64,000 bases of DNA, taken from the NCBI GenBank assembly GCA_030431255.1, contig JAUIJL010000002.1, forward strand, positions 558,001-622,000. Direction: 5' to 3'. Shown one piece after another: positions 1 through 64,000 of the stretch. This stretch comes from Thermoanaerobaculia bacterium (lineage in GTDB: Bacteria; Acidobacteriota; Thermoanaerobaculia; Multivoradales; J023). A program made the position numbers and the translations under genes. Below the pieces are notes generated by a model. It was not told the DNA's origin, made no database searches, and was given only the letters and a program-made list of their open reading frames with translations. Position 1 is the first letter of the stretch, and each line of letters opens with the position of its first letter.

Positions 1-41
1 GCCGGTCCCTTTTCTCGTGCTCGCGGTGGCCGAGCTTCTAT

Positions 42-1640
42 CTACTGAATTTGCTCGCGGGTCTTCATGAAGCGCACCTGGGGCCAATCCTGCTCGGCGC
101 AAGTGAGCTGCCAAGCGGATTTCGCGAGATAGACCGGTAGATCGTGGTGGTCGTCGGCCACTTGCAGGTCGTTTCGGGTTTCGAATGCCTTGAGCTCTTT
201 GGGATCCTCGGCGTCGATCCACCGGGCGGTGTTGAAGGGCGTCGATTCGAAATGCACGGGGATGTTGTACTCGGTCCGAATCCGGTCCGCCAAAACCTCG
301 AATTGCAGGGCGCCGGCCACGCCGACGATCCAATCCGAGCTCAAGCGGGTTTTCAGGATCAACGCCGCGCCTTCCTCCGCCAGCTGCGACAAAGCCCTTC
401 CGAGGTGCTTGGCGCGCATGGGGTCGTCGGCCCGGACCCGTTGCAGCAGCTCGGGCGCAAAGCTGGGAATGCCCGTGAAATGGAGATCCTCCCCTTCGGT
501 CAAGGCATCGCCGATGTGCAGGTTGCCGTGGTTGGGCATGCCGATGATGTCACCGGCGAAGGCCTGCTCCGCCAGCTCGCGGTCTTGGGCCAAAAAGAGC
601 ACCGGATTGTGCATGTTGAGCGCCTTGCCGGAGCGCGGATGGTGCAGCTTCATGCCGCGCTCGAACTCACCTGAGCACAAGCGAATAAAGGCCAAGCGGT
701 CGCGGTGCTTGGGATCCATATTCGCTTGGATTTTGAAGACGAAACCCGTCACCTTCTCCTCGCTGGGCTCCACTTGCCGCTCTTTCGTCGGCTGGGGGCG
801 CGGCGGTGGAGCCATGTCCACCAAGGCGTCGAGCAAAGTCTGGACCCCGAAATTGTTCAAGGCCGAGCCGAAATACACCGGCGTCAGGTTGCCTTCGAGA
901 TAAGAAGGCCGATCGAATTCAGCGCACAAACCACGGGCCATCTCCACTTCTTCCCGCAGCTGCCCGGCCTGACTCTCGTCCAGGAATTGGTCGATTTTGG
1001 GATCGTCCAAACCTTCGCACACCAAACCTTCGGTCTTGCGCTCCTTGTCCCGCGCCGGATCCCGGTGCATGAGCATCAATTGCTCGTTGAGCAGGTCGTA
1101 GGAGCCGCGGAACGTCTTGCCCATGCCGATGGGCCAGCTGCCCGGGGTGACTTCCAGCTGGAGCTCTTGCTCCACTTGGTCGAGCAGCTCGAAGGGGTCC
1201 ATGCCTTCTCGATCGAGCTTGTTGACGAACGTCACGATCGGCACGTCTCGCATGCGGCAAACCTCGAAGAGCTTGCGGGTCTGGCCCTCGATGCCCTTGG
1301 CGGAGTCCAACACCATCACCGCGGAGTCGACCGCGGTCAGGGTGCGATACGTGTCCTCGGAGAAATCCTCATGGCCCGGGGTGTCCAGCAAGTTGAAGGT
1401 ACAGTCGCCGTAATCGAAGGTCATCACGGACGAGGTCACGGAAATGCCGCGCTCCTTTTCCACCTTCATCCAATCGGAGCGCGCACGACGACGCTCGCCC
1501 CGCGCCTTCACCGCGCCGGCCAGCTGGATCGCTCCACCGTAGAGCAGCAGCTTCTCGGTCAGCGTGGTTTTGCCCGCGTCGGGGTGGGAAATAATGGCAA
1601 AGGTACGACGCCGAGAGATGGCGTCTTGTATCCGACTCAT
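42..1640 (-). CDS. prfC: Peptide chain release factor 3 (RF3)
   Basis: This is a translational GTPase that recycles RF1/RF2 from the ribosome after peptide release. The 532-residue product has the G1 motif in SHPDAGKTTLTEKLL near residue 20, the G2 region in EKERGISVTSSVM, G3 in DTPGHEDFSEDTYRTL and G4 in FVNKLDREGMDP, followed by the RF3-specific domains II and III. The length matches the family (about 530). I place the start at the ATG at 1638-1640 (MSRIQDAISRRRTF) because an AAAGAGA ribosome binding site precedes it and the family begins there. The frame stays open 23 codons further upstream, but that extension is not conserved in character. It lies 114 bp downstream of the DUF1684 lipoprotein gene on the same strand and may be cotranscribed with it. 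Confidence 0.96.
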   Translation of the reverse strand: MSRIQDAISRRRTFAIISHPDAGKTTLTEKLLLYGGAIQLAGAVKARGERRRARSDWMKVEKERGISVTSSVMTFDYGDCTFNLLDTPGHEDFSEDTYRTLTAVDSAVMVLDSAKGIEGQTRKLFEVCRMRDVPIVTFVNKLDREGMDPFELLDQVEQELQLEVTPGSWPIGMGKTFRGSYDLLNEQLMLMHRDPARDKERKTEGLVCEGLDDPKIDQFLDESQAGQLREEVEMARGLCAEFDRPSYLEGNLTPVYFGSALNNFGVQTLLDALVDMAPPPRPQPTKERQVEPSEEKVTGFVFKIQANMDPKHRDRLAFIRLCSGEFERGMKLHHPRSGKALNMHNPVLFLAQDRELAEQAFAGDIIGMPNHGNLHIGDALTEGEDLHFTGIPSFAPELLQRVRADDPMRAKHLGRALSQLAEEGAALILKTRLSSDWIVGVAGALQFEVLADRIRTEYNIPVHFESTPFNTARWIDAEDPKELKAFETRNDLQVADDHHDLPVYLAKSAWQLTCAEQDWPQVRFMKTREQIQ

Positions 1641-1754
1641 GATGTTCTCTTTATCTCGCGATCGATCCAAGCGTTCAAGCGCTTCAGGCAGGAAGGCCGC
1701 CGGGTCCACTCACCGACGGCGGCCGGAGCGTAGCAGAAAAGAGGATGGTAGCGG

Positions 1755-2786
1755 TTAATGGGCCGCTGAGCCGTAGACCTTCTCGCCCGCTTCCACCGCC
1801 AACGCCAACCGATTTTCGGGAGTCGGGAGGGGACATGTGGCGAAGGGGGTGAACACACATGGCGGGTTGTAGGCGCGATTGAAATCCACCACCAGCTTGC
1901 CTTCTGCCCCGGCTCCACCCCCATCCGCGAATTGAGCGTAGACGAATCGGCCGCCGCCATAGGTGGTTTTGGTGTTGGTTTGATCCCCGAATACGAACCA
2001 AACTTCCGACGGATCACCGGTGGCGAATGCATCCAGCTCGAAGGTGTCGCCGTCTCGCTCGAAGCGGATCCGGCCGGGGGAGGCCATCTCGCTCACGGTG
2101 CCCAAAGCCGTGGGGATCTCCACCGCTTTGGGCTCTTGACGCGGAACGTAATCCGCCTCGACCCGCCAGTCCCAGACCACTGGAAAGCGATCGATGCCGG
2201 AGAAGTCCCGCCGTACGTCGCTATTGCTGTCTTTGATGCGGACCCCGAGACGTCCATCCCGATCGATGATGAAGAAGCTCACCGTGCCGACCTCGACGAC
2301 GGTCGGCGTTCCTGCCGAATCACTCGCCAAGGGGACCGCTTGCGGGCCCTCGACGGGCTCTCCGTCGGCCCTCATGGTCTGTCCGTCGGCCAGCTCCAAA
2401 ACCACTGCGCCGGCCTGTCCGGCCTCGGGCTGATTCAACCGAAGCGTACCCAACCGGTCCGGAGCCGATGGGGGTAACACCACAACACCGTCCGGGTCAC
2501 TACCGATGGAATTCTCGGGACCTTCGAGCCAAGAAAGCCCGACCAAGGTCAGCCAACCGTCGTCCGTTCGCAGGGCGGTCAACCGCTCCTCATGCCAGGC
2601 CTCGACCTGTGCACGGTGGTCGTCCAAAGTCTTCTGATCCATGGATTCTGCGGACACGGCGGCACCCTCCGGAGAGCTGGGGATTTGGCAGCAGCCCATC
2701 ACGCCCAAGGCGAGAGCAATGCTCGCTGCACAAAACCCGTGCACGAGTGTGGGGGTCCACCGCTGCCGATTTTCAAATTGGGTCAT
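1755..2786 (-). CDS. DUF1684 family lipoprotein
   Basis: This 343-residue protein has an N-terminal hydrophobic segment ending in VMGC (about residues 29-32), a plausible lipobox, so it is probably an outer- or inner-membrane-anchored lipoprotein. The rest carries the DUF1684 signatures: a GWLTLVGLSWLEGPENSIGS block early on and the C-terminal block DFNRAYNPPCVFTPFATCP. The biochemical function of DUF1684 is not established. The start ATG at 2784-2786 is preceded by GAGGTAG at good spacing. It is divergent from bipA and upstream of prfC. The family assignment is confident, the role is unknown. Confidence 0.88.
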   Translation of the reverse strand: MTQFENRQRWTPTLVHGFCAASIALALGVMGCCQIPSSPEGAAVSAESMDQKTLDDHRAQVEAWHEERLTALRTDDGWLTLVGLSWLEGPENSIGSDPDGVVVLPPSAPDRLGTLRLNQPEAGQAGAVVLELADGQTMRADGEPVEGPQAVPLASDSAGTPTVVEVGTVSFFIIDRDGRLGVRIKDSNSDVRRDFSGIDRFPVVWDWRVEADYVPRQEPKAVEIPTALGTVSEMASPGRIRFERDGDTFELDAFATGDPSEVWFVFGDQTNTKTTYGGGRFVYAQFADGGGAGAEGKLVVDFNRAYNPPCVFTPFATCPLPTPENRLALAVEAGEKVYGSAAH

Positions 2787-3000
2787 CTCGCTACCTCAAC
2801 ACGATCACGTCACACCATTCACGGCGGCTTCGGCTCATCCCGAGCCGCCCAATAGGCCGCATCTTAACGCGCCTCAGACCTCTTGCCCACGGCCCCGGCC
2901 CATGGTACGTTGCGCCTCCCGCCGCGGCTGATCCGAGCCGCCGCCATCCCCCGAACCATCCGACAGCTATCGCTATATCCTTCCGCTTTGGAGGCTCGCC

Positions 3001-4836
3001 GTGCCGAATCAACTCCGCCAAGACGTCCGTAACCTTGCCATCATCGCCCATGTCGATCACGGCAAAACCACCCTGGTCGATGCCATGCTTTGGCAAAGCG
3101 GCATTTTCCGCGACAACCAACAGGTCGCGGAACGGGTCATGGACTCCATCGATCTCGAGCGGGAGAAGGGCATCACCATCATGTCCAAGAACACCGCGAT
3201 CCTCTTCCAAGAAACTCGGATCAACATCGTCGACACACCGGGCCACGCGGACTTCGGCGGTGAGGTCGAGCGGGTGCTCAAAATGGTGGACGGCGTGCTG
3301 CTCTTGGTCGATGCCGCCGAAGGGCCCATGCCCCAAACCCGCTTCGTGCTGCGCAAAGCCCTCGAAGCCAAGCTCAAGCCGATCGTGGTGATCAACAAAA
3401 TCGACCGTTCCGACGCTCGCGCCCCCGAGGTGTTGGACGAGATCTACGATTTGTTCATCGAGCTCGGTGCGGACGATGCCCTGCTCGAATTCCCGGTCTT
3501 CTACGCCAACGCCAAGGCCGGCACCTGTCGGGTCGAAGAACACGGCGAGGATCAAAACCTCGCCCCCCTGATGGAAGAGATTCTGCGCTCCATTCCAGCG
3601 CCGTCCTTTGATCCGGAAGCGCCCCTACAATTTCAGGTCACCACCCTCGACTACGACAATTTCCTCGGCCGGTTGGTGATCGGCAGAATCCACAACGGTC
3701 GTTTGTCCCGCAATCAACAGGTGGCACGGGTAGGTCACAGCGCTGAGATCGAAACCGTGAAAGTCTCGAGCCTGCTGGGTTATGACGGTCTTAACCGAGT
3801 GCCCATCGAAGAGGCTGGTCCGGGCGATATCGTCGCCGTGGTCGGCCTCGACGAGGCTTCGATCGGCGACACCCTGACCTCGCCGGAGGATCCTCGCCCC
3901 CTGCCGCCGATTCAAGTGGACGAGCCCACCATCACCATGTCCTTCGGCATCAACGACTCGCCCTTCTCCGGTCTTGAAGGCAAGCACGTGACCTCGAGAA
4001 AGCTCAAAGAGCGGTTGGACAAAGAAACCTTGGGCAACGTGTCCATTCGGGTAGAGGACACCTCATCTCCCGAAGTCTTCCAGGTCTCCGGCCGCGGCGA
4101 GCTGCAGCTGGCGATCTTGATCGAAATGATGCGCCGTGAGGATTTCGAGCTCACCGTCGGCAAGCCGGACGTGGTGACCAAGGAAATCGGCGGCAAAGTT
4201 CACGAGCCCATGGAGCTGTTGACCATCGATACCCCCGAGGACTTCGTCGGCGTGCTGACCCAAAAGCTGGCGCCGCGCAAGGGTCGGGTCAAGAATATGG
4301 TGAACTACGGCTCGGGCCGCGTGCGCCTGGAATTCCGCATCCCGTCGCGCGGCTTGATCGGCTTTCGCAGCGAGTTCCTCACCGATACCCGAGGTGAAGG
4401 CATCATGCACCAGCTCTTCGATGGTTGGGAGCCGTGGCAGGGAGAGATCCCCCATCGCGGCACCGGCTCCTTGGTGGCCGATCGCAAAGGCAAAGCGACC
4501 TCCCACGCGATCGAAGCCCTACAACCCCGCGGCACCTTGTTGATCGGCCCGGGCGCGGAGGTCTACGAAGGCATGATCGTCGGCGAGCACGCCCGTGCCA
4601 ACGACCTCGACGTCAACATCACCAAGGAAAAGAAGCTCACCAACATCCGTTCCTCCACCGCCGAGGAATACGAGCGTCTGATCCCGCCCCGAAAGATGAG
4701 CCTCGAGCAAGCCCTCGAATTCATCAAAGAGGACGAAGCTGTGGAGATCACTCCCAAAAGCGTGCGGCTGCGCAAGAAATCCCTCGACGCGACCCTTCGG
4801 AAGTCCGAAGCCCGGAAGAAAAAGCGCCTGGACTGA
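3001..4836 (+). CDS. typA: Translational GTPase BipA/TypA
   Basis: BipA is a ribosome-associated GTPase that supports 50S assembly and stress or cold growth. The 611-residue protein shows G1 ([16 protein letters not shown]), the switch region [13 protein letters not shown]3 [16 protein letters not shown] and G4 [12 protein letters not shown]. The C-terminal half contains [20 protein letters not shown] and the Lys-rich stretch [14 protein letters not shown], both typical of BipA and absent from EF-G and LepA. Translation starts at a GTG at 3001 with GGAGG 7 bases upstream. It is transcribed away from the DUF1684 gene across a 214-bp gap. Confidence 0.96.
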
Positions 4837-4950
4837 CACCTTTTGGAGCGGGAGCTCGAGCGGCGCTCGGAGCGACGGCAGGAGATCTCGACACGTCGAA
4901 TCGACAACTCGGAGATTGGATCAAACACCTGTCTGACGTAGCATAGGGAC

Positions 4951-6138
4951 ATGAGCGCAGATCATTCGACCGACCCGTCCCATGCCCGCCTGATCGCTGC
5001 CTGCGGCGCCAACGATTCCGAAATCGAAGAGCTCCTCGCCTACAACGAAAATCTTTTCGACCTGGGCACCCTCGACCAGGGCCTACGCTTCCCCCTCGAG
5101 GACGAGCCCTTCGTGGAATGTTGGAGCCGCTGGGTGGACGAGGCCGAACAGGAAGGGGCGATTCCCGCGCTGCGCAACTACTTGCCCCAGCTGCACTTCC
5201 CGATCGTGGAAGGGATCAGCCAGTGGCCGGCCTATCGTCGCGCCACCCTCCAAGGGGCGGATCCGGCCGGACTCGAGGAAGCCACTGGCTTAGAGCTCGA
5301 GGACGAGGAGTCGGTGGAGCTCGAGCTGTACGCCGGCGCGGCCGGCCGGGTGCCGGTCTTCAAGCTCAAAGGACGCTCCCAATTCGCGACCATGGTCGAA
5401 GCCCTCGGGCGCCGGAATGAGCCGTCCAATATCCCGGACTCCATGGGCGCTTTGATGATCGTCGGTTTCAACAACTGGCACCGCATTCGGGAGCTCAAGC
5501 GGAAGTGGCACGAGCAGGACGAGTCCGAGCGGCAGCAGGCCACGTGGAACGAGGCCTTCGCCGAGATCCGCAAGCAGCCCGAGCTCTACCAAGACCGCTT
5601 CATGCTGCTGTCGGACGGTCCCTACAGCGCGGTGCCCGCCGCGGATTTGGGTCTCGATGATGAGGAATGGAGAGCGAAATCCTTCGTCATTCGACGGGAT
5701 CACGAATGCGCCCACTACTTTACCCGTCGCTTGTTCGGCTCGATGCGCAACAACTTGCTCGATGAGCTGATCGCCGACTATGCCGGCATCGTGGCGGCGG
5801 AAGGCAGGTATCGAGCCGACTGGTTCCTACGTTTCATTGGCCTCGATACTTACCCCGATTACCGCGAAGGGGGGCGCTTGGATCTCTACCGTGGAGATCC
5901 AGCCTTGTCGGAGGGCGCGTTCAAGGTGCTGCAGACTTTGGTCGTGCGCGCCGCCAGGCATCTGGAGAAGGTGGATCAGGAAGCCTTGCCCCGGGGCGAG
6001 CGAAGCCCCGGCCTGCAGGCGACGGTGATCGCCGCCCTGGCCTCTATGCGCATCGACGAGCTGGCCTCGGAGTCCGGCCCCGAGCTCCTGGACCGTCGGA
6101 TCACCGAGCTTCGCGCAAAGCTCTCCACGTCGACCTGA
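4951..6138 (+). CDS. Hypothetical protein with HExxH and DExxAD motifs (zincin-like)
   Basis: I do not recognise this 395-residue protein by name. It has no signal peptide or membrane segment, so it is probably cytoplasmic. Residues 251-255 read HECAH, followed at about 271-278 by DELIADYA. An HExxH helix with a downstream acidic DE/AD motif is the ligand layout of gluzincin-type metallopeptidases, so a zinc-dependent hydrolase fold is plausible but unproven. The N-terminal half is acidic and helix-rich. It follows bipA by 114 bp and is convergent with pyrE. A structural search would be decisive for the fold. Confidence 0.7.
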   Translation: MSADHSTDPSHARLIAACGANDSEIEELLAYNENLFDLGTLDQGLRFPLEDEPFVECWSRWVDEAEQEGAIPALRNYLPQLHFPIVEGISQWPAYRRATLQGADPAGLEEATGLELEDEESVELELYAGAAGRVPVFKLKGRSQFATMVEALGRRNEPSNIPDSMGALMIVGFNNWHRIRELKRKWHEQDESERQQATWNEAFAEIRKQPELYQDRFMLLSDGPYSAVPAADLGLDDEEWRAKSFVIRRDHECAHYFTRRLFGSMRNNLLDELIADYAGIVAAEGRYRADWFLRFIGLDTYPDYREGGRLDLYRGDPALSEGAFKVLQTLVVRAARHLEKVDQEALPRGERSPGLQATVIAALASMRIDELASESGPELLDRRITELRAKLSTST

Positions 6139-6175
6139 TCCGGAGATCGACCACTCCCTCTCGAGCTGCGCGATC

Positions 6176-6901
6176 TCAAGCTTCGTGGAAGGTCAATCCC
6201 CTGAGCTGGTGCCACGCTTTGGGATCGCGGAAGTAGTCTTCGCAAGAGGAATGCTCGCCATCGTTCAACAATGCCGCTGAATGGCCCGCGGCAAAAGCGG
6301 TGGCACGATCACACACTGCGTGTAGCGCCACATCATGCTCGGCGAGCAAGTCCCCTCCACCTTGTTGGCGATCGAAGAGCACCAAGGTATCGGTGATCTC
6401 ACCACCGACCTCCCGAACCGCTTCTAGGAAACCCAGCTTGGAGCCACCGTCGGTGATCAGATCCTCCACCAACAGGACCCGCGACCCAGGCTTGAGCGCT
6501 CCCTCTACCCGGGACCCGGTGCCGTACGCTTTCGCCTTCTTGCGGATATATACGAAGGGAACGGCCAAGACACTCGCCAGATAAGCTCCGTAAGGAATAC
6601 CGGCCGTCTCTCCTCCGGCCAGCACATCGAACGAAGCACCTTTGCGCTCGAGCATCATGGCCGCCGTCGTGCTGTAAAGCCGCATGAACGAGGGATCTGA
6701 AACCACCCGCCGGCAGTCGATATAAATCGGGCTCGAATTGCCGGAAGCCAAGCGAAAAGGCTCGTCGACACTGACCCGAATGGCCCGGCTTTCCCAGAGG
6801 TGTAAAGCCACTGCCTGTCGGAGACGAGAGAGAATCGGTCCAGTCAGCTGGTCGCGTAGCGCCTCACCCGAGGCGGTAGGCAGCCCTTCCGTATTTTCCA
6901 T
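6176..6901 (-). CDS. pyrE: Orotate phosphoribosyltransferase
   Basis: PyrE catalyses transfer of ribose-5-phosphate from PRPP to orotate, giving OMP in pyrimidine synthesis. The 241-residue product has the PRPP-binding motif VLLVEDLITDGGSK, the substrate-loop region FRLASGNSSPIYIDCRR, GGETAGIPYGA and the basic loop YIRKKAKAYGTGSRVEG that supplies catalytic lysines. I set the start at the ATG at 6899-6901 because GGAGGA lies just upstream. An open extension of 35 codons is unlike the family. It is convergent with the HExxH gene, with a 37-bp gap. It is slightly longer than the E. coli enzyme because of a C-terminal tail (residues about 205-241). Confidence 0.93.
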   Translation of the reverse strand: MENTEGLPTASGEALRDQLTGPILSRLRQAVALHLWESRAIRVSVDEPFRLASGNSSPIYIDCRRVVSDPSFMRLYSTTAAMMLERKGASFDVLAGGETAGIPYGAYLASVLAVPFVYIRKKAKAYGTGSRVEGALKPGSRVLLVEDLITDGGSKLGFLEAVREVGGEITDTLVLFDRQQGGGDLLAEHDVALHAVCDRATAFAAGHSAALLNDGEHSSCEDYFRDPKAWHQLRGLTFHEA

Positions 6902-7337
6902 GGTTCCTCCAAAACCGTGCCTATGGTGCCCGAGCAGATCCCTGATACCCAACCCTGAGATCTCGCTTCGGTGACCGGCTCGGCTTTCATCCGATGGATT
7001 GTTCAACGCTCACCTTCTTCTAACACACCCCCAGCCCCATTCCCAGCCGTCGCCCGATATACCTGGATCAAGCACCGATCCTCGATTGCAAACCTCGGCA
7101 AACTTGTTCGCCGGGTCCATCTTTCTTATGCTGTGGATCTGCGCATGCCGCAAGTCATAGCCCCATGGTCTGCGGATGCAGTTTGCTGTTTCGCCATAGA
7201 CCAGTAGGTCGACCCAGATCGTCGGCTCGATTTAGACTTTGAGAATAGGTCCCAAGATAGCACTAGCCAATCTATGCTGCCGTGCTATAATGCGCTCGAT
7301 TCGCCCAAACCTGCGCCCGGGAGGTTCCACTGACCCC
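6902..7337. other. Intergenic region with divergent promoters
   Basis: This 436-bp stretch separates pyrE (-) from the TPR gene (+). I see no credible gene in it. The only strong signal is an extended -10 promoter close to the TPR gene (annotated separately). The rest shows no hairpin or repeat that I can support. Confidence 0.5.
7283..7291 (+). promoter_or_regulatory. Extended -10 promoter of the TPR gene
   Basis: The sequence TGCTATAAT is a perfect extended -10 element (TGn followed by TATAAT). No good -35 hexamer is present at 17 bp, which is usual for extended -10 promoters. It implies a short leader of about 40 bases before the ATG at 7338. Confidence 0.6.
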
Positions 7338-8297
7338 ATGAGCTGCCATCCAACTGAGCTCGACAAGAACGAGCTTCGCAACACCGAGCCCCAGCCCACA
7401 GAGCTGCACCAAGCCTACGAAGCTCTTCGCGAAGAGATCATGGCTCAGATCACCAGCGGAGAGCTCGATCGCGCTCTCGAGCTCAGTGATCGAGCACTCG
7501 ATCTGGCGCGACGGACCGAAGATCCCCATTTGATCGACAGCGCTCTATGTAATCGAGCCGGACTTCTGGTAGCCCGAGGCGAAGGCCACGATGTGGCCGG
7601 GGAGCTCCGCCGAATCCTGATGCGCAGCCCGGAATCCGTGGTTCGCTTCCAAGCCGCCTACGCCTTATGTATGTTCCACGAGCAGGACGAAGATCTGGAG
7701 AAGAGTAGATTCTACTCCCAGACCGCCTTGCGATACGCCGAGCTGCATGGCGACCCCGCTTCATTGGCCATCGCCCACAATCGGATGGCCAATCTGAATT
7801 TGATCGACAGCTACTTCGAGCCGGCGCTGGAGAGCTACCTCAAAGCTCTGGAGATTCAGGGGACTGAGCCTAGCCTGGAAACTGCCAAGATCCTCTCCAA
7901 CACCGGCTATTGTCAGGCGGTTCTCGGAGAGCTCGGAGCTGCCTTCGGCTCGCTGACCCGAAGCCTCCGCATGCTGCGCCGTCTGCGCGCAGAGCAATGG
8001 CTCCACCGCCCCATGCTCGGCATGAGCTACACGTATTTGGAGGCCGGCCGCTACGACCGCGCGGCGAGCTACGCCCTCAGAGCTTTGGAAAACGCCGAAA
8101 CCGGCGGCCCGTACCACGACACCCATGTCAAAAATGCTCTCTATCTGCTCGGCGAGGCCGAGAAGCTGCGCGGCGAGGAAGCGGCTGCTTTCGAATGCTT
8201 CACGCATCTCCAACAGCGCTTCTATCCTGACCAGCCCGCGATCGTCGACGTCCTCTTGGCCACGGACATCCGCAAACTAATCAATTTGATGGCTTGA
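7338..8297 (+). CDS. Tetratricopeptide-repeat protein
   Basis: The 319-residue protein is built almost entirely of helical TPR-like units (for example ALELSDRALDLARRTEDPHLIDSAL, FEPALESYLKALEIQG and GRYDRAASYALRALENAE). It has no signal peptide, so it is likely a cytoplasmic scaffold or regulatory partner. I chose the ATG at 7338 because it follows the promoter at 7283-7291 and GGAGG lies about 14 bases upstream. The frame is open further upstream but would cross the promoter. The stop overlaps the beginning of the next frame, so the two genes are probably translationally coupled. The specific partner is unknown. Confidence 0.8.
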   Translation: MSCHPTELDKNELRNTEPQPTELHQAYEALREEIMAQITSGELDRALELSDRALDLARRTEDPHLIDSALCNRAGLLVARGEGHDVAGELRRILMRSPESVVRFQAAYALCMFHEQDEDLEKSRFYSQTALRYAELHGDPASLAIAHNRMANLNLIDSYFEPALESYLKALEIQGTEPSLETAKILSNTGYCQAVLGELGAAFGSLTRSLRMLRRLRAEQWLHRPMLGMSYTYLEAGRYDRAASYALRALENAETGGPYHDTHVKNALYLLGEAEKLRGEEAAAFECFTHLQQRFYPDQPAIVDVLLATDIRKLINLMA

Positions 8298-8299
8298 TC

Positions 8300-9778
8300 A
8301 TGGACTACTCCAAGCAATACACCTCGATGCACATTTCGCATCTTTTCTCGAAGGTCGGCGAGCGCTGCCGGCCGCTCCGCGTGGATACCGGCTCGACCCT
8401 CTTGGTGCTGTGGCTGTGCCTCTGGGCCCTTCCCGCGGCGGCGATCGGCCCAGATAGCGTGCTGATCAATTCCGGCGACATCGCCCGCGTGCGCGCGGGA
8501 ACCTATGGCGAGCTCTTCCCGAACGGGGGTGATGCCGTCGATCCCACCCACAAGGTGCTGAGCCTCGACTTCGAATATCCGGAAGGTGTCGAGCGTCATC
8601 TGGTGCCGTTCACCGAGAGCTGGCGCCCCGAGCGTCACCCCATGGTGTCTTACGACAGCCGCAGCGATGCGATCATGCTGTTCTGGGTCTCCGGCGCGGC
8701 CGACGGAACCTGGAGCATGGAGCTGACCTCGTTTCGTGACGGAGAGTGGCAGCAGAGCTCCAACGTGAAATCGAACCAATCCGCGGTTTTCATCGAGGAG
8801 CTACCCAAGGTCACCGTGACCTCCGACGACTTCTATCTCGACCTGGGCGAGGAGATCGAGCCTCTAGAGACGCGTCGCACGACGTTCCACGTGGTTTGGT
8901 ACCAGGGCAAAGACGTCCACTATGCCCCCCTGTCGTTTGTCGACGGAACGTTCGTCGGTTGGAGCGAGGCGATCTCACTGACCAAGGTCGCCTACGTCGG
9001 CCAGCAAGGTCAGAGTGGAGATCAGCTGCCCCCTGGATTCTTGCCCGAGAACCTGACGGGATCCTTCAACATTGCTCCGGCTCTGGACCCCAACGCGATC
9101 ACGGTGAGCCTGACCGATTCCGATACCGGTCGGCTATCTACCCTCAAAATTGAAGAGACCCCCATGAGCCTCGCTCACCTGGCCGGCCGGGTGCGTGAGG
9201 ACATCTTGGCCCATGTCGGCACCTACTCCATGTCGGATCTCGAGGCGCTGGCGGATTTCATCCGCTCCGACATCATCTTTATCGGTGCCAAATGCCGCCT
9301 GCATCCGACGGTCGGGCGATTTATCGCCGATGAGATCTCCGGTTGGTTGCTCGCCTACGGTGAGTCCTACGGCACCGACCTGACCGCCCTCAGCGAGGAT
9401 GCATGGCAGGAAACGCTCAACGCCGGAGCTTCCATCTATGCCAAATCCCTCGGCACGGCCACGGTGGACGACGACCAAGCTTTGGAAATCGTCGATACCG
9501 ATGCTTCGGCTGAGAACCTGGCCAAGCTTCGGGAGCTGGTGCGGATCACCATGCCGGCCGCTTTCGAAGCACCGGAGATTGGTGAGGGCGAAAGCACCAT
9601 CTACACCTCGGCGGACCTCCGCTCGATGCTGATCGCTTGGAAAGCTCCGGAAGGCGACACCATCCACTACGTCGAGAATCTCGGCCTGGGTTGGACGAGC
9701 GAGCCGCTGGCACTGAGGTTGACCGAGGAGCTTTCGGAAGCTCAAGCTCACGACCTCTTGCAACGCAAGATTCGTTGA
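8300..9778 (+). CDS. Exported protein of unknown function
   Basis: This roughly 492-residue protein has a hydrophobic N-terminal segment (STLLVLWLCLWALPAAA) ending in a good signal-peptidase site before IGPDS. The mature part is acidic, beta-rich in its first half (repeated W and Y residues in short strands, reminiscent of a beta-propeller) and helical in the second. I do not recognise a catalytic motif. Start choice is uncertain: TTG at 8294, ATG at 8300 and ATG at 8327 are all possible, and none has a clear ribosome binding site, which fits coupling to the overlapping TPR gene. A strong terminator follows at 9831. Confidence 0.7.
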   Translation: MDYSKQYTSMHISHLFSKVGERCRPLRVDTGSTLLVLWLCLWALPAAAIGPDSVLINSGDIARVRAGTYGELFPNGGDAVDPTHKVLSLDFEYPEGVERHLVPFTESWRPERHPMVSYDSRSDAIMLFWVSGAADGTWSMELTSFRDGEWQQSSNVKSNQSAVFIEELPKVTVTSDDFYLDLGEEIEPLETRRTTFHVVWYQGKDVHYAPLSFVDGTFVGWSEAISLTKVAYVGQQGQSGDQLPPGFLPENLTGSFNIAPALDPNAITVSLTDSDTGRLSTLKIEETPMSLAHLAGRVREDILAHVGTYSMSDLEALADFIRSDIIFIGAKCRLHPTVGRFIADEISGWLLAYGESYGTDLTALSEDAWQETLNAGASIYAKSLGTATVDDDQALEIVDTDASAENLAKLRELVRITMPAAFEAPEIGEGESTIYTSADLRSMLIAWKAPEGDTIHYVENLGLGWTSEPLALRLTEELSEAQAHDLLQRKIR

Positions 9779-9830
9779 CACCGGCCTTCCAGTGACACCA
9801 TTCGATAAGTCCCATGGGCTTATCGGACAG

Positions 9831-9870
9831 CGAAAATCGGCATGCTGCTCGGCATGCCGATTTTCGTTTT
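9831..9870 (+). terminator. Rho-independent terminator
   Basis: A perfect 15-bp stem (9831-9845 pairing with 9852-9866) with a 6-base loop is followed by TTTT. It ends the TPR/exported-protein unit. Confidence 0.85.
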
Positions 9871-9881
9871 GCCCAACTTCT

Positions 9882-9930
9882 GCCGGAGGCCCAGTTTTGC
9901 CGGAGGCCCAGTTTTGCCGGAGCCCGGTAT
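9882..9930 (+). repeat. 17-bp direct repeat, two full copies plus a partial
   Basis: The unit GCCGGAGGCCCAGTTTT occurs at 9882-9898 and 9899-9915, followed by a diverging partial copy (GCCGGAGCCCGG). It is non-coding and lies just after the terminator. Confidence 0.8.
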
Positions 9931-10181
9931 CGGAGCTCAATCTCGGACCTCCTACCCCCATTGCCCCAACTCGCGGACAAGGATTCACTCCGCTCGATTA
10001 GCCCAGATAACCAAGCTTTTTCGTTTAGATTAACTATACTATTTATATGCATTCATCGATGAGCGGCATATACTCTGATCTCCTGTTCGGAGCTCGCCAC
10101 CGGTGAGCTCTTCGTCTATCGCCTGCTTTGGAGCTCGACACTCCCTTTGCACGGCACCTGAATCCCAATAGGAGTTATGTA

Positions 10182-10487
10182 ATGAAGAAAATGTGGATCC
10201 TCATGATTGCCCTGATCGCTCTGGCCACCGTCGGCTCGCTCTACGCCGCGTCCTTGAGTCAGGCTCCCGCCCCTGCGACCATCGACAACGCCGCCGGCAT
10301 CGCCGGCCTACCCACCACCGTCCTCGATCAGATCTCCAGCGAAATTTCGCTTTGCCCGCGTCCCGACGTCGCCTGCCCCGACGTCTATGACCCGGTCACT
10401 TGCAGCGACGGTGTGACCTACTCCAACGCCTGCTACGCCTGGCTCGCTTGCGCGACCGGTTGCTCCGGCGGCGGCACCAGCATCTGA
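10182..10487 (+). CDS. Small exported Kazal-type protease inhibitor-like protein
   Basis: The 101-residue precursor has a classic signal peptide (MKKMWILMIALIALATVGSLYA) and a C-terminal Cys-rich module. The module reads CPDVYDPVTCSDGVTYSNAC and continues to two more cysteines, matching the Kazal core (C...PVCGSDGVTYSNxC...C). Kazal domains are tight-binding serine-protease inhibitors, so an extracellular inhibitor role is likely though untested. The start ATG at 10182 has AGGAG eight bases upstream. The gene is monocistronic, flanked by terminators at 9831 and 10502. A 14-bp palindrome identical to the glyoxylate operators lies inside it at 10338-10351. Confidence 0.85.
   Translation: MKKMWILMIALIALATVGSLYAASLSQAPAPATIDNAAGIAGLPTTVLDQISSEISLCPRPDVACPDVYDPVTCSDGVTYSNACYAWLACATGCSGGGTSI
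10338..10351. promoter_or_regulatory. Third copy of the palindrome AGCGAAATTTCGCT
   Basis: This exact 14-bp palindrome also forms the two operators at 25091 and 25131. Here it lies within the coding sequence of the Kazal-type gene. Whether it is a real binding site is unknown, since codon content alone could produce it. Confidence 0.35.
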
Positions 10488-10501
10488 CACCTCACCACGG
10501 T

Positions 10502-10557
10502 GCGAAGGGCCCGGGCCCGTGGAATTTCATTCCGCGGCTCCCGGGCCCTTCGCGTTT
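10502..10557 (+). terminator. Rho-independent terminator
   Basis: A 14-bp perfect GC-rich stem (10502-10515 with 10540-10553) encloses a smaller hairpin and is followed by GTTT. It lies 14 bp after the Kazal-type gene. Confidence 0.7.
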
Positions 10558-10731
10558 CGGCACGAGAGCGCTGGGTATTTGGGCGCTCAGGTACTGGGCA
10601 TTCGGGCGCTCGAGCGCCATGTGCTTTTTGCCGACATTCGCCGGATTCGCCTACACATGGTCACCCATCCCCGATAGTCTCAGACTGCGGTTGATTCACT
10701 CGAACCTCTCTCGTCCCGCAAGGGGAGCTCC

Positions 10732-11667
10732 ATGGATAAGCAAATTGTCATCGTCACCGGCGGCGCCGGTTTTATTGGCTCACACATTGCCGATGCCTTC
10801 TTGGACCAAGGTTGGGAGGTCCACATCCTCGACGATATGAGCGGCGGACGCCCAGAGAACGTGCCAGAGCAAGCCCAGCTCCACGAGCTCGACATTCGCA
10901 GCGCCGAAGCGGCTCAGCTGATCGCGGAGATCAAACCGAGAGTGCTGGTCCACCAAGCCGCTCAAATGGATGTCCGCCGATCCGTGGCCGATCCAGGCTT
11001 CGACGCCGACGTCAACATTCGCGGAACCCTCAACCTATTGGAAGCTTGCCGCAACGCCTCCGTTCAACAGGTGCTCTTCGCTTCGACCGGTGGCGCGATT
11101 TACGGCGAGCAGGATGTCTTCCCCGCCGATGAGGACCATCCCCAACGCCCCGTTTCTCCCTACGGCGTTTCCAAGCTCTCCGTGGAGCGCTATTTGTACT
11201 TCTATCACCAGGCCTATGGGCTCGACGTGACGTGCTTGCGCTACGCCAACGTCTACGGCGAGCGCCAGAATCCCCACGGCGAGGCCGGGGTAGTGGCTAT
11301 TTTTCTCCAAAGGTTGCTCGCCGGCGAGCCCTGCCGGATCAACGGTGATGGCTTGCAAACCCGGGACTACGTGCACGTCTCCGACGTGGTCCGGGCCAAC
11401 CTGGCGGCCGTCGGGCGGCCGGGTTTTCACACCTACAACGTCGGAACCGGCAAAGAAACGACCGTCGTCGAGCTCTACGAGCGATTGGCGGAAGCCGTTG
11501 GGGTGAACGACAAGGCAGCCCATGGACCCGGCATGCCCGGTGAGCAACGCCGCTCGGTCATCACCCCGAAGCGCTTGTTGCGAGATCTCGAGGTTTCCGA
11601 GCCGCTGTCCTTGGAGGAAGGCTTCCAACGGACAGCCGCCTGGTTCAGGGAAAGAGCGAGCTCCTGA
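10732..11667 (+). CDS. NAD-dependent sugar-nucleotide epimerase/dehydratase (GalE-like)
   Basis: This 311-residue extended-SDR protein carries the Rossmann motif TGGAGFIGSH at residues 9-18, the acidic NAD-ribose contact in LDDMSGG, the Ser/Thr catalytic region FASTGGAIYGE, the catalytic YGVSK and the C-terminal GDGLQTRDYVHVSDV typical of UDP-glucose 4-epimerases. The substrate is probably UDP-glucose/galactose or an N-acetylated analogue, which cannot be fixed from sequence alone. A GGGGAG ribosome binding site precedes the ATG. No other polysaccharide gene is adjacent, so its pathway is unclear. Confidence 0.88.
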   Translation: MDKQIVIVTGGAGFIGSHIADAFLDQGWEVHILDDMSGGRPENVPEQAQLHELDIRSAEAAQLIAEIKPRVLVHQAAQMDVRRSVADPGFDADVNIRGTLNLLEACRNASVQQVLFASTGGAIYGEQDVFPADEDHPQRPVSPYGVSKLSVERYLYFYHQAYGLDVTCLRYANVYGERQNPHGEAGVVAIFLQRLLAGEPCRINGDGLQTRDYVHVSDVVRANLAAVGRPGFHTYNVGTGKETTVVELYERLAEAVGVNDKAAHGPGMPGEQRRSVITPKRLLRDLEVSEPLSLEEGFQRTAAWFRERASS

Positions 11668-11781
11668 CGAGCTGATGCCCTTGAGCTGATTCTCGACGAG
11701 CCGATTCTGCCCGAGGGGCCTGCTCCAGGGCCTCAGGACCGCCTATTCTGCGGACCGGCGCTTTCCGGCAATGCCTTCGAA

Positions 11782-11817
11782 CTGTGGAAATACCTGTGGA
11801 AAACTCGGTGGAAAAGG
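11782..11817 (+). repeat. Three 12-bp iterons with GTGGAAA core
   Basis: The cores GTGGAAA fall at 11784, 11796 and 11808, exactly 12 bp apart (units CTGTGGAAATAC, CTGTGGAAAACT, CGGTGGAAAAGG). On the other strand the central unit reads TTTTCCACA, one mismatch from the DnaA box TTATCCACA. Confidence 0.75.
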
Positions 11818-11954
11818 GCCCTTTCCACGGGCTGGGTTTTGACGGCGCAAATTCGCGGCTCAAAATCTACGAGATGCCGCAAGTCAATGAAAACAAGAGC
11901 TTTATGAGATGGAGCACGAGATTTCTCGTCATCGGGAAGCGGCAAATCGGCGTA

Positions 11955-11974
11955 AGTTTTCCACAGGGAAAACT
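11955..11974. repeat. Hairpin and inverted partner of the iteron
   Basis: The first 13 bases (AGTTTTCCACAGG) are the exact reverse complement of 11793-11805. The site is itself a hairpin with 8-bp arms (AGTTTTCC and GGAAAACT) around ACAG. Confidence 0.7.
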
Positions 11975-12030
11975 TCATGTACTACTTTAAGGACTCCGCA
12001 AGCTCTGTATTCATCGACATTTACGAAGCC

Positions 12031-12615
12031 TTAACCCGCTCCTAACAATGAGCAGAATGACCGCCAAGCCCGTCCGCGATGGCCGATTTGATCTTTTTCC
12101 TCGGCGCTCAGCTGGGCGTAAGTGAGCTCGCTTTCCTCGGGAACGAAGATCGGATCCCAACCGAATCCGTGGCGCCCTTTCGGCTCGAGCACCAACTTCC
12201 CTCGGGTCTCCCCCTCCGCATTCAGCAGTCGCTCGCCGTCGAAGTAGGCCAACGCACAACGGGCCTGGGCGTTCATATTTCCCAGCCCCTGGCAGGTCCT
12301 CGCGATCCCCTCCGGCCCGACGGATTCGAGCATCCACTTCACCAACGGGCCAGGAAATCCGTTCAAGGCATCGAGGAATAGGCCCGTCTCCTCCACCACC
12401 ACGGCGCGTCCCAGCCGCTTGAAGGCTTCACGGGCCTTAGCTTCCAAGACCTCGACCAAATCTAAGCTCTGGATTTCGGGTAGGTCCAAGGGCTCGTTGT
12501 CGAGCTCCCTGCCGACAATTCGTCGGGTCTCACGGATCTTGCCGGCATTGCCGGTCACTAACACGAACGGTGGGAGCCGACTCGGCGGGTGCTTTTCCGA
12601 CGGAGATTCCTTCAC
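12031..12615 (-). CDS. rdgB: Non-canonical purine NTP pyrophosphatase (RdgB/HAM1, ITPA-like)
   Basis: The enzyme hydrolyses ITP, XTP and dITP to monophosphates, keeping deaminated purines out of nucleic acids. The 194-residue product has the substrate-binding TGNAGKIRE, EETGLFLDALNGFPGPLVKW and the C-terminal GFGWDPIFVPEE and GHRGRAW blocks. The wording of the first blocks (LPEIQSLDLVEVLEAKAREA, NGFPGPLVKW) is closer to archaeal and eukaryotic ITPA than to E. coli RdgB, and the usual SHR is GHR. It starts at a GTG with AGAAGAG upstream and lies 11 bp after the adenylate cyclase gene, probably in one transcript. Confidence 0.9.
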   Translation of the reverse strand: MKESPSEKHPPSRLPPFVLVTGNAGKIRETRRIVGRELDNEPLDLPEIQSLDLVEVLEAKAREAFKRLGRAVVVEETGLFLDALNGFPGPLVKWMLESVGPEGIARTCQGLGNMNAQARCALAYFDGERLLNAEGETRGKLVLEPKGRHGFGWDPIFVPEESELTYAQLSAEEKDQIGHRGRAWRSFCSLLGAG

Positions 12616-12626
12616 GACAGCTCTTC

Positions 12627-14441
12627 TCAGAGAAGACGATGGGCTTGAACTTGTCGACTGAGACCCTTGAGCTGGAATCCGCCCAGGGGCTCGGTGGGAA
12701 TACGACCCTGGAGTTGCTGGAAGGTCACCTCACCGATGACCACATCCCCGGGCGACGCCACTTTCTCCTCCAAACGAGCCGCCACGTTGACCGTGTTGCC
12801 GAGCACGGTGTAGTCCACCCGTCGATTTGAGCCGATATCGCCGACCACCACCGGACCGGTGTTGATGCCGCTGCGAATATTCACCGGCGGCAAGCCCTGC
12901 TCGGCTCGCTCCCGATTCCAATCAGCCAAATCGTCGCGGATTTTCTTGGCGGAGGCCACGGCCCGATAAGCATGGTCTTTTTGGGCGAAGGGGGCGCCGA
13001 AGAAAGCCATCACGCAGTCGCCGATGAATTTATCGAGGGTGCCGCCGTATTGGAAAATCGCCTCCACCGCAAAGGTGAAATACCGTTCCATCAGCTCCGC
13101 GACGTCTTGCGGATCGGCATTTTCCGAGTAGGCGGTAAAACCCACGATGTCGGCGAACATCACCGTCACCTCGGCGCGTTTGAGACGCTGCAAGGCCTCT
13201 TCCGGCGAGGCCCCTTCTTGCATGACCTCTTCGATCACCGAAGGCGAGTGGTATCGCTGCAAGCGATTCCGCACCTCCCGTTGGAACTCGGCGTCGCGGG
13301 CATTGCGATTCCGTTCGATCGCCACCGCGCAATAGTTGGCCAGCATGGCCAGCAAATCGACATCGGGCTCCTTGAAGCTTCCGGTGTGGTGTGGGGTATC
13401 GAGCTGCAACACGCCGATGATTTTTTCGCCCGACCACAGGGGCGTGCACATGGCGGCTCGAATCTGATGAATTCTGACCGACTCGGTGCCGGCCAATCGC
13501 TGGTCGGAAAGGGCATCGTAGGTCAAAAGCGCCACCCTTTCCTTCATCACCGACTCCAACATGGTCTTGGAGATCGGCACCTCGCTCTGGGGTCGAAAGT
13601 CGGTCTTGTCGTTGACCCGGACGAGCTCACAGACGAGCTGCTCCTCGTCGTCACGCAGCAGGATGAATCCACGGTCGACCGGAAATACCTCGAAGGCGAT
13701 ATCCATCACATGGCTGAAGATTTCATCGTCGGATTCGGTCGCGATCAGCATTCTGGCGAGGCGGCTGAGCAATCCAAAGAACCGAGAGCCGTAGATATCG
13801 TCGAGCTCTTCACGTTTCGACTTCCGGATGGCGGTGGAATCCCGACCGAGGGCACCGCCACCGTCGATCAAACCCAGCTCGGCCGAGAGATCTTTGAGGG
13901 AGCGAACAATGGTGGCGTTGGAAATGGCGGAATCGGTAGCCGGCTCGGGCTGGGGGGTCGGAGCGGTGGACCAAGAAGGTGCCAGGGGGCTGCTCTGGCC
14001 GGCGGCAGGGGGAGGCACGGGCATGGCGTTGGGGCTGCTTTGGCTTCCGAAGGCCGCAACATGGCCGCCGCCGGCCATGCCCTGCCCATGCCCGTCCTGC
14101 TCATGCCCGGCCATGCCCCTAGGATCGGCCGACGCCCCGCCTTGGCCGCCCCTCCCGTCCGCGGGAACCACACGGATCTCGAAGACACCGATTTTGATCA
14201 GATCACCCGCGTGCAACGGGCCGTGCTGAATGTTTTGGCCGTTCACGAAGACGCCGTTGGTGCTGCGTAGATCCTCGATCGCAAATCCACTGCCGTGACG
14301 GCGAACCATGGCATGGTGCCGGGAAACGGAATAGTCCGGCAGCACAACCTCGTTGTCCCCACTTCGGCCGAAACGAACCTCGTCCCGAGAAAGTGAGACT
14401 TTCTTTTCCTCGCCATCGACGTAAAAACGCAGCTCGAGCAT
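12627..14441 (-). CDS. FHA-GAF-class III adenylate cyclase
   Basis: This 604-residue signalling protein has an N-terminal FHA domain (RFGRSGDNEVVLPDYSVSRHH, then LRSTNGVFVNG), a Gly/Pro/His-rich linker (about 100-175), a GAF domain (about 215-385) and a C-terminal class III nucleotide cyclase domain. In the cyclase, the metal-binding aspartates are D431 (MFADIVGFT) and D475 (FIGDCVMAFFG), K471 is the adenine-specifying lysine of LDKFIGD, and YTVLGNTVNVAARLE carries the transition-state residues. It should make cAMP in response to phospho-partner binding (FHA) and a GAF ligand. The ATG at 14441 is preferred to the TTG one codon upstream. It lies between arcA and rdgB, all on the minus strand. 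Confidence 0.92.
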   Translation of the reverse strand: MLELRFYVDGEEKKVSLSRDEVRFGRSGDNEVVLPDYSVSRHHAMVRRHGSGFAIEDLRSTNGVFVNGQNIQHGPLHAGDLIKIGVFEIRVVPADGRGGQGGASADPRGMAGHEQDGHGQGMAGGGHVAAFGSQSSPNAMPVPPPAAGQSSPLAPSWSTAPTPQPEPATDSAISNATIVRSLKDLSAELGLIDGGGALGRDSTAIRKSKREELDDIYGSRFFGLLSRLARMLIATESDDEIFSHVMDIAFEVFPVDRGFILLRDDEEQLVCELVRVNDKTDFRPQSEVPISKTMLESVMKERVALLTYDALSDQRLAGTESVRIHQIRAAMCTPLWSGEKIIGVLQLDTPHHTGSFKEPDVDLLAMLANYCAVAIERNRNARDAEFQREVRNRLQRYHSPSVIEEVMQEGASPEEALQRLKRAEVTVMFADIVGFTAYSENADPQDVAELMERYFTFAVEAIFQYGGTLDKFIGDCVMAFFGAPFAQKDHAYRAVASAKKIRDDLADWNRERAEQGLPPVNIRSGINTGPVVVGDIGSNRRVDYTVLGNTVNVAARLEEKVASPGDVVIGEVTFQQLQGRIPTEPLGGFQLKGLSRQVQAHRLL

Positions 14442-14503
14442 CAAAAAACCCTATTCGTTGGCGCCACGGTTGGCAAGGGGCTACTTCTCCCTCAATAGAC
14501 GGC

Positions 14504-15775
14504 TCAGCTCGGTAAATCGTCTCGAAAAAGGGGCATGGTCATACACCTCGGGCCTCCCCGGGCCCTGGAAAGCTCGTTGTCGTCCAACACGATGGCGGTC
14601 GGACCCTGGTCGAGCACGGATTCTTTGCCGGCGATCACATCCCGGCCATCGAGCACCCTGAAACCGCGATTGGACAGCTCCTCGGCGGTCCGACGATTTC
14701 GACGGTAGAAAGTGATCACGCCCGGAGCGAGGGCAAAAGCGTTGGCTCCGTCCGTCCACTGCTCCCGTTGTTGATCGATCAGGCTATCGCCGCCACCGCA
14801 GGGGATCAGCTCGATCTCCATCCCGATCGAAGCCATGGCGGTCGGCAAGTCGTCGCGCAATGTATAAGAAACCTCGGAATTCGCCAGGTCCACGACATAT
14901 ACGTCGCCGGCCTCGAGACCGCCGGGCGCGATCACCGGCAGGTACGCCAAGCAACGACCGTGGTCGATGAAGGTAAAGACCGTATCTAGATGCATGTAGG
15001 AGCGGCGTGAGGGAATTTCAACCACCACCAAGTGCCGGAAGCCGGTCTCCTCGCAGCGCTGCAACAGGTGACGGGCCAGGGTGTCGACCCCATAGCGGTT
15101 GGTGCGCTCGGAGAGTCCGACCATCAACACGTCGTGACGCGGCACCAGGACATCCCCACCTTCGATCATCGGACGTCGGGGCACGTCGTCGGCTTTGGGC
15201 TGGTGCAGGCGAATCATCTCCTGCCAGCCCCTCAACGCCGGATGGGATTTGAATACCAGGCTGGACAGCAAAGGCTCTCGACCGCGGGCCTCGGTCGCCA
15301 TCGACGAAACCAGCACCCGATTGCCGATCACCACCTGGGGATCCCGCTGAAAGAAATAGTTGGGCACCGGAGCAAGGCGGTAGAAATGGCGGATGCTGTC
15401 TCCGGGATGCTGCTGGGAGGAGCGCAACCCTTCGGTCACGGTGCGCGCCAGATCAGCACCCGACATGGCTCCGAGCTCTTTGAGCACCTGGTCCTCGACA
15501 CCCTGGGTCGCCAATTGGGATAAAAGCTCCCGTTTGACGTCGTTCTTCGCCAACACATCCGCCAGCAGGTCTTGGGGATCGAGGGCTTCCACACCCGCCG
15601 CCTCGAGCACCGCGCGAAATTGATCGTGCTCTTCCCGCGCATCTTCGCCGTAGAGGATGTCGTCGAAGAGCAGACGATCCATCATCGAGGGCACCATCCA
15701 GTCGATTTCTCGCCCTGGTCGATGGATCAATACCCGACGCAAGCGTCCGATCTCCGAGCGCACATTCAATGCCAT
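14504..15775 (-). CDS. arcA: Arginine deiminase
   Basis: ArcA converts arginine to citrulline and ammonia, the first step of the ADI energy pathway. The product (423 residues) contains FFQRDPQVVIGNRV, the active-site MIEGGDVLVPR, HLDTVFTFID and the C-terminal catalytic Cys C411 in GPRCMTMPLFRDDL, all diagnostic of bacterial ADI. Two adjacent ATG codons exist, and the second (ending at 15775) has the better distance to the GAGGTGA ribosome binding site. No arcB or arcC is next to it. Its neighbours downstream are the FHA-cyclase (62 bp away) and rdgB, so the pathway partners are elsewhere or the enzyme serves another purpose. Confidence 0.93.
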   Translation of the reverse strand: MALNVRSEIGRLRRVLIHRPGREIDWMVPSMMDRLLFDDILYGEDAREEHDQFRAVLEAAGVEALDPQDLLADVLAKNDVKRELLSQLATQGVEDQVLKELGAMSGADLARTVTEGLRSSQQHPGDSIRHFYRLAPVPNYFFQRDPQVVIGNRVLVSSMATEARGREPLLSSLVFKSHPALRGWQEMIRLHQPKADDVPRRPMIEGGDVLVPRHDVLMVGLSERTNRYGVDTLARHLLQRCEETGFRHLVVVEIPSRRSYMHLDTVFTFIDHGRCLAYLPVIAPGGLEAGDVYVVDLANSEVSYTLRDDLPTAMASIGMEIELIPCGGGDSLIDQQREQWTDGANAFALAPGVITFYRRNRRTAEELSNRGFRVLDGRDVIAGKESVLDQGPTAIVLDDNELSRARGGPRCMTMPLFRDDLPS

Positions 15776-16163
15776 CATTCACCTCGTTACGATCTCGAAT
15801 CCGCGGAGCCGGGCGGACGCACGTCGCCCGAAAAGCCGAATGGTCGGCGTCGGAGCCCGTACATTCGGCCTCGGTGATCGAGCACCCGAGCGATTCGACC
15901 AGCCTGCCGCGATCCACTGCTTCCATGAAGTCACAGGTCTGCTCACCAGCCGGCTCAGACCCCTTGAGAATGGTTGGATCATAGCAAGCGCCCCCTTGGT
16001 TGTCAGGCTCGGCAAGGGCATCTCAGCCTGCTAAGATCCCCCCGTTCGCCGCGCGCCCTGTGGCCCGGCTCCCGCCCTCGCGACCGTCCCGGAAGCCTTG
16101 CTCCAAACTCCAAATTTTCCCGCCCGAGCCCTCCCGTCGGGCGCAACGCCACGGAATCCAACC
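15776..16163. other. Divergent intergenic region arcA/purB
   Basis: This 388-bp gap must hold the promoters of arcA (-) and purB (+). I found no confident promoter hexamers, repeat or small gene. Frames open across it lack ribosome binding sites. Confidence 0.45.
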
Positions 16164-17603
16164 ATGAGCGATCCGCATAGCCTCTCCCAAGCCCCCCAGA
16201 ACCCTCTCCACGAACGATACGCGTCCCGCGAGATGGCGCGAATCTTCTCCGCTTCCAGCCGTTTCAGCCAATGGCGCAAGCTGTGGATCGCCCTGGCGGA
16301 GAGCCAAAAAGAGCTGGGGCTCGACATCTCCGACCAGCAGCTCGACGCCTTGCGGGCGGCCGCCGACCAAATCGATCTCGACCGGGTGGCGGAAATCGAG
16401 CGCCAGACCCGCCATGACGTGGTTGCTCACATCCGGCATTATGCGGAAAAAGCCGGGGTCGGCGGCGGCATCATTCACCTGGGGGCCACCAGCGCCTTCA
16501 TCACCGACAACACGGACGTGCTGCTCAGCCGCGAGGCCCTGCTCGTGCTGCGCAAGCGCCTGGTGTCGACCATCAAACATCTGGCCGAATTCGCCCGTCG
16601 CACCAGCCACATTCCGGCCCTGGCCTACACCCACTTCCAACCGGCTCAGCTGACCACGGTCGGCAAGCGGGCTTGCCTGTGGCTGCAGGATTTCGTGCTC
16701 GACTTGCAGGAGCTGGACCACCGGCTCGAGACGTTGCGCTGCCGTGGCGCCAAAGGCACCACGGGCACCCAAGCCAGCTATCTCACCCTCTTCGGCGGCG
16801 ACCACGAGAAGGTGCGCGCTCTCGATCGCGCCATCGCTCGCCGTCTGGGCTTTTCCGCGGCTTTCCACCTGACGGGGCAGACCTATTCCCGCAAACAAGA
16901 CACGCAAATCCTCCACACCCTGACCGGCATCGCCGAGTCGTGCCACAAAATGGGCACGGATCTGCGTCTGTTGCAGGGCGTCGGCGAGCTTGCCGAGCCC
17001 TTCGACGAGAAGCAGGTCGGCTCGTCGGCCATGGCCTACAAACGGAATCCCATCCGCGCCGAGCGTCTGTGCGGCCTTTCCCGCCGATTGATGACCGACA
17101 GCATCAACGGCTGCCTGAACACCGCCACCCAATGGTTGGAGCGGAGCCTCGACGACTCGTCCAACCGTCGATTGGTGTTGCCCGACGCCTTCCTCTGCGC
17201 CGATGCCATCCTCTCCCTGGCCGCCCACATCGCCGGCGGCTTGCGGGTTCGCGAAACCGCCATCAGCGCCAGAATCGAGCGCGAGCTACCGTTCATGGCC
17301 ACGGAAACCCTGTTGATGGAAGCGGTGCTGCGGGGCGGAGATCGCCAAGAGCTACACGAACGGATCCGCGAATACAGCCTCGAATCCCAAGATGTGGTGG
17401 AGCAGGGACGGCCCAACCCGCTGATCGACAAAATCGTCGGGGATGCCGATTTCCGATTGAGCCTGGAGGAAGTCGAGCCCTGGCTCGCCCCGGAGCTGTT
17501 CACCGGACGATCCCAACAGCAGGTGGAGGACTTTCTAGGTGAGGTCGTAGAGGGTCTCTTGGAGGGTGCGGAGGAGGCTGACGTCGAGGCCCCGAGGGTT
17601 TAA
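16164..17603 (+). CDS. purB: Adenylosuccinate lyase
   Basis: PurB cleaves SAICAR and adenylosuccinate, releasing fumarate, in purine synthesis. The 479-residue protein has the superfamily signature GSSAMAYKRNPIRAE, the catalytic-His region YTHFQPAQLTTVGKR and RCRGAKGTTGTQASYL. The N-terminal block YASREMARIFSASSRFSQWRKLW and overall length resemble the eukaryotic/ADSL-type enzyme more than the shorter Bacillus type. I start at the ATG at 16164 (MSDPHSLSQ). The frame stays open upstream by 22 codons without support. It is followed by a truncated copy of the dispersed repeat and the M28 leader structure. Confidence 0.93.
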   Translation: MSDPHSLSQAPQNPLHERYASREMARIFSASSRFSQWRKLWIALAESQKELGLDISDQQLDALRAAADQIDLDRVAEIERQTRHDVVAHIRHYAEKAGVGGGIIHLGATSAFITDNTDVLLSREALLVLRKRLVSTIKHLAEFARRTSHIPALAYTHFQPAQLTTVGKRACLWLQDFVLDLQELDHRLETLRCRGAKGTTGTQASYLTLFGGDHEKVRALDRAIARRLGFSAAFHLTGQTYSRKQDTQILHTLTGIAESCHKMGTDLRLLQGVGELAEPFDEKQVGSSAMAYKRNPIRAERLCGLSRRLMTDSINGCLNTATQWLERSLDDSSNRRLVLPDAFLCADAILSLAAHIAGGLRVRETAISARIERELPFMATETLLMEAVLRGGDRQELHERIREYSLESQDVVEQGRPNPLIDKIVGDADFRLSLEEVEPWLAPELFTGRSQQQVEDFLGEVVEGLLEGAEEADVEAPRV

Positions 17604-17604
17604 T

Positions 17605-17650
17605 TCGACTCCGTCAGAAACGGATTCTCGGCGGGTCGGCGCGGTTCTCC
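17605..17650 (+). repeat. Truncated relative of the dispersed repeat (copy C)
   Basis: Bases 17627-17644 match the left end of copy A at 27038-27055 in 17 of 18 positions (CTCGGCGGGTCGGCGCGG), and the preceding bases (TCAGAAACGG) match the left edge of copy B. The remainder of the element is missing here. Confidence 0.5.
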
Positions 17651-17665
17651 GCGGGTCGGTGCTTC

Positions 17666-17724
17666 GGGTTTCACCGGTATTTGACGCTTTAGCAAATAGT
17701 GGCGTCTTCTAGAACGTGAAACCC
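17666..17724 (+). promoter_or_regulatory. Nested inverted repeats in the M28 leader
   Basis: GGGTTTCAC (17666-17674) pairs with GTGAAACCC (17716-17724) and encloses GACGC/GCGTC (17683-17687 with 17702-17706). This gives a two-tier stem just before the M28 peptidase gene. It could be a leader RNA structure or a protein-binding site. Confidence 0.5.
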
Positions 17725-17766
17725 CTTCGCCACCGATCCATTCTCATGGCCGTGGAGCCCTTGCCA

Positions 17767-19212
17767 ATGCACGTCAATCCTTACCGATACCTGTCTCTTT
17801 CACTTTCATTGATCGCCTTTCTGGCTTTTGCCGACCTGGGCGCCGCCGATCCGGCCCATGCTCGAGCCGGTACCACCTTCGATTGCGCCGCGCTGCCGAT
17901 CGATGGCATCGGTCACGAGCGTTTGTCCGAGCTGAAAGGGGCCCTGACCCGTTGGTTGGAGCTGGACGACGTGCTCTTCGCCTGCGACGCGCCCGACACT
18001 CTGACCGGTGCCCGAGCCGACTTGGCCGGATCCGGAGCCTATTGGTCCGACGTGCCCACGGATCGCTTGAGCATCGCCCGCGCTTCTCACCCGGGGCAGC
18101 GGAAGAGCTATCAGGGGGCCGTGGTGCTCACCCGCGGTGGCCCTTACCAAGTGCTGTTGATGGATGAAGGCACTTCCATTGACCAGTTGGTCGCCACCGA
18201 CCCCGAGCCCGGGCACGAAGGTTGCCATCGGGCCCACGTGATGCCGTTCACCGAATCCCGGGTGCTCGCCCGCCAATCCGCCAACCGTGCTCCCGGACCC
18301 GTCCATCGTTTCGGCGCCGCGGCCGGCGAGGCAGCGGACGCGGTGGACGGAGCCCGCTGGCTGGCGGATGTGGAGACGCTCGCGGGATGGAATCGTCATA
18401 CCCACGGCTCGGAGATCCTCCAGGCCCGCGACTGGCTGGTGACCCAGATGTCCGGCCTGGGGCTCACCACCTCCACGGAATCGTTTCAGGTGGGCGGCAC
18501 CACCGCCTTCAATGTCATCGGCCGTTTGGACGGCACCACCCGCCCCGACGACTGGTTCTTGGTGGGAGCCCACTACGACGCCACCTCCCAAAACACCTCC
18601 CAGGCGGCCCCGGGGGCCGAAGACAACGCCAGTGGCTGCGCCGGAGTTTTGGAGCTGGCCCGGGTGCTCACCGCCCGCAGCCCGGAGGCGACGATTTTCT
18701 TCATCTGCTATTCGGGCGAGGAACAAGGCTTGCACGGCAGCGAAGATCACGCCGGCGATTTGGTGGCGGCCGGTGACGGCTCGAAAATTCAGCGGGTGCT
18801 GACCATGGACATGATCGGTTACACCGGCGATGCCGACCTGGACGTGCTGCTCGAAACCGAGCCGGCCTTCGAATCTACTTTGGACGCCCTCGAAGCCGCC
18901 GCGGCCGCCTTTACCACCCTGCGGACCGTGACCTCGCTCTTCGCTTTCGGCTCAGACCACGTGCCGTATTTGAACCGCAATTTGCCGGCTCTGCTGACCA
19001 TCGAAAACGATTGGGACAGCTATCCGTCCTACCACCGCACCAGTGACACGGCGGACAACATCACCCAAGCCATGGGCGAGCAAATCCTGCGCATGAACGC
19101 GGCGGTTCTAGCCGATGAAACCGGCGCCGGCTCCTCGGCGGAAACGCCGATCTTCGCCGACACCTTCGAGGGCGGAGACCTCAGCGCCTGGAGCCACGTC
19201 GAATCGCCTTGA
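17767..19212 (+). CDS. Exported M28 family zinc aminopeptidase-like metallopeptidase
   Basis: This 481-residue precursor begins with a signal peptide (YLSLSLSLIAFLAFADLGAA). The C-terminal half is an M28 domain with all five di-zinc ligands: H269 (GAHYDA), D286 (EDNASG), E319 with the base E318 (SGEEQG), D348 (MDMIGY) and H423 (YHRTSD). It should act on peptides outside the cytoplasm. The N-terminal part (about 30-200) is an unrecognised prodomain. The last residues are IFADTFEGGDLSAWS, a tail also seen on the DUF1501 protein at 58946. The ATG at 17767 is preferred because an upstream in-frame GTG (17716) lies inside the leader hairpin. Confidence 0.88.
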   Translation: MHVNPYRYLSLSLSLIAFLAFADLGAADPAHARAGTTFDCAALPIDGIGHERLSELKGALTRWLELDDVLFACDAPDTLTGARADLAGSGAYWSDVPTDRLSIARASHPGQRKSYQGAVVLTRGGPYQVLLMDEGTSIDQLVATDPEPGHEGCHRAHVMPFTESRVLARQSANRAPGPVHRFGAAAGEAADAVDGARWLADVETLAGWNRHTHGSEILQARDWLVTQMSGLGLTTSTESFQVGGTTAFNVIGRLDGTTRPDDWFLVGAHYDATSQNTSQAAPGAEDNASGCAGVLELARVLTARSPEATIFFICYSGEEQGLHGSEDHAGDLVAAGDGSKIQRVLTMDMIGYTGDADLDVLLETEPAFESTLDALEAAAAAFTTLRTVTSLFAFGSDHVPYLNRNLPALLTIENDWDSYPSYHRTSDTADNITQAMGEQILRMNAAVLADETGAGSSAETPIFADTFEGGDLSAWSHVESP

Positions 19213-19218
19213 ATCCAA

Positions 19219-20286
19219 CTAGCGATCTCGCAGGGCGGGTAGCCCGACCCCGGGGGTCGGGCGCTCCCGCAGCACCTCACGTCTGAAGCTGAAGAGCTCG
19301 GCCGGTCGGCCGCCGGTGCGCGCGGAGGTGCGCCCCGTGCCTTCCACGAGGCCGCCCTTCTCTACCAGGCGCCGAAAATTCTGTTTGTGTAATCGGCGGC
19401 CGGCCAAGGCCTCCACCACCCTCTGCAGCTGCAGGAGCGTAAAGGTCGGTGGCAGGAGCTCGAAGACCACGGGTCGAAATTTGATCTTGCCCCGCAGCCG
19501 TTGGAGCCCGGTGGCGACGATGCGTCGGTGGTCCAAGCGCATGGGTCGACCGTGGGTCTCGATCCCCCGGGTCTCACCTTGCCCGCGATCACGCAGACTT
19601 TCCGCCACCAGCCCCGCCTCGTACAACAGCTCGTAGCGATCCAGCACCCGATATCCGTCCCACGGAGCCCCGCCCAAGCCGAAAGCGATATCGACCCGCT
19701 CCCGCCGAGACGCCGTTTCGGCTCCGCCGGCCCGTTGAGCCCATTCGTTCAGGGCCGGCTCCAGGCTGTGCTCGAGCACCGTCGGCCGACCTTCCCGCCA
19801 GTCTTCCCAAGGCAAGAAGTCGTACCAATCCCGCCACCGGGCCCCGTCGGATTTGGCGCCCTCCACCGCCAGGCTCAAATAACCGATCGAGAGCACCCTC
19901 GGTCCCCCCAGCCGTTCCCTGGGATCCCGGTGTTTGTCGCCGAAGGTGTAGAGCTGCTCCACGTATCCCACCTCGATACCTGCTTGCTCACGGATCCAAC
20001 CCCGGAGCGCCAGCTCCAGAGTGCGATCCCGCTCCGGATCCAGGGGGCCGAAGGGTAGGGCATCAAAGGTTTCGTCGGGCCGAGCCGGCCGCTCAGTGGG
20101 CAAACCCTCTGCAGTGAGGTTGCCGGCAATGTCTTCAGCAGCGTCGTCATCGAGGCTCTGATCACCGCCCCCGAGGTCGCCGACGCCGTGACCGAGGCGG
20201 GGCACGGTCAGAATCCGGGGACGCTCATCGGTAACGGCGACGACCACCGCGTTCAATCCGATCACCACCGAAAGACCGTCGGCCAC
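19219..20286 (-). CDS. NrtR-like regulator: degenerate Nudix domain plus winged helix
   Basis: The 355-residue protein has an N-terminal Nudix-fold region and a C-terminal winged-helix region (FELLPPTFTLLQLQRVVEAL, then LHKQNFRRLVEKGGLVEGTG and GGRPAELFSF) typical of the NrtR family, whose members sense NAD metabolites such as ADP-ribose. The Nudix box is degenerate (RGWIREQAGI where a catalytic enzyme has REUxEExGU), consistent with a sensor rather than a hydrolase. It starts at a GTG with GGAGG upstream, 3 bp after the lipB stop. No NAD-synthesis gene is adjacent, so the regulon is unknown. Confidence 0.75.
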   Translation of the reverse strand: MADGLSVVIGLNAVVVAVTDERPRILTVPRLGHGVGDLGGGDQSLDDDAAEDIAGNLTAEGLPTERPARPDETFDALPFGPLDPERDRTLELALRGWIREQAGIEVGYVEQLYTFGDKHRDPRERLGGPRVLSIGYLSLAVEGAKSDGARWRDWYDFLPWEDWREGRPTVLEHSLEPALNEWAQRAGGAETASRRERVDIAFGLGGAPWDGYRVLDRYELLYEAGLVAESLRDRGQGETRGIETHGRPMRLDHRRIVATGLQRLRGKIKFRPVVFELLPPTFTLLQLQRVVEALAGRRLHKQNFRRLVEKGGLVEGTGRTSARTGGRPAELFSFRREVLRERPTPGVGLPALRDR

Positions 20287-20289
20287 GGC

Positions 20290-21063
20290 TCAGCCCTCCT
20301 TCAAGCCCAGTGCTTCGTCGAATGACGAGGCGGAGACCTCGATCGGCCGGCGCTGAAAGACGTCCGCGAAATGCTTTGAAACCACCGTCGCCAGCTCCGG
20401 CAGGGCCGGAGGATCCGGAATCCACTCCGCCATGGAGGTCATGCGCACTCCTTGCAGGCCGCAGGCCACGATGCCGGAAAAATGCTCCAGCTCGGTGCGC
20501 ACATTGAGGGCAAAACCGTGAATGGTGATCCAGCGGGAAAGATGCACGCCGATGGAAGCGATTTTCTGATCTCCCACCCAAATGCCGATGAAGTCTTTGC
20601 CTTCCTTGCGCTGGGCGGCAATGCCGAAGTCCGACAACGCGCGCAACAAGGTCTCTTGGAGATCGCGGACGTATTTGCCGATATCCCGCCGATCGGGATT
20701 CAGGTTGACGATCGGATATCCCACCAGCTGACCCGGCCCGTGGTAAGTCACTTGTCCACCGCGATTGGATTCGAAGACCTCGACCCCTCGGGTTTCCAAC
20801 CATCGGCGATCGGCCAGCACATCGCCCTCGTCAGCATTGCGGCCGAGGGTAAATACCGGATGATGCTCCAATAAAAGCAGACGCTCAGGCCCTTCGCCTG
20901 CCTTGATCCGCCGCCTCACTTCTTCCTGGGCTTCGAAAGTCGGACCGTAGGCCCGGCGCCCGAGCCATGAAATATGCAACGAACGTCCGACGCTGGTGGT
21001 CTCGGGCGGCGGCTCGGCGGGAAGCCCGGCCTCGGGTGGAAGACCTGTCTCAGGGCCGGTCAT
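20290..21063 (-). CDS. lipB: Octanoyl-ACP:protein N-octanoyltransferase LipB
   Basis: LipB transfers octanoate from ACP to the lipoyl domains of 2-oxoacid dehydrogenases and GcvH. The 257-residue product contains the hallmark FESNRGGQVTYHGPGQLVGYP, the KIASIGVHLSRWITIHG region with the catalytic Lys, and the nucleophilic Cys C201 in ACGLQGVRMTS. The start at 21063 is set by GGAGG at 6-7 bases, and the start region overlaps the end of the upstream hydrolase gene by 14 bp, which suggests translational coupling. LipA is not in the window. Confidence 0.94.
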   Translation of the reverse strand: MTGPETGLPPEAGLPAEPPPETTSVGRSLHISWLGRRAYGPTFEAQEEVRRRIKAGEGPERLLLLEHHPVFTLGRNADEGDVLADRRWLETRGVEVFESNRGGQVTYHGPGQLVGYPIVNLNPDRRDIGKYVRDLQETLLRALSDFGIAAQRKEGKDFIGIWVGDQKIASIGVHLSRWITIHGFALNVRTELEHFSGIVACGLQGVRMTSMAEWIPDPPALPELATVVSKHFADVFQRRPIEVSASSFDEALGLKEG

Positions 21064-21904
21064 GGTCACCCTCCTCGAGAAGCTCGGATTCGGTCGCAAT
21101 CATGGGCCAAGTCGCGGCGCCGGCGGCTTCTTCCATCCAACCCTGCTCGACTAAGAAAGCCGAGGTCACTCGCCACATCAGCGGCAAACGGTCGATCAAG
21201 CGATGGTCCCCGTCGGTCATCAGATGGAGCTGCGCGCATTGGGCCGGACAATTCACGGCGAAATCCAGGACCATACGCCAATCCACGTCGGTGTCGTTTT
21301 GGCCTTGAAATATCAACGTCTGGGTGGTGGTCGCAGCGGAAAGCTCGTCGACCCGGTAGGATCGCAAATCCTCGATCATCCGCCAGTCCAAGTCGTAGGA
21401 CCCGAGCTCGTGATGCAGGCGAACCCGGCCGAGCTCCGGCCAGCGCTGGAAGGTCTCTTCCCCCAGACGCCGACGCACGCCACCTTCCAGGTTGAAACCG
21501 GGAGCGATGTAAACCGCGGCCACGACTTGCTCGGGATGACGCGCCGCATACCAAGCCGCGACCCCACCTCCCATGGACGATCCGAAGAAGATCAGCTTGC
21601 GAAATCCGAGGGATTGGAGGTGGGTCACCATGCGGCCCAAATCTTCGATATTGCGGGTAACGGTCATGTCGGTGATGGTGCCGCCCGACTCTCCGTGCCC
21701 CTGAAAGTCGAAGCTGCAAAAAGCTAAGCCGGCGGTCACCAGAAGGCGTCCGAATACCTCGGTTTTGAAGCTACGTCTCGAAGACGCAAAACCGTGGCAA
21801 TAGACCACGCACAGCTCGCGATGGGTGGCATGCTCGGGGCGCCGTAGCTCGTAGCTCAAATGGGAGGAAGAACCTCCAGGCTCATGGATCGGTAAGTCGG
21901 CCAC
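21050..21904 (-). CDS. Alpha/beta hydrolase
   Basis: The 284-residue protein has the alpha/beta-hydrolase order: VVYCHGFASSRRSF (oxyanion region), FDFQGHGESGG, nucleophile elbow GSSMGGGVAAW, acid in GQNDTDVDW and the catalytic His in DGDHRLID. This resembles esterases of the serine aminopeptidase S33/YqiA type. The substrate is unknown. It starts at a GTG without a clear ribosome binding site and is the first gene of a minus-strand unit with lipB and the NrtR-like regulator. No signal peptide is seen, so it is cytoplasmic. Confidence 0.85.
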   Translation of the reverse strand: MADLPIHEPGGSSSHLSYELRRPEHATHRELCVVYCHGFASSRRSFKTEVFGRLLVTAGLAFCSFDFQGHGESGGTITDMTVTRNIEDLGRMVTHLQSLGFRKLIFFGSSMGGGVAAWYAARHPEQVVAAVYIAPGFNLEGGVRRRLGEETFQRWPELGRVRLHHELGSYDLDWRMIEDLRSYRVDELSAATTTQTLIFQGQNDTDVDWRMVLDFAVNCPAQCAQLHLMTDGDHRLIDRLPLMWRVTSAFLVEQGWMEEAAGAATWPMIATESELLEEGDHDRP

Positions 21905-21919
21905 GGGTTACGATACACC

Positions 21920-21991
21920 AGTACGGAAAGAACGTCACAGAAAGACAAGCCACAGAAAAGACACGTCATGAAAGACCCGTCGTGGAAAGAC
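21920..21991 (+). repeat. Degenerate 14-16 bp tandem repeat (AGAAAGAC type)
   Basis: Four imperfect units (ACGTCACAGAAAGAC, AAGCCACAGAAAAGAC, ACGTCATGAAAGAC, CCGTCGTGGAAAGAC) run from 21932 to 21991, with a weaker unit before them. They lead straight into the start of the membrane-protein gene. Confidence 0.7.
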
Positions 21992-22560
21992 TTCTAGATC
22001 CCTTCGTCCAACTGAGCTCCGAGCTGCACGTGGCGATCGTCGCGGGCCTCGCGCTTCTCATCTTCGGCCGACGGCTTTTTTGGTTGGCGATCGCCGGGCT
22101 AGGCGCATTCGTCGCGGTGTGGCTGACCTTCCAATTGGGTCAAGCCTTGGAACCCCAAATGCGCGTGGGGGTGGCGGTCGTCGCCGGTCTGGTGGGCGCG
22201 GTCTTCGCCATCGCCGCCCAAAAGGCCGCCCTCAACGTGGCCGGAACGGTGCTCGGCGCCCTGTTGTGCGGCTGGATCACCTACGTGGTCCACACCGATT
22301 TCCTGTTCAAAGATCCCGCTGGATGGCCCTTGGCAGCTGCTATCGTCGGCGCTTTTCTGGGCTTGCTCTTCGCCCAAAAGTTGTTCAACGCGGCCCTGAT
22401 CCTGGTGTCGTCCGGGGTCGGTGCTCTTCTGTTGACCCAGGGCCTCTCCGCCGTCTGGCTCTGGGATCCGATGCGTGAGACGCTCGCCATGGGGACCTTA
22501 TTTATTGCGGGGTTGTTGGTCCAAAAGGGCCGAAAGAAGCCGCCTCCTGCTGTGGATTAG
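21982..22560 (+). CDS. Polytopic membrane protein (TMEM198/DUF4203-like)
   Basis: The 192-residue protein consists of about six to seven hydrophobic, Gly/Ala-rich segments (for example VAIVAGLALLIFG, FWLAIAGLGAFVAVWLTF, GVAVVAGLVGAVFAIAA, LPLAAAIVGAFLGLLF and a C-terminal TLFIAGLLVQ) and a basic C-terminal tail. This resembles DUF4203/TMEM198-type proteins, but I cannot confirm it. The GTG at 21982 is the only start that keeps the first helix intact. It lies within the last unit of the tandem repeat. The function is unknown. Confidence 0.65.
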   Translation: MERLLDPFVQLSSELHVAIVAGLALLIFGRRLFWLAIAGLGAFVAVWLTFQLGQALEPQMRVGVAVVAGLVGAVFAIAAQKAALNVAGTVLGALLCGWITYVVHTDFLFKDPAGWPLAAAIVGAFLGLLFAQKLFNAALILVSSGVGALLLTQGLSAVWLWDPMRETLAMGTLFIAGLLVQKGRKKPPPAVD

Positions 22561-22695
22561 CCTCGGATCCAATGGGAACATCCGTCTGCACCTTTTAGAC
22601 GAAGATTAAGATGTCGGATGTGATGATGTGGTTTGGGACGAGTCCAGAAATCGCTCTACGGCAATCGGTAAGAAAGACTAGGTTGGGAAAAACAG

Positions 22696-23184
22696 ATGAC
22701 GACGCTGGCATATTTCGGTCATCGCCTCAAAGGGCAGCTCGCTGAAAACCCCGAAGGGCTCTCCGGAGTGGAGGTGGTATGGCACGGCACGCACCCGGGC
22801 GACTTGATGGCCCAGGGTCAGAAGCAGGCCGTTTCCGTGCTGGTGGCCGAGCTCGAGGCCCTCGGAGACGACCCCGCGGACCGATTGGCTCGCTTTCGCG
22901 AGACCTGCAAACCGGAGCTCACCCTGGTGCTCCACCATTTCGCCAAGCGGGATCTCCTCAGCTCGTTGCTCGTGGACAACACCCGTACTCTGCAAGCACC
23001 GGTGGCTTTGTCGACCCTGCGCTCTCAAATGCTGAGTCTGATCGTGCGCGACATGCTCGCGCCCACATCACAACCCGGGCCCACCCTGCCGAGAACGCCT
23101 GCCACCTCACGAAATCAGGGCTCGAATCCCTCCCCCACCACGTGTCCCCAATGCGGAGCGCGGCTGGGGTCAGTCAACCTTTAA
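22696..23184 (+). CDS. Small protein, possible degenerate receiver domain with C-terminal CxxC
   Basis: I do not recognise this 162-residue protein. Its first 120 residues alternate hydrophobic strands and amphipathic helices (TLAYFGHRLKG, AVSVLVAELEALGDDP, ELTLVLHHFAKRDLL) in a way that recalls a response-regulator receiver fold, but the usual phospho-acceptor Asp is not evident. The tail is Pro/Thr/Ser-rich and ends with CPQCGARLG, half a zinc ribbon. A weak ribosome binding site precedes the ATG. The next gene starts 13 bp later, so the two form a unit ended by the terminator at 23494. Confidence 0.6.
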   Translation: MTTLAYFGHRLKGQLAENPEGLSGVEVVWHGTHPGDLMAQGQKQAVSVLVAELEALGDDPADRLARFRETCKPELTLVLHHFAKRDLLSSLLVDNTRTLQAPVALSTLRSQMLSLIVRDMLAPTSQPGPTLPRTPATSRNQGSNPSPTTCPQCGARLGSVNL

Positions 23185-23197
23185 ATGGAGAAATCCA

Positions 23198-23479
23198 TTG
23201 GACACTCAACCGTTCACACCCCCTGAGCGTCAATTCTCCGTCGAGCAATTGGCCCGACTGCTGGAAATCACTTCCGAAGTCGACTGCGAATGCCCGAACC
23301 ACCTTTCGCGGATCGTCGATGGGCTCTTGGCTTTCGAGGAATACTCCGCCGGTTGCGAAAGCCGCAACGCCGAGGACCAAGCCCTTCACGCCTTGCTTTA
23401 CCGGGAAACCGCCAAGGCGCGGGCGATCATGGAAGCTGCTCTCGTCGAGCTCGTTCGATTCGAAAAGATCGAGCTGTGA
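23198..23479 (+). CDS. Small Cys-containing helical protein, HTH-like
   Basis: The 93-residue product starts at a TTG with GGAGA eight bases upstream. The N-terminal FSVEQLARLLEITSE resembles the first helices of a MerR-type HTH, followed by a CECPNHL motif, a further Cys in YSAGCESRN and a long C-terminal helix. Three cysteines in this arrangement could bind a metal, but this is speculative. It is the second gene of a two-gene unit. Confidence 0.6.
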   Translation: MDTQPFTPPERQFSVEQLARLLEITSEVDCECPNHLSRIVDGLLAFEEYSAGCESRNAEDQALHALLYRETAKARAIMEAALVELVRFEKIEL

Positions 23480-23493
23480 TCCGGACTGGGGAT

Positions 23494-23518
23494 CCCAGGG
23501 CTAAGCCTGGGCTTTTTT
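23494..23518 (+). terminator. Rho-independent terminator overlapping a convergent gene end
   Basis: CCCAGG (23494-23499) pairs with CCTGGG (23506-23511) and is followed by C and six T residues. It ends the small-protein unit and overlaps the 3' codons of the RamB-like gene. Confidence 0.8.
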
Positions 23519-24991
23519 GATCAGCGCCGCCAGAGCCCCTTCCCTGGCCTCCTGACGCCGGGCAGCTCGATCGACCACGGGATCCGCTGCCCGCACCTCA
23601 CAGCCTTCCAATGTGCATCGCTCACAGGTGGTGTGCACCTCGCTTCGGACGATCGCCGGGTCGTCACAGAAGGCGATGCGCTTGCGCAGGTTGTCGTCGA
23701 CGCGAAAACCGATGCTGATGCTGGTGTTGGAAGCTTCCGTCAAAGCCAAGGGGCGAGTCAGGGTGAACAGCAGATATTCTTCGTCGTCGGCCACGAAATG
23801 GCATCGATGGGCATGGGCCTTCAGCTGAACCCGCTCCCCGGTCCGGACCTTGCCCAACATCGCTGGGCCCGGCCAGCGACGGCAATAATGCTCCCCGGGC
23901 TCCATGCCCAAGGGAATCGGCAAGCCGCTCATGTTGAGAATTTTGGTCAAGCGGAACACGGGCTCGCCGGCGGCATTGGCGAAACGCACAAAAAATGAGC
24001 TCTGAAAATCGAAGTGTCGCGGCAAAAGCTGGCTGAGACGATAGAAGAACGTCTCGGGGGTGGTTTGATATTTCGCCAGCAGTCCCTCAAAGACTTCCGA
24101 CGACCAGGCCGGGCGATCGAAGAGGGCTTCGAGGTCGGCCACCAGGGACTTTTGATTCAAAAGGATCGCCCCGGAAAAGTAGGCGGCCTCGAAGTCGTTG
24201 ATGACTTGGTCGAACGACTCCACCCTCACATAGCCGGAGGTTTGGGATCGCAGCTTGTGGCCGAGCCTCAGATAGCCGAGCTCCCGTCCCATGGCAAAGG
24301 CTCGCTGGGGCTCCAAAAGCCGCGGATTGATCGCCAGACGCCGAGGCTGCCCGTCGACGAAAACCGAGCGCAAATCCGCCAGCTCGGGGAAGTCGGCGAG
24401 CAGCGACTCCTCGATCACGAAACCGTAACGCCGCTCCAAAACGGTCTGAAGATCCGTCGACGGCAGACCCGTGCGTTGCGCCCATCCTTTTTCGTCGAGA
24501 AACGTCTCCGCGGCTTCTTCGATCTCCTCGAAGTAGTTGCCCCTGAGCTGCTGATACGAGCGCAAGGCCGCGAATAGAAAATGCTCGACCCGGACGTCGT
24601 AGGACTGCCCGATCTCCAAGAAGCTGCTCAATAGCGCACCGGCTTTGGCGGGCACCTCGGTCACCAAACCCACCACTTGCTCCGGCTCGATGCCGAAGAG
24701 GTGGAAGGGGAATTCCCGCAAAAAAGATGAGCTGACCAGCTCCCGAACCGGTCGGAGGTGCTCGGCGACCCGCGGAGAGACCAGCTCGTCGTAGCTGATC
24801 TCCAAGGCCTCCGCCATCTGTATCAGCTTGTCGGGCTTTGGGTACTTACGCCCCTTCTCGATTTCCGACAGATACGAGACCGACATCCCTGTTTTTTTGG
24901 CCAGCTCCTTCAGACCCCAACCGTGGTCGAGACGGTGGTGTCGGAGCTTGAGGCCCAGGATGTACCGAAGGCTCTCCGGATTGAGATTCAT
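23501..24991 (-). CDS. RamB-like XRE/ScfR-family regulator
   Basis: The 496-residue protein has an N-terminal XRE helix-turn-helix (about 10-70: LKELAKKTGMSVSYLSEIEKG), a central ImmA/IrrE-like region (about 190-310) and a C-terminal domain ending with the Cys cluster CERCTLEGCEVRA. This is the layout of the RamB/PrpR (ScfR) regulators that control acetate and propionate catabolism in Actinobacteria, where RamB represses aceA and aceB. It is divergent from malate synthase with a 286-bp shared regulatory region containing two identical palindromes. This strongly suggests that it controls aceB and itself. GGGGAG precedes the ATG. Confidence 0.88.
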   Translation of the reverse strand: MNLNPESLRYILGLKLRHHRLDHGWGLKELAKKTGMSVSYLSEIEKGRKYPKPDKLIQMAEALEISYDELVSPRVAEHLRPVRELVSSSFLREFPFHLFGIEPEQVVGLVTEVPAKAGALLSSFLEIGQSYDVRVEHFLFAALRSYQQLRGNYFEEIEEAAETFLDEKGWAQRTGLPSTDLQTVLERRYGFVIEESLLADFPELADLRSVFVDGQPRRLAINPRLLEPQRAFAMGRELGYLRLGHKLRSQTSGYVRVESFDQVINDFEAAYFSGAILLNQKSLVADLEALFDRPAWSSEVFEGLLAKYQTTPETFFYRLSQLLPRHFDFQSSFFVRFANAAGEPVFRLTKILNMSGLPIPLGMEPGEHYCRRWPGPAMLGKVRTGERVQLKAHAHRCHFVADDEEYLLFTLTRPLALTEASNTSISIGFRVDDNLRKRIAFCDDPAIVRSEVHTTCERCTLEGCEVRAADPVVDRAARRQEAREGALAALIKKAQA

Positions 24992-25084
24992 GCGCTCCCC
25001 TAGAAGTCCAAATCAGCTTGAGCGCATTGTAACCCGTACCCGAGCTCGGGAACTAAGCGACCCATGAACATGGTCTTGGGATAA

Positions 25085-25114
25085 ATCATCAGCGAAATTT
25101 CGCTACAAGTTCAA
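25085..25114 (-). promoter_or_regulatory. Promoter of the RamB-like regulator with embedded operator
   Basis: On the minus strand TTGAAC (25109-25114) and GATGAT (25085-25090) are separated by 18 bp. The spacer contains the whole palindrome at 25091-25104, which suggests autoregulation by steric block. Confidence 0.6.
25091..25104. promoter_or_regulatory. Operator 1, AGCGAAATTTCGCT
   Basis: A perfect 14-bp palindrome, identical to operator 2 and 40 bp away centre to centre (about four helical turns). It lies in the spacer of the regulator promoter. Confidence 0.8.
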
Positions 25115-25123
25115 GATTCACCC

Positions 25124-25153
25124 TTGACTAAGCGAAATTTCGCTGACTACAAT
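25124..25153 (+). promoter_or_regulatory. Sigma-70 promoter of aceB with embedded operator
   Basis: TTGACT (25124-25129) and TACAAT (25148-25153) are 18 bp apart. The palindrome at 25131-25144 fills the spacer. The leader to the aceB ATG is about 118 bases and includes two 15-bp repeats at 25169-25198. Confidence 0.75.
25131..25144. promoter_or_regulatory. Operator 2, AGCGAAATTTCGCT
   Basis: This second exact copy of the palindrome is located between the -35 and -10 hexamers of the aceB promoter. It is a probable site for the divergent RamB-like regulator. Confidence 0.8.
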
Positions 25154-25168
25154 TCTTTCGCGCCGAAA

Positions 25169-25198
25169 ATTCGCATTTGCGGCATTCGCATCCGCGGC
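25169..25198 (+). repeat. Two tandem 15-bp repeats in the aceB leader
   Basis: ATTCGCATTTGCGGC (25169-25183) and ATTCGCATCCGCGGC (25184-25198) differ at two positions. They lie immediately downstream of the aceB promoter, and TTTGCGG/CCGAAAATTCGC resemble operator half-sites. Confidence 0.6.
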
Positions 25199-25277
25199 AT
25201 GAGCCGGCTTCGGGAGGTCACGAGACCCGAGCCGGCCACAACGACGAACGAGCTGTGACGACTCTGCTGGAGACCCC

Positions 25278-27014
25278 ATGACCACCACCTTGACCGCTCC
25301 GAATCCCATTTTGGAAACTCCCCCACCCGCACCCGGCCGCTTGGAACGGGCCGATTCGCCTGAAGCCGGCCCCTCGTGGATTGCTTTGGGAGACGGTGTC
25401 GAGCTGTGGGCGGCAGCGGATGGGCCCCGATGCCGTGAGCTGCTGACCGGACGAGCCGTCGCCATGGTGGCAGCCTTGCATCGTTCGCTCTCACCACAAC
25501 GCGACGAGCTGCTGGCGGCCCGTCTCGAGCGCCAGAAGCGGTGGGACGCCGGGGATCTGCCGGGTTATTTGCCCAAGGACTCCGAAGCCGTGGTCGGAGA
25601 TTGGACGGTCGCCGAGGTGCCCGCCGATTTGCGGCGACGTCGGGTGGAGATCACCGGACCGGTGAACGATCCGAAGATGGTCATTAAGATGCTAAGCCGC
25701 AACGAGCTGGGGCATCGTGCGGATTGCGCCATGGTGGATTTCGAGGATTCGATGAAACCCACCTGGGATCACATCGTGGAAGGTGTGCACAACGTCATCG
25801 GCGCCGCGGAGAAGAATCTCACTTACGTGAAACCCGCCCGGGGCTCACAGCCCGAGCGCCCTTACGCCGTAGACCCGGAAGACATGGCCAAGCTGTGGGT
25901 GCGGGTCCGCGGCATGCATCTCACGGAGTCCAACGTCCGGGTCGACGGCGAGCCCGTGGCCGCGGGTCTCTTCGATCTCGCCCTTTGCCTCCTGCACGCC
26001 GCCCCTCCCCAAGTCACCCGGGGCGAGACTCCCGCCTTCTACGTGCCCAAATGTGAGCATTTTCTCGAGGCCCGCTGGTGGCAACAGCTTTTCGTCGAGG
26101 CCCAAGAGCAAGCGGGTTTGCCCGTGGGAACCCTGCGCGCGACTTTCCTCATCGAAACCCTGCCGGCCGCCTTCCAAATCGAGGAGATCCTCTACGAAAT
26201 TCGCCAACACGCGGCGGGGCTCAACGTCGGACGCTGGGACAAGATCTTCAGCGACATCAAAGTCTTGAAAGCCCATCCCGACCGGGTGATGGCGGATCGG
26301 GCGTCCATCGGCATGGGTCGCCCGTGGATGAAGGCCTACGCCGAGCGCTTGATCCGCATTTGCCACCGCCGAGGTGCCTATGCCATCGGCGGTATGTCCG
26401 CCTTCACCCCCGGCAAGACCGCCGAGCTTCGGCAGCACCAAGTCTCAAAAGTCTTGGAAGACAAACATTTCGAATTCGCCCTCGGCCACGACGGCTGCTG
26501 GGTCTCCCACCCCTATTTCATCGGCCCCGCGTTGGAAGCCTTTCCCGCCGACCAACAGCTCTCCAAGACCCTCGACGCCTCCGCCGACTACCCGGACCTG
26601 CTACCCCGTTCCACCCCGCCCCACACCATGGACGGCTTGAGAACCAACGTTCGGGTCGGCATCGCCTACCTCGAAGGCTGGCGCCGCGGCCTCGGATGCG
26701 TGGCTTGGGACCATTTGATGGAAGACCTGGCCACCCTCGAAATCTCGCGGGCGCAGGTCTGGCAATGGTGCCGTCATCGCATCGAGCTGGACGACGGTCA
26801 GCGAGTGACGCCCGAGCTGGTTCGGGAGGTCTTCGACCAAGAGCTCGACAAAATCCGCGCCGAGCTCGATCACGACCTAGGCGCCGCCACCACCCGAGCC
26901 GAGCAGGCCAAAGCGTCCTTCCAAGCCGCCGCCCAGGAGGCCGCCGAAATCTTCCTCGAGCCGGATCTGCGGGATTTCTTGACCCTTACGAGCCCGTTTC
27001 AAGACCGTACCTAG
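25278..27014 (+). CDS. aceB: Malate synthase A
   Basis: Malate synthase condenses glyoxylate and acetyl-CoA to malate, the second glyoxylate-shunt step. The 578-residue protein matches the A-type family: EITGPVNDPKMVIKML, MVDFEDSMKPTWDH, the catalytic Arg in LWVRVRGMHL, FLIETLPAAFQIEEILYE, DKIFSDIK and the catalytic Asp in DHLMEDLATLEISRAQVWQW. The ATG at 25278 follows GGAGA. Regulation is probably by the divergent RamB-like protein through operator 2. Isocitrate lyase follows after a 354-bp gap that carries dispersed-repeat copy A. Confidence 0.96.
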   Translation: MTTTLTAPNPILETPPPAPGRLERADSPEAGPSWIALGDGVELWAAADGPRCRELLTGRAVAMVAALHRSLSPQRDELLAARLERQKRWDAGDLPGYLPKDSEAVVGDWTVAEVPADLRRRRVEITGPVNDPKMVIKMLSRNELGHRADCAMVDFEDSMKPTWDHIVEGVHNVIGAAEKNLTYVKPARGSQPERPYAVDPEDMAKLWVRVRGMHLTESNVRVDGEPVAAGLFDLALCLLHAAPPQVTRGETPAFYVPKCEHFLEARWWQQLFVEAQEQAGLPVGTLRATFLIETLPAAFQIEEILYEIRQHAAGLNVGRWDKIFSDIKVLKAHPDRVMADRASIGMGRPWMKAYAERLIRICHRRGAYAIGGMSAFTPGKTAELRQHQVSKVLEDKHFEFALGHDGCWVSHPYFIGPALEAFPADQQLSKTLDASADYPDLLPRSTPPHTMDGLRTNVRVGIAYLEGWRRGLGCVAWDHLMEDLATLEISRAQVWQWCRHRIELDDGQRVTPELVREVFDQELDKIRAELDHDLGAATTRAEQAKASFQAAAQEAAEIFLEPDLRDFLTLTSPFQDRT

Positions 27015-27018
27015 TTGA

Positions 27019-27215
27019 TTCCATCTAGAAATGCTCTCTCGGTGGGTCGGCGCGGCGCCCTGCGCGCGCCGCTACGAACTCGCACCACCGCTGAGGCGCC
27101 GCTGCAAGTTGCTGATGTGGTGGAGCTTATGCCGACTTACTGGTTGATCCGCTCAGACAAGCTTCGCGGTCGTGCTCGGTGCGCCGCGCCTTCCGGATCC
27201 TCGAAAACGCCAAAA
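27019..27215 (+). repeat. Dispersed non-coding repeat, copy A
   Basis: It shares with copy B (inverted) the blocks CGCCGCTACGAACTCGC (27067-27083), GCAAGTTGCTGATGTGG (27104-27120) and CCGCTCAGACAAGCTTCGC (27149-27167), spaced identically (37 and 82 bp from the first block). Similarity continues weakly to AAACGCCA near 27207-27214. It has no obvious coding capacity or terminal inverted repeats. Confidence 0.8.
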
Positions 27216-27283
27216 ATAGATCAAACCTAGATCGAAAACTCACCAAGAAATACCCATCTTGTCGACTTTCGTCGACTTCGACC

Positions 27284-27297
27284 CGAAACCGGTTTCG
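27284..27297. promoter_or_regulatory. Palindrome upstream of aceA
   Basis: CGAAACCGGTTTCG is a perfect 14-bp palindrome 72 bp upstream of the aceA start. Its half-sites CGAAA/TTTCG match those of the aceB operators but with 4 bp between them, so it may be a variant site for the same regulator. Confidence 0.4.
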
Positions 27298-27368
27298 ACC
27301 CGGAGCTCGGGATCTTGCACGACCCGCCTCGACCTCGAGGCAATTCGACCGTAAAGGAAAGACACACC

Positions 27369-28643
27369 ATGTTGCCGAAAAGCACCTGTGAGATTCAGAA
27401 CGATTGGCAGACCAACCCGCGCTGGGCCGGTGTTGAGCGCCCTTATACCTCCGAGCAAGTCAAACGGCTCAGGGGTTCTCTGAAGGTCTCTCACACCCTC
27501 GCCGAGCACGGTGCTGAGCGCCTTTGGAACCTGTTGGAGACCGAGGACTACGTCAACGCCCTGGGCGCGCTGACCGGCAATCAGGCCATGCAGCAGGTCA
27601 AGGCCGGCCTCAAAGCGATCTACCTTTCCGGCTGGCAGGTGGCCGCGGACGCCAACCTCTCCGGGCAGATGTATCCGGATCAAAGCCTCTACCCCGCCAA
27701 CAGCGTGCCTCACGTGGTCAAACGCATCAACCAAGCCCTGATGCGTGCCGATCAAATCCACCACGCCGAAGGCCATTCCGACGTCCATTGGCTGGCGCCC
27801 ATCGTCGCCGATGCCGAAGCCGGATTCGGTGGCCCTCTGCACGCCTATGAGCTGATGAAGGCGATGATCGAAGCCGGCGCCGCAGGCGTGCATTTCGAGG
27901 ATCAGCTGGCCTCGGAAAAGAAATGTGGTCACCTGGGCGGCAAGGTGCTCGTGCCGACCTCCCAATTCGTCCAAACCTTGACCGCCGCGCGCCTCGCCGC
28001 GGACGTTGAAGGGGTGCCGACCCTCCTGGTCGCCCGCACCGACGCCAACAGCGCCCGGCTCATGACCTCCGACATCGACGAATACGATCACCGATTCAAG
28101 ACCGGCGAGCGCACTCCAGAGGGTTTCTTCCGCATCACCGGCGGTCTCGAGGTCGCCATCGCCCGGGGCTTGGCCTACGCTCCGTACGCCGATCTCGTCT
28201 GGTGCGAGACCTCGACCCCTGACTTGGGCGAGGCCAAAATATTCGCCGAAGCGATCAAAGAACGCTTCCCCAACAAGATGCTGGCCTACAACTGCTCGCC
28301 GTCGTTCAATTGGAAAGCCAAGCTCGACGACGCCACCATCGCCAAATTCCAGCGGGAGCTGGGCGCCATGGGTTATAAATTCCAATTCGTCACCCTGGCG
28401 GGATTCCACGCCCTCAACCACTCCATGTTCCAGCTCTCCCTCGACTACCGCGATCGGGGCATGGCGGCCTATTCCCAGCTGCAAGAAGCGGAATTCGCCG
28501 CCGAGGTGGACGGTTACACCGCGACCAAACACCAGCGCGAGGTGGGCACCGGCTACTTCGACACCGTGCGCGAGGTGATCAGCGGTGGCGTGGCGGCGAC
28601 CGCCGCGATGGCGGAATCCACGGAGACCGCTCAATTCGTCTAG
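27369..28643 (+). CDS. aceA: Isocitrate lyase
   Basis: Isocitrate lyase cleaves isocitrate to glyoxylate and succinate, the first step of the glyoxylate shunt. The 424-residue protein has the catalytic signature KKCGHLGGK with C186, plus [47 protein letters not shown] and NCSPSFNW. I start at the ATG at 27369 ([13 protein letters not shown]) because AAAGGAAAG precedes it and the family starts this way. It is downstream of aceB in the same direction and ends before two hairpins and a terminator. It probably responds to acetate or fatty-acid growth. Confidence 0.96.
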
Positions 28644-28655
28644 ATATAGCTATCG

Positions 28656-28700
28656 GCCAGGCCTGACGCCTGGCGGCGAGTGCGGGGGTGAGCCCCGCAC
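28656..28700 (+). repeat. Two adjacent hairpins in the aceA 3' region
   Basis: GCCAGGC (28656-28662) pairs with GCCTGGC (28668-28674), and GTGCGGGG (28680-28687) pairs with CCCCGCAC (28693-28700). They lie between the aceA stop and its terminator and may stabilise the transcript end. Confidence 0.55.
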
Positions 28701-28734
28701 CAACGACTGCAATGCTTCTTTGGGCTTTCCCCGA

Positions 28735-28763
28735 AACCGATCCGATTCAGGATCGGTTTTTTG
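28735..28763 (+). terminator. Rho-independent terminator of aceBA
   Basis: AACCGATCC (28735-28743) pairs with GGATCGGTT (28750-28758) around a 6-base loop and runs into TTTTTTG. It lies 91 bp after the aceA stop. Confidence 0.88.
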
Positions 28764-29168
28764 TTGTTGCAATCCAGGCACACCCCCACGCCCCTTGATG
28801 AAGAGGAGACCACCACGAGCCTAAAACGTGACATTTCTTTCTAAAAGAAGTGAGGGGATTTCGACGGTCGATACGTCTAAGTCGTCGAGACGGAGCGGTT
28901 CCCTGTCGGCCTCGCTGCCGAGCTTGGTCAATTCAACTGAGCCTGGGGGTTTTACCGGGACTTTCCGTCTAGGGAGTGTGTTACTCTCCGATTAGATATC
29001 GATCTTAACTCACCTAGAGGTCTAGCTTATCCACGGGACGCTTTACGCGGGATCAAGTCTCCGAGCCGAGAAAACTTTCGGCCACTGCAGGAGCCTGCCC
29101 ACGAGAAGGTCTTGCTGAGACGGGCTACCCAACCTTGCTCCCTCACGAGCCAGGAGACTTTCTCTAAG

Positions 29169-32100
29169 ATGTTGCGCCGAAGCCTCCCCCTCTTCCTGTT
29201 GGTCGCCCTGCTTGTCCCCCTAGCATCCTCCGCCCAAGATGCCGACTATCGAGTCTTTCTAGACCTCGACAACAATCCGAGCAACGGCTGCACCGTGATC
29301 ACGGTCGATGGCGCATTTGATGGTGTCGAGGAGATCCTCACCACCACGGTCTCTATGGACAATGTCACCGCCGTGACACGTTCCACTTGTGATGAGGTGA
29401 GCGGTACGTTCGGCGCCCCCACAGCGGTGGTCGACTTTCCCACACCCTGGCCCGTGGGCATCGGCACCGGCACCGACGGCACGGACGTCATCGAGACGTA
29501 CTTCCCCCTGCACACCGTGCCCACCCCCCAAGCCATCCGCCTCGGCTTCGACTCCAACGACGGCCTCGGCGGCGAGGACGCCATCCTGACCGTCGACGGC
29601 TCCGACACAGGGCCGGACGTGGTCGTCCTATTGGGCACGGTGCTCGACATCCCCACCCTGTCGACCCTCTCATTGGCTTTGCTGAGCCTGCTCATCGCCG
29701 CCGCCGCTTGGCGCGCCCTGCGCCGCCGGCCTTCCAACGCCGCCTGGACCGTCTTGATTGTCGCCGGTAGCTTGGTGGCCTTCACCGTCCTGGCGGTTGG
29801 CGTGATCACCCTCGACGGCGATCCCAGCGATTGGCTGGGCGCCGCGGACGCTTCGGCGTTGGATCCCTTTGGTGACGCCCCCGACACCGCGGACCTGCGC
29901 GCCGCCTTCGCGGCTCTGGACCCGGCGTTGACCTACCTCTATCTCCGGTTGGACGCGGCCCGCGGCACCTTGCCCGTCGCCGAGGACGATACCGCCACCG
30001 TCACCGAGGACGATCCGGCGACCACCATCGATGTGCTGGCCAACGAAACCAATCCGAGCATGCTGCCGCTGACGATCACCTCGATTCCGACTCCTCCCGC
30101 CAACGGCACGGTGGTGATCACCAACGCCGGCGCCGACCTCACCTACGAGCCGGACCCGGACTTCTGCAACGACGGCGCCCCCACCGACGATTTCGTTTAC
30201 GAGCTCAACAACGACACCACGGCGACCGTTTCCGTGACGGTCGATTGTGTGGACGACGCGCCGACGATCACCGCCATCGCTGATCAAAGCATCGCCGAGG
30301 ACGGCTCCACCGGCCCCTTGGCCTTCACCATCGACGACGTCGACACGCCCATCGCCTCCTTGGTGGTGACCGCGGTCTCCAACGATCAGACCTTGATTCC
30401 CGACGGCAACCTGACCCTCGCCGGCGCGCCCACGGCGAATCGCACCATCGACGCCGCCCCGGCAGCCGATCAAAACGGTGGACCGGTCACTATTACGGTC
30501 ACCGTCGACGACGGCACCACCGCCGTGCCCGAGACCTTCAACGTCACGGTCACCGCGGTCGACGATCCCCCGACGATCACGGCCATTGCGGACCAATCGA
30601 TTCTCGAGGACGGCACCACCGGCGCCCTCGCCTTCACCATCGGTGATCCGGACACGGCCCTCGGCTCGCTCATCGTCACCGCGGTCTCCAGCGACCAAAC
30701 GCTGCTGCCCGATGCCAACCTCACCCTCGGCGGCGCCGGCGCCAACCGCACCGTCGACGCCGCCCCGGCAGCCGATGAAAACGGCGGGCCGGTCACCGTG
30801 ACGGTCACCGTCGACGACGGCACCACCGCCGTGCCCGAGACCTTCGACATCACCGTGACCCCGGTCAACGACGAGCCCAGCTTTACGGCCGGAGCCGACG
30901 AGTCCGTCAGCGAAGACGCCGGGGCGCAAAGCGTGCCGGGTTGGGCCACCGCCCTCGACGACGGCGATCCCGAGGTCGCACAAATTCTCAGCTTCAACGT
31001 CACCAATAACAACAACGCGCTCTTCAGCCAACAGCCGGCGGTCAACGCCACCAACGGCAATCTCACCTACACCGCCGCGGCTGATGCCAACGGCATGGCC
31101 ACCGTCTCGGTGACCCTTATGGACGACGGTGGCACTCTGAACGGCGGCGACGACACGTCGCCGACCCAGATGCTCACCATCACCGTGAGCTCGGTCAACG
31201 ACCGTCCCACCCATACTCCGGGTGGCGGCACGGCCGCGTTCACCGAAGGCGGAGGCGCGGTAGTGGTCGACAACGGCATCACCGTCGCCGACGCGGACAA
31301 CGCCAACCTGGTCTCCGCTATCTTGACCCTCGGCATCCTCGACGCGGGCCAAGAGACCCTCGCGGCCTCCACCGGCGGCACCTCGATCACCGCCATGTAC
31401 AACGGTGGCACCGGTGTTCTGAGCCTGACCGGCTCCGACACCCTGGCCAACTACCAAACCGTGTTGCGCAGCGTGACCTACAACAACTCCAGCGCGGCCC
31501 CCAACGAAACCAACCGCAATATCAGCTGCGTGCTCAACGACGGCACGGACGACAGCCTGACCGCCAACATGACAGTCACGGTCACCGGCGTGAACAGCCC
31601 GCCGATGGTCACCAGCTCCACCATCTCCTACGCGGCCATCGGCAACACCCTCCTGCGGGTGGACAGCGCCGACGCCGACAACCACGACACCGCCTTGCCC
31701 GGCCGGGTGGCTTCGTCGGTGGACCTGATGGACGCGTTCCAGAAGTCCGGCGCCAGCGATCCCGACGGCCCGAGCCTCGGTTTCACGCCGAAGATCGGCG
31801 AAGCCACCGACCAGGGCGGTCTCATCACCCTGGACGACGACGGCGACTTCTTCTACACCCCACCCATCGGTTTCACCGGCACGGATACGGAAACCTTGGT
31901 GCTCACGGACTCCCTCGCTTCAATCAACGTGACCCTCGAGATCACGGTGTCGGACATGATTTGGTACGTGGAAGATACGATCCACGCCAAGAATCCGGCC
32001 GGCGATACGGACGGCCGATCCACGGACGCCTTTGAGACCTTGGCGGCAGCCGCCGGGGCCGCGGGGCCGGGGCACACGATCCTGGTCTTTGAAACCGACG

Positions 32101-35100
32101 CGCCCCTCGACGAAGGCATCTCCTTGCAGAACGGCCAGAAGCTCTACGGCCAACGCGTGGAGGAAGAAGCGATCTCGCTCCTGCCCGCCGGACTGTTGCT
32201 GGAAGAGATCGCCGACACCAACGCACGGCCCCAAATCCACCGCACCAACGGTGTGGCAGTGACCGTCGACGCCTCGGCCGGCAATTTGACCAACGTCGAG
32301 ATTCGCCACTTGGATCTGCAATCCGGTGACGACGACGCCATCGCGGTCACCACCGGTGGCACCACCTTCGTCGACACCTTGTTGATCGACGAGAACGTGA
32401 TCGGTGCAGCCGCCAACCACGGCATCGACGTCAACACGGCTCACACCGCCGGCACCGGCTCCTTGGAGATCCGGGACAACCAAATCACCTCCACCTTGAA
32501 CGCCATCGATGTGTCGCACAACGGCACGGGCAGCTTGGATCTCGCCATCAACGGCAATACTGATCTGACCTCCAGCGCCGGCAACGGTGTCAACGTCAAC
32601 GAAGCCGCCGGCCTCTTGACCGTCACCTCCTTCGACGGCAACACGGTGCATGGTGATACCGCCGGTGACGGTTTCTTCTTCAACGCCGTGACCTTCGATG
32701 GCGACAGCTCCACCACCGCTTTCGAGCAAGTGGACGCCAACAACTCCACCATCGGCTCGGGCGCCAATCCGATCACCGGCTCGGGCTTCTTGATCGCCAA
32801 TGCGCAGGGAGACCTGCACTTCGACGATCTCGACATCGACGCCGGTGCCTCGGGTTTGATCATTGTCGGCAGCGGTGAGGTGAACGTCGGGGCCGGTACG
32901 GGCTTCCGCATCACCACCACCACCGGCACGATCAATGCTGCAGGCGGTCCTGGCCTGAGCATGGACCCGCTGACCGCCGCCGTCACCCTAGCGAGTCTCA
33001 CTTCTTCCGGTAGCGCCACCAACGGCATCTTCCTGAGCGACGTAGCCGGCACGGTCAACATTCAGAGCGGCTCGATCACCACGTCCACCACCCAAGCGGT
33101 GCTCGTCGACCAAGACACGGTCACCAACCCCCTCAACTTCACCTATTCCGGCACGATCACCAACACTTCGAATCGACTGATCCATGTGGACGGCTACCCC
33201 GCCGGCACCATGACCTTCAACGGCAGCTCGTTGTCGGATTCCGGAGCCGCCGGCAACACGGGCACCGGCATCCTCCTGAATGGTGTGGGTGGAACCGTGA
33301 ACATCAGCGCCACGTCGACCACCCTCACCCAAAGCGACGCCATGGGCATTTCCATCACCGGAAATTCGAGTGGCACCATCAATATCGACAACACCACCGT
33401 CACCGACGCCGCCCTGACGGCGATTTCGCTCAGCGACGGTGCGGACGGGCTCAGCGGCACCTTTGACTTCGACAACGTCGACGTCAACCACGCCACCAAC
33501 GGTCAGCTGATGATGCTCATCCAGGGTGTCAACACCGGCGGCTCAGTGGACTTCGACGCCGCGAGCGCCCTTTCCGCCACCGACGGCACGGGCATTGTCA
33601 TTTCGTCCAACGCCGGCTCGGCTTCGATCAACCTCAACGGTCCGGTGGACCTGGGCACCGCGGGATCTCGGATCAGCGACGGCACGGCGTTCAACATGTT
33701 CAACAACAGCGCCGGCACCGACGTCAACGTACCGGATCTCGATGTCTTCACCAGCGGCCAAACCGCGGTCAACGGCTCGGGCATGGGCACGCTCGACATC
33801 GACGCCCTTTCGATCAATACCGTGTCCAACGGTCGCGGCTTGGATCTCGACGGCATCATCTCCTTGGTGGATGTGGACAGCATCACTTGCTCCCACAACT
33901 CCGCCTGTGTCGACCTGACGTCCTTGGCGGCCTCCTCCCTGACCACCTTCACGGGAATGGCGCTCACCTGCTCCGGCGGCACGTGTTTCAACGCCAACGC
34001 CGCGCGAACGGTAGAGGCGACGGGCACCACGAGCGACATCGACGCCACCAACGCGGTCGGCGTCAACCTGACCAACACCACCATCGGAAACAACGATTTC
34101 ACGCTTCGCTCCGTGGACGCCTCGAGCGCGGCCAGCGGCATCATCCTGAGCGGCACCGGAACCACCGGAGGTTTCAATATTCTGGGCGACGGATCGAATA
34201 CCACCCAGGGCGGAAACGCTACCGGTGGCCTGATTCAGAATACGACCGGCACCGCGATCTTGATCAACCAAAGCCACGAGCTGAACCTGGCTCGGGTCCG
34301 CATCTTGACCCCCGGTGGCAACGGCATCCTGGCGGACCAGCTGAGCGGCGAAGGCAGCATTGCCCACAGCACCGTCGAGGATGTGGACGCGGTCAACACC
34401 AGCGGGCTCTTCATTCGCAACAACAACCTCAATCTCAATGCCGGCACCGGCTTTTTGGTCACGAATTCCATTTTCCGCAACGCCACCAGCGGCCAGGTGA
34501 TGCATCTGGCAGAGGCCAGCGGCACGTCACAGCTGGTGCTTGTGGTTGAGAATTCCCTCTACACGGACCTCGTCCCGGATGCCTACCAGCATTCAGCGGG
34601 AATCGTTCCGGGTGATACCGCGACCATCGACACCACCTTCCGCAACAACACCATCAGCGACGCGCGAGCGGTCACCGGATCGAGCGTGCTCAACCTCGGT
34701 AAAGCTCACAGTGCCAGCTCTTCCTTCTTGATTGAGGGCAATACCATCCGAAACGTCGGCATTCCCGGGGTCAACGGCGGTGTGATCAACATCGCCGCTG
34801 TGGCCGACAACGTGGGAGGCACCATCTCGGGAACCATCCGTGGCAACCGCATTGAGAACGTTCAGGGACGACGACGCGGCATCAACATCGTGCCCGAGCC
34901 GGCGACCGGTAGTGTGACCTCCGTCGACGTGACCATCGACGACAACGACATCAATGACATGACCAACGGAATCGGCATTTTCGTCGACATTCGCGAGAAC
35001 ACGCCACTCACGAACCTGCGGGTCACCGACAACCGCATTGGCACCGGCAACTTCGGTACGACCCCCGGCAATATGGGCGGTACCCGAGACGGGGTCTTCA

Positions 35101-35558
35101 TCCAGGCGGACGATATCCAAGCCAAGACGCTCAACGTGCTCTTCACCGGCAACACCGTGCACGTCACCAATGTGGGCGCCGGCACGACCGGCGATCAAGC
35201 TGTGGTGATCAAAGCGGACGACAACAATTGCACGGTCAACGCCACGGTCCACGGCAACACTATCTTGCAAGGTGCCGGCGGCACCGGAGACTTCGTCTTC
35301 GAATCCGAGCAGGCGTCGACCTATTGTTTGGATTTGAATGCCGCCAACGTCGGTGCCAACGCCAACTCGGCAGCGACCGGTGTCGTCTTGGAGCGGGAAG
35401 CTGCCGCCACCTTCCACGTCGAGGGCATGGGGGCCGGTCCCAACAACAACGCCACGGTTGAGGCATTCCTCGATCCTCGCAACAACAACCACGTCTTGAG
35501 CCCGGTAGGTGACGGCTTCACCAACAATGGTGGCGCGGGCTGTCCGACACCCCCGTGA
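29169..35558 (+). CDS. Giant surface protein: IPTL-like segment, cadherin-like repeats, parallel beta-helix
   Basis: The 2129-residue precursor starts with a signal peptide (LPLFLLVALLVPLASSA). Residues about 20-160 form a small beta domain. At residue 161 the motif IPTLSTLS begins a hydrophobic helix ending in RALRRR, which looks like the IPTL-CTERM sorting signal, and a second hydrophobic segment follows at about 194-216. Residues about 220-280 include DGDPSDWLG. Then come cadherin/VCBS-like repeats (about 285-920, two nearly identical copies at 30252-30866) and a long parallel beta-helix (about 930 to the end) rich in short G/N/D turns. It is probably an adhesin or cell-surface fibre. The ATG at 29169 gives the signal peptide, and AGGAG lies 14 bases upstream. 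The frame is open 19 codons further up. Confidence 0.85.
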   Translation: MLRRSLPLFLLVALLVPLASSAQDADYRVFLDLDNNPSNGCTVITVDGAFDGVEEILTTTVSMDNVTAVTRSTCDEVSGTFGAPTAVVDFPTPWPVGIGTGTDGTDVIETYFPLHTVPTPQAIRLGFDSNDGLGGEDAILTVDGSDTGPDVVVLLGTVLDIPTLSTLSLALLSLLIAAAAWRALRRRPSNAAWTVLIVAGSLVAFTVLAVGVITLDGDPSDWLGAADASALDPFGDAPDTADLRAAFAALDPALTYLYLRLDAARGTLPVAEDDTATVTEDDPATTIDVLANETNPSMLPLTITSIPTPPANGTVVITNAGADLTYEPDPDFCNDGAPTDDFVYELNNDTTATVSVTVDCVDDAPTITAIADQSIAEDGSTGPLAFTIDDVDTPIASLVVTAVSNDQTLIPDGNLTLAGAPTANRTIDAAPAADQNGGPVTITVTVDDGTTAVPETFNVTVTAVDDPPTITAIADQSILEDGTTGALAFTIGDPDTALGSLIVTAVSSDQTLLPDANLTLGGAGANRTVDAAPAADENGGPVTVTVTVDDGTTAVPETFDITVTPVNDEPSFTAGADESVSEDAGAQSVPGWATALDDGDPEVAQILSFNVTNNNNALFSQQPAVNATNGNLTYTAAADANGMATVSVTLMDDGGTLNGGDDTSPTQMLTITVSSVNDRPTHTPGGGTAAFTEGGGAVVVDNGITVADADNANLVSAILTLGILDAGQETLAASTGGTSITAMYNGGTGVLSLTGSDTLANYQTVLRSVTYNNSSAAPNETNRNISCVLNDGTDDSLTANMTVTVTGVNSPPMVTSSTISYAAIGNTLLRVDSADADNHDTALPGRVASSVDLMDAFQKSGASDPDGPSLGFTPKIGEATDQGGLITLDDDGDFFYTPPIGFTGTDTETLVLTDSLASINVTLEITVSDMIWYVEDTIHAKNPAGDTDGRSTDAFETLAAAAGAAGPGHTILVFETDAPLDEGISLQNGQKLYGQRVEEEAISLLPAGLLLEEIADTNARPQIHRTNGVAVTVDASAGNLTNVEIRHLDLQSGDDDAIAVTTGGTTFVDTLLIDENVIGAAANHGIDVNTAHTAGTGSLEIRDNQITSTLNAIDVSHNGTGSLDLAINGNTDLTSSAGNGVNVNEAAGLLTVTSFDGNTVHGDTAGDGFFFNAVTFDGDSSTTAFEQVDANNSTIGSGANPITGSGFLIANAQGDLHFDDLDIDAGASGLIIVGSGEVNVGAGTGFRITTTTGTINAAGGPGLSMDPLTAAVTLASLTSSGSATNGIFLSDVAGTVNIQSGSITTSTTQAVLVDQDTVTNPLNFTYSGTITNTSNRLIHVDGYPAGTMTFNGSSLSDSGAAGNTGTGILLNGVGGTVNISATSTTLTQSDAMGISITGNSSGTINIDNTTVTDAALTAISLSDGADGLSGTFDFDNVDVNHATNGQLMMLIQGVNTGGSVDFDAASALSATDGTGIVISSNAGSASINLNGPVDLGTAGSRISDGTAFNMFNNSAGTDVNVPDLDVFTSGQTAVNGSGMGTLDIDALSINTVSNGRGLDLDGIISLVDVDSITCSHNSACVDLTSLAASSLTTFTGMALTCSGGTCFNANAARTVEATGTTSDIDATNAVGVNLTNTTIGNNDFTLRSVDASSAASGIILSGTGTTGGFNILGDGSNTTQGGNATGGLIQNTTGTAILINQSHELNLARVRILTPGGNGILADQLSGEGSIAHSTVEDVDAVNTSGLFIRNNNLNLNAGTGFLVTNSIFRNATSGQVMHLAEASGTSQLVLVVENSLYTDLVPDAYQHSAGIVPGDTATIDTTFRNNTISDARAVTGSSVLNLGKAHSASSSFLIEGNTIRNVGIPGVNGGVINIAAVADNVGGTISGTIRGNRIENVQGRRRGINIVPEPATGSVTSVDVTIDDNDINDMTNGIGIFVDIRENTPLTNLRVTDNRIGTGNFGTTPGNMGGTRDGVFIQADDIQAKTLNVLFTGNTVHVTNVGAGTTGDQAVVIKADDNNCTVNATVHGNTILQGAGGTGDFVFESEQASTYCLDLNAANVGANANSAATGVVLEREAAATFHVEGMGAGPNNNATVEAFLDPRNNNHVLSPVGDGFTNNGGAGCPTPP
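30252..30866 (+). repeat. Tandem pair of ~103-codon cadherin-like repeats
   Basis: Units 30252-30560 and 30561-30866 encode nearly identical domains (both contain PTITAIADQSI and VDDGTTAVPETF). The DNA is also very similar, so the duplication is recent or maintained by gene conversion. Confidence 0.85.
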
Positions 35559-35640
35559 CCGGCTTGCCGCAGGCTCAAACGATTTAAGGCATGAAAGAAA
35601 CCGTCGACCTCGGGTCGATCTAACATCGGAGGACCGAAAG

Positions 35641-36159
35641 ATGTCAGAACCGTTCCTCGCCGAAGTCCGTATCGTGGCCTTCAACTTCGCGCCACGGGGC
35701 TGGGCTTTTTGCGACGGGCAAATCCTGCCCATCAATCAAAACCAATCCCTCTACTCCTTGTTGGGTACGACCTACGGCGGAGACGGGCGCACTTCATTCG
35801 CGCTTCCCGATTTGCGAGGCCGCACCCCCATCCACGTGGGCCAGTCCAACGGTGGGCAACGCCACACCGAAGGGCAGAAGAGCGGTGAGGAAACCCACAC
35901 CTTGGCCGCCAACGAGATGCCCCAACACGATCACGTGCTGCAGGTGACCAACACCATCGGCAATACCGATCAAATCGGCGGCCATGTGCCGGCCCAGGCT
36001 TTGGGAGCAACGGTCTACGGTGATTTCGGCACGCCGACCGCCATGGCGACCGGCACGGTGACGAATGTCGGCGGCAGCCAAGCCCACGAGAACATGCAGC
36101 CCTATTTGGCGATCAACTTTTGCATCGCCCTCCAAGGTCTATTCCCATCCCGCAACTGA
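35641..36159 (+). CDS. Phage tail collar-domain protein (MdpB-like), copy 1
   Basis: This 172-residue protein has the tail-collar (microcystin-dependent-protein-like) signature FAPRGWAFCDGQILPINQNQ, LLGTTYGGDGRTSFALPDLRGR and a C-terminal LAINFCIALQG. Tail-collar proteins form trimeric fibre tips in phages and also occur as stand-alone chromosomal genes of unknown role. GGAGG precedes the ATG at 35641. It is 82 bp after the giant gene and the first of three tandem paralogues, all 172 residues long with 12-bp gaps. No phage structural gene is nearby. Confidence 0.9.
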   Translation: MSEPFLAEVRIVAFNFAPRGWAFCDGQILPINQNQSLYSLLGTTYGGDGRTSFALPDLRGRTPIHVGQSNGGQRHTEGQKSGEETHTLAANEMPQHDHVLQVTNTIGNTDQIGGHVPAQALGATVYGDFGTPTAMATGTVTNVGGSQAHENMQPYLAINFCIALQGLFPSRN

Positions 36160-36171
36160 GGAGATTCTTCG

Positions 36172-36690
36172 ATGTCTGAACCATTTGTCGGTGAAGTTCG
36201 CATGTTCGCGGGGAATTTCGCGCCTAGGGGCTGGGCCTTCTGTGACGGGCAGTTGCTCGCCGTATCGCAAAACGATGCCCTTTTCTCCCTGCTAGGGACG
36301 ATTTACGGCGGCGACGGCCGAACTACTTTCGGCTTGCCGGACTTGCGAGGTCGTATTCCGATCCACGCCGGCACCGGCCCTGGTCTCTCCCCGCGACGGC
36401 TCGGCGCCAAAGGAGGCGCGGAGAACGTTACCCTGACCGTCAACCAGATGCCGAGCCATGGGCATCCCATGCAGGCGGTCAACGGCGCCGCCAACAGCCA
36501 GCAGCCCGGAGATAAAGGTCCGGCATCGGCTCTCGGTGTCGACGCCTGGGCCGAAGAACCCGATCCTGTGAATTTCAGCAGCCAGTCGATTACCAATGTC
36601 GGCGGCAGCCGCTCCCACACCAATCTCATGCCCTTCCTCTGCGTCAACTTCATCATCGCCCTTTTCGGCATTTACCCGTCTCGACACTAG
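36172..36690 (+). CDS. Phage tail collar-domain protein (MdpB-like), copy 2
   Basis: Second member of the trio, 172 residues, with FAPRGWAFCDGQLLAVSQND, LLGTIYGGDGRTTFGLPDLRGR, QMPSHGHPM and a C-terminal FIIALFGIYPSRH. It shares the extended GPGLSPRRLGAKGG segment with copy 3, which copy 1 lacks, so copies 2 and 3 are closer relatives. GAGGAG lies before the ATG. It probably assembles with its paralogues, but this is inferred only from adjacency. Confidence 0.9.
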   Translation: MSEPFVGEVRMFAGNFAPRGWAFCDGQLLAVSQNDALFSLLGTIYGGDGRTTFGLPDLRGRIPIHAGTGPGLSPRRLGAKGGAENVTLTVNQMPSHGHPMQAVNGAANSQQPGDKGPASALGVDAWAEEPDPVNFSSQSITNVGGSRSHTNLMPFLCVNFIIALFGIYPSRH

Positions 36691-36702
36691 GGAGCAGATC
36701 CG

Positions 36703-37221
36703 ATGTCAGAGCCATTCATCGCTGAAATCCGAATTTTCGCCGGCAACTTCGCTCCCAGAAGCTGGGCTTTCTGCAACGGCCAGCTTCTGCCTGTGTCACA
36801 GAATACGGCCCTCTTCTCTCTCATCGGCACGACCTACGGGGGCGACGGGCGCACGACGACCGCCCTTCCCAACTTAGAAGGTCGAGCGCCCATGCATCCC
36901 GGTCGTGGCCCCGGCTTGACCTCTAGACGCCTCGGCCAAAGAGGCGGCGTCGAGACGGTCACCCTGTCCGAAGCCCAGATGCCGAATCACACCCACACGC
37001 TGATGGGCTCCGGTGAAGACGGCAACTCGCAGAACCCGGGTGGCAATCACTTCGGAGCGGGGACCAACATGTACCACACGCCAAACGGCGTTAGTCTTGT
37101 CCCCGCGGCAACGCAGACCCTGCCGAGCTCCGGCGGCAGCCAGGCCCACAACAATCTGCAGCCCTTCCTCGTCATGAATTTCATCATCGCGTTGCAGGGG
37201 CTGTATCCGTCGCGCAGCTGA
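36703..37221 (+). CDS. Phage tail collar-domain protein (MdpB-like), copy 3
   Basis: Third member, 172 residues, with FAPRSWAFCNGQLLPVSQNT, LIGTTYGGDGRTTTALPNLEGR, GPGLTSRRLGQRGG and a His-rich QMPNHTHTL. The usual LPDLRGR is LPNLEGR here and CDG is CNG, so it has diverged somewhat. AGGGAG precedes the ATG. A strong terminator follows at 37240, so the trio ends a transcript that may begin at the giant surface-protein gene. Confidence 0.9.
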   Translation: MSEPFIAEIRIFAGNFAPRSWAFCNGQLLPVSQNTALFSLIGTTYGGDGRTTTALPNLEGRAPMHPGRGPGLTSRRLGQRGGVETVTLSEAQMPNHTHTLMGSGEDGNSQNPGGNHFGAGTNMYHTPNGVSLVPAATQTLPSSGGSQAHNNLQPFLVMNFIIALQGLYPSRS

Positions 37222-37239
37222 CGCCCCTCGGCACAGTGA

Positions 37240-37271
37240 AACCGCACCGCTGGGGAGCGGTGCGGTTTTTG
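37240..37271 (+). terminator. Rho-independent terminator after the collar trio
   Basis: A perfect 12-bp stem (37240-37251 with 37256-37267) with a GGGG loop is followed by five T residues. It separates the collar genes from the acetyltransferase gene. Confidence 0.9.
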
Positions 37272-37293
37272 TTTCCGCCCCCGAAAGATCACC

Positions 37294-37791
37294 ATGTTGC
37301 AGCAAACCACCCTCCGACCCATCCAGGACGACGAATGGGAATTCGTCTACCGGGTCTACGCCTCCACTCGCGCCGATGAAATGGCCCAGGTGCCTTGGTC
37401 CGACGCCGAGAAAGAGAATTTTCTTCGTTTCCAATTTCACGCCCAAAAAACCTACTACGACGAGCACTTCGCCGACGCCGAATTTTCGATCATCGAGCAT
37501 GAGGGCAAACCCGTCGGCAGGCTTTACATCGATCGCCGCGCGGATGAGATCCGACTGGTAGACATCGCCCTTCTCCCGGAAACCCGAGGGCGAGGCATCG
37601 GCGGCGCTCTGATGGCCGACATCCTCGCCGAAGGAGAGCGCAAAGGCCTGCTGGTGCGCATTCACGTGGAGCACAACAATCCGGCCATGCGCTTGTACCG
37701 CCGACTTGGATTCGAAAAGATCGAAGAGCAAGGCGTGTATTGGCTCATGGAATGGACCCCCATGAGCCTGCAAGCCACCACCGATTCCTGA
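37294..37791 (+). CDS. GNAT family N-acetyltransferase
   Basis: The 165-residue protein has the acetyl-CoA-binding motif A (LVDIALLPETRGRGIGGALM) and motif B around HVEHNNPAMRLYRRLGFEKIEE, typical of the GNAT fold. The substrate is unknown. It starts 23 bp after the terminator and is followed by the DUF6916 gene. Its position next to collar and surface-protein genes suggests it may acetylate one of those products, but that is only an inference. Confidence 0.88.
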   Translation: MLQQTTLRPIQDDEWEFVYRVYASTRADEMAQVPWSDAEKENFLRFQFHAQKTYYDEHFADAEFSIIEHEGKPVGRLYIDRRADEIRLVDIALLPETRGRGIGGALMADILAEGERKGLLVRIHVEHNNPAMRLYRRLGFEKIEEQGVYWLMEWTPMSLQATTDS

Positions 37792-37822
37792 CCTTTCTCG
37801 ACTGTTTTAGGATACGCATTCC

Positions 37823-38143
37823 ATGAGCGACTCGCCCGCCCCCGGCACCCTCTCTGTCGGCACGTTCAAACCTTGCCAAGGCCAAACCTTCAGCCTCAAG
37901 GCCGAGGACCGCACCATCGAGCTTCTGCTGAGCTCCGTCAGCTCCCTCAAAGGTGATACGCCTCGGGAAGACAAGAACCCGTTTTCTTTGCTTTTCCACG
38001 GCCCGCCGGACGCCTACTTCGAGCAACAAACCGTGGTGCTCCACAACGAGACCCTCGGCGAGCTCGCCCTCTTCTTGGTACCCCTCGGGCCGGACCCCGA
38101 CGACGAGGGTCGGCGCATGCTTTACGAAGCAATCTTTACCTGA
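37823..38143 (+). CDS. DUF6916 family protein
   Basis: This small acidic 106-residue protein has strands FKPCQGQTFSLKAEDRTIELLL and a C-terminal ALFLVPLGPDPDDEGRRMLYEAIF, as in DUF6916 proteins, which often accompany tail-collar/MdpB-like genes. It has no signal peptide. I recognise the family from this pattern but its function is not established. It lies 31 bp after the GNAT gene. Confidence 0.7.
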   Translation: MSDSPAPGTLSVGTFKPCQGQTFSLKAEDRTIELLLSSVSSLKGDTPREDKNPFSLLFHGPPDAYFEQQTVVLHNETLGELALFLVPLGPDPDDEGRRMLYEAIFT

Positions 38144-38395
38144 TCCTCTTCACGCCTCCCCTTAAAATCTCTACCTTTTCTCTATACGCCCCTCAGGCCC
38201 CGAGGGGCTGTTCCCCGACCTGCCGACCGGATGGTATGCTGATTGCAGATACAGCTGCCAAAGACCGCGAGTCGACTCAACCGGTAACGACGCGGCAAGG
38301 GCTGATCAGGCACTTAACTTCTTCTATTCTCTGGTCTGGATTCGCCCTCGACCGGGCTCGGAGCGAGCCCCAATCGGGTAGCTGTGGGGGAAGAA

Positions 38396-41300
38396 ATGGA
38401 TGCCATGGAAAAATTCCCAGGGTTGAGATGCGCTAGGGGTTGGGGAATCGCCTTCACCCTCGGATTGCTCTCCCCGGTTTCCCCGGCCTTCGCCGGAGGC
38501 ACCCCCGCCACCGGCACGGTCGCCGATCAGGTGGTGATGATCACCGGCTCCGAATCCAAAACTGAAGACGGTGACTTTCTAACCGCCAACGACGGCCTCG
38601 ATTCCTTCCACAGCTTTTTCATCGAGGTTCCGGTCGGCGCTACCTCCCTAGAAGTGGACCTCTGGGACATGGACGTCTTGCTCGGCATCGACGACGGCAC
38701 CAACACCGAGCAGGTGGCCGAACGGGATCGAATTCGCCGGTATGAGCTCCATCTCGCAGACCCTGTCGGAAATTTCAACGACCACGTCGGCGCCTCCGTC
38801 GCCAAATACCAGCTCTTCGATCCCGATGGAAACGCTGTCGTCACCAAAAATATTTTCGGCAGCCACTTCGCCCCGGGAAATGCCGATGGAGCCTGGCTCA
38901 ACTTCTACGACAGCGACTTGGCCGATACCTCGTCCGGTGACCAATTCCTGGATCAATTCGGCACCGCCTCCTATTCCAACAACGATGGTACGGTGAATTT
39001 TGCCGGGGATTGGGTCGAAGACGAGCAAGCTGGTGTTCGAGCCTGCAATACGGGCGCTGGGGCCGGAGCCGGATTGGTACGCATCGCCAGCGGTCAGCTG
39101 CGCGTCACGGACGATTGTGACTTCAGCCCGGACATGGGCCGAGAGCCCAGCGTGCGGCGAGAGCTCGATCTCTCCAGCTATACGTCGGCCGTCCTCTCAT
39201 TTGATTGGTCCGTCCTCGGGGGCATGGAGAAGAGCGACGCCATTGTGCTCGAGCTGTCGTCGGATGGCGGTACCAGCTGGACCATCGTCGACGGGTTCAC
39301 AGCTTACCCTGGAGTCGCCTCAGGCTCCCGCTCCTATGACATCTCCGACTTCATCGCCGTAAATACCCAGATTCGATTCCGGGTCGAAAACCTCTTCGCC
39401 GGCGTGAACAACGAGGTCCTGCTCATCGACAACTTCTCGATTCGCGCAACCGCCAATGCCGCGGCAGCCCCTCAGGCAGGCCATTGGGAGCTGCGGATCG
39501 ACATGTCCACCGGCGCCAACGACGCCGGCTCCGGTTTCAACGGCGATGAAACCAATGCTTTTGGTCTTCGCGCCCACGACGGCGACGAAACCTCCGGTGG
39601 CACGGAATACAACGTCTACACCTATCACTTCACCGCCGGCATCAATCCCAACGACTCCGGCCGTGACTACACCCTCTACCCTCTGATTGCTTCCGGCTGC
39701 GACTTCGACGTCAACGATTTCGATTGGGACGCGGACCTTGCCTCGAACACGGATCCGGATCCCGACCTGGACCCGCCCTTCGGCTCCCTGACGGTGACCT
39801 CGCCGGATACGACCTTCAGCAGCGGTAGCACCCTCTCCGCCAACGACACCTGGGAAGGCACCACGGCCACGGGTTTCACCTCCGACGAGGAGGTGGATCA
39901 ATACGGCATCTGGACCATGGACGGACGGGTCGAGGACCCGGTCGACGGCAACTACGCGCCCATCTACGTCGGCACCTATGAAGACGCCGATCTCGTTCCG
40001 GCGACCATCCCCGACCCGGAAAGCTTTCGCATCTACCTGCCGACCGACGGCGGTGGCGCTCCGGTCAAGCCCTACATGACCCAGCGTTTGACCGTCTTCA
40101 CCACCCAACCGTCCGGCGGATCCAATCCGCCGAATACCGGCGAGACCACCCGCTACGCCGTGTCGGTGGTGATCTGGAATCCGGACGGCTCTTCCGGTGA
40201 CATCACCTTCGATCTCACCCGTCTGGTGACCGCGCGCCTTCCCGGCGGCGACGTGACCTACCAGGGCATCGGCTTCTTGACCCAGGGCACGGTGGTCTCC
40301 CAGCCCACGGTCGGTTCCAACACCGCCGGTGACCTCACCTGGAATCCGGGCACTGTGTCGGCCGGCACCGGCGGTAACGACGAAACCGCCACCCTGGTCT
40401 ATGTGATCGACGTCACCGGGCCGGCGACCCCTTATACCGTGCAAGTGAACGGGGCCCCGGGCAGCGGCAACGGGACCCGGGCCACCTGGCTCGATGAAAC
40501 CGGTGACGAGGACTTCTCCACCGGCGAGCTCTGCCAGATGCAGCTGGTCAACACCACCGCGACGCCGGTGGTGGTGGAATCCGCGGAGCTGGTGGAGCGC
40601 GACGGCCGAGCTCTGCTGCATTGGACCACCGCCAGCGAGGCCGGCACCCGCGGCTTCGACGTCTTCCGAATGGAAGATGGAAATCGGGCGGTCAAAGTGA
40701 ACGACAGCTTGATCAACGCCTGGATCGGCCATGTGCCGGGCGGCTCCTATCAGCTGGAGGATCCCGACGCGCGCCTCGACGGTCCGTCCACCTATTGGAT
40801 CGTCGAAATCGACAGCCGGGGCCGTCGCAATCCCTACGGTCCATTCGAGGTCGAGCCCCAGACCCGAGCCGACCTACCGAGCGTCGGCCCCCGGGTGCTC
40901 GACGCCGCCTACGCCCGGAGGTCCGCCAAGGCCGCCGCCGACCGAGCCGCGAAGGTCGCCGCGACGACCGGCGCTCTCGACTCGAGGGCTGGATCGATCT
41001 CACGGGTCAAGATCCGGGTCGACCAAGAGGGCATGCAGCAGGTCACCGCGAACCAGCTCGCGGCGGCCTTCGGGCTACCCGTCGAGGATATGCGCGCCGC
41101 CATCGAGAGCCATCAGCTGCGCCTCACCCTCCATGGCGAGTCGATCGCTTGGCTGCCCCTCGGCAATCAGGCGTTGCTGTTCTACGGGCAGCCCATCGAC
41201 ACCCCGTACACCGACCAGCAGGTCTATTGGCTGGACCAGCAACGGGGCCGGGTGATGGGTCGCGCGTTCGTCCGTAATGTGCCTCCCGATTGGAGCGGTG

Positions 41301-43090
41301 AGACCTTCCGCGACCGCATCTGGATCGAAGAGAACCTTCGACCCGTGGTCATCCTCGACCTGGATCCCGAAAGCGACACCTGGTTCTGGGATTTCGTCCG
41401 CCCCGGAGGATCCAGCGCGGTCGCCGACTTCAGCGCCACCATCCCCTCGGTGGTAACGCAGCCCGATCAAGACCCAGAGGTCACCGTCCACTTGCAGGGC
41501 GGCGCCGAGGGCGACCACGAAGTGGCCGTTTCTTGGAACGACCAATGGCTCGGCCATGTGGAGCTCAGCGGCTCCGACACCCAGGTGGCGACCTTCGAGC
41601 TGCCGGTCGGTGCCTTGGTCGACGGTGAGAACACTTTGGAGCTGGAGGCGCTGCAGGGAGATTTGGTCTTCTTGGAAGGCTTTGAGCTCGCCTACGATCG
41701 CAAAACCCGGGCCGCCGGTGAAGCGCTCGCCTTGCAGACCGAAGAGTCCGGTGTGGCCACGGTCTCAGGATTCTCGGATCCCGACATCCGGGTCTTCGAC
41801 ATCACCGTGCCCGCCGTTCCACGATTCCTCCGCGGCGCAACGGTATTGGCCGAAGGGGCGGAGCATCGCGTGGTCTTCCCCACCACCACAGGGCGTGGAG
41901 GTCCCAAGACCTACCTCGCCGTGTCCGGCTCCGGAGCCTTCTCCCCCACCTTGGAGCCCGACCACCCATCCGAGCTGACTCTCGATCATCCCGGAGTCGA
42001 CTACCTGGTGATCAGCGCGCAACCGCTGGCCGCCGCGGCCCAAACCCTGGTGGACTATCGTCAATCCCTCGGTTTGGAATCCATGTTGGTCTCGCTCGAA
42101 GACATCTACGACGAATTCGCCGAGGGCCGCAGGGATCCCACAGCCATTCGAGATTTCCTGACCCATGTCTGGACCGAATGGACGGAGCCTCCTCACCTGG
42201 TTGCTTTGGCGGGCCACGGCACCTACGACTTCCGTGACCATTGGGAATTGGGCGACAACCTTCTGCCGCCCCTTCTCGGCCAACGGCCCGGCAGCCTCTT
42301 CCCCAGCGATGCGCTCTTCGGAGATGTGGTCGGCGACGACGGCATCCCCGAGCTGGTGATCGGCAGAATTCCGGCCTTGAGCCCCCAAGAGCTGACAAAT
42401 TACGTCACCAAGCTACAGGCCTACGAAAGTCTCAGCGACACCAGCTGGGATCATCGAATCCTCGCCCTAGCGGACCATGTCGACGGCGCTGGTGACTTCG
42501 CCGCCGACAGCCGCCACCTGCAAAGCTTGTTGGGCTTCGGATTTGAGGCCGCTGAGGTGCACCTGGACGATCAAGCCGATCTCGCGACCGCCCGCCAAGA
42601 GCTTTTCGACCAGCTCGACGCCGGTGCCGCGCTGATCCACTACGAAGGTCATGGCGGCGTCGACAGGCTTTCCAGCGGCGGCTTGCTGTTGTCGTCGGAT
42701 CTGCCGGGGCTCGGCAACGCGGGTCAAGGTCATCTTTTGACGGCCGGCACCTGCAATATTGGCTTGCATGCATTTCCGGGCTTAGACTCCCTCGCGGAGC
42801 GATGGGTGCTGGAATCGGATCGTGGAGCGATTGCGGCCCTGGCGCCGGCTTGGTTGATCGACAACAGCCAAGCTCGCCGGGTGATCGATCGCCTCTTCCG
42901 GGAGCTCTTCTTGCAGGAGCAACTCGTTTTGGGGGAGGCGATTCGTTCCGCCTTCGCCAATGCGGCCGCCAACGGCACGGCGGCCCATGTCTTGCATTCT
43001 TATCAATTGGTGGGCGACCCGGCCGCGGTCTTGCAGCTGCGTCCGCAGCCACCCCCACCAGGTTGCAGTGTGGATTGCGGCAATGGTTGA
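38396..43090 (+). CDS. Giant exported C25 (gingipain-like) cysteine protease, copy A
   Basis: This 1564-residue precursor has a signal peptide ending in SPAFA before GGTPATGTV. Several beta-sandwich domains follow (a jelly-roll with an IDNFSIRA strand, a GCDFDVNDFDWD motif and a DUF11-like domain at about 600-690) and then an FN3-like segment with LLHWTTASEAGTRGFDVFRME. The last 400 residues are a caspase-like C25 domain with the dyad H1419 (YEGHGGVD) and C1453 (AGTCNIG), 34 residues apart, compared with 33 in RgpB. The chain ends in CSVDCGNG, with no recognisable type IX secretion domain. The start is uncertain among GTG 38384, ATG 38396 and ATG 38405, and GGGGGAAG favours the ATGs. Precursor gene 1 follows in the same frame 51 bp later. 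Confidence 0.88.
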   Translation: MDAMEKFPGLRCARGWGIAFTLGLLSPVSPAFAGGTPATGTVADQVVMITGSESKTEDGDFLTANDGLDSFHSFFIEVPVGATSLEVDLWDMDVLLGIDDGTNTEQVAERDRIRRYELHLADPVGNFNDHVGASVAKYQLFDPDGNAVVTKNIFGSHFAPGNADGAWLNFYDSDLADTSSGDQFLDQFGTASYSNNDGTVNFAGDWVEDEQAGVRACNTGAGAGAGLVRIASGQLRVTDDCDFSPDMGREPSVRRELDLSSYTSAVLSFDWSVLGGMEKSDAIVLELSSDGGTSWTIVDGFTAYPGVASGSRSYDISDFIAVNTQIRFRVENLFAGVNNEVLLIDNFSIRATANAAAAPQAGHWELRIDMSTGANDAGSGFNGDETNAFGLRAHDGDETSGGTEYNVYTYHFTAGINPNDSGRDYTLYPLIASGCDFDVNDFDWDADLASNTDPDPDLDPPFGSLTVTSPDTTFSSGSTLSANDTWEGTTATGFTSDEEVDQYGIWTMDGRVEDPVDGNYAPIYVGTYEDADLVPATIPDPESFRIYLPTDGGGAPVKPYMTQRLTVFTTQPSGGSNPPNTGETTRYAVSVVIWNPDGSSGDITFDLTRLVTARLPGGDVTYQGIGFLTQGTVVSQPTVGSNTAGDLTWNPGTVSAGTGGNDETATLVYVIDVTGPATPYTVQVNGAPGSGNGTRATWLDETGDEDFSTGELCQMQLVNTTATPVVVESAELVERDGRALLHWTTASEAGTRGFDVFRMEDGNRAVKVNDSLINAWIGHVPGGSYQLEDPDARLDGPSTYWIVEIDSRGRRNPYGPFEVEPQTRADLPSVGPRVLDAAYARRSAKAAADRAAKVAATTGALDSRAGSISRVKIRVDQEGMQQVTANQLAAAFGLPVEDMRAAIESHQLRLTLHGESIAWLPLGNQALLFYGQPIDTPYTDQQVYWLDQQRGRVMGRAFVRNVPPDWSGETFRDRIWIEENLRPVVILDLDPESDTWFWDFVRPGGSSAVADFSATIPSVVTQPDQDPEVTVHLQGGAEGDHEVAVSWNDQWLGHVELSGSDTQVATFELPVGALVDGENTLELEALQGDLVFLEGFELAYDRKTRAAGEALALQTEESGVATVSGFSDPDIRVFDITVPAVPRFLRGATVLAEGAEHRVVFPTTTGRGGPKTYLAVSGSGAFSPTLEPDHPSELTLDHPGVDYLVISAQPLAAAAQTLVDYRQSLGLESMLVSLEDIYDEFAEGRRDPTAIRDFLTHVWTEWTEPPHLVALAGHGTYDFRDHWELGDNLLPPLLGQRPGSLFPSDALFGDVVGDDGIPELVIGRIPALSPQELTNYVTKLQAYESLSDTSWDHRILALADHVDGAGDFAADSRHLQSLLGFGFEAAEVHLDDQADLATARQELFDQLDAGAALIHYEGHGGVDRLSSGGLLLSSDLPGLGNAGQGHLLTAGTCNIGLHAFPGLDSLAERWVLESDRGAIAALAPAWLIDNSQARRVIDRLFRELFLQEQLVLGEAIRSAFANAAANGTAAHVLHSYQLVGDPAAVLQLRPQPPPPGCSVDCGNG

Positions 43091-43141
43091 TCAAAATGGA
43101 ATGTTTACGGTGGATATTCGAACCCACAGGAGACCCAAAGG

Positions 43142-43318
43142 GTGTACATAAAGAAATCTGAAAGAGCCGCGGAAAGCCCTACCCCACCCGCTTTCGCCGG
43201 CCGTCGAAGCTACGAACGGCCGCAAATCATTCATCGGGAGTCCCTGGAGGCCATGGCGGCCGATTGCTCGTTCCCCGGAGGCAAAGGAGACCCGACTTGC
43301 ACGGTCGGCTTCTCGTGA
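43142..43318 (+). CDS. Putative RiPP precursor peptide 1
   Basis: This 58-residue peptide starts at a GTG with AGGAGA about ten bases upstream. The C-terminal region reads RPQIIHRESLEAMAAD and then CSFPGGKGDPTCTVGFS. It is the paralogue of the peptide at 48251, with 23 of the last 38 residues identical, and both share DCxxPGGKxDxxCxxGFS at the extreme C terminus. The Arg-rich, hydrophilic N-terminal part looks like a leader. The order RPxIxxREpLEAMAxDC resembles leader-to-core junctions of other radical-SAM peptides. No signal peptide is present. It lies between the two C25 protease genes and upstream of the PqqD/radical SAM genes. Confidence 0.82.
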   Translation: MYIKKSERAAESPTPPAFAGRRSYERPQIIHRESLEAMAADCSFPGGKGDPTCTVGFS

Positions 43319-43388
43319 TCTCTCGCTGCCAGTGAATCTATCTCCTGATCCTACTTCTCTTGATTCGACCGGCCAGATGGAGCTCGTC

Positions 43389-46300
43389 ATGAACGCGCCA
43401 AAAAAACGCCTTTCTCCCCCGACTTCCCCCCAAGCCCCCAAAGAACACCACCCCGTCAAATCGAGGGGTTTGGCCTGTGCGCTCTTGGTCGCCGGGCTCG
43501 CCGTCTGGCTATCTCCTTCTGCCGAGGGCGGCGGCACCCCCGCCACCAGCACCGTGACCGACCAGCTGCAGACCATGGGTGGAGGCGGCGCCGCCGCTTC
43601 CGTGGGCGACGACATCAGCTCAACCGCCACCGGCCTCGATGAGCCCTACTTCTTTTATATCGAGGTTCCTCCGGGCGCCACGGATCTTGAAGTCGATATC
43701 TTCGACGCGGACGTTTACGCTGCGGGCGGCGCCGACGACAGCGGTGAGCGAGATCAACGGCGACTGCCTGTCGAAACCAACGCCCGGTACCGCCTTTTCG
43801 ATCCCGACGGCAACGAGGTTCCGGCCCGCTTCACCTTCGGCAACGATGTCACTCCGCTGAGCTCTGACAATGCCTGGAAAAACTTCTACAACAGCAATAC
43901 CGCCGGCGTGACCGGCGGCGACACCTACGCCGACAATTTCGGCACTGCCGCCTACAACAACAACGACGGCAGCCAGAATTTCGGCGGTAATTGGACCGAA
44001 ACCGGCGACGACGGCAGCGCCACTACCACCACCGGCAAGATCTTTATCACCGGCGGGGTCTTGAGAGTCTCCAACGCCGGCGATCCCAGCCCATTCACCA
44101 GCCAACCCACGATCCGTAGGGCCGTCGATCTCTCGTCCTACAGCGCCGCCACCGTCAGCTTCGACTACAACACCAGCGCCGGGGTCGACATCCTCTCCTC
44201 GTCCACCTCCAACATCGGCGATTCTTTCGCCTTCGAGGCCACCTCCAACGGCACCAATTGGGAGACCCTGGTGGAAGTGGCCGACGCCAACGGCTCGGTG
44301 AGCGGCACCTTGACCTACGATTTGAGCGGCCACTTGAGCGCCAATGCCGCCATTCGCTTTCGGATCACCAATCGTTACGCCGCCGCTTCTCCCGCCGAAT
44401 ACGTCGACATCGACAACCTCGAGATCCGGGCCAACACCACCGCCAACGGCGCGGCTCCGGATGCCGGTCATTGGATGCTCGAGGTGGATATGTCCGGTGA
44501 TGTCAACGGCGACCAGGCCGGCAACGGCAACAATCAAGACGGTGTCAACGCTTTCGGCATTCGCGCCCACGACGGCACCCCCGGATCCGGTGGCACGGAA
44601 TACAACGTCTACGCCCACTCCTACGTGATCGTCGGCATCAACGACAACGATCGATCTCGGTCCTACAATTTCTATCCATACATCACCCAGGGCTGCGAAG
44701 GGGACGTCAACGACTTCGACTTCGACGCCAACCAACCCAATCCGGCGGCTCCGAACACCAACATTCAACCCTTCGGCACGGTCGACCTCACCTCGAGGAG
44801 CGCCGCGTTCACCCAAGACGAAGGCGGGGTGATGTCGAATAACGACGCTTGGAATAGCTTCAACTTCACGGGTTGGACCGCCGACGATCAGGCAGACGAA
44901 TACGGCATTTGGTCGATGGTGGTAACCATCGCCGACTGGGATCAAAATAACTACGGCCCGCTCTACGTCGGCAATGAGGACGCCGCCGCGCCGGGGCCAA
45001 CAGCCAGCCCCGAAGCCGACACCTTCAGGATCTACTTCCCGAATGACGCCGGTAACGCCCCGGCCAAACCCCATGTCTCCCACTATCTGAACTACGTCGA
45101 CGACCAGTCCAGCGGCCCCAACCCGCCGGGCGTCGGCCAGACCAGCCGTTATGCGGTGAGCATCGTGGTGGCCAATCCCACGGGATCCATCGGCGACATC
45201 ACCTTCAGCAACACCAACGTCGTCACCGGGCATATTCCTGCGGGCGCCGAAACTGTATACGGCGGTGTGGCGTTCACCACCGCCGGCTCGATCGTCAGCC
45301 AGCCCACGGTAGGCGCCACCACCGGTGACATCACCTGGAATCCGGGCACCCTTTCCCCGGGCGACACCGAGTCCCTCGTCTACTACGTGGACATCACTCC
45401 CGCCGCGGCTACCGACATCGCGGTCACCGCGGCTTCGGGCTCGGGCAACGGCACCCGCGCCAACTTCCTCGACGAAACCGGCGATCAAACTTTCCTCTTC
45501 GGCGAGCTGTGCCAATTGGTGATGTCCGCCAGCGCCGCGACCCCGGTGTTGGTCAGCGATTTCGGCTCGGAAATCATCGATCGTCAAGCGGTGGTCTATT
45601 GGCAAACCGCCGCCGAGGCGCAAACGGTGGGCCTGGACCTGTACCGAATCGGAGACGACGGCGAGCGCGTGCGGGTCAACGAAAAGACCTTGCTCCCCTT
45701 GCTCAGCCGTCCCCAGGGCGGCAGCTATCGCTTTGTCGATCGTGACGCGCCGCTCGACAGCCCGTCGGTCTACCTCTTGGAAGAAATAGAGTCCACGGGC
45801 CATCGCAAGTCCCACGGCCCCTTCCGCGTCACTCCGCGTCCGGCGCCCGAGGGCCGGGAGCTACCCGCGGGCCTCGAAAGGATCCATCACCCCACGCCGC
45901 TCGCGGAGCAAGAGCGATTGGCGGCGGCCCGTGATTCCGCCGCCGCGTCCGCGGAACGGCCGGCTGCCGGCCAAGATCGGAATCTTTTCCGTGGCATCGG
46001 CAACACCTTGAGGGTCGGTGTGGACCGCTCCGGCATCTACCGCATCACCGCCCAAGACCTCGCCTCGGCCTTCGGCATCGACCAACGCTTGGCATTCGCC
46101 ATGCTCGCCCGCCATCGGGTTCGCCTCACCCTCGAAGGTCAGGAGATCCCGTGGCGCAAGGTCGGCCGCGGCCAGGCCCTGGAGTTCTACGGCGAAGCCA
46201 TCGACAGCCCATTCACCGGCACCCAGGTGTATCAGCTGGACACCATCCGTGGCACGGTGCTCTCCGAGCCCGGCGGCGCGCAGATCGCCCCCGATTGGAG

Positions 46301-48065
46301 TGGTGACCACTACCTGCATACCGAGAGGTTTGAGGAGTCCGAGTCGCCCATCGTGCTGATGGATATCGACCCGGAGTCGGATCATTGGTTCTGGGGTTTC
46401 GTATCCCCGCAAGCCCAGGTCCGCGACTTCGCCGCCCAGGTCTCCGATCCGGCGACGGGCACCACCGCCGAGCTGCGCTTGGACCTTCAAGGAGCTGCCG
46501 AGGGTGAGCACGATGTGGTGATCCGCTGGAACGGCCACGAGCTCGGACAGGTGTCGGTCGACGGCACCGAGGCCGACTCCTTCGTGCTTTCCCTCGATCC
46601 GGGCGATCTGCTCTCGGGTGCGAATACCCTGCAAGTGGAGCTGCTCGGCCAAGGCTTGGTCTTCGTCGACGGCTTCGACCTCACCTACGAGCGTCGTCTG
46701 CAGCCTGAAAACGACCTGATCGAGGTCACCGGACTGGATGCGGAGCGGCTCAGCGCGGCCCCGTTCTCGTCATCGAATCTGCGGGCCATGGACCTGACGG
46801 ATCCGCGCAATCCACGGCTCGTCTCGGTCCGAGCGATCCAGGAGAACGCCGGCTATCGAGCCGTGTGGGCGGGTCGCGGCGGCGGTCCCTTCGCGGTCGC
46901 CTCCGATGACGGTCTGCTCACCCCGACCCTCGAGGTCGACGTGCCGTCGGACCTACGGGCCACGGATTTGCGGGTCGACTACCTGGTGATCACCACCGCC
47001 GACATGCTCGACGCGGCCCAAGAGCTCGCGGACTATCGCGGTGCCCAAGGCCTCGACACCTTGGTGGTCGACGTGCAGGACGTCTACGACGAATTCGCTT
47101 TCGGCCGCCGAGACATCCGCGCGGTCCGCGACTTCTTGGCCTACGCCCACAGCTCGTGGCAGCGCGGCCCCCACTACGTGGTCCTCGCCGGTGCCGGCAC
47201 TTACGATCACCATGACTACTACGGTCTCGGCGGCAATCGCATCCCGGTGCTGCTGGCGAGCAACGGCGAGAGCCTCTACGGCTCCGACTCTTCCTTGGCG
47301 GACTTCGACGGCGATGGGATTCCGGAAATCAGCATCGGTCGAATTCCCGCCCTGGTAGCCGGGGAGCTGTCGGCCTACGTGGCGAAGGTCCAAGGCTATG
47401 AAGCCGCGGCCGGCGGGGCGTGGCAATCCAACGTCTTGATCCTCTCGGATCAGCCCGACGGCAGCGATCAATTCACCGAAGCCGGAAGCGCGTTGGAGTC
47501 CCTCCTGCCCGCCGGCTTCAACCCGATCCGGGCCGAGCTGGAGAGCACGGATCTCGCCACCGCCCGTCAGACCGTCTTCGACGGCTTGGCGACCGGCGCT
47601 TCTTGGCTGCACTACACCGGACACGGTGGCGTGGATCGTATGTCTCACCAGGGATTGTTGACTTCCGCCGATGTGGATGGTCTCACCAATACCCACCTGC
47701 CGATCGTCAGCTCGGTGACGTGTCACATCAATTACCACAGCTTGCCCGGATTCGACTCCCTCGGCGAGCACTTGGTCTTGGAGGCCGACGCCGGCGCGAT
47801 CGCTGTGTTGGCGCCCAGCTGGCTGGCCCGTCACCACCAATCGCGACGGATCGGAGATCGTCTCTTCCGGCAGGTCTTCCAGCAGGGCGTCTCGACCCTC
47901 GGACAAGCGGTCCAGGTCGCGCTTCGATCCGCCCAGGATGCGGGTGCTCCCAAAGGGGTGCTCGGGACCTACCAGCTGCTCGGAGATCCCGCGCTCAAGA
48001 TCAGAGCCGAGGCTTCCTCCGGCTCCTCCGACGACTGCGAGGCGGGCTGCGGTGGCCCGGGCTGA
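43389..48065 (+). CDS. Giant exported C25 (gingipain-like) cysteine protease, copy B
   Basis: Paralogue of copy A along its whole length (1558 residues). It has a long basic N-region, a hydrophobic segment (ACALLVAGLAVWLSPSAEG), the mature start GGTPATSTVTDQ, the same beta-sandwich, DUF11-like and FN3-like order, and a C-terminal C25 domain with H1412 (YTGHGGVD) and C1445 (SVTCHIN), exactly 33 residues apart as in gingipains. It ends in DCEAGCGGPG, again a CxxxCG tail. GGAG at seven bases supports the ATG at 43389 over upstream GTG and ATG codons. It is preceded by precursor 1 (70 bp) and followed by precursor 2 (185 bp), so a role in maturing or responding to these peptides is likely. Confidence 0.88.
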   Translation: MNAPKKRLSPPTSPQAPKEHHPVKSRGLACALLVAGLAVWLSPSAEGGGTPATSTVTDQLQTMGGGGAAASVGDDISSTATGLDEPYFFYIEVPPGATDLEVDIFDADVYAAGGADDSGERDQRRLPVETNARYRLFDPDGNEVPARFTFGNDVTPLSSDNAWKNFYNSNTAGVTGGDTYADNFGTAAYNNNDGSQNFGGNWTETGDDGSATTTTGKIFITGGVLRVSNAGDPSPFTSQPTIRRAVDLSSYSAATVSFDYNTSAGVDILSSSTSNIGDSFAFEATSNGTNWETLVEVADANGSVSGTLTYDLSGHLSANAAIRFRITNRYAAASPAEYVDIDNLEIRANTTANGAAPDAGHWMLEVDMSGDVNGDQAGNGNNQDGVNAFGIRAHDGTPGSGGTEYNVYAHSYVIVGINDNDRSRSYNFYPYITQGCEGDVNDFDFDANQPNPAAPNTNIQPFGTVDLTSRSAAFTQDEGGVMSNNDAWNSFNFTGWTADDQADEYGIWSMVVTIADWDQNNYGPLYVGNEDAAAPGPTASPEADTFRIYFPNDAGNAPAKPHVSHYLNYVDDQSSGPNPPGVGQTSRYAVSIVVANPTGSIGDITFSNTNVVTGHIPAGAETVYGGVAFTTAGSIVSQPTVGATTGDITWNPGTLSPGDTESLVYYVDITPAAATDIAVTAASGSGNGTRANFLDETGDQTFLFGELCQLVMSASAATPVLVSDFGSEIIDRQAVVYWQTAAEAQTVGLDLYRIGDDGERVRVNEKTLLPLLSRPQGGSYRFVDRDAPLDSPSVYLLEEIESTGHRKSHGPFRVTPRPAPEGRELPAGLERIHHPTPLAEQERLAAARDSAAASAERPAAGQDRNLFRGIGNTLRVGVDRSGIYRITAQDLASAFGIDQRLAFAMLARHRVRLTLEGQEIPWRKVGRGQALEFYGEAIDSPFTGTQVYQLDTIRGTVLSEPGGAQIAPDWSGDHYLHTERFEESESPIVLMDIDPESDHWFWGFVSPQAQVRDFAAQVSDPATGTTAELRLDLQGAAEGEHDVVIRWNGHELGQVSVDGTEADSFVLSLDPGDLLSGANTLQVELLGQGLVFVDGFDLTYERRLQPENDLIEVTGLDAERLSAAPFSSSNLRAMDLTDPRNPRLVSVRAIQENAGYRAVWAGRGGGPFAVASDDGLLTPTLEVDVPSDLRATDLRVDYLVITTADMLDAAQELADYRGAQGLDTLVVDVQDVYDEFAFGRRDIRAVRDFLAYAHSSWQRGPHYVVLAGAGTYDHHDYYGLGGNRIPVLLASNGESLYGSDSSLADFDGDGIPEISIGRIPALVAGELSAYVAKVQGYEAAAGGAWQSNVLILSDQPDGSDQFTEAGSALESLLPAGFNPIRAELESTDLATARQTVFDGLATGASWLHYTGHGGVDRMSHQGLLTSADVDGLTNTHLPIVSSVTCHINYHSLPGFDSLGEHLVLEADAGAIAVLAPSWLARHHQSRRIGDRLFRQVFQQGVSTLGQAVQVALRSAQDAGAPKGVLGTYQLLGDPALKIRAEASSGSSDDCEAGCGGPG

Positions 48066-48134
48066 GACCCGGCCGAAAGTCGGTGACCATCGGCTGAATG
48101 TCAATGTTCATCGGAGGTTAGACATGGGCCTATC

Positions 48135-48169
48135 GGGCACGTCCAGGGGGATCGATCCTGGACGTCGCC
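48135..48169 (+). repeat. Strong hairpin upstream of precursor gene 2
   Basis: ACGTCCAGG (48139-48147) pairs with CCTGGACGT (48157-48165), extended by GGGC/GCCC with a bulge. It lacks a T-tract, so it is more likely an RNA stability or attenuation element between protease B and the peptide gene than a terminator. Confidence 0.55.
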
Positions 48170-48250
48170 CCTGGCCTGAGCTAATATTCAGGGGTGGAAG
48201 TATTCTTGGCACGACTGGAATCGAAGCCGAAATCATCGCTTTTTTGAACC

Positions 48251-48430
48251 ATGACTCTGCGGAACCCGGAAACACAGCATCCCATCGAGCAGGGCGAGTC
48301 GACGTCAAAGGTTCGACGTCGGTATGCCCGACCGCGGATTCTGTATCGCGAGCCGATCGAAGCCATGGCTTCCGATTGTGCGATTCCCGGCGGCAAGTCC
48401 GACGCTTCATGCGTTCTCGGCTTTTCCTGA
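48251..48430 (+). CDS. Putative RiPP precursor peptide 2
   Basis: This 59-residue peptide begins with the ATG at 48251, the first start after an in-frame stop. Its C-terminal half, RPRILYREPIEAMASD followed by CAIPGGKSDASCVLGFS, is the paralogue of precursor 1 with the same two Cys, PGGK, Asp and terminal GFS. Differences are conservative (I/L, H/Y, S/A, F/I). That pattern supports protein-level selection and shows which frame is coding. No strong ribosome binding site is seen. It lies 30 bp before the PqqD-like gene and so is the natural substrate of the downstream enzymes. It overlaps a longer open frame that I reject. Confidence 0.84.
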   Translation: MTLRNPETQHPIEQGESTSKVRRRYARPRILYREPIEAMASDCAIPGGKSDASCVLGFS

Positions 48431-48460
48431 TTCCAGCCCCCTCCGCTGCCGAGGGATGCG

Positions 48461-48799
48461 ATGTCTGAGCCCCATCCGACCAAAGCAGAACAGGTAGAGC
48501 CTCGGTTCTACCGCCGTTGCGCCGACGTCCGATTCCGCATTGTCGATGGCGAAGCGGTGATCTTGCGTCAAGCGGCCGCGGAGAATCTGGTGCTCAACGA
48601 GGTCGGGTCCAGCATCCTGAAATGGCTGGATTCGGGCTGTAGCACCGTCGAGGTGGCCCAACAGATGCAGGCGGTGTACAAGGTGTCGTCCGAGCGGGTC
48701 GCCGAGGATCTCCCCCTCTTCCTGCGCGAGCTCGAAGACGCCGGCGTGGTCGAGCCCACTACCGACGCCGACGAGCGCCGCGCCGAGACCGGAGCTTAA
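48461..48799 (+). CDS. PqqD-like RiPP recognition protein
   Basis: This 112-residue protein has the PqqD fold pattern: an N-terminal strand region VRFRIVDGEAVILRQAAAENLVLNEVGSSILKWLDSG, then a winged-helix stretch CSTVEVAQQMQAVYKVSSERVAEDLPLFLRELEDAGVV. PqqD domains bind leader peptides and deliver them to radical SAM enzymes. GAGGGA lies 6 bases before the ATG. It is 30 bp downstream of precursor 2 and 4 bp upstream of the radical SAM gene, so all three are surely cotranscribed. Confidence 0.9.
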   Translation: MSEPHPTKAEQVEPRFYRRCADVRFRIVDGEAVILRQAAAENLVLNEVGSSILKWLDSGCSTVEVAQQMQAVYKVSSERVAEDLPLFLRELEDAGVVEPTTDADERRAETGA

Positions 48800-48803
48800 C
48801 CCC

Positions 48804-49883
48804 ATGGCCATGCTGAGAGTCCTCCAAAAAACCTGGAATCAGAACATCCTCTTCTCGGTGTTGGTGGAGCTGACTTACCGTTGCAACCTCGATTGTTTCT
48901 TCTGCTACAACGACCTCTCCCTCCAAGGTAAGACCCTCAGCGACGAGCAATATTTCGCCTTCTTTCAAGATCTCGCGGATCTTCAGGTCTTCAATCTCAC
49001 GTTCACCGGCGGGGAGCCGCTGGCCCATCCCGGCTTCCTCAACCTTGGGCGAAAAGCCAAGGAGCTCGGTTTCGTGGTCCGGATCAAGTCCAACGGACAT
49101 GCCCTCTCCGGTGAGCTGGCCCGGCAGATCCGCGAGCAGGTGGACCCGTTCTTGGTCGAGGTCAGCCTGCACGGCGCCACGGCCGAGGTCCACGACAAAC
49201 AAACCCGTGTGCCGGGATCCTTCGAACGCCTCCTGGGCAATCTCCGCGCCATGAAAGAGATGGGTTTTCGGGTCAAGCTCAACGGCACCCTGACCCGTTG
49301 GAATGAGCACCAAATCGAGGAGATGTTCACGGTCGCGAAAAGCCTCGGCTGTGTATTCTCCCTCTCACCCACGGTCACCCCGCGGGACGACGGCGACCTC
49401 AGCCCGATGTCGATCGCGCCGAGTGAGGAAGGCGTCCGCCGACTCTACGCCTACTTGGACGAGATGATTCCCGATAGCGAGGTCCCCGACAGGGACCTCT
49501 CAGATGCCGGCGGCACCTGCACCGGCACCCCGGGCATGCACAAGAATTGCGGTGCCGGCGCGTCCGGCCTAGCGGTCGATCCCTTCGGCGCGGTTTACCC
49601 GTGCGTCCAGTGGCGTCGTCCCCTGGGCAATCTCCACGAGCAATCGATTCGCGAGATTTGGACCGGTTCTTCGGAGCTCGAGGAGATTCGTCAAATCAAC
49701 AGCCGCGCCCATCGACAAATCGCCGAGCTCGGCGATGAAGGCTTCGGAGTGGCCCATTGCATGGGCATTTCCGAAGAGAAGACCGGCGATCCCTTGGCTT
49801 TCGATCCCCAGGCCGTGCGCCAGGGCGAGCTCCTGCGCGACGTTCGCAAGGAGCGACGAGAGCTGCTGCCGATTCTGCCCTGA
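48804..49883 (+). CDS. Radical SAM/SPASM peptide-modifying enzyme
   Basis: The 359-residue protein has the cluster motif C27-x3-C31-x2-C34 (YRCNLDCFFCYN), the SAM-binding TFTGGEPLAHPG and a C-terminal SPASM region with CGAGASGLAVDPFGAVYPCVQW and a late Cys in AHCMG for auxiliary Fe-S clusters. SPASM enzymes paired with PqqD install thioether or carbon-carbon links in ribosomal peptides. The neighbouring precursors with two conserved cysteines are the evident substrates. The reaction type cannot be told from sequence. It is 4 bp from pqqD and 37 bp from the kinase-like gene. Confidence 0.94.
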   Translation: MAMLRVLQKTWNQNILFSVLVELTYRCNLDCFFCYNDLSLQGKTLSDEQYFAFFQDLADLQVFNLTFTGGEPLAHPGFLNLGRKAKELGFVVRIKSNGHALSGELARQIREQVDPFLVEVSLHGATAEVHDKQTRVPGSFERLLGNLRAMKEMGFRVKLNGTLTRWNEHQIEEMFTVAKSLGCVFSLSPTVTPRDDGDLSPMSIAPSEEGVRRLYAYLDEMIPDSEVPDRDLSDAGGTCTGTPGMHKNCGAGASGLAVDPFGAVYPCVQWRRPLGNLHEQSIREIWTGSSELEEIRQINSRAHRQIAELGDEGFGVAHCMGISEEKTGDPLAFDPQAVRQGELLRDVRKERRELLPILP

Positions 49884-49920
49884 TGACCCCGAAGCCGCCG
49901 GCACTTGGGAGGGTAGTCCT

Positions 49921-51030
49921 ATGAGCCAATCCCCCCACTTCGCTCCTCCGGCTGAGACCCGCCGCGAGGACTTCGGCAAGCTGTTCCTCAGCCATCCCGA
50001 CCTCTTTCCCGCCCGCCAAGCCGGCGAGCCCTGGGGTCGGTCCAGCTTGGTGGTGGATTTCGCCGGGGGTCCGTACGGATTCAGCGGGCTCAGCGAGGGA
50101 CAGCACCGAGAGCTGTCCGAGCGTTTCGGCGAGCTCGTCCTGCTGAACGACCAAGCGGCCTCGATCCTGACCGCGGCCGAAACCACGCCGATCAGGATTT
50201 TCAAAGCGGCCCCCAGCGAGCTCAAAGAATTCGATGTGAGGGGTTGGAGCTACACCTTCGATCGGGACTATCAAGACACAGCGGTGAGAGTTGCAGGCCT
50301 GCAATTCATGGCTAGGATCGACTTCGACGGCCACCGCCGAGGCACGGCCCCAGGCCCGCATCAGCCCACGGGCAACGGCATCGGCAAGATTCGCGCGGCC
50401 CTGTGGACGCCTCTGGACGAAGGACCCGTCTTCCTGGCCCAGGTCGAGAACTTCTTCCGCCTCCTGGTGGCCTATCGCTTGCTCGAGCTGGGCGGCGTGC
50501 TCTTCCACAGCGCAGGGGTCGTTTCCGATCAACGGGGATTCCTATTTATGGGACATTCCGGGGCCGGCAAGACCACGATCTCACGTTGCTCCCTGGCCAC
50601 CGGACGACAGGTGCTCTCCGACGATATGAACGCCCTATGCCCTCTGGGCTCAGACCCGGGCTCGGGCTCGGATCCGGGAGCACCGGCGGTGGAAAAGCTG
50701 CCCTTTGCCGGCGATTTGGGCCGCACCCCCACCGCCCGACAACGTTATCCCCTCGCCGGCTTGTACCGGCTCAAGAAGGGAGCCGACGCCATCCGCCCCG
50801 TGCGACGCTCCCAAGCCGTAGCCTTCTTGATCGGCTGCGCTCCGTTCGTCAATGCCGACCCCCACCGTCTGGACCGGCTGACCGACAATTTGCTCCACCT
50901 GCTGGACGGTTTTCCCATGTCGGAGCTGACCTTCTCCATCGAAGGCGATTTTTGGCGACTGCTGGAAGCGGACGCCGCAGAGCGGGAATCGAGCAAAAGG
51001 GTTGGTCTCGCTGCTCACAAACGGCCATAA
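49921..51030 (+). CDS. HPr kinase-like P-loop protein
   Basis: This 369-residue protein has a P-loop GHSGAGKTT at about residues 211-219, followed by LSDDMNAL, the Walker B-like acid of HPr kinases, then LYRLKKG and a C-terminal helical domain. The N-terminal 190 residues are a separate domain typical of HprK-related proteins in PqqD/RiPP loci. HprK homologues in lasso-peptide clusters phosphorylate the C-terminal Ser of the precursor. Here both precursors end in an invariant Ser. The start at ATG 49921 is preceded by GGGAGG. I am confident of the family, less so of the substrate. Confidence 0.85.
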   Translation: MSQSPHFAPPAETRREDFGKLFLSHPDLFPARQAGEPWGRSSLVVDFAGGPYGFSGLSEGQHRELSERFGELVLLNDQAASILTAAETTPIRIFKAAPSELKEFDVRGWSYTFDRDYQDTAVRVAGLQFMARIDFDGHRRGTAPGPHQPTGNGIGKIRAALWTPLDEGPVFLAQVENFFRLLVAYRLLELGGVLFHSAGVVSDQRGFLFMGHSGAGKTTISRCSLATGRQVLSDDMNALCPLGSDPGSGSDPGAPAVEKLPFAGDLGRTPTARQRYPLAGLYRLKKGADAIRPVRRSQAVAFLIGCAPFVNADPHRLDRLTDNLLHLLDGFPMSELTFSIEGDFWRLLEADAAERESSKRVGLAAHKRP

Positions 51031-51060
51031 TAGGTAATCCATTCCCTAGCGGAGGTCTTC

Positions 51061-51636
51061 ATGAGCGCCAGATTGCGTGCGTCAACGCTGAGCCTGTGGT
51101 TATTCGTTGGATGTGTCGGCCTGATGGGCTCGACATCTACGGCCCTTGCCGACGGGCAAGAGGCGGAGAGTAGAACCGCCCCCCAGTCGATCACGGTCTT
51201 CCTCGTGCGTCATGCGGAGAAGGTCCGAGGACCGGATGTGGGGCGAGATCCAATGCTGACCGAAGCCGGCCGAGCGCGAGCCCAGGCCCTCGCCCACACC
51301 CTGGCCCATGCCGACATCGACGCCATCTACACCACCGAATGGCGGCGTACGATCGAAACCGGCGCACGGCTCGCCCAGACCCTGGACATCGAATCGAAAG
51401 TGATTCGAGCCGACCAAAGATTCATCGACAAGATGCGTCGGATTCTCCTGGAGCAAAAGGGACGCCGCGTGGTCGTCGTCGGCCATAGCGATACCACCCC
51501 GGCCCTGGCGAGAGCCCTCGGGGCCGAAGAGGCACCCGACATCGCCGACAATGACTTCGATGACATCTATCAGCTGGTCATCTCCGAGCAAGGGACCCAT
51601 TTCGTGCATCTCCGCTACGGCCACCCGACTCCATAA
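51061..51636 (+). CDS. Exported histidine-phosphatase family protein
   Basis: The 191-residue precursor has a signal peptide (STLSLWLFVGCVGLMGSTSTALA) and a branch-type histidine phosphatase core: FLVRHAEK with the phospho-accepting His, TEAGRARAQALA, YTTEWRRTIETG and the second catalytic His in VVVVGHSDTTP. It acts outside the cytoplasm. AGCGGAGG precedes the ATG. It sits 30 bp after the kinase-like gene in the same unit, so it could remove a phosphate from an exported peptide, but a housekeeping role cannot be excluded. Confidence 0.88.
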   Translation: MSARLRASTLSLWLFVGCVGLMGSTSTALADGQEAESRTAPQSITVFLVRHAEKVRGPDVGRDPMLTEAGRARAQALAHTLAHADIDAIYTTEWRRTIETGARLAQTLDIESKVIRADQRFIDKMRRILLEQKGRRVVVVGHSDTTPALARALGAEEAPDIADNDFDDIYQLVISEQGTHFVHLRYGHPTP

Positions 51637-51648
51637 GCGACCCCAGAT

Positions 51649-52752
51649 TTGGCCACGAACCTCACCAAAATCTCGAAGGTCGTTCGAACCTGTCGCGCCG
51701 CGGCGGAGCACTACGGGGTCAGCTTCCCCGCGGTCTTCGCCCGGGTCGTGCGACTGCGGATCCGAGAGCGCTTTCGTCCCAAAGAAACCTTCCTCTGGGG
51801 TCTGGCCGATCCACGACTACCCCAGAAGGAAATCGATCGGTACGTCAGCCGCAGCCGGCTTTACCAGCTGCAAGCGGTCCACAACCCCATGTCTCTCTCC
51901 TATCTCACGGAAGACAAGGCGGTTTTCTATTCCTATTGCACGGGCTCGGGCATTACCGTGCCTCGATTGCATGCGGTCTACCATCCTCAGGGAGGTTGGA
52001 TCGATCGAGCCGCGGTCCCGAGCCCCGGCTCGAGCAACGTAATCTCCGACCGAGAAGCGTGGGCGGACTACCTGCGCTCCGGCACGCCCGAGAGCTTTGT
52101 GATCAAACCCTCAAAAGGGGTCTACGCTCGGGGATTGATGGTGCTGACCCGCAGCTCGGAAGGGGATGAGCTGATCAGCCCGAGTGGTCGACGGCGCACC
52201 GTCGACGAGGTGCTCGACGCCATGTCCGGGGACTCTCGCTACGACACCTATGTGATCCAAGATCGGCTCGAAAACCACACCGAGCTTCAGCGTTTGTCGG
52301 ACAGCAAAGCTCTCCAAACCGTGCGCGTGGTGACCATGGTCGACACCAACCGCCGGCCACGAATCCTCTTCGCCTGCGCCAAGGTGATCAACAGCGATCA
52401 CCTCTCCGACAACTTCGATTACGGCACCTCCGGCAACCTCCTGGCCGATATCGATCTCGACTCAGGCGAGCTGCGCCGGGCCACGGGCAAACATTCCAGC
52501 GACTTCGGCCTTCAGACTTTCGAGAGACACCCCAAAACCGACATTCCCTTCGAGGGGTTCAAGCTACCCTATTGGCAAGAGACCTGCGCCTTGGCCACCG
52601 AAGCGGCGATCAAATTCCTTCCCCTGCGCACCATCGGTTGGGATATCGCCATCACCCAAGAAGGTCCTTCGGTGGTGGAAGGCAATGTTTGGTGGGATGC
52701 CCTGCACAACGCCCATCAGCTGATGCCCGAATACCTGGCCACTTTCGACTGA
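51649..52752 (+). CDS. Sugar-transfer-associated ATP-grasp family enzyme
   Basis: The 367-residue product has an ATP-grasp fold with FVIKPSKGVYARG (nucleotide-binding Lys), YVIQDRLENHTEL, RVVTMVDTNRRPRILFACAKV and the metal-binding VVEGNVWWD near the C terminus, as in the ATPgrasp_ST family. These make carboxylate-amine or related bonds, often in glycan or peptide tailoring. It starts at a TTG 12 bp after the phosphatase and is the last gene of the putative RiPP unit. A link to peptide maturation is inferred only from operon position. Confidence 0.82.
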   Translation: MATNLTKISKVVRTCRAAAEHYGVSFPAVFARVVRLRIRERFRPKETFLWGLADPRLPQKEIDRYVSRSRLYQLQAVHNPMSLSYLTEDKAVFYSYCTGSGITVPRLHAVYHPQGGWIDRAAVPSPGSSNVISDREAWADYLRSGTPESFVIKPSKGVYARGLMVLTRSSEGDELISPSGRRRTVDEVLDAMSGDSRYDTYVIQDRLENHTELQRLSDSKALQTVRVVTMVDTNRRPRILFACAKVINSDHLSDNFDYGTSGNLLADIDLDSGELRRATGKHSSDFGLQTFERHPKTDIPFEGFKLPYWQETCALATEAAIKFLPLRTIGWDIAITQEGPSVVEGNVWWDALHNAHQLMPEYLATFD

Positions 52753-53106
52753 TAGGCGCAGCCCGCCAAGCGATTCCGGTTGGCGAAAACCCCCGTCCCG
52801 TGTAGGATCTGCCCCGTGCGGCGCCGCTCCAGCGGACCACCCCTTCCCGGTTGCCCTCCCTGGATCACATCCTAAAATGGCGTTTGCGAGCCAACCGGAG
52901 GCTGGGTGGACCGAGGACGGAAGCGAAGCTTGTCTGAGCGGCACAGCGTGTGGTCCGGCTTAAATTCCTCCACATCAGCAACTTGCGACGACACCTCAGC
53001 GGTGGCGCGAGTTCGTAGCGGCGCCGCAGGCCACCCAGCCGACCCCCTGTGAGCCCGTTTCTGGATGGGATCTACTTAGAAGCGCTCTTCCCGCGAGGTC
53101 TCGACG
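52753..53106. other. ATP-grasp to lepA intergenic region
   Basis: This 354-bp gap is almost filled by dispersed-repeat copy B (about 52868-53062), followed by 44 bp with the lepA ribosome binding site (GAGGT). I see no gene. Confidence 0.55.
52868..53062 (-). repeat. Dispersed non-coding repeat, copy B (inverted)
   Basis: Read on the minus strand it matches copy A with the same internal spacing. The conserved blocks are at 53007-53023, 52970-52986 and 52923-52941. Similarity at both outer edges (CCAGAAACGG and AAACGCCA) sets a length near 180-195 bp. Confidence 0.8.
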
Positions 53107-54906
53107 TTGGAAAATATTCGTAATTTCTGCATCATTGCTCATATCGATCACGGTAAATCCACCCTAGCCGACCGGCTGATTCAACACTGCGGAGTGGTGG
53201 AGGAGCGGGAGTTTCGCGATCAGCTGCTGGACTCCATGGATATCGAGAGAGAGCGTGGTATTACGATCAAGTCGAATACCATCACCCTCCCCTACACCTC
53301 CAAAGACGGCGAGAGCTATCAGCTCAATTTGATCGACACCCCCGGCCACGTGGACTTTTCCCACGAGGTCCGGCGCTCGTTGATGTCCTGCGAGGGAGCC
53401 TTGCTCCTGGTCGACGCCTCCCAAGGGGTCGAGGCGCAGACCGTGGCCAATATGTACCTGGCCCTCGAGTTCGGCCTCGAGATGCTGCCGGTGATCAACA
53501 AAATCGATCTCCCCTCGGCGGATGTGGATCGCGTGCGGGAAGAGATCGACGCGGATCTCGGCTTAGACCCGTTCGAAGCGGTGCTTTGCTCGGCCAAACA
53601 AGGGATCGGCATCGAGGATCTGCTCGAATCCTTGGTCAAGACCCTACCGCCACCCGAGGGCGACCCCGAGGCTCCGCTCCAGGTGCTGATCTTCGACGCC
53701 CAATACGACTCCTATCGGGGGGTCGTGCTGCTCTGCCGGGTCAAGGAGGGCACGTTGAAGGTCGGCGAAGACATCCGATTCATGCACACCAAAAAGAATT
53801 ATGCGGTGGAAGAAATCGGCCAGCTGGGCCTGGCCCGCAAACCCACCAAGCAGCTCGAAGCCGGCCAAGTGGGTTACATCATCGCGGGCGTCAAATCCGT
53901 TCGCGACATCGCCATCGGCGATACGGTAACCCACGCGCGTCGCCAGGCAGAATCCCCTTTGCCTGGGTATCAACCGGCCAAACCCGTCGTCTTCTCGTCG
54001 GTCTATCCCATGGCTTCCGACGACTACCAAGACCTGATCAAGGCGCTCGAGAAGCTGTCACTCAACGACGCCGCGCTGACCTATGAGAAGTCGTCCTCCG
54101 CGGCCTTGGGATTCGGTTTCCGCTGCGGCTTCCTCGGACTGCTGCACTTGGAGGTGGTCCAAGAGCGGCTGGAGCGAGAATACGGTCTCTCCCTGCTGCT
54201 TTCCGCGCCCACGGTGCAATACAAAGTGCACCTCAAGACCGGCGAGACCATCGAGGTCGACAACCCGTTGCTCTATCCCGATCCGACGGAAATCGAGGGC
54301 GGCGAGGAGCCGTTCATCAAAGGCCATATCTGGATTCCGGAGCGCTACGTCGGCGCCGTGATGGAGCTCTGCCGTGAGCGCCGGGGTCAGAACACCACCT
54401 TCAACTACCTGGCCCAAGGTCGGGTTGAGCTGACCTCCGAGCTGCCCCTGGGTGAGGTCCTTTTCGACTTTTACGATCGTCTCAAGTCGATTACCCAGGG
54501 CTACGGCTCTTTCGACTATGAGATGTTGGACTACCGAGAGGCGCGGTTGGTTAAAGTCGATGTGCTGGTCAACGGCGAGTCGGTGGATGCCCTGAGCCAG
54601 CTTTGCCATGAGGATCGCGCCCGCACCCGAGCCATGCACTATTGCGAGAAGCTGGCGGAAACCATCCCCAAGCAGCAGTTCAGGATCGCCATCCAAGGCG
54701 CCATCGGCGGCAAGATTATCGCCCGCACCACCATCAACGCCTTCCGCAAGGATGTGACGGCTAAATGTTACGGCGGTGACATCACCCGCAAACGCAAGCT
54801 GCTGGAAAAACAAAAAGAAGGCAAGAAGCGCATGAAGGTGGTGGGCTCGGTGGAGATTCCACAATCCGCCTTCATTGCGGTGCTCAAATCGGATGCCGGG
54901 AAGTGA
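53107..54906 (+). CDS. lepA: Elongation factor 4 (LepA)
   Basis: LepA is a ribosomal GTPase that back-translocates or supports 30S maturation. The 599-residue product has G1 IAHIDHGKSTLADRL, EREERGITIK-type switch (IERERGITIKSN), G3 DTPGHVDFSHEVRRSL, G4 INKIDLPSADVDR and the LepA-specific C-terminal domain with CYGGDITRKRKLLEKQKEGKKRMK followed by GSVEIPQSAF. It starts at a TTG with GAGGT seven bases upstream. The stop overlaps the GTG of hemW by 4 bp. Confidence 0.97.
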   Translation: MENIRNFCIIAHIDHGKSTLADRLIQHCGVVEEREFRDQLLDSMDIERERGITIKSNTITLPYTSKDGESYQLNLIDTPGHVDFSHEVRRSLMSCEGALLLVDASQGVEAQTVANMYLALEFGLEMLPVINKIDLPSADVDRVREEIDADLGLDPFEAVLCSAKQGIGIEDLLESLVKTLPPPEGDPEAPLQVLIFDAQYDSYRGVVLLCRVKEGTLKVGEDIRFMHTKKNYAVEEIGQLGLARKPTKQLEAGQVGYIIAGVKSVRDIAIGDTVTHARRQAESPLPGYQPAKPVVFSSVYPMASDDYQDLIKALEKLSLNDAALTYEKSSSAALGFGFRCGFLGLLHLEVVQERLEREYGLSLLLSAPTVQYKVHLKTGETIEVDNPLLYPDPTEIEGGEEPFIKGHIWIPERYVGAVMELCRERRGQNTTFNYLAQGRVELTSELPLGEVLFDFYDRLKSITQGYGSFDYEMLDYREARLVKVDVLVNGESVDALSQLCHEDRARTRAMHYCEKLAETIPKQQFRIAIQGAIGGKIIARTTINAFRKDVTAKCYGGDITRKRKLLEKQKEGKKRMKVVGSVEIPQSAFIAVLKSDAGK

Positions 54907-56126
54907 GCTCCGAGGCAGCTCGTCTCCTCGGCCCCGGTCTCTACCTGCACATCCCATTCTGCTCCGCCATCTGCCCGTATTGCGACTTCGCGGTACGCAA
55001 GGGAGGCGCTCGTCGCCAGAGCGACGCCTTCGTCGACGCGCTCGTCAAAGAAATCCGCGGTCTACGGTCCGGAGAGCTGCTCCCGGAAGCTCCGGACTTG
55101 GCCGCTTCCGTGACCGAGCTGGTGGACGCCCCTTTCGACACGGTCTATTTCGGCGGCGGCACCCCGTCTTTTCTCACCGACGATCAGTTGGAACGGATCT
55201 TCGACACCCTCTTCCGGGTCTTCCAGCTGCGCTCGGACGGCCGCTTCTTCTTCGAAGCGAACCCGGAAGACATCACCCCCGATCAGCTCCGATCCTGGCG
55301 CCGGCTCGGCGTGTCCACGCTCAGCCTGGGCGTCCAGAGCTTCGACGACCGAGAGCTGAGATTTCTCGGCCGCCGGCATTCCGCCAAAGAAGCCGAGATC
55401 GCGGTCCGGGACGCCTTGGAAGCCGACTTCGAAACCGTCAGCATCGACCTCATTTACGGCTTGCCCAATCAAGATCCCGGCTCCTGGCAAGCCGCCCTGG
55501 AATCGATTCTCGAGCTCGGGGCGGACCACCTTTCCCTCTACGAGCTCGAGGTCCATGCGAAAACCGACTTCGGCAAGCGCCAAGCCAAAGGCGAGACCCT
55601 GCAGCTACCCTTGGACGCGCAAGCCGATCTCTTCCTTCGCACCCACGACGTCCTGAGCTCAGCGGGCTGGGACGCTTATGAGGTGTCCAATTTTGCACGG
55701 ACTCCCGAGCATCGGTCACGCCACAATCAGAAATATTGGCACCACATCCCCTACCTCGGCCTTGGACCGTCGGCCCATTCCTTCATCGACGGCTGGCGTT
55801 TTTGGAACGAGCCCTTCGAGCCTCGTTGGCGGCGTTGGGTGAGCGACGGCACCAGCCCCGCCGCCGGCTGGGAGAAGCTCCCCGCTTCCGCTCTGGCACT
55901 GGAGCAGCTCATGCTCGGCCTACGTACCCGTGAAGGCGTGCGCCTCGACCGCCTCCAGGCCCACCTCGACATCGACTTTCTGAAACGAAATCAACGGCTC
56001 TTGGAGAGCTGGTCGAGCTCGGAGCTGGTCCACCTGAAGGAAGATCGCCTCGTGCCCACGGTCTCGGGCATGGCGGTGGCCGATCGATTGGCGGCCGAGC
56101 TCGACATCGGTAACGAGTCGGCTTGA
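54903..56126 (+). CDS. hemW: Radical SAM heme chaperone HemW
   Basis: HemW binds heme and is proposed to insert it into respiratory proteins. It is often misannotated as coproporphyrinogen oxidase. The 407-residue protein has LYLHIPFCSAICPYCDFAV with C-x3-C-x2-C, GGGTPSFLTDDQLERI, SLGVQSFDDRELRFLGRRHSA and DLIYGLPNQDPGSW. The typical HemW N-terminal HIPFC motif is present, and the spacing fits HemW rather than HemN. It is translationally coupled to lepA, a frequent arrangement. Confidence 0.93.
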   Translation: MSSEAARLLGPGLYLHIPFCSAICPYCDFAVRKGGARRQSDAFVDALVKEIRGLRSGELLPEAPDLAASVTELVDAPFDTVYFGGGTPSFLTDDQLERIFDTLFRVFQLRSDGRFFFEANPEDITPDQLRSWRRLGVSTLSLGVQSFDDRELRFLGRRHSAKEAEIAVRDALEADFETVSIDLIYGLPNQDPGSWQAALESILELGADHLSLYELEVHAKTDFGKRQAKGETLQLPLDAQADLFLRTHDVLSSAGWDAYEVSNFARTPEHRSRHNQKYWHHIPYLGLGPSAHSFIDGWRFWNEPFEPRWRRWVSDGTSPAAGWEKLPASALALEQLMLGLRTREGVRLDRLQAHLDIDFLKRNQRLLESWSSSELVHLKEDRLVPTVSGMAVADRLAAELDIGNESA

Positions 56127-56224
56127 GGCAAAGGCGATCACTAGGATCGCCCCTACGTTCGAAATACCGGAGCATGGAGATCGGGCCCACATTTGAGCTC
56201 CACGCGTTGGTTTGAGCCGCTTCG

Positions 56225-56905
56225 CTAGCCGAGCTCGGCCGCCCAAGTCTCAAAAGCGTGCCCGGCCTCTTCCATGACCTCCGCGTCCGTGCGCCCCGAC
56301 CGTTTGAGCACTTGGAAGCTGTGATCCGCTCCGGCGAGCACATGCAAGGTCGCGGAAGGACCCAATTGCTCGCAGACGGGTCCGAAGAGCTCCAGATCCG
56401 CCAGCTTGTCCCGGTCTCCGCTCAGGAAGAGCATGGGTATGTCGATCTGCTGCAAATGATCGGCACGGGTCGTGGACGGCTTGCCCGAGGGATGCAAAGG
56501 GAAGGCGAAAAGCGCCAGGCCCAGGACCCCGGGCAAGGGCTCCTGGGCTTGGGCACCGGTGGTCATGCGGCCTCCCATGGAGCGTCCCCCGGCGAAGCGC
56601 GGTAGATCGGGCGCCAGCTCCGCGGCCTTCCGATTGGCAGCCCGCACGGTCGCTTGCAACAGCTCGGGCCGATCGGGACGCCGCGAGCCTTTTTCCATGT
56701 AAGGAAATTGATAGCGCAAGGTGGCGGTTCCGCGACGCGCCAGCTCCTCCGCCACCGCCTCCATGCTCGCGTGTTGCATGCCCGCGCCCGCCCCGTGAGC
56801 GAATAGGAACAGTCGGCTCGCCCCGGACGGTCGACACAGGCATCCCGATACCGTCAGCGTTTGCCCGCCGGCGCCTTCGACCACTATTTCGAGCTGCTCA
56901 TCCAT
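56225..56905 (-). CDS. Alpha/beta hydrolase, KANL3/TEX30-like
   Basis: The 226-residue protein has LFLFAHGAGAGMQHASME, the nucleophile elbow GRSMGGRMT, acid GDRDKLADL and catalytic His in GADHSFQVLKRSGR. This is the pattern of the small KANL3/TEX30-like (dienelactone hydrolase-related) hydrolases. The substrate is unknown. It is convergent with hemW; between them lies a 7-bp hairpin (56134-56152) without a T-tract. Confidence 0.85.
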   Translation of the reverse strand: MDEQLEIVVEGAGGQTLTVSGCLCRPSGASRLFLFAHGAGAGMQHASMEAVAEELARRGTATLRYQFPYMEKGSRRPDRPELLQATVRAANRKAAELAPDLPRFAGGRSMGGRMTTGAQAQEPLPGVLGLALFAFPLHPSGKPSTTRADHLQQIDIPMLFLSGDRDKLADLELFGPVCEQLGPSATLHVLAGADHSFQVLKRSGRTDAEVMEEAGHAFETWAAELG

Positions 56906-57175
56906 ATCGGAGCCTCCCTCGGGGATGGACCATTTTTGTCAGCCATGGGGTTGATGTGGACGGCATTGTGTCATTTTTTGCGTCAGACCAACGGCCGCCA
57001 CATTCGCTCCCGGCCTTCTAACGGCGCCTCGATCCAAAACGGAGCCGGCATCTGAATTGAATATAGAGAAATAGGTATATCTAATTTTCAGTGCACGAGG
57101 CGCCTTCGATGAAGAGCTAGGGTCGCCGAGAACGCACGGAAGCTGTCGCGAAATGGACTAGAGGAGCTGCCGTTC

Positions 57176-58918
57176 ATGAGAAGCCCAGCGCTGGCGAAGA
57201 AGATCCCGAGCCGAGTCGACCGATGGAGCCGAGACCGACATAAGAAAGCGGTCGGCACGGCGGGACCTCGACACCCCGACGGCATGCCCAGGGGCCTATT
57301 TAAGGAATCCGCGACTATGGTCGGCGGCGGTGCGGCTCCAAGACCCTCCAAAGCCGTCCCTTCTCCTCCCTCGGCGGCGATCATCGCCCTGACCCGGCTC
57401 GGTTTCGGCCCTTCGCCGACCGCCATCGCGGATTTTCAGGCCCTCGGCGCCACCGACGCGCAGCGCTTTCAGGCCTACATCGACCAGCAGCTCGACCCGG
57501 CGAGCATCGATGACAGCGCCGCCGACGCGCGGGTTGCGCAATCGAATTTTCAGACCCTGGGCAAGAACGTCTTCCAACTGTGGACCGAGCATTTGATGGC
57601 CGAAGATTGGGAGATCGTCATGCAGCCCCTGTGGGAGACCACCCACGCCACCTGGCTGCGTGCGGTCCATTCCAAGCGCCAGCTCTTCGAGCTGATGGTG
57701 GACTTCTGGCACAACCACTTCAACGTCTACGCGGACGACGTGCCCTTCGGTCCGGTTTGGGTGCACACGGATCGCGACGCCATTCGCGCCCATGCCCTCG
57801 GCAACTTCCGGCAGATGGTGGAAGCCGTGACCCGCACGCCGGCCATGTTGTTCTACCTCGACAACGCCTTCAACTCGGCGGAAGACGCCAACGAGAATTA
57901 TGCCCGGGAGCTGCTGGAGCTTCACATCTTGGGCGCGGGGGCCTACTACGGATCCATCGACCCCGGCGACGTGCCCACCGACGGCAACGGGGTGCCCATG
58001 GGTTATACCGAAGCCGACGTGATTGAGGTGGCCCGCTGCCTCACCGGCTGGACCGTCAACTCCGATTGGGTGCATTGGGAATTCGGCCAAACCGGCGAGT
58101 TCATGTACCACGCGCCCTGGCACGACACCGGCGCCAAAACGGTGGTCGGTCTCCAGATTCCGGCTGATCAAGGGGATATGCAGGACGGTCGCGACATGCT
58201 GGATTGGCTTTGCGCCCACCCGGCGACCGCGCGATTCGTGGCGACGAAGATCTGTCGTCGGGTGATGGCCGATTTCCCGCCCCAAGAGGTGCTCGACGAC
58301 GCCGCCGCCACTTTCTTGGCCAACGTCGATGCCGCGGACCAAATCGCCCAAACCCTGCGCACTATTGTGGAGCATCCGCTGTTTCTCCAAACCTGGGGCG
58401 ACAAGGTCAAACGTCCGTTCGAAATCGGCGCGTCCATGCTGCGCGGTGCGTCTTTCGACTTGCCGTTCGTGCTCGGCAACGACAACGCAGCCAACCTCTC
58501 CGGCTGGTTCCTTTGGGAGTACTACCAAACCGGCCAACCCCTCTTCGGCTGGCATCCGCCCAACGGCTACCCCGACTCCAAATTCGCCTGGAATACCACC
58601 TCACCTCGGGTGATGACTTGGCGCTTGGCCAATATGTTGGTGTCGATTTGGAGCGAGGAAGCGGACGACTACTACTTCGAGCTGGTGAGCCGTACCCCGG
58701 CTTCGAGCCGCACCGCCGAGGAGATCGTGGACTTCTGGAGTCTGGAAATCCTCGGTCGGCTCCTGCCCGTGGCCGAGAGAAGTCCTTTGGTGAGCTTCAT
58801 GGCCCAGGACACCCCCATCGACCAAGACCTTCCCCTCGGCAGTGATTGGGAGGTCGACGAGCGATTGCGCGCCTTGGTAGCCCTAATCCTCATGTGCCCG
58901 ACCTTCCTCTGGAAATAA
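57176..58918 (+). CDS. DUF1800 family protein
   Basis: This 580-residue protein begins after GAGGAG. It contains LTRLGFGPSPTAIADF, LMVDFWHNHFNVY, ALGNFRQMVEAVTRTPAMLFYLDN and ENYARELLELHILG, then TGWTVN and a C-terminal WHPPNGYPDSKFAWN. These are hallmarks of DUF1800 proteins, which are nearly always paired with a DUF1501 gene, as here (27 bp apart). The function is not known, although the pair is common in planctomycetes and acidobacteria. There is no clear signal peptide, and the N-terminal 50 residues are basic and poorly conserved in character. Confidence 0.9.
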   Translation: MRSPALAKKIPSRVDRWSRDRHKKAVGTAGPRHPDGMPRGLFKESATMVGGGAAPRPSKAVPSPPSAAIIALTRLGFGPSPTAIADFQALGATDAQRFQAYIDQQLDPASIDDSAADARVAQSNFQTLGKNVFQLWTEHLMAEDWEIVMQPLWETTHATWLRAVHSKRQLFELMVDFWHNHFNVYADDVPFGPVWVHTDRDAIRAHALGNFRQMVEAVTRTPAMLFYLDNAFNSAEDANENYARELLELHILGAGAYYGSIDPGDVPTDGNGVPMGYTEADVIEVARCLTGWTVNSDWVHWEFGQTGEFMYHAPWHDTGAKTVVGLQIPADQGDMQDGRDMLDWLCAHPATARFVATKICRRVMADFPPQEVLDDAAATFLANVDAADQIAQTLRTIVEHPLFLQTWGDKVKRPFEIGASMLRGASFDLPFVLGNDNAANLSGWFLWEYYQTGQPLFGWHPPNGYPDSKFAWNTTSPRVMTWRLANMLVSIWSEEADDYYFELVSRTPASSRTAEEIVDFWSLEILGRLLPVAERSPLVSFMAQDTPIDQDLPLGSDWEVDERLRALVALILMCPTFLWK

Positions 58919-58945
58919 CCGCTTAAAAGCCCACGGAGAATTCAC

Positions 58946-60292
58946 ATGTTTCAATCCACCCGTCGAGGTTTCCTGGTCGGCTGCTCGGCCGCCATCGCCG
59001 GCTATGCCGGCTCTCGATTCAATACCGTCGCGTTCGGAGATCCCACCGAGAATCAAGAAATCCTGATCGTGGTCTTCCTGCGCGGCGGCATGGACGGTTT
59101 GAACCTGATCCCACCCATCGACGGTGCCGACCGCGGCCATTACGTCAATGCCCGTCCCCAGCTGGCGGTCCCCACCTCCGGCGCGGGCGCCGCCCTTCCC
59201 TTGAACGCCCAATTCGGCCTACATCCGTCCGCCGCTCCTCTGCTCGACATCTACCAAAGCAATAAGCTTTCCATCGTGCAAGCCGTCGGCATGAGCACGG
59301 TGGTCAATAAATCCCACTTCGACGCCATGCAATTCGTCGAGCTGGGAACCCCGGGCGAAAAAACCATGACCACGGGCTGGCTCACTCGCCACCTCAGCTC
59401 CGCCTCCAATCTGCCGCCGACCATGGTCATGCCCTCCCTCGCCGTGGGTGAGCTGCAGCCCGTCTCTCTGGCCGGCCATACGGAAACCGTCAACATGTCC
59501 AACCCGGAGTATTTCAATATCGCCAACGGTCCGTGGCGGTGGCGGGCCGAGCAAAAAGCGACTCTGCGGCAGCTCTTCGAGGGGGATTCCAGCTGGCTGC
59601 ACGGTGGCGGAGCCCAGGCTTTGAACGCCGTCGACATCATCGAAGGTGCGGTGTCGGGCACGTACACGCCGTCCAACGGAGCGGTCTATCCGGAAACGTC
59701 CTTCGGCGACCACCTCAAGGTGCTGGCGCAGATGATCAAGCTCGACATGGGCCTTCAAGTCGCCACCGTCGACATGGGCGGCTGGGATACCCACGAAAGC
59801 CAAGGGGAAGGCTCCGGGGGTTATTTCTCCGACATGGTCGCCGACCTCGCCGCCGGGCTGGCCGCCTTCTACACCGACCTCGACGGCGCCGGGGCGGACA
59901 ATTACACCAACCGCTTGACGTTGGTGGCCCAGAGTGAGTTCGGCCGTGAGCTGCACGAAAACAACGACATCGGCACTGAGCACGGCTACGGCAACCAGAT
60001 GTTGGTGTTGTCCGGCAACGCCGTCGGCGGATTGCACGGACCATGGCCCGGCCTGGCTCCGGCACAGCTGGTGGACGGCACCGACCTCGCGGTGACCACC
60101 GACTACCGACAAGTCCTTTCGGAAATCTTGATCCGCCGTACGTGCAATACCAACATCGACACCATCTTCCCCGGCTACAGCGGTTATACGCCCCTGGGGG
60201 TGGTTCAAGGTGTGGACCTGCCGTTTCCGGCGGTCTTCAACGACGGCTTCGAGTCCGGCGACCTCGGAGCTTGGTCCAGCTCCGTCGGCTAG
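58946..60292 (+). CDS. DUF1501 family protein with twin-arginine-like signal
   Basis: The 448-residue precursor begins STRRGFLVGCSAAIAGYAG, a twin-arginine export signal. The body matches DUF1501 (sulfatase-like fold): VVFLRGGMDGLNLIPP, VVNKSHFDAMQFVELG, VDMGGWDTHESQ and LTLVAQSEFGRELHENNDIGTEHGYGNQM. The end carries VFNDGFESGDLGAWSSSVG, a tail like that of the M28 peptidase. GGAGAA precedes the ATG. It is paired with the DUF1800 gene upstream and probably cotranscribed. Confidence 0.92.
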   Translation: MFQSTRRGFLVGCSAAIAGYAGSRFNTVAFGDPTENQEILIVVFLRGGMDGLNLIPPIDGADRGHYVNARPQLAVPTSGAGAALPLNAQFGLHPSAAPLLDIYQSNKLSIVQAVGMSTVVNKSHFDAMQFVELGTPGEKTMTTGWLTRHLSSASNLPPTMVMPSLAVGELQPVSLAGHTETVNMSNPEYFNIANGPWRWRAEQKATLRQLFEGDSSWLHGGGAQALNAVDIIEGAVSGTYTPSNGAVYPETSFGDHLKVLAQMIKLDMGLQVATVDMGGWDTHESQGEGSGGYFSDMVADLAAGLAAFYTDLDGAGADNYTNRLTLVAQSEFGRELHENNDIGTEHGYGNQMLVLSGNAVGGLHGPWPGLAPAQLVDGTDLAVTTDYRQVLSEILIRRTCNTNIDTIFPGYSGYTPLGVVQGVDLPFPAVFNDGFESGDLGAWSSSVG

Positions 60293-60346
60293 GAGGCGGA
60301 TAGATCGGACGGATCGACGATCCGGGCATTCGATAACATCACGCCC

Positions 60347-62176
60347 ATGGTCGCTGACTACCAATTCATCGGACGCCTCGACGGCCGGGCTGTCGTCGAT
60401 CCCTTCAACCCTTCCGCCGAGCCCCATCGGCTACCCGGTTCCCTCTCCGTCGATGCCGAGGACGGGAGCTGGATCGGCCTGCGCCGGGGATCCGACGGTA
60501 AGATCCACGACAACATATTCAGTGCAGAGCTGTTGGCCCGGCCAGGAAGCGCCCTCGATCACCTCTATGGTTTGGCGGAGCAAATCGGAATCTCTCCGAT
60601 CCACCCGCCCGACGTGGTCGCCGAGGCCCGACGATGGATCGACCATCCGATCATCGATGACGATCGGCTCGAAGACCTGCGTCACCTGCCCTTCATCACC
60701 ATGGACGAGGTGACGTCCAAGGATCTCGACCAAGCCCTTTTCATAGAGCGCCTCGAAGCCAAGCGCCTCGAAGCCCGCTTTCGGGTTTGGTACGCCATCG
60801 CCGACGCCGCCCATTTCGTGCGGCCCGGCTCGGCGCTGATGCGTGAGTCCTTGAGCCGCGGCTCCACCTTCTACATGCCCGGCTTGGTGCTGTCCATGTT
60901 GCCCACCATGCTGAGCGAGGGCATCGTGTCCCTCAATCCGCGAGTCGACCGCAGGGCTTTGGTCTTCCGCATCGATTTGGCTGCGGACGGCACCACCGTG
61001 GAAAGTCGCATTCTGCGAGCGCGGATCCACAGCCGGGTCAAGACATCCTACGATGCGGTTCAACGCTATTACGACGGTGGACCGGTTCCCCTGGGAGCCC
61101 CCCAGAACGCCGCGGTGAAAGACGGCACGGCGTTGGAGCCCGGGCTCGAAAAGGCCGTCGCCGATAACCTCGACGCCCTGGCCGAGGTCGGCCGCGCCAG
61201 AATGCATTTGGCGGAAATCCGGCAGACGGTTCGGGTGCGACGACGGGAGCTCAAGATCAGCCTCGGTCAGGACGACCTGGGATTCGTCGCCATGGACGAT
61301 CCCCGTCTTGAATCTGAGCAATTCAACGAGCAGATTTCCCTCTTGGCCAACGTCGAAGGGGCGAAGCTGCTGGCTCGATCCGCCCCCGGGCTCGACTCGG
61401 TGCAGCCGATCTTTCGATTTCACGAGCCGCCGGACCCCTTTCGCTTGGAGCGGCTGCGGGGTCGGCTGAAGGCCTTCGCCCGCCGCCATCATCTGCCCGC
61501 CGACACTTGGCAATGGAATCCGGAACGCCAAAGCTTGGCGAGCTTCATGGCAGGGCTGCCCCATCACGGTGAGCAAGAACGGCTCAGCCGGGCGGTCCAT
61601 CGCCAAGCCTTGATGGCCGGCGGCCGGTCCGGCTTCGACATCGCCCCGGGCATCCATCACGGCGTCGGCGCCCAGGCCTACGCTCGATTTACCGCTCCCA
61701 TGCGCGAGGTGGTCGGGATTTTCGTGCATAAGGAAACCTGGGAGCTGCTGGGAGAAGAGCCGTCGCCGCCGGACGAGCAGGACGAAAGCTTGCGCCAACA
61801 GATCGTCGACGCCGCCAACCGCTCACGAGGCTTGCAGCGACGCCTCGATTCAGAGGTTAATCGCAGGGTCATCGACCAGCTCTTCGCCAAACCCGAGGCC
61901 GCCCTCGGCGCGGCGGGATACGGCGCCACGGTCATGGGCATCTCGCGCGGCAAAGTCCATTTGCAGCTGGACCACATCCCGATCGATGTGAAGGTCTACA
62001 TTCCCCACCTCGAAGAGCAAGTGGGTGAGCGCCTGCGGCCCGGCCGCGACGGAGTGACCCTGCGCCGTTCCCGGGGCGGACAGCCCGAATGGACCTTGGG
62101 TGACGCGGTCCGGGTTCACACCGCGGGCAAAGACTCGGAAAAAAATCGTTGGCGATTGGCGTTGCAACCTGCCTAG
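60347..62176 (+). CDS. RNB-domain 3'-5' exoribonuclease (RNase II/R-like)
   Basis: This 609-residue protein has an RNB catalytic domain. The acidic cluster reads TMDEVTSKDLDQAL: D120, D126 and D128 match three of the four RNase II aspartates, while the fourth position is Gln129. The DLDQ variant also occurs in other RNB proteins (Deinococcus and actinobacterial type). Other motifs are VWYAIADAAHFV, GSTFYMPGLVLSMLPTMLSEG, the CAxYARFTAPMR-type YARFTAPMREVVG and SRGLQRRLDSEVNR. There is no N-terminal cold-shock pair and no long basic tail. It starts 54 bp after DUF1501. Confidence 0.88.
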   Translation: MVADYQFIGRLDGRAVVDPFNPSAEPHRLPGSLSVDAEDGSWIGLRRGSDGKIHDNIFSAELLARPGSALDHLYGLAEQIGISPIHPPDVVAEARRWIDHPIIDDDRLEDLRHLPFITMDEVTSKDLDQALFIERLEAKRLEARFRVWYAIADAAHFVRPGSALMRESLSRGSTFYMPGLVLSMLPTMLSEGIVSLNPRVDRRALVFRIDLAADGTTVESRILRARIHSRVKTSYDAVQRYYDGGPVPLGAPQNAAVKDGTALEPGLEKAVADNLDALAEVGRARMHLAEIRQTVRVRRRELKISLGQDDLGFVAMDDPRLESEQFNEQISLLANVEGAKLLARSAPGLDSVQPIFRFHEPPDPFRLERLRGRLKAFARRHHLPADTWQWNPERQSLASFMAGLPHHGEQERLSRAVHRQALMAGGRSGFDIAPGIHHGVGAQAYARFTAPMREVVGIFVHKETWELLGEEPSPPDEQDESLRQQIVDAANRSRGLQRRLDSEVNRRVIDQLFAKPEAALGAAGYGATVMGISRGKVHLQLDHIPIDVKVYIPHLEEQVGERLRPGRDGVTLRRSRGGQPEWTLGDAVRVHTAGKDSEKNRWRLALQPA

Positions 62177-62234
62177 CTCAGGCCGTGCATGTCGAAGGCT
62201 TCTCGCGTTCCGACGGAGCGAGCTGGTAATATCC

Positions 62235-62285
62235 GCCCAGCCCGAAGAACACAGAGCGAAGAAGGCTGGGCGCTCGGAAACGAGC
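62235..62285 (+). promoter_or_regulatory. Stem-loops upstream of the SLOG gene
   Basis: GCCCAGCC (62235-62242) pairs with GGCTGGGC (62264-62271), followed directly by GCTCG-GAAA-CGAGC (62272-62285), a hairpin with a GNRA tetraloop. It lies 57 bp before the ATG, just downstream of an extended -10-like TGGTAATAT (62224-62232), so it may be a structured leader. Confidence 0.45.
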
Positions 62286-62341
62286 AGCACCGAACCGACT
62301 CGATCGAGCTATCGATACTCACAAGACCCGAGGAGATTTTC

Positions 62342-62905
62342 ATGTATCGCACCCTTGCCATGCTCTACAGCGGCGGCCACAAGGGCGCCGAGGCCGAGTT
62401 CGGTCGCTGCGCCGAGGAATTCGGCGTGCCCGAGGTCACCCTTTCCTACGACGGCCACAATATGGAACGGGAAAAGGATGTCCGAGTCCTGTCGAAGGAA
62501 GAGCTGGCCAAAGGTGACGTCTCCATGGCGATCGTTTCCAAGCACATGGGCCGGTCCTATTCCAGCGTCGAATCGATCCGCAAGGTCATCCAATCCATCT
62601 TCCACATGGTCAACAGCTCCCAACACGTTTTCGCCATCGGTTGGATCCAAACCGACGACACCGTCAAAGGTGGTACCGGCTGGGCCGTGGAGCTGGCGAA
62701 ATTCTTCAATCGAGAGGTCAGCGTCTACGACCAAGACCGCAAAGCTTGGTACAGCTGGATCGACCATGCCTGGCAGCTCGACGAGCCGATCATTCCGCAA
62801 AAGGCTTTCTGCGGCACCGGCACCCGAAATCTCAGTGAGGACGGCAAAGAAGCCATTCACGAGCTGTTCAAAAGATCCTTCTCCGACACCCACGGCAACC
62901 AATAG
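62342..62905 (+). CDS. SLOG-superfamily nucleotide-binding protein
   Basis: The 187-residue protein has the SLOG (YpsA/DprA-like Rossmann) signature: SGGHKGAEAEFGRCAEEFGVPEV, then VLSKEELAKG, HVFAIGWIQ, GGTGWAVELAKFFNREVSVYDQ and GTGTRNLSEDGKEAIHELF. Such proteins are thought to bind nucleotides or NAD-derived ligands, and the biological role of this subgroup is unknown. GAGGAG seven bases before the ATG at 62342 decides the start against a longer open frame. It stands alone between the RNB gene and sbcD. Confidence 0.82.
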   Translation: MYRTLAMLYSGGHKGAEAEFGRCAEEFGVPEVTLSYDGHNMEREKDVRVLSKEELAKGDVSMAIVSKHMGRSYSSVESIRKVIQSIFHMVNSSQHVFAIGWIQTDDTVKGGTGWAVELAKFFNREVSVYDQDRKAWYSWIDHAWQLDEPIIPQKAFCGTGTRNLSEDGKEAIHELFKRSFSDTHGNQ

Positions 62906-63015
62906 GATCGAGCCCCATGGCCGGCGGTCGACTGCCGAGTCGCGAAGGAGCGACGGCAGCGACCGCTGGTTTTCCCGCGTAGGACCTCCCCCTCGGGATC
63001 CGAGCCCCATCGTTC

Positions 63016-64000
63016 ATGCGTTTGCTGCACACCGCCGACTGGCACCTAGGCCAACGATTCCACGATCAACGGCGGGGTGACGACGAGCAACACGCCCTCG
63101 ATCAGCTCCTGGAGCTGTCCGCAGAGCATCGCATCGACGCCTTTCTGCTCGCCGGTGACATCTTCGACACCGCCAACCCCGGCGCCGAAGAGCAACGTCG
63201 GTACTACCGTTTCCTCTTCAAGCTGGTCACCGAGGTCGGGGTGCCGACGGTGGTGGTCACCGGCGGCAACCACGACAGCGCCCTGCGCCTCGACGGCCCC
63301 AAGGACCTGCTGGCGGATCTCGGCATCCAGGTGGTCGGTCGCTGGCCCCGGGACACCCCGCCCGAGCATTGCCTCGTCGAGCTCAAAGACCGCCAGGGCC
63401 GGGTCGGAGCCATCTGCGCCGCGGTGCCCTACCTGCGCGATGGCGACCTTCGCCTACCGCCGATCGGCGAGACCGCGCCCCAGATCCACGCCCGTTACGC
63501 CCAGGCCTTGGAGAATCGCTACTTCCAGGTCCGACAAGCCGCCGCCGAGGCCTATCCCGAGCTTCCCCTGGTGGTGATGGGGCATTGTTACGTCGACGAT
63601 GCCCTGATCGGCGGTGGCGAGCGCCCCGTGCAAATCGGCAACTTGGCAAAGGTGCGGGTCCAGGTCCTCGGTGAAGGCACCGCCTACCTGGCACTCGGCC
63701 ATCTCCATCGCCCCCAACGTCTGGGGGGTCAAGACCACTGGCGCTATAGCGGCAGCCTCCTGCCCACGGGATTCGACGAGGTCGAGCGCCGGCGGGAAGT
63801 CTTGCGAGTCGACCTGCCGGCCGACGGCTCTGCCGGAGAGGTCACCTCGCTACCCTTAGAGCCCTATCGCGAATATCGACGCTTGCACGGCACCCCCGAC
63901 CAGCTCGAATCTATTTTGGCCGACCTTGTCCCCCCCGAAGTGGGGACGCCGATCCCCTGGGCCGAGGCGTCGGTGGTTTTGGAAGGACCGCGGCCGGGAT
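63016..64000 (+). CDS. sbcD: Exonuclease SbcCD subunit D (partial, runs off the window)
   Basis: The first 328 codons of SbcD (Mre11-type Mn-dependent nuclease) are present. The metallophosphatase motifs are intact: LLHTADWHLGQRF, LLAGDIFDTANPG, VTGGNHDS, VVMGHCYVDD and LALGHLHRPQ, followed by YSGSLLPTGFDE. The frame remains open to base 64000, so the C-terminal capping domain and presumably the sbcC gene lie beyond the window. SbcCD processes hairpins and protein-blocked DNA ends. Confidence 0.95.
   Translation, partial: MRLLHTADWHLGQRFHDQRRGDDEQHALDQLLELSAEHRIDAFLLAGDIFDTANPGAEEQRRYYRFLFKLVTEVGVPTVVVTGGNHDSALRLDGPKDLLADLGIQVVGRWPRDTPPEHCLVELKDRQGRVGAICAAVPYLRDGDLRLPPIGETAPQIHARYAQALENRYFQVRQAAAEAYPELPLVVMGHCYVDDALIGGGERPVQIGNLAKVRVQVLGEGTAYLALGHLHRPQRLGGQDHWRYSGSLLPTGFDEVERRREVLRVDLPADGSAGEVTSLPLEPYREYRRLHGTPDQLESILADLVPPEVGTPIPWAEASVVLEGPRPG

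Follow-up and report, generated by a model that had tools for sequence, protein, structure and literature searches.

Paired short peptides beside PorU-like C25 peptidases belong to a conserved family of putative RiPP precursors encoded with radical SAM and HprK-like proteins in Acidobacteriota

Mycofactocin (MftB/MftC) and PQQ (PqqD/PqqE) arise from a short precursor through a discrete RRE and a SPASM radical SAM enzyme. The SynChlorMet cassette (ScmC, ScmD, ScmE/F) brings HprK-like, PqqD-like and radical SAM proteins together. According to the part of the source available to us, the precursors of the linear polyphosphorylated peptides (LPP) of Bacillota carry a YxxPxVLxHQxIxFETxxS leader that is bound by a discrete RRE; an archaeal-type signal peptidase, dependent on the RRE, cleaves it after Thr, at position 16 counted from Tyr, and an HprK-like kinase phosphorylates core Ser3 (PMC13381572). 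Among the paeninodin-type and Bradymonas (BsfA) lasso peptides, as far as the part of that paper available to us describes them, (poly)phosphorylation of the C-terminal Ser occurs in several, and the phosphorylated residue of BsfA is core Ser3 (PMC10368454).

In this study, we analysed a window of 64,000 nucleotides, the whole stretch presented here. On its + strand, a C25 peptidase gene, peptide gene 1, a second C25 gene and peptide gene 2 follow one another, and genes for PqqD, radical SAM/SPASM and HprK-like kinase proteins close the two C25 and peptide units. The features were as follows:

38384..43090, + strand: C25 (PorU-like) peptidase 1, 1568 aa; Pfam PF01364, E 1.2e-64
43142..43318, + strand: precursor peptide 1, 58 aa, GTG start; matched by the family profile
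43211-43258, + strand: putative RRE-binding leader segment of peptide 1; boundary drawn from the LPP leader register
43259-43315, + strand: predicted core of peptide 1, ADCSFPGGKGDPTCTVGFS; boundary likewise drawn from the LPP leader register
43332..48065, + strand: C25 (PorU-like) peptidase 2; PF01364, E 2e-69; start perhaps 43377 or 43389
48251..48430, + strand: precursor peptide 2, 59 aa, ATG start; matched by the family profile
48323-48370, + strand: putative leader segment of peptide 2
48371-48427, + strand: predicted core of peptide 2, SDCAIPGGKSDASCVLGFS
48461..48799, + strand: PqqD-type RRE (leader-binding) protein, 112 aa; PF05402, E 2.6e-9
48804..49883, + strand: radical SAM/SPASM peptide maturase, 359 aa; PF04055 and PF13186
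49921..51030, + strand: HprK-like peptide kinase; start codon putative, open frame from 49735

The initial annotation had reported two paralogous peptide frames of 58 and 59 codons with 23 of their last 38 residues in common. Both frames were present (43142-43318 and 48251-48430), and recounting from the C terminus returned 23/38 identities. Over the last 35 residues, peptide 1 (YERPQIIHRESLEAMAADCSFPGGKGDPTCTVGFS) and peptide 2 (YARPRILYREPIEAMASDCAIPGGKSDASCVLGFS) were identical at 21 positions. The window offers 70,748 stretches of 35 residues without a stop when all six frames are counted; among these, the runner-up to peptide 1 had 9 identities, and 20 shuffled copies of peptide 1 reached 9-11 in the same scan, so chance similarity is unlikely, as had been claimed. 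Over these 35 codons, pS was 0.73 and pN 0.225, corresponding to dN 0.27 and dS of about 2.7, the latter near saturation; dN/dS was not near 1, and the window pair is under purifying selection. The two genes had also been placed in different local contexts, which was wrong, since a C25 peptidase gene directly precedes each of them. The C25 peptidases, unmentioned in that annotation, are the most telling neighbours. The two C25 and peptide units look like a tandem duplication, the C-terminal parts of the two C25 proteins being 44% identical.

We then compared the encoded proteins with Pfam, NCBIfam and solved structures. Both C25 peptidases are presumably secreted, the N terminus of the first appearing signal-peptide-like by eye. 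C25 peptidase 1 matched the NCBIfam T9SS sortase model partially and below cut-off. The Peptidase_C25 domain of C25 peptidase 2 retains the His and Cys that we take to be catalytic, and PorU (6za2) was its only match among solved structures. The top NCBIfam models of the PqqD protein were of the lasso type, below cut-off. The kinase matched no Pfam model, gave a below-cut-off match to the NCBIfam HprK-related kinase B (E 9.7e-6), and returned nothing usable in a sequence search against solved structures. From two-row alignments, AlphaFold gave models of insufficient quality for both the kinase (pLDDT 44.9) and the C25 C-terminal part (pLDDT 36.1). The window peptides matched no Pfam model at E<=0.01 and no NCBIfam model at E<=1; when three related peptides were scanned as well, a single short one of them gave a sub-threshold DUF5972 match over ten residues at its start. 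For the sequences tried, the precursor family is thus beyond the reach of Pfam and NCBIfam models above cut-off. A literature search, judged from titles and abstract openings, yielded no recognisable description of this cassette, and the statement that no named RiPP family fits agreed with all three sources for the sequences tried.

To collect relatives, we searched progressively wider sets of genomes. The own genome contained a third, unlinked copy with the C-terminal end CGGLGGKGDPIVCPSGPIQS. Three further own-genome candidates (L004-L006; E at least 0.19) were set aside; L004 was read, and no such peptide gene was recognised. At the order level, a three-row profile matched 29 of the 72 genomes (E<=0.1, a count that includes the weakest matches unread); a 20-row profile matched 36 of the 148 class genomes (E<=0.01) and 59 of the 396 genomes drawn from the phylum (E<=0.001). 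A scan of genome contigs returned two relatives, both named Acidobacteria MAGs, and the family is probably spread over many families of Acidobacteriota. The reading set comprised 60 loci: the window, L007, L009, L010, and 20 order, 16 class and 20 phylum stretches. The weak order-level matches L030-L038 (E 0.036-0.09) and the class matches G118, G119 and G038:C86 were left out; the phylum stretches came from 20 of 48 further genomes with a match, hand-chosen and mostly with better scores, the other 28 being left aside. These loci held 66 peptides at E<=5e-3, many stretches stopping at contig ends. Of 22 peptide pairs, 17 gave a finite dN/dS, ranging from 0 to 0.42, some of them over only 28-32 codons. 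The peptide family is real and conserved and, as far as Pfam, NCBIfam and the literature searched show, undescribed. The relatives' loci and purifying selection together support the view of the initial annotation that the two frames are paralogous RiPP-type precursors.

Alignment of the peptides showed that the leader and first Cys (YxxPxI...E..E..A..C) are the best-conserved part. The pattern P-x11-A-x-x-C occurred in 64/66 peptides, 58 peptides had Y or W three residues ahead of the P, and 63/66 ended in Ser, the remaining three in A, T and T. A second Cys closes a loop of 8-16 residues, counting both Cys, that mostly holds a Lys. The previously proposed signature DC..PGGK.D..C..GFS described the window pair correctly and failed as a family-wide pattern; it is a local variant, and many relatives end in C..GPIxS. 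Because the peptides were collected with a profile of the same motif, its conservation and register are partly circular. One case is independent of the profile: in G143, found via its maturase, the adjoining divergent frame (profile E 0.15, below cut) showed two Cys with a Lys between them and a final Ser in a 60-residue view. In six loci (L057, L058, L096, L098, L101 and L144), the precursor is fused to PqqD, whose frame carries the peptide at its C-terminal end. The presence of precursor and RRE in one frame gives natural support to a leader-PqqD link, and these fusions are a ready in vitro tool.

Next, we scored the maturation genes in all 60 loci, including the window, with our own profiles (E<=1e-3 per locus). 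A radical SAM/SPASM maturase was present in 48/60, a PqqD-type RRE in 45/60, an HprK-like kinase in 40/60 and a signal-peptidase-like gene in 15/60, the window locus having none of the last; homologous short frames near maturation genes, which the initial annotation had set as a check, were thus found. Gene order and strand vary among loci. The maturase CxxxCxxC motif and three further Cys were retained in 49/49 rows, and the kinase His, Gly-Lys and Asp in 42/42 rows (second copies per locus counted), two of which lack the strict GxxGxGK[ST] pattern. The single signal-peptidase-like member checked best matched the archaeal type TIGR02228 (E 1.6e-8, below cut-off). A signal-peptidase-like query run against six genomes returned one distant own-genome match, 41% identical over part of its length, and no further gene of the cassette lay closer than 10 kb to it.

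Eight loci (L007, L009, L047-L049, L100, L127 and L142) had neither maturase nor C25; in L007 and L009, the contig ends shortly past the peptide. For three order genomes whose peptide locus lacks both (G041, G042, the latter with short contigs, and G064), signal-peptidase-like, HprK, PqqD and maturase genes lay on another contig. Among the 148 class genomes, 29 had both peptide and maturase, 7 the peptide only, 4 the maturase only and 108 neither (p 5e-20, genomes treated without kinship correction; maturase cut E<=1e-50, chosen after viewing the list and tallied by hand from listings). G143, with its divergent peptide, counts among the four maturase-only genomes. In the surroundings of the G001, G022 and G140 maturases, a search by profile, regular expression and, in part, by eye turned up no precursor. 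The short precursor, its conserved leader and the accompanying genes for modifying enzymes and an RRE are features expected of RiPPs in general, and we regard the assignment of the family to this class as highly probable. The biosynthetic logic of the cassette is well supported.

The comparison with known systems placed LPP close to the present family. Insofar as the available part of the LPP paper allows the comparison, the two share a discrete RRE, an HprK-like kinase, a YxxPx[V/I]L leader in register with the boundary at position 16 from Tyr and, in part of our loci, a signal-peptidase-like protease (PMC13381572). In contrast, the present family has a radical SAM/SPASM enzyme, a second Cys, a conserved C terminus and a C25 partner, and the 64 of 66 peptides that are in register have Cys rather than Ser at core position 3 (position 19). 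In the portion of the LPP text searched, the word 'radical' does not occur (PMC13381572). The NTP transferase described there was found here in L010 and a neighbouring set in L042 only, and a one-sequence profile missed the latter. With the lasso peptides, as covered by the accessible part of that source, the family shares a YxxPxL-type leader, a PqqD-type B1 and an HprK-like kinase with an H-GxxGxGKS-DD motif (PMC10368454). It differs in its radical SAM enzyme and C25, and no macrolactam cyclase (asparagine-synthetase-like C protein) was found among the ten window proteins scanned. A discrete RRE and a SPASM enzyme acting on a short precursor also recall mycofactocin and PQQ, which differ in kinase, Cys loop and C25 pairing. 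The window maturase scored 115 bits against the mycofactocin model TIGR03962 (cut-off 265) and 89.7 against PqqE TIGR02109 (cut-off 381.35), and the window PqqD 21.1 against TIGR03859 (cut-off 46). The SynChlorMet models ScmC, ScmD and ScmE gave 24.1, 13.1 and 80.2 bits (cut-offs 125, 100 and 400). A SPASM radical SAM enzyme and a Cys-containing core resemble sactipeptides and ranthipeptides, for which Cys-to-carbon thioether bonds are the criterion; the maturase reached 83.6 bits against the StsB model (cut-off 625). In this enzyme set, a radical SAM enzyme thus joins an LPP-like logic of RRE, kinase and, in some loci, a signal-peptidase-like protease.

Based on gene content and conserved motifs, we propose the following pathway. 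By analogy with known RREs, the PqqD protein would bind the leader motif YxxPxI. The radical SAM/SPASM enzyme would then modify the core, most likely in the Cys-bounded loop, the constant C terminus being the other expected target. The HprK-like kinase would phosphorylate a hydroxyl residue; since Cys replaces Ser3, the Ser that almost invariably ends the peptide is the most likely target, as in several lasso peptides. The loss of the LPP/BsfA phosphosite Ser3 to Cys counts against a kinase role of this kind, to the extent that the available parts of those sources define the site. HprK was also missing from the stretch in 20/60 loci that mostly retain the C-terminal Ser, which may therefore serve something else. 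Cassettes with a signal-peptidase-like enzyme would use it to cleave the leader behind the conserved Ala that lies three residues ahead of the first Cys; a cut after this Ala is expected because the leaders align gap-free with LPP, with Ala at the Thr position 16. Predicted cores of about 17-25 residues would begin x-x-Cys. Finally, the product may act with the adjacent large C25 as a companion in proportion, whether regulator, pseudosubstrate or ligation substrate, a step that the gene pairing suggests. We consider the proposal as a whole, RiPP precursors matured by the cassette with a product acting with the adjacent C25, reasonably probable.

To examine the pairing, we mapped C25 (PorU-like) peptidases, which were present in 34/60 loci; the other 26, some clipped by contig ends, had none in the stretch. 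The nearest C25 profile match lay 38-227 bp from the peptide in 18 loci, 636-1,124 bp in 12, where the match may stop short of the gene end, and 3.4-9.0 kb in four (L042, L091, L097 and L137). In 14 hand-picked peptide-bearing genomes, PF01364 gave 36 matches at E<=1e-5. In four of these genomes (G202, G346, G481 and G256), the one match present lay 85-1121 bp away from the peptide; judging from distances and from gene and genome sizes, each such adjacency would arise about once in a thousand by random placement. In G075, the sole match lay 5.9 kb from the peptide. For C25 genes lying elsewhere in these genomes, apart from the peptides, the 18 surrounding stretches contained no peptide, maturase or PqqD match, and they yielded one HprK and one signal-peptidase-like match. 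The presumed catalytic His was present in 37/37 C25 rows and the Cys in 36/37. A tree of 58 C25 domains did not unite the peptide-linked enzymes in one clade. The linked enzymes do cluster, with 9 changes against an average of 16.2 for shuffled labels; 1 and 0 of 500 shuffles went that low. That the peptide often sits right beside a large secreted C25 suggests that the two work together, and a partnership in some form seems to us more likely than not. The frequent pairing with a peptidase that is large and apparently secreted speaks for a role in physiology and not for a weapon, and offers a handle on PorU-like C25 roles outside type IX secretion.

A different reading, in which C25 merely matures or releases a secreted antimicrobial or signalling RiPP with no lasting partnership, fits a protease near the precursor and the signal-peptidase-like (L045, L046, L052 and L055) or Transglut_core3/B2-like proteins (L057 and L098) of loci without C25; we hold it to be possible though unlikely. 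Against it, 11 of the 15 loci with a signal-peptidase-like gene also have C25. C25 and peptide genes increase in number together (three of each in L051, two in L056 and two in the window), whereas each of these loci has a single PqqD, maturase and kinase set. Most complete C25s span 1,300-1,700 aa, and by eye the C25s seem to have signal peptides, which the precursors lack. Cores diversify among copies of many antimicrobial RiPPs, but the tandem cores here barely do: dN/dS was 0.02 and 0.07 in L051 (third pair saturated) and 0.02 in L056. Such near-constant cores suggest one product in proportion to C25, not diversified inhibitors. Two observations weigh on the other side, against the partnership. 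In L051, C25 copies 1 and 3 are sisters but peptides 2 and 3 are closest, which argues against tight pairwise specificity. The ratio is also not 1:1 everywhere, with one C25 and two peptides in L039, and two C25 matches, two maturases and one peptide in L054.

Within the favoured partnership, a more specific and rather doubtful version has the mature peptide serve as the switch that turns its own secreted C25 peptidase on and off. The covalently closed Cys-to-Cys loop would offer its Lys as a P1-like pseudosubstrate, much as short canonical inhibitor loops with a P1-like residue do in plants, and phosphorylation of the terminal Ser would tune it. Lys or Arg lies between the Cys in 38/39 free peptides of C25-bearing loci and in 0/6 PqqD-fused peptides, whose loci show no C25; however, it is also found in 20/21 free peptides with no C25 in the stretch. 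If true, this would be a phylum-wide RiPP class, made with a radical SAM enzyme and a peptide kinase, that regulates a caspase-fold protease.

Against a constant link to C25, some loci without it contained other large neighbours. L040 encodes a 3251-aa SdrD-B protein beside the peptide, L010 a beta-barrel (BBP2_2) protein upstream of it (L009 is similar by sequence), L144 a subtilase with a propeller, L098 and L101 propeller proteins, and L102 an fn3/BNR-type protein. PQQ_2-type propeller repeats were detected in the large neighbour of L098, L101 and L144, the three of the six fused-type loci in which it was scanned. The general rule may be that the peptide accompanies a large exported protein, most often C25.

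These propeller neighbours would suit a PQQ/mycofactocin-style conversion of the C-terminal part into a small cofactor-like molecule used by exported neighbours, as would the discrete RRE, the strict C terminus and the mycofactocin model being the maturase's top NCBIfam match (E 4.1e-33, below cut-off). We find this improbable, as the maturase falls well short of that model's cut-off and a loop of 8-16 residues is oddly variable for a single cofactor. It is similarly improbable that C25 is a sortase joining the peptide, as an anchor or tag, to surface molecules or proteins: PorU, the only solved-structure match, is a sortase-type transpeptidase, and some loci without C25 have large, exported-looking partners, but the T9SS sortase model was matched only in part and below cut-off. 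That both frames are chance or pseudogene frames, as their very short length and the GTG start of peptide 1 might suggest, has a negligible probability, as the peptides are conserved across class and phylum, evolve under purifying selection and show genomic pairing.

Beyond the cassette, the histidine-phosphatase and ATP-grasp proteins encoded 3' of it in the window were unmatched in the 23 other loci compared. When 24 loci were compared all against all, nothing emerged as a clear exporter apart from a family, seen in four of them, that by eye resembles an ABC exporter.

We aligned eight signal-peptidase-like seed proteins encoded in the cassettes of relatives' peptide loci. The results showed that GxCMxP replaces GxSMxP in six of the eight, which places Cys at the presumed nucleophilic Ser, and that the proteins of L041 and L044 keep Ser at this position. 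The Cys-type proteins are the following:

L042, 7105-7521, signal-peptidase-like protein, Cys type
L043, L045, L046, L052 and L055, signal-peptidase-like proteins, Cys type

Cys residues also mark some of the large PorU-like C25 peptidases. Three C25s, from the peptide locus of the window and from L039, are paired with GFS-ending peptides and carry two Cys near the C-terminal end (e.g., GCSVDCGNG). Cys was absent from all 13 other C25 tails compared with these. The Cys pair at GFS-peptide loci may be an effect of kinship, although the C25 tail of L054, from the same genus, lacks the pair.

L090 (8506-9898) is probably decaying: its radical SAM frame is shortened, the adjacent precursor, read by eye, appears intact and ends in GPISS, and beside it lies what looks by eye like a remnant of a C25 tail. 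L099 holds, within a single 14-kb stretch, two diverged copies each of the maturase, PqqD and kinase genes together with C25 matches on either side of them, and its single detected peptide has a C-terminal Ala and no Lys in the loop.

Second gene sets adjoin the cassettes of two loci, and no cyclase was noticed with either set:

L042, 12200-15135, PqqD, lasso B2-like, HprK-related and NTP_transf_5 genes
L045, 1-2548, PqqD, lasso B2-like and HprK-related genes

Ahead of the first C25 of the window lie the following genes:

35509-37221, tandem trio with similar starts (MSEPF..E.R..A.NFAPR.WAFC.GQ), presumably phage-tail-collar/Mdp-like
37823-38143, DUF6916 gene, downstream of the trio

Near the unlinked precursors L047, L048 and L049, in three genomes, we observed an FHA-like and a response-regulator-like gene, both named by visual inspection of the beginnings of their sequences. 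The arrangement looks like that of a regulatory unit which includes the peptide.
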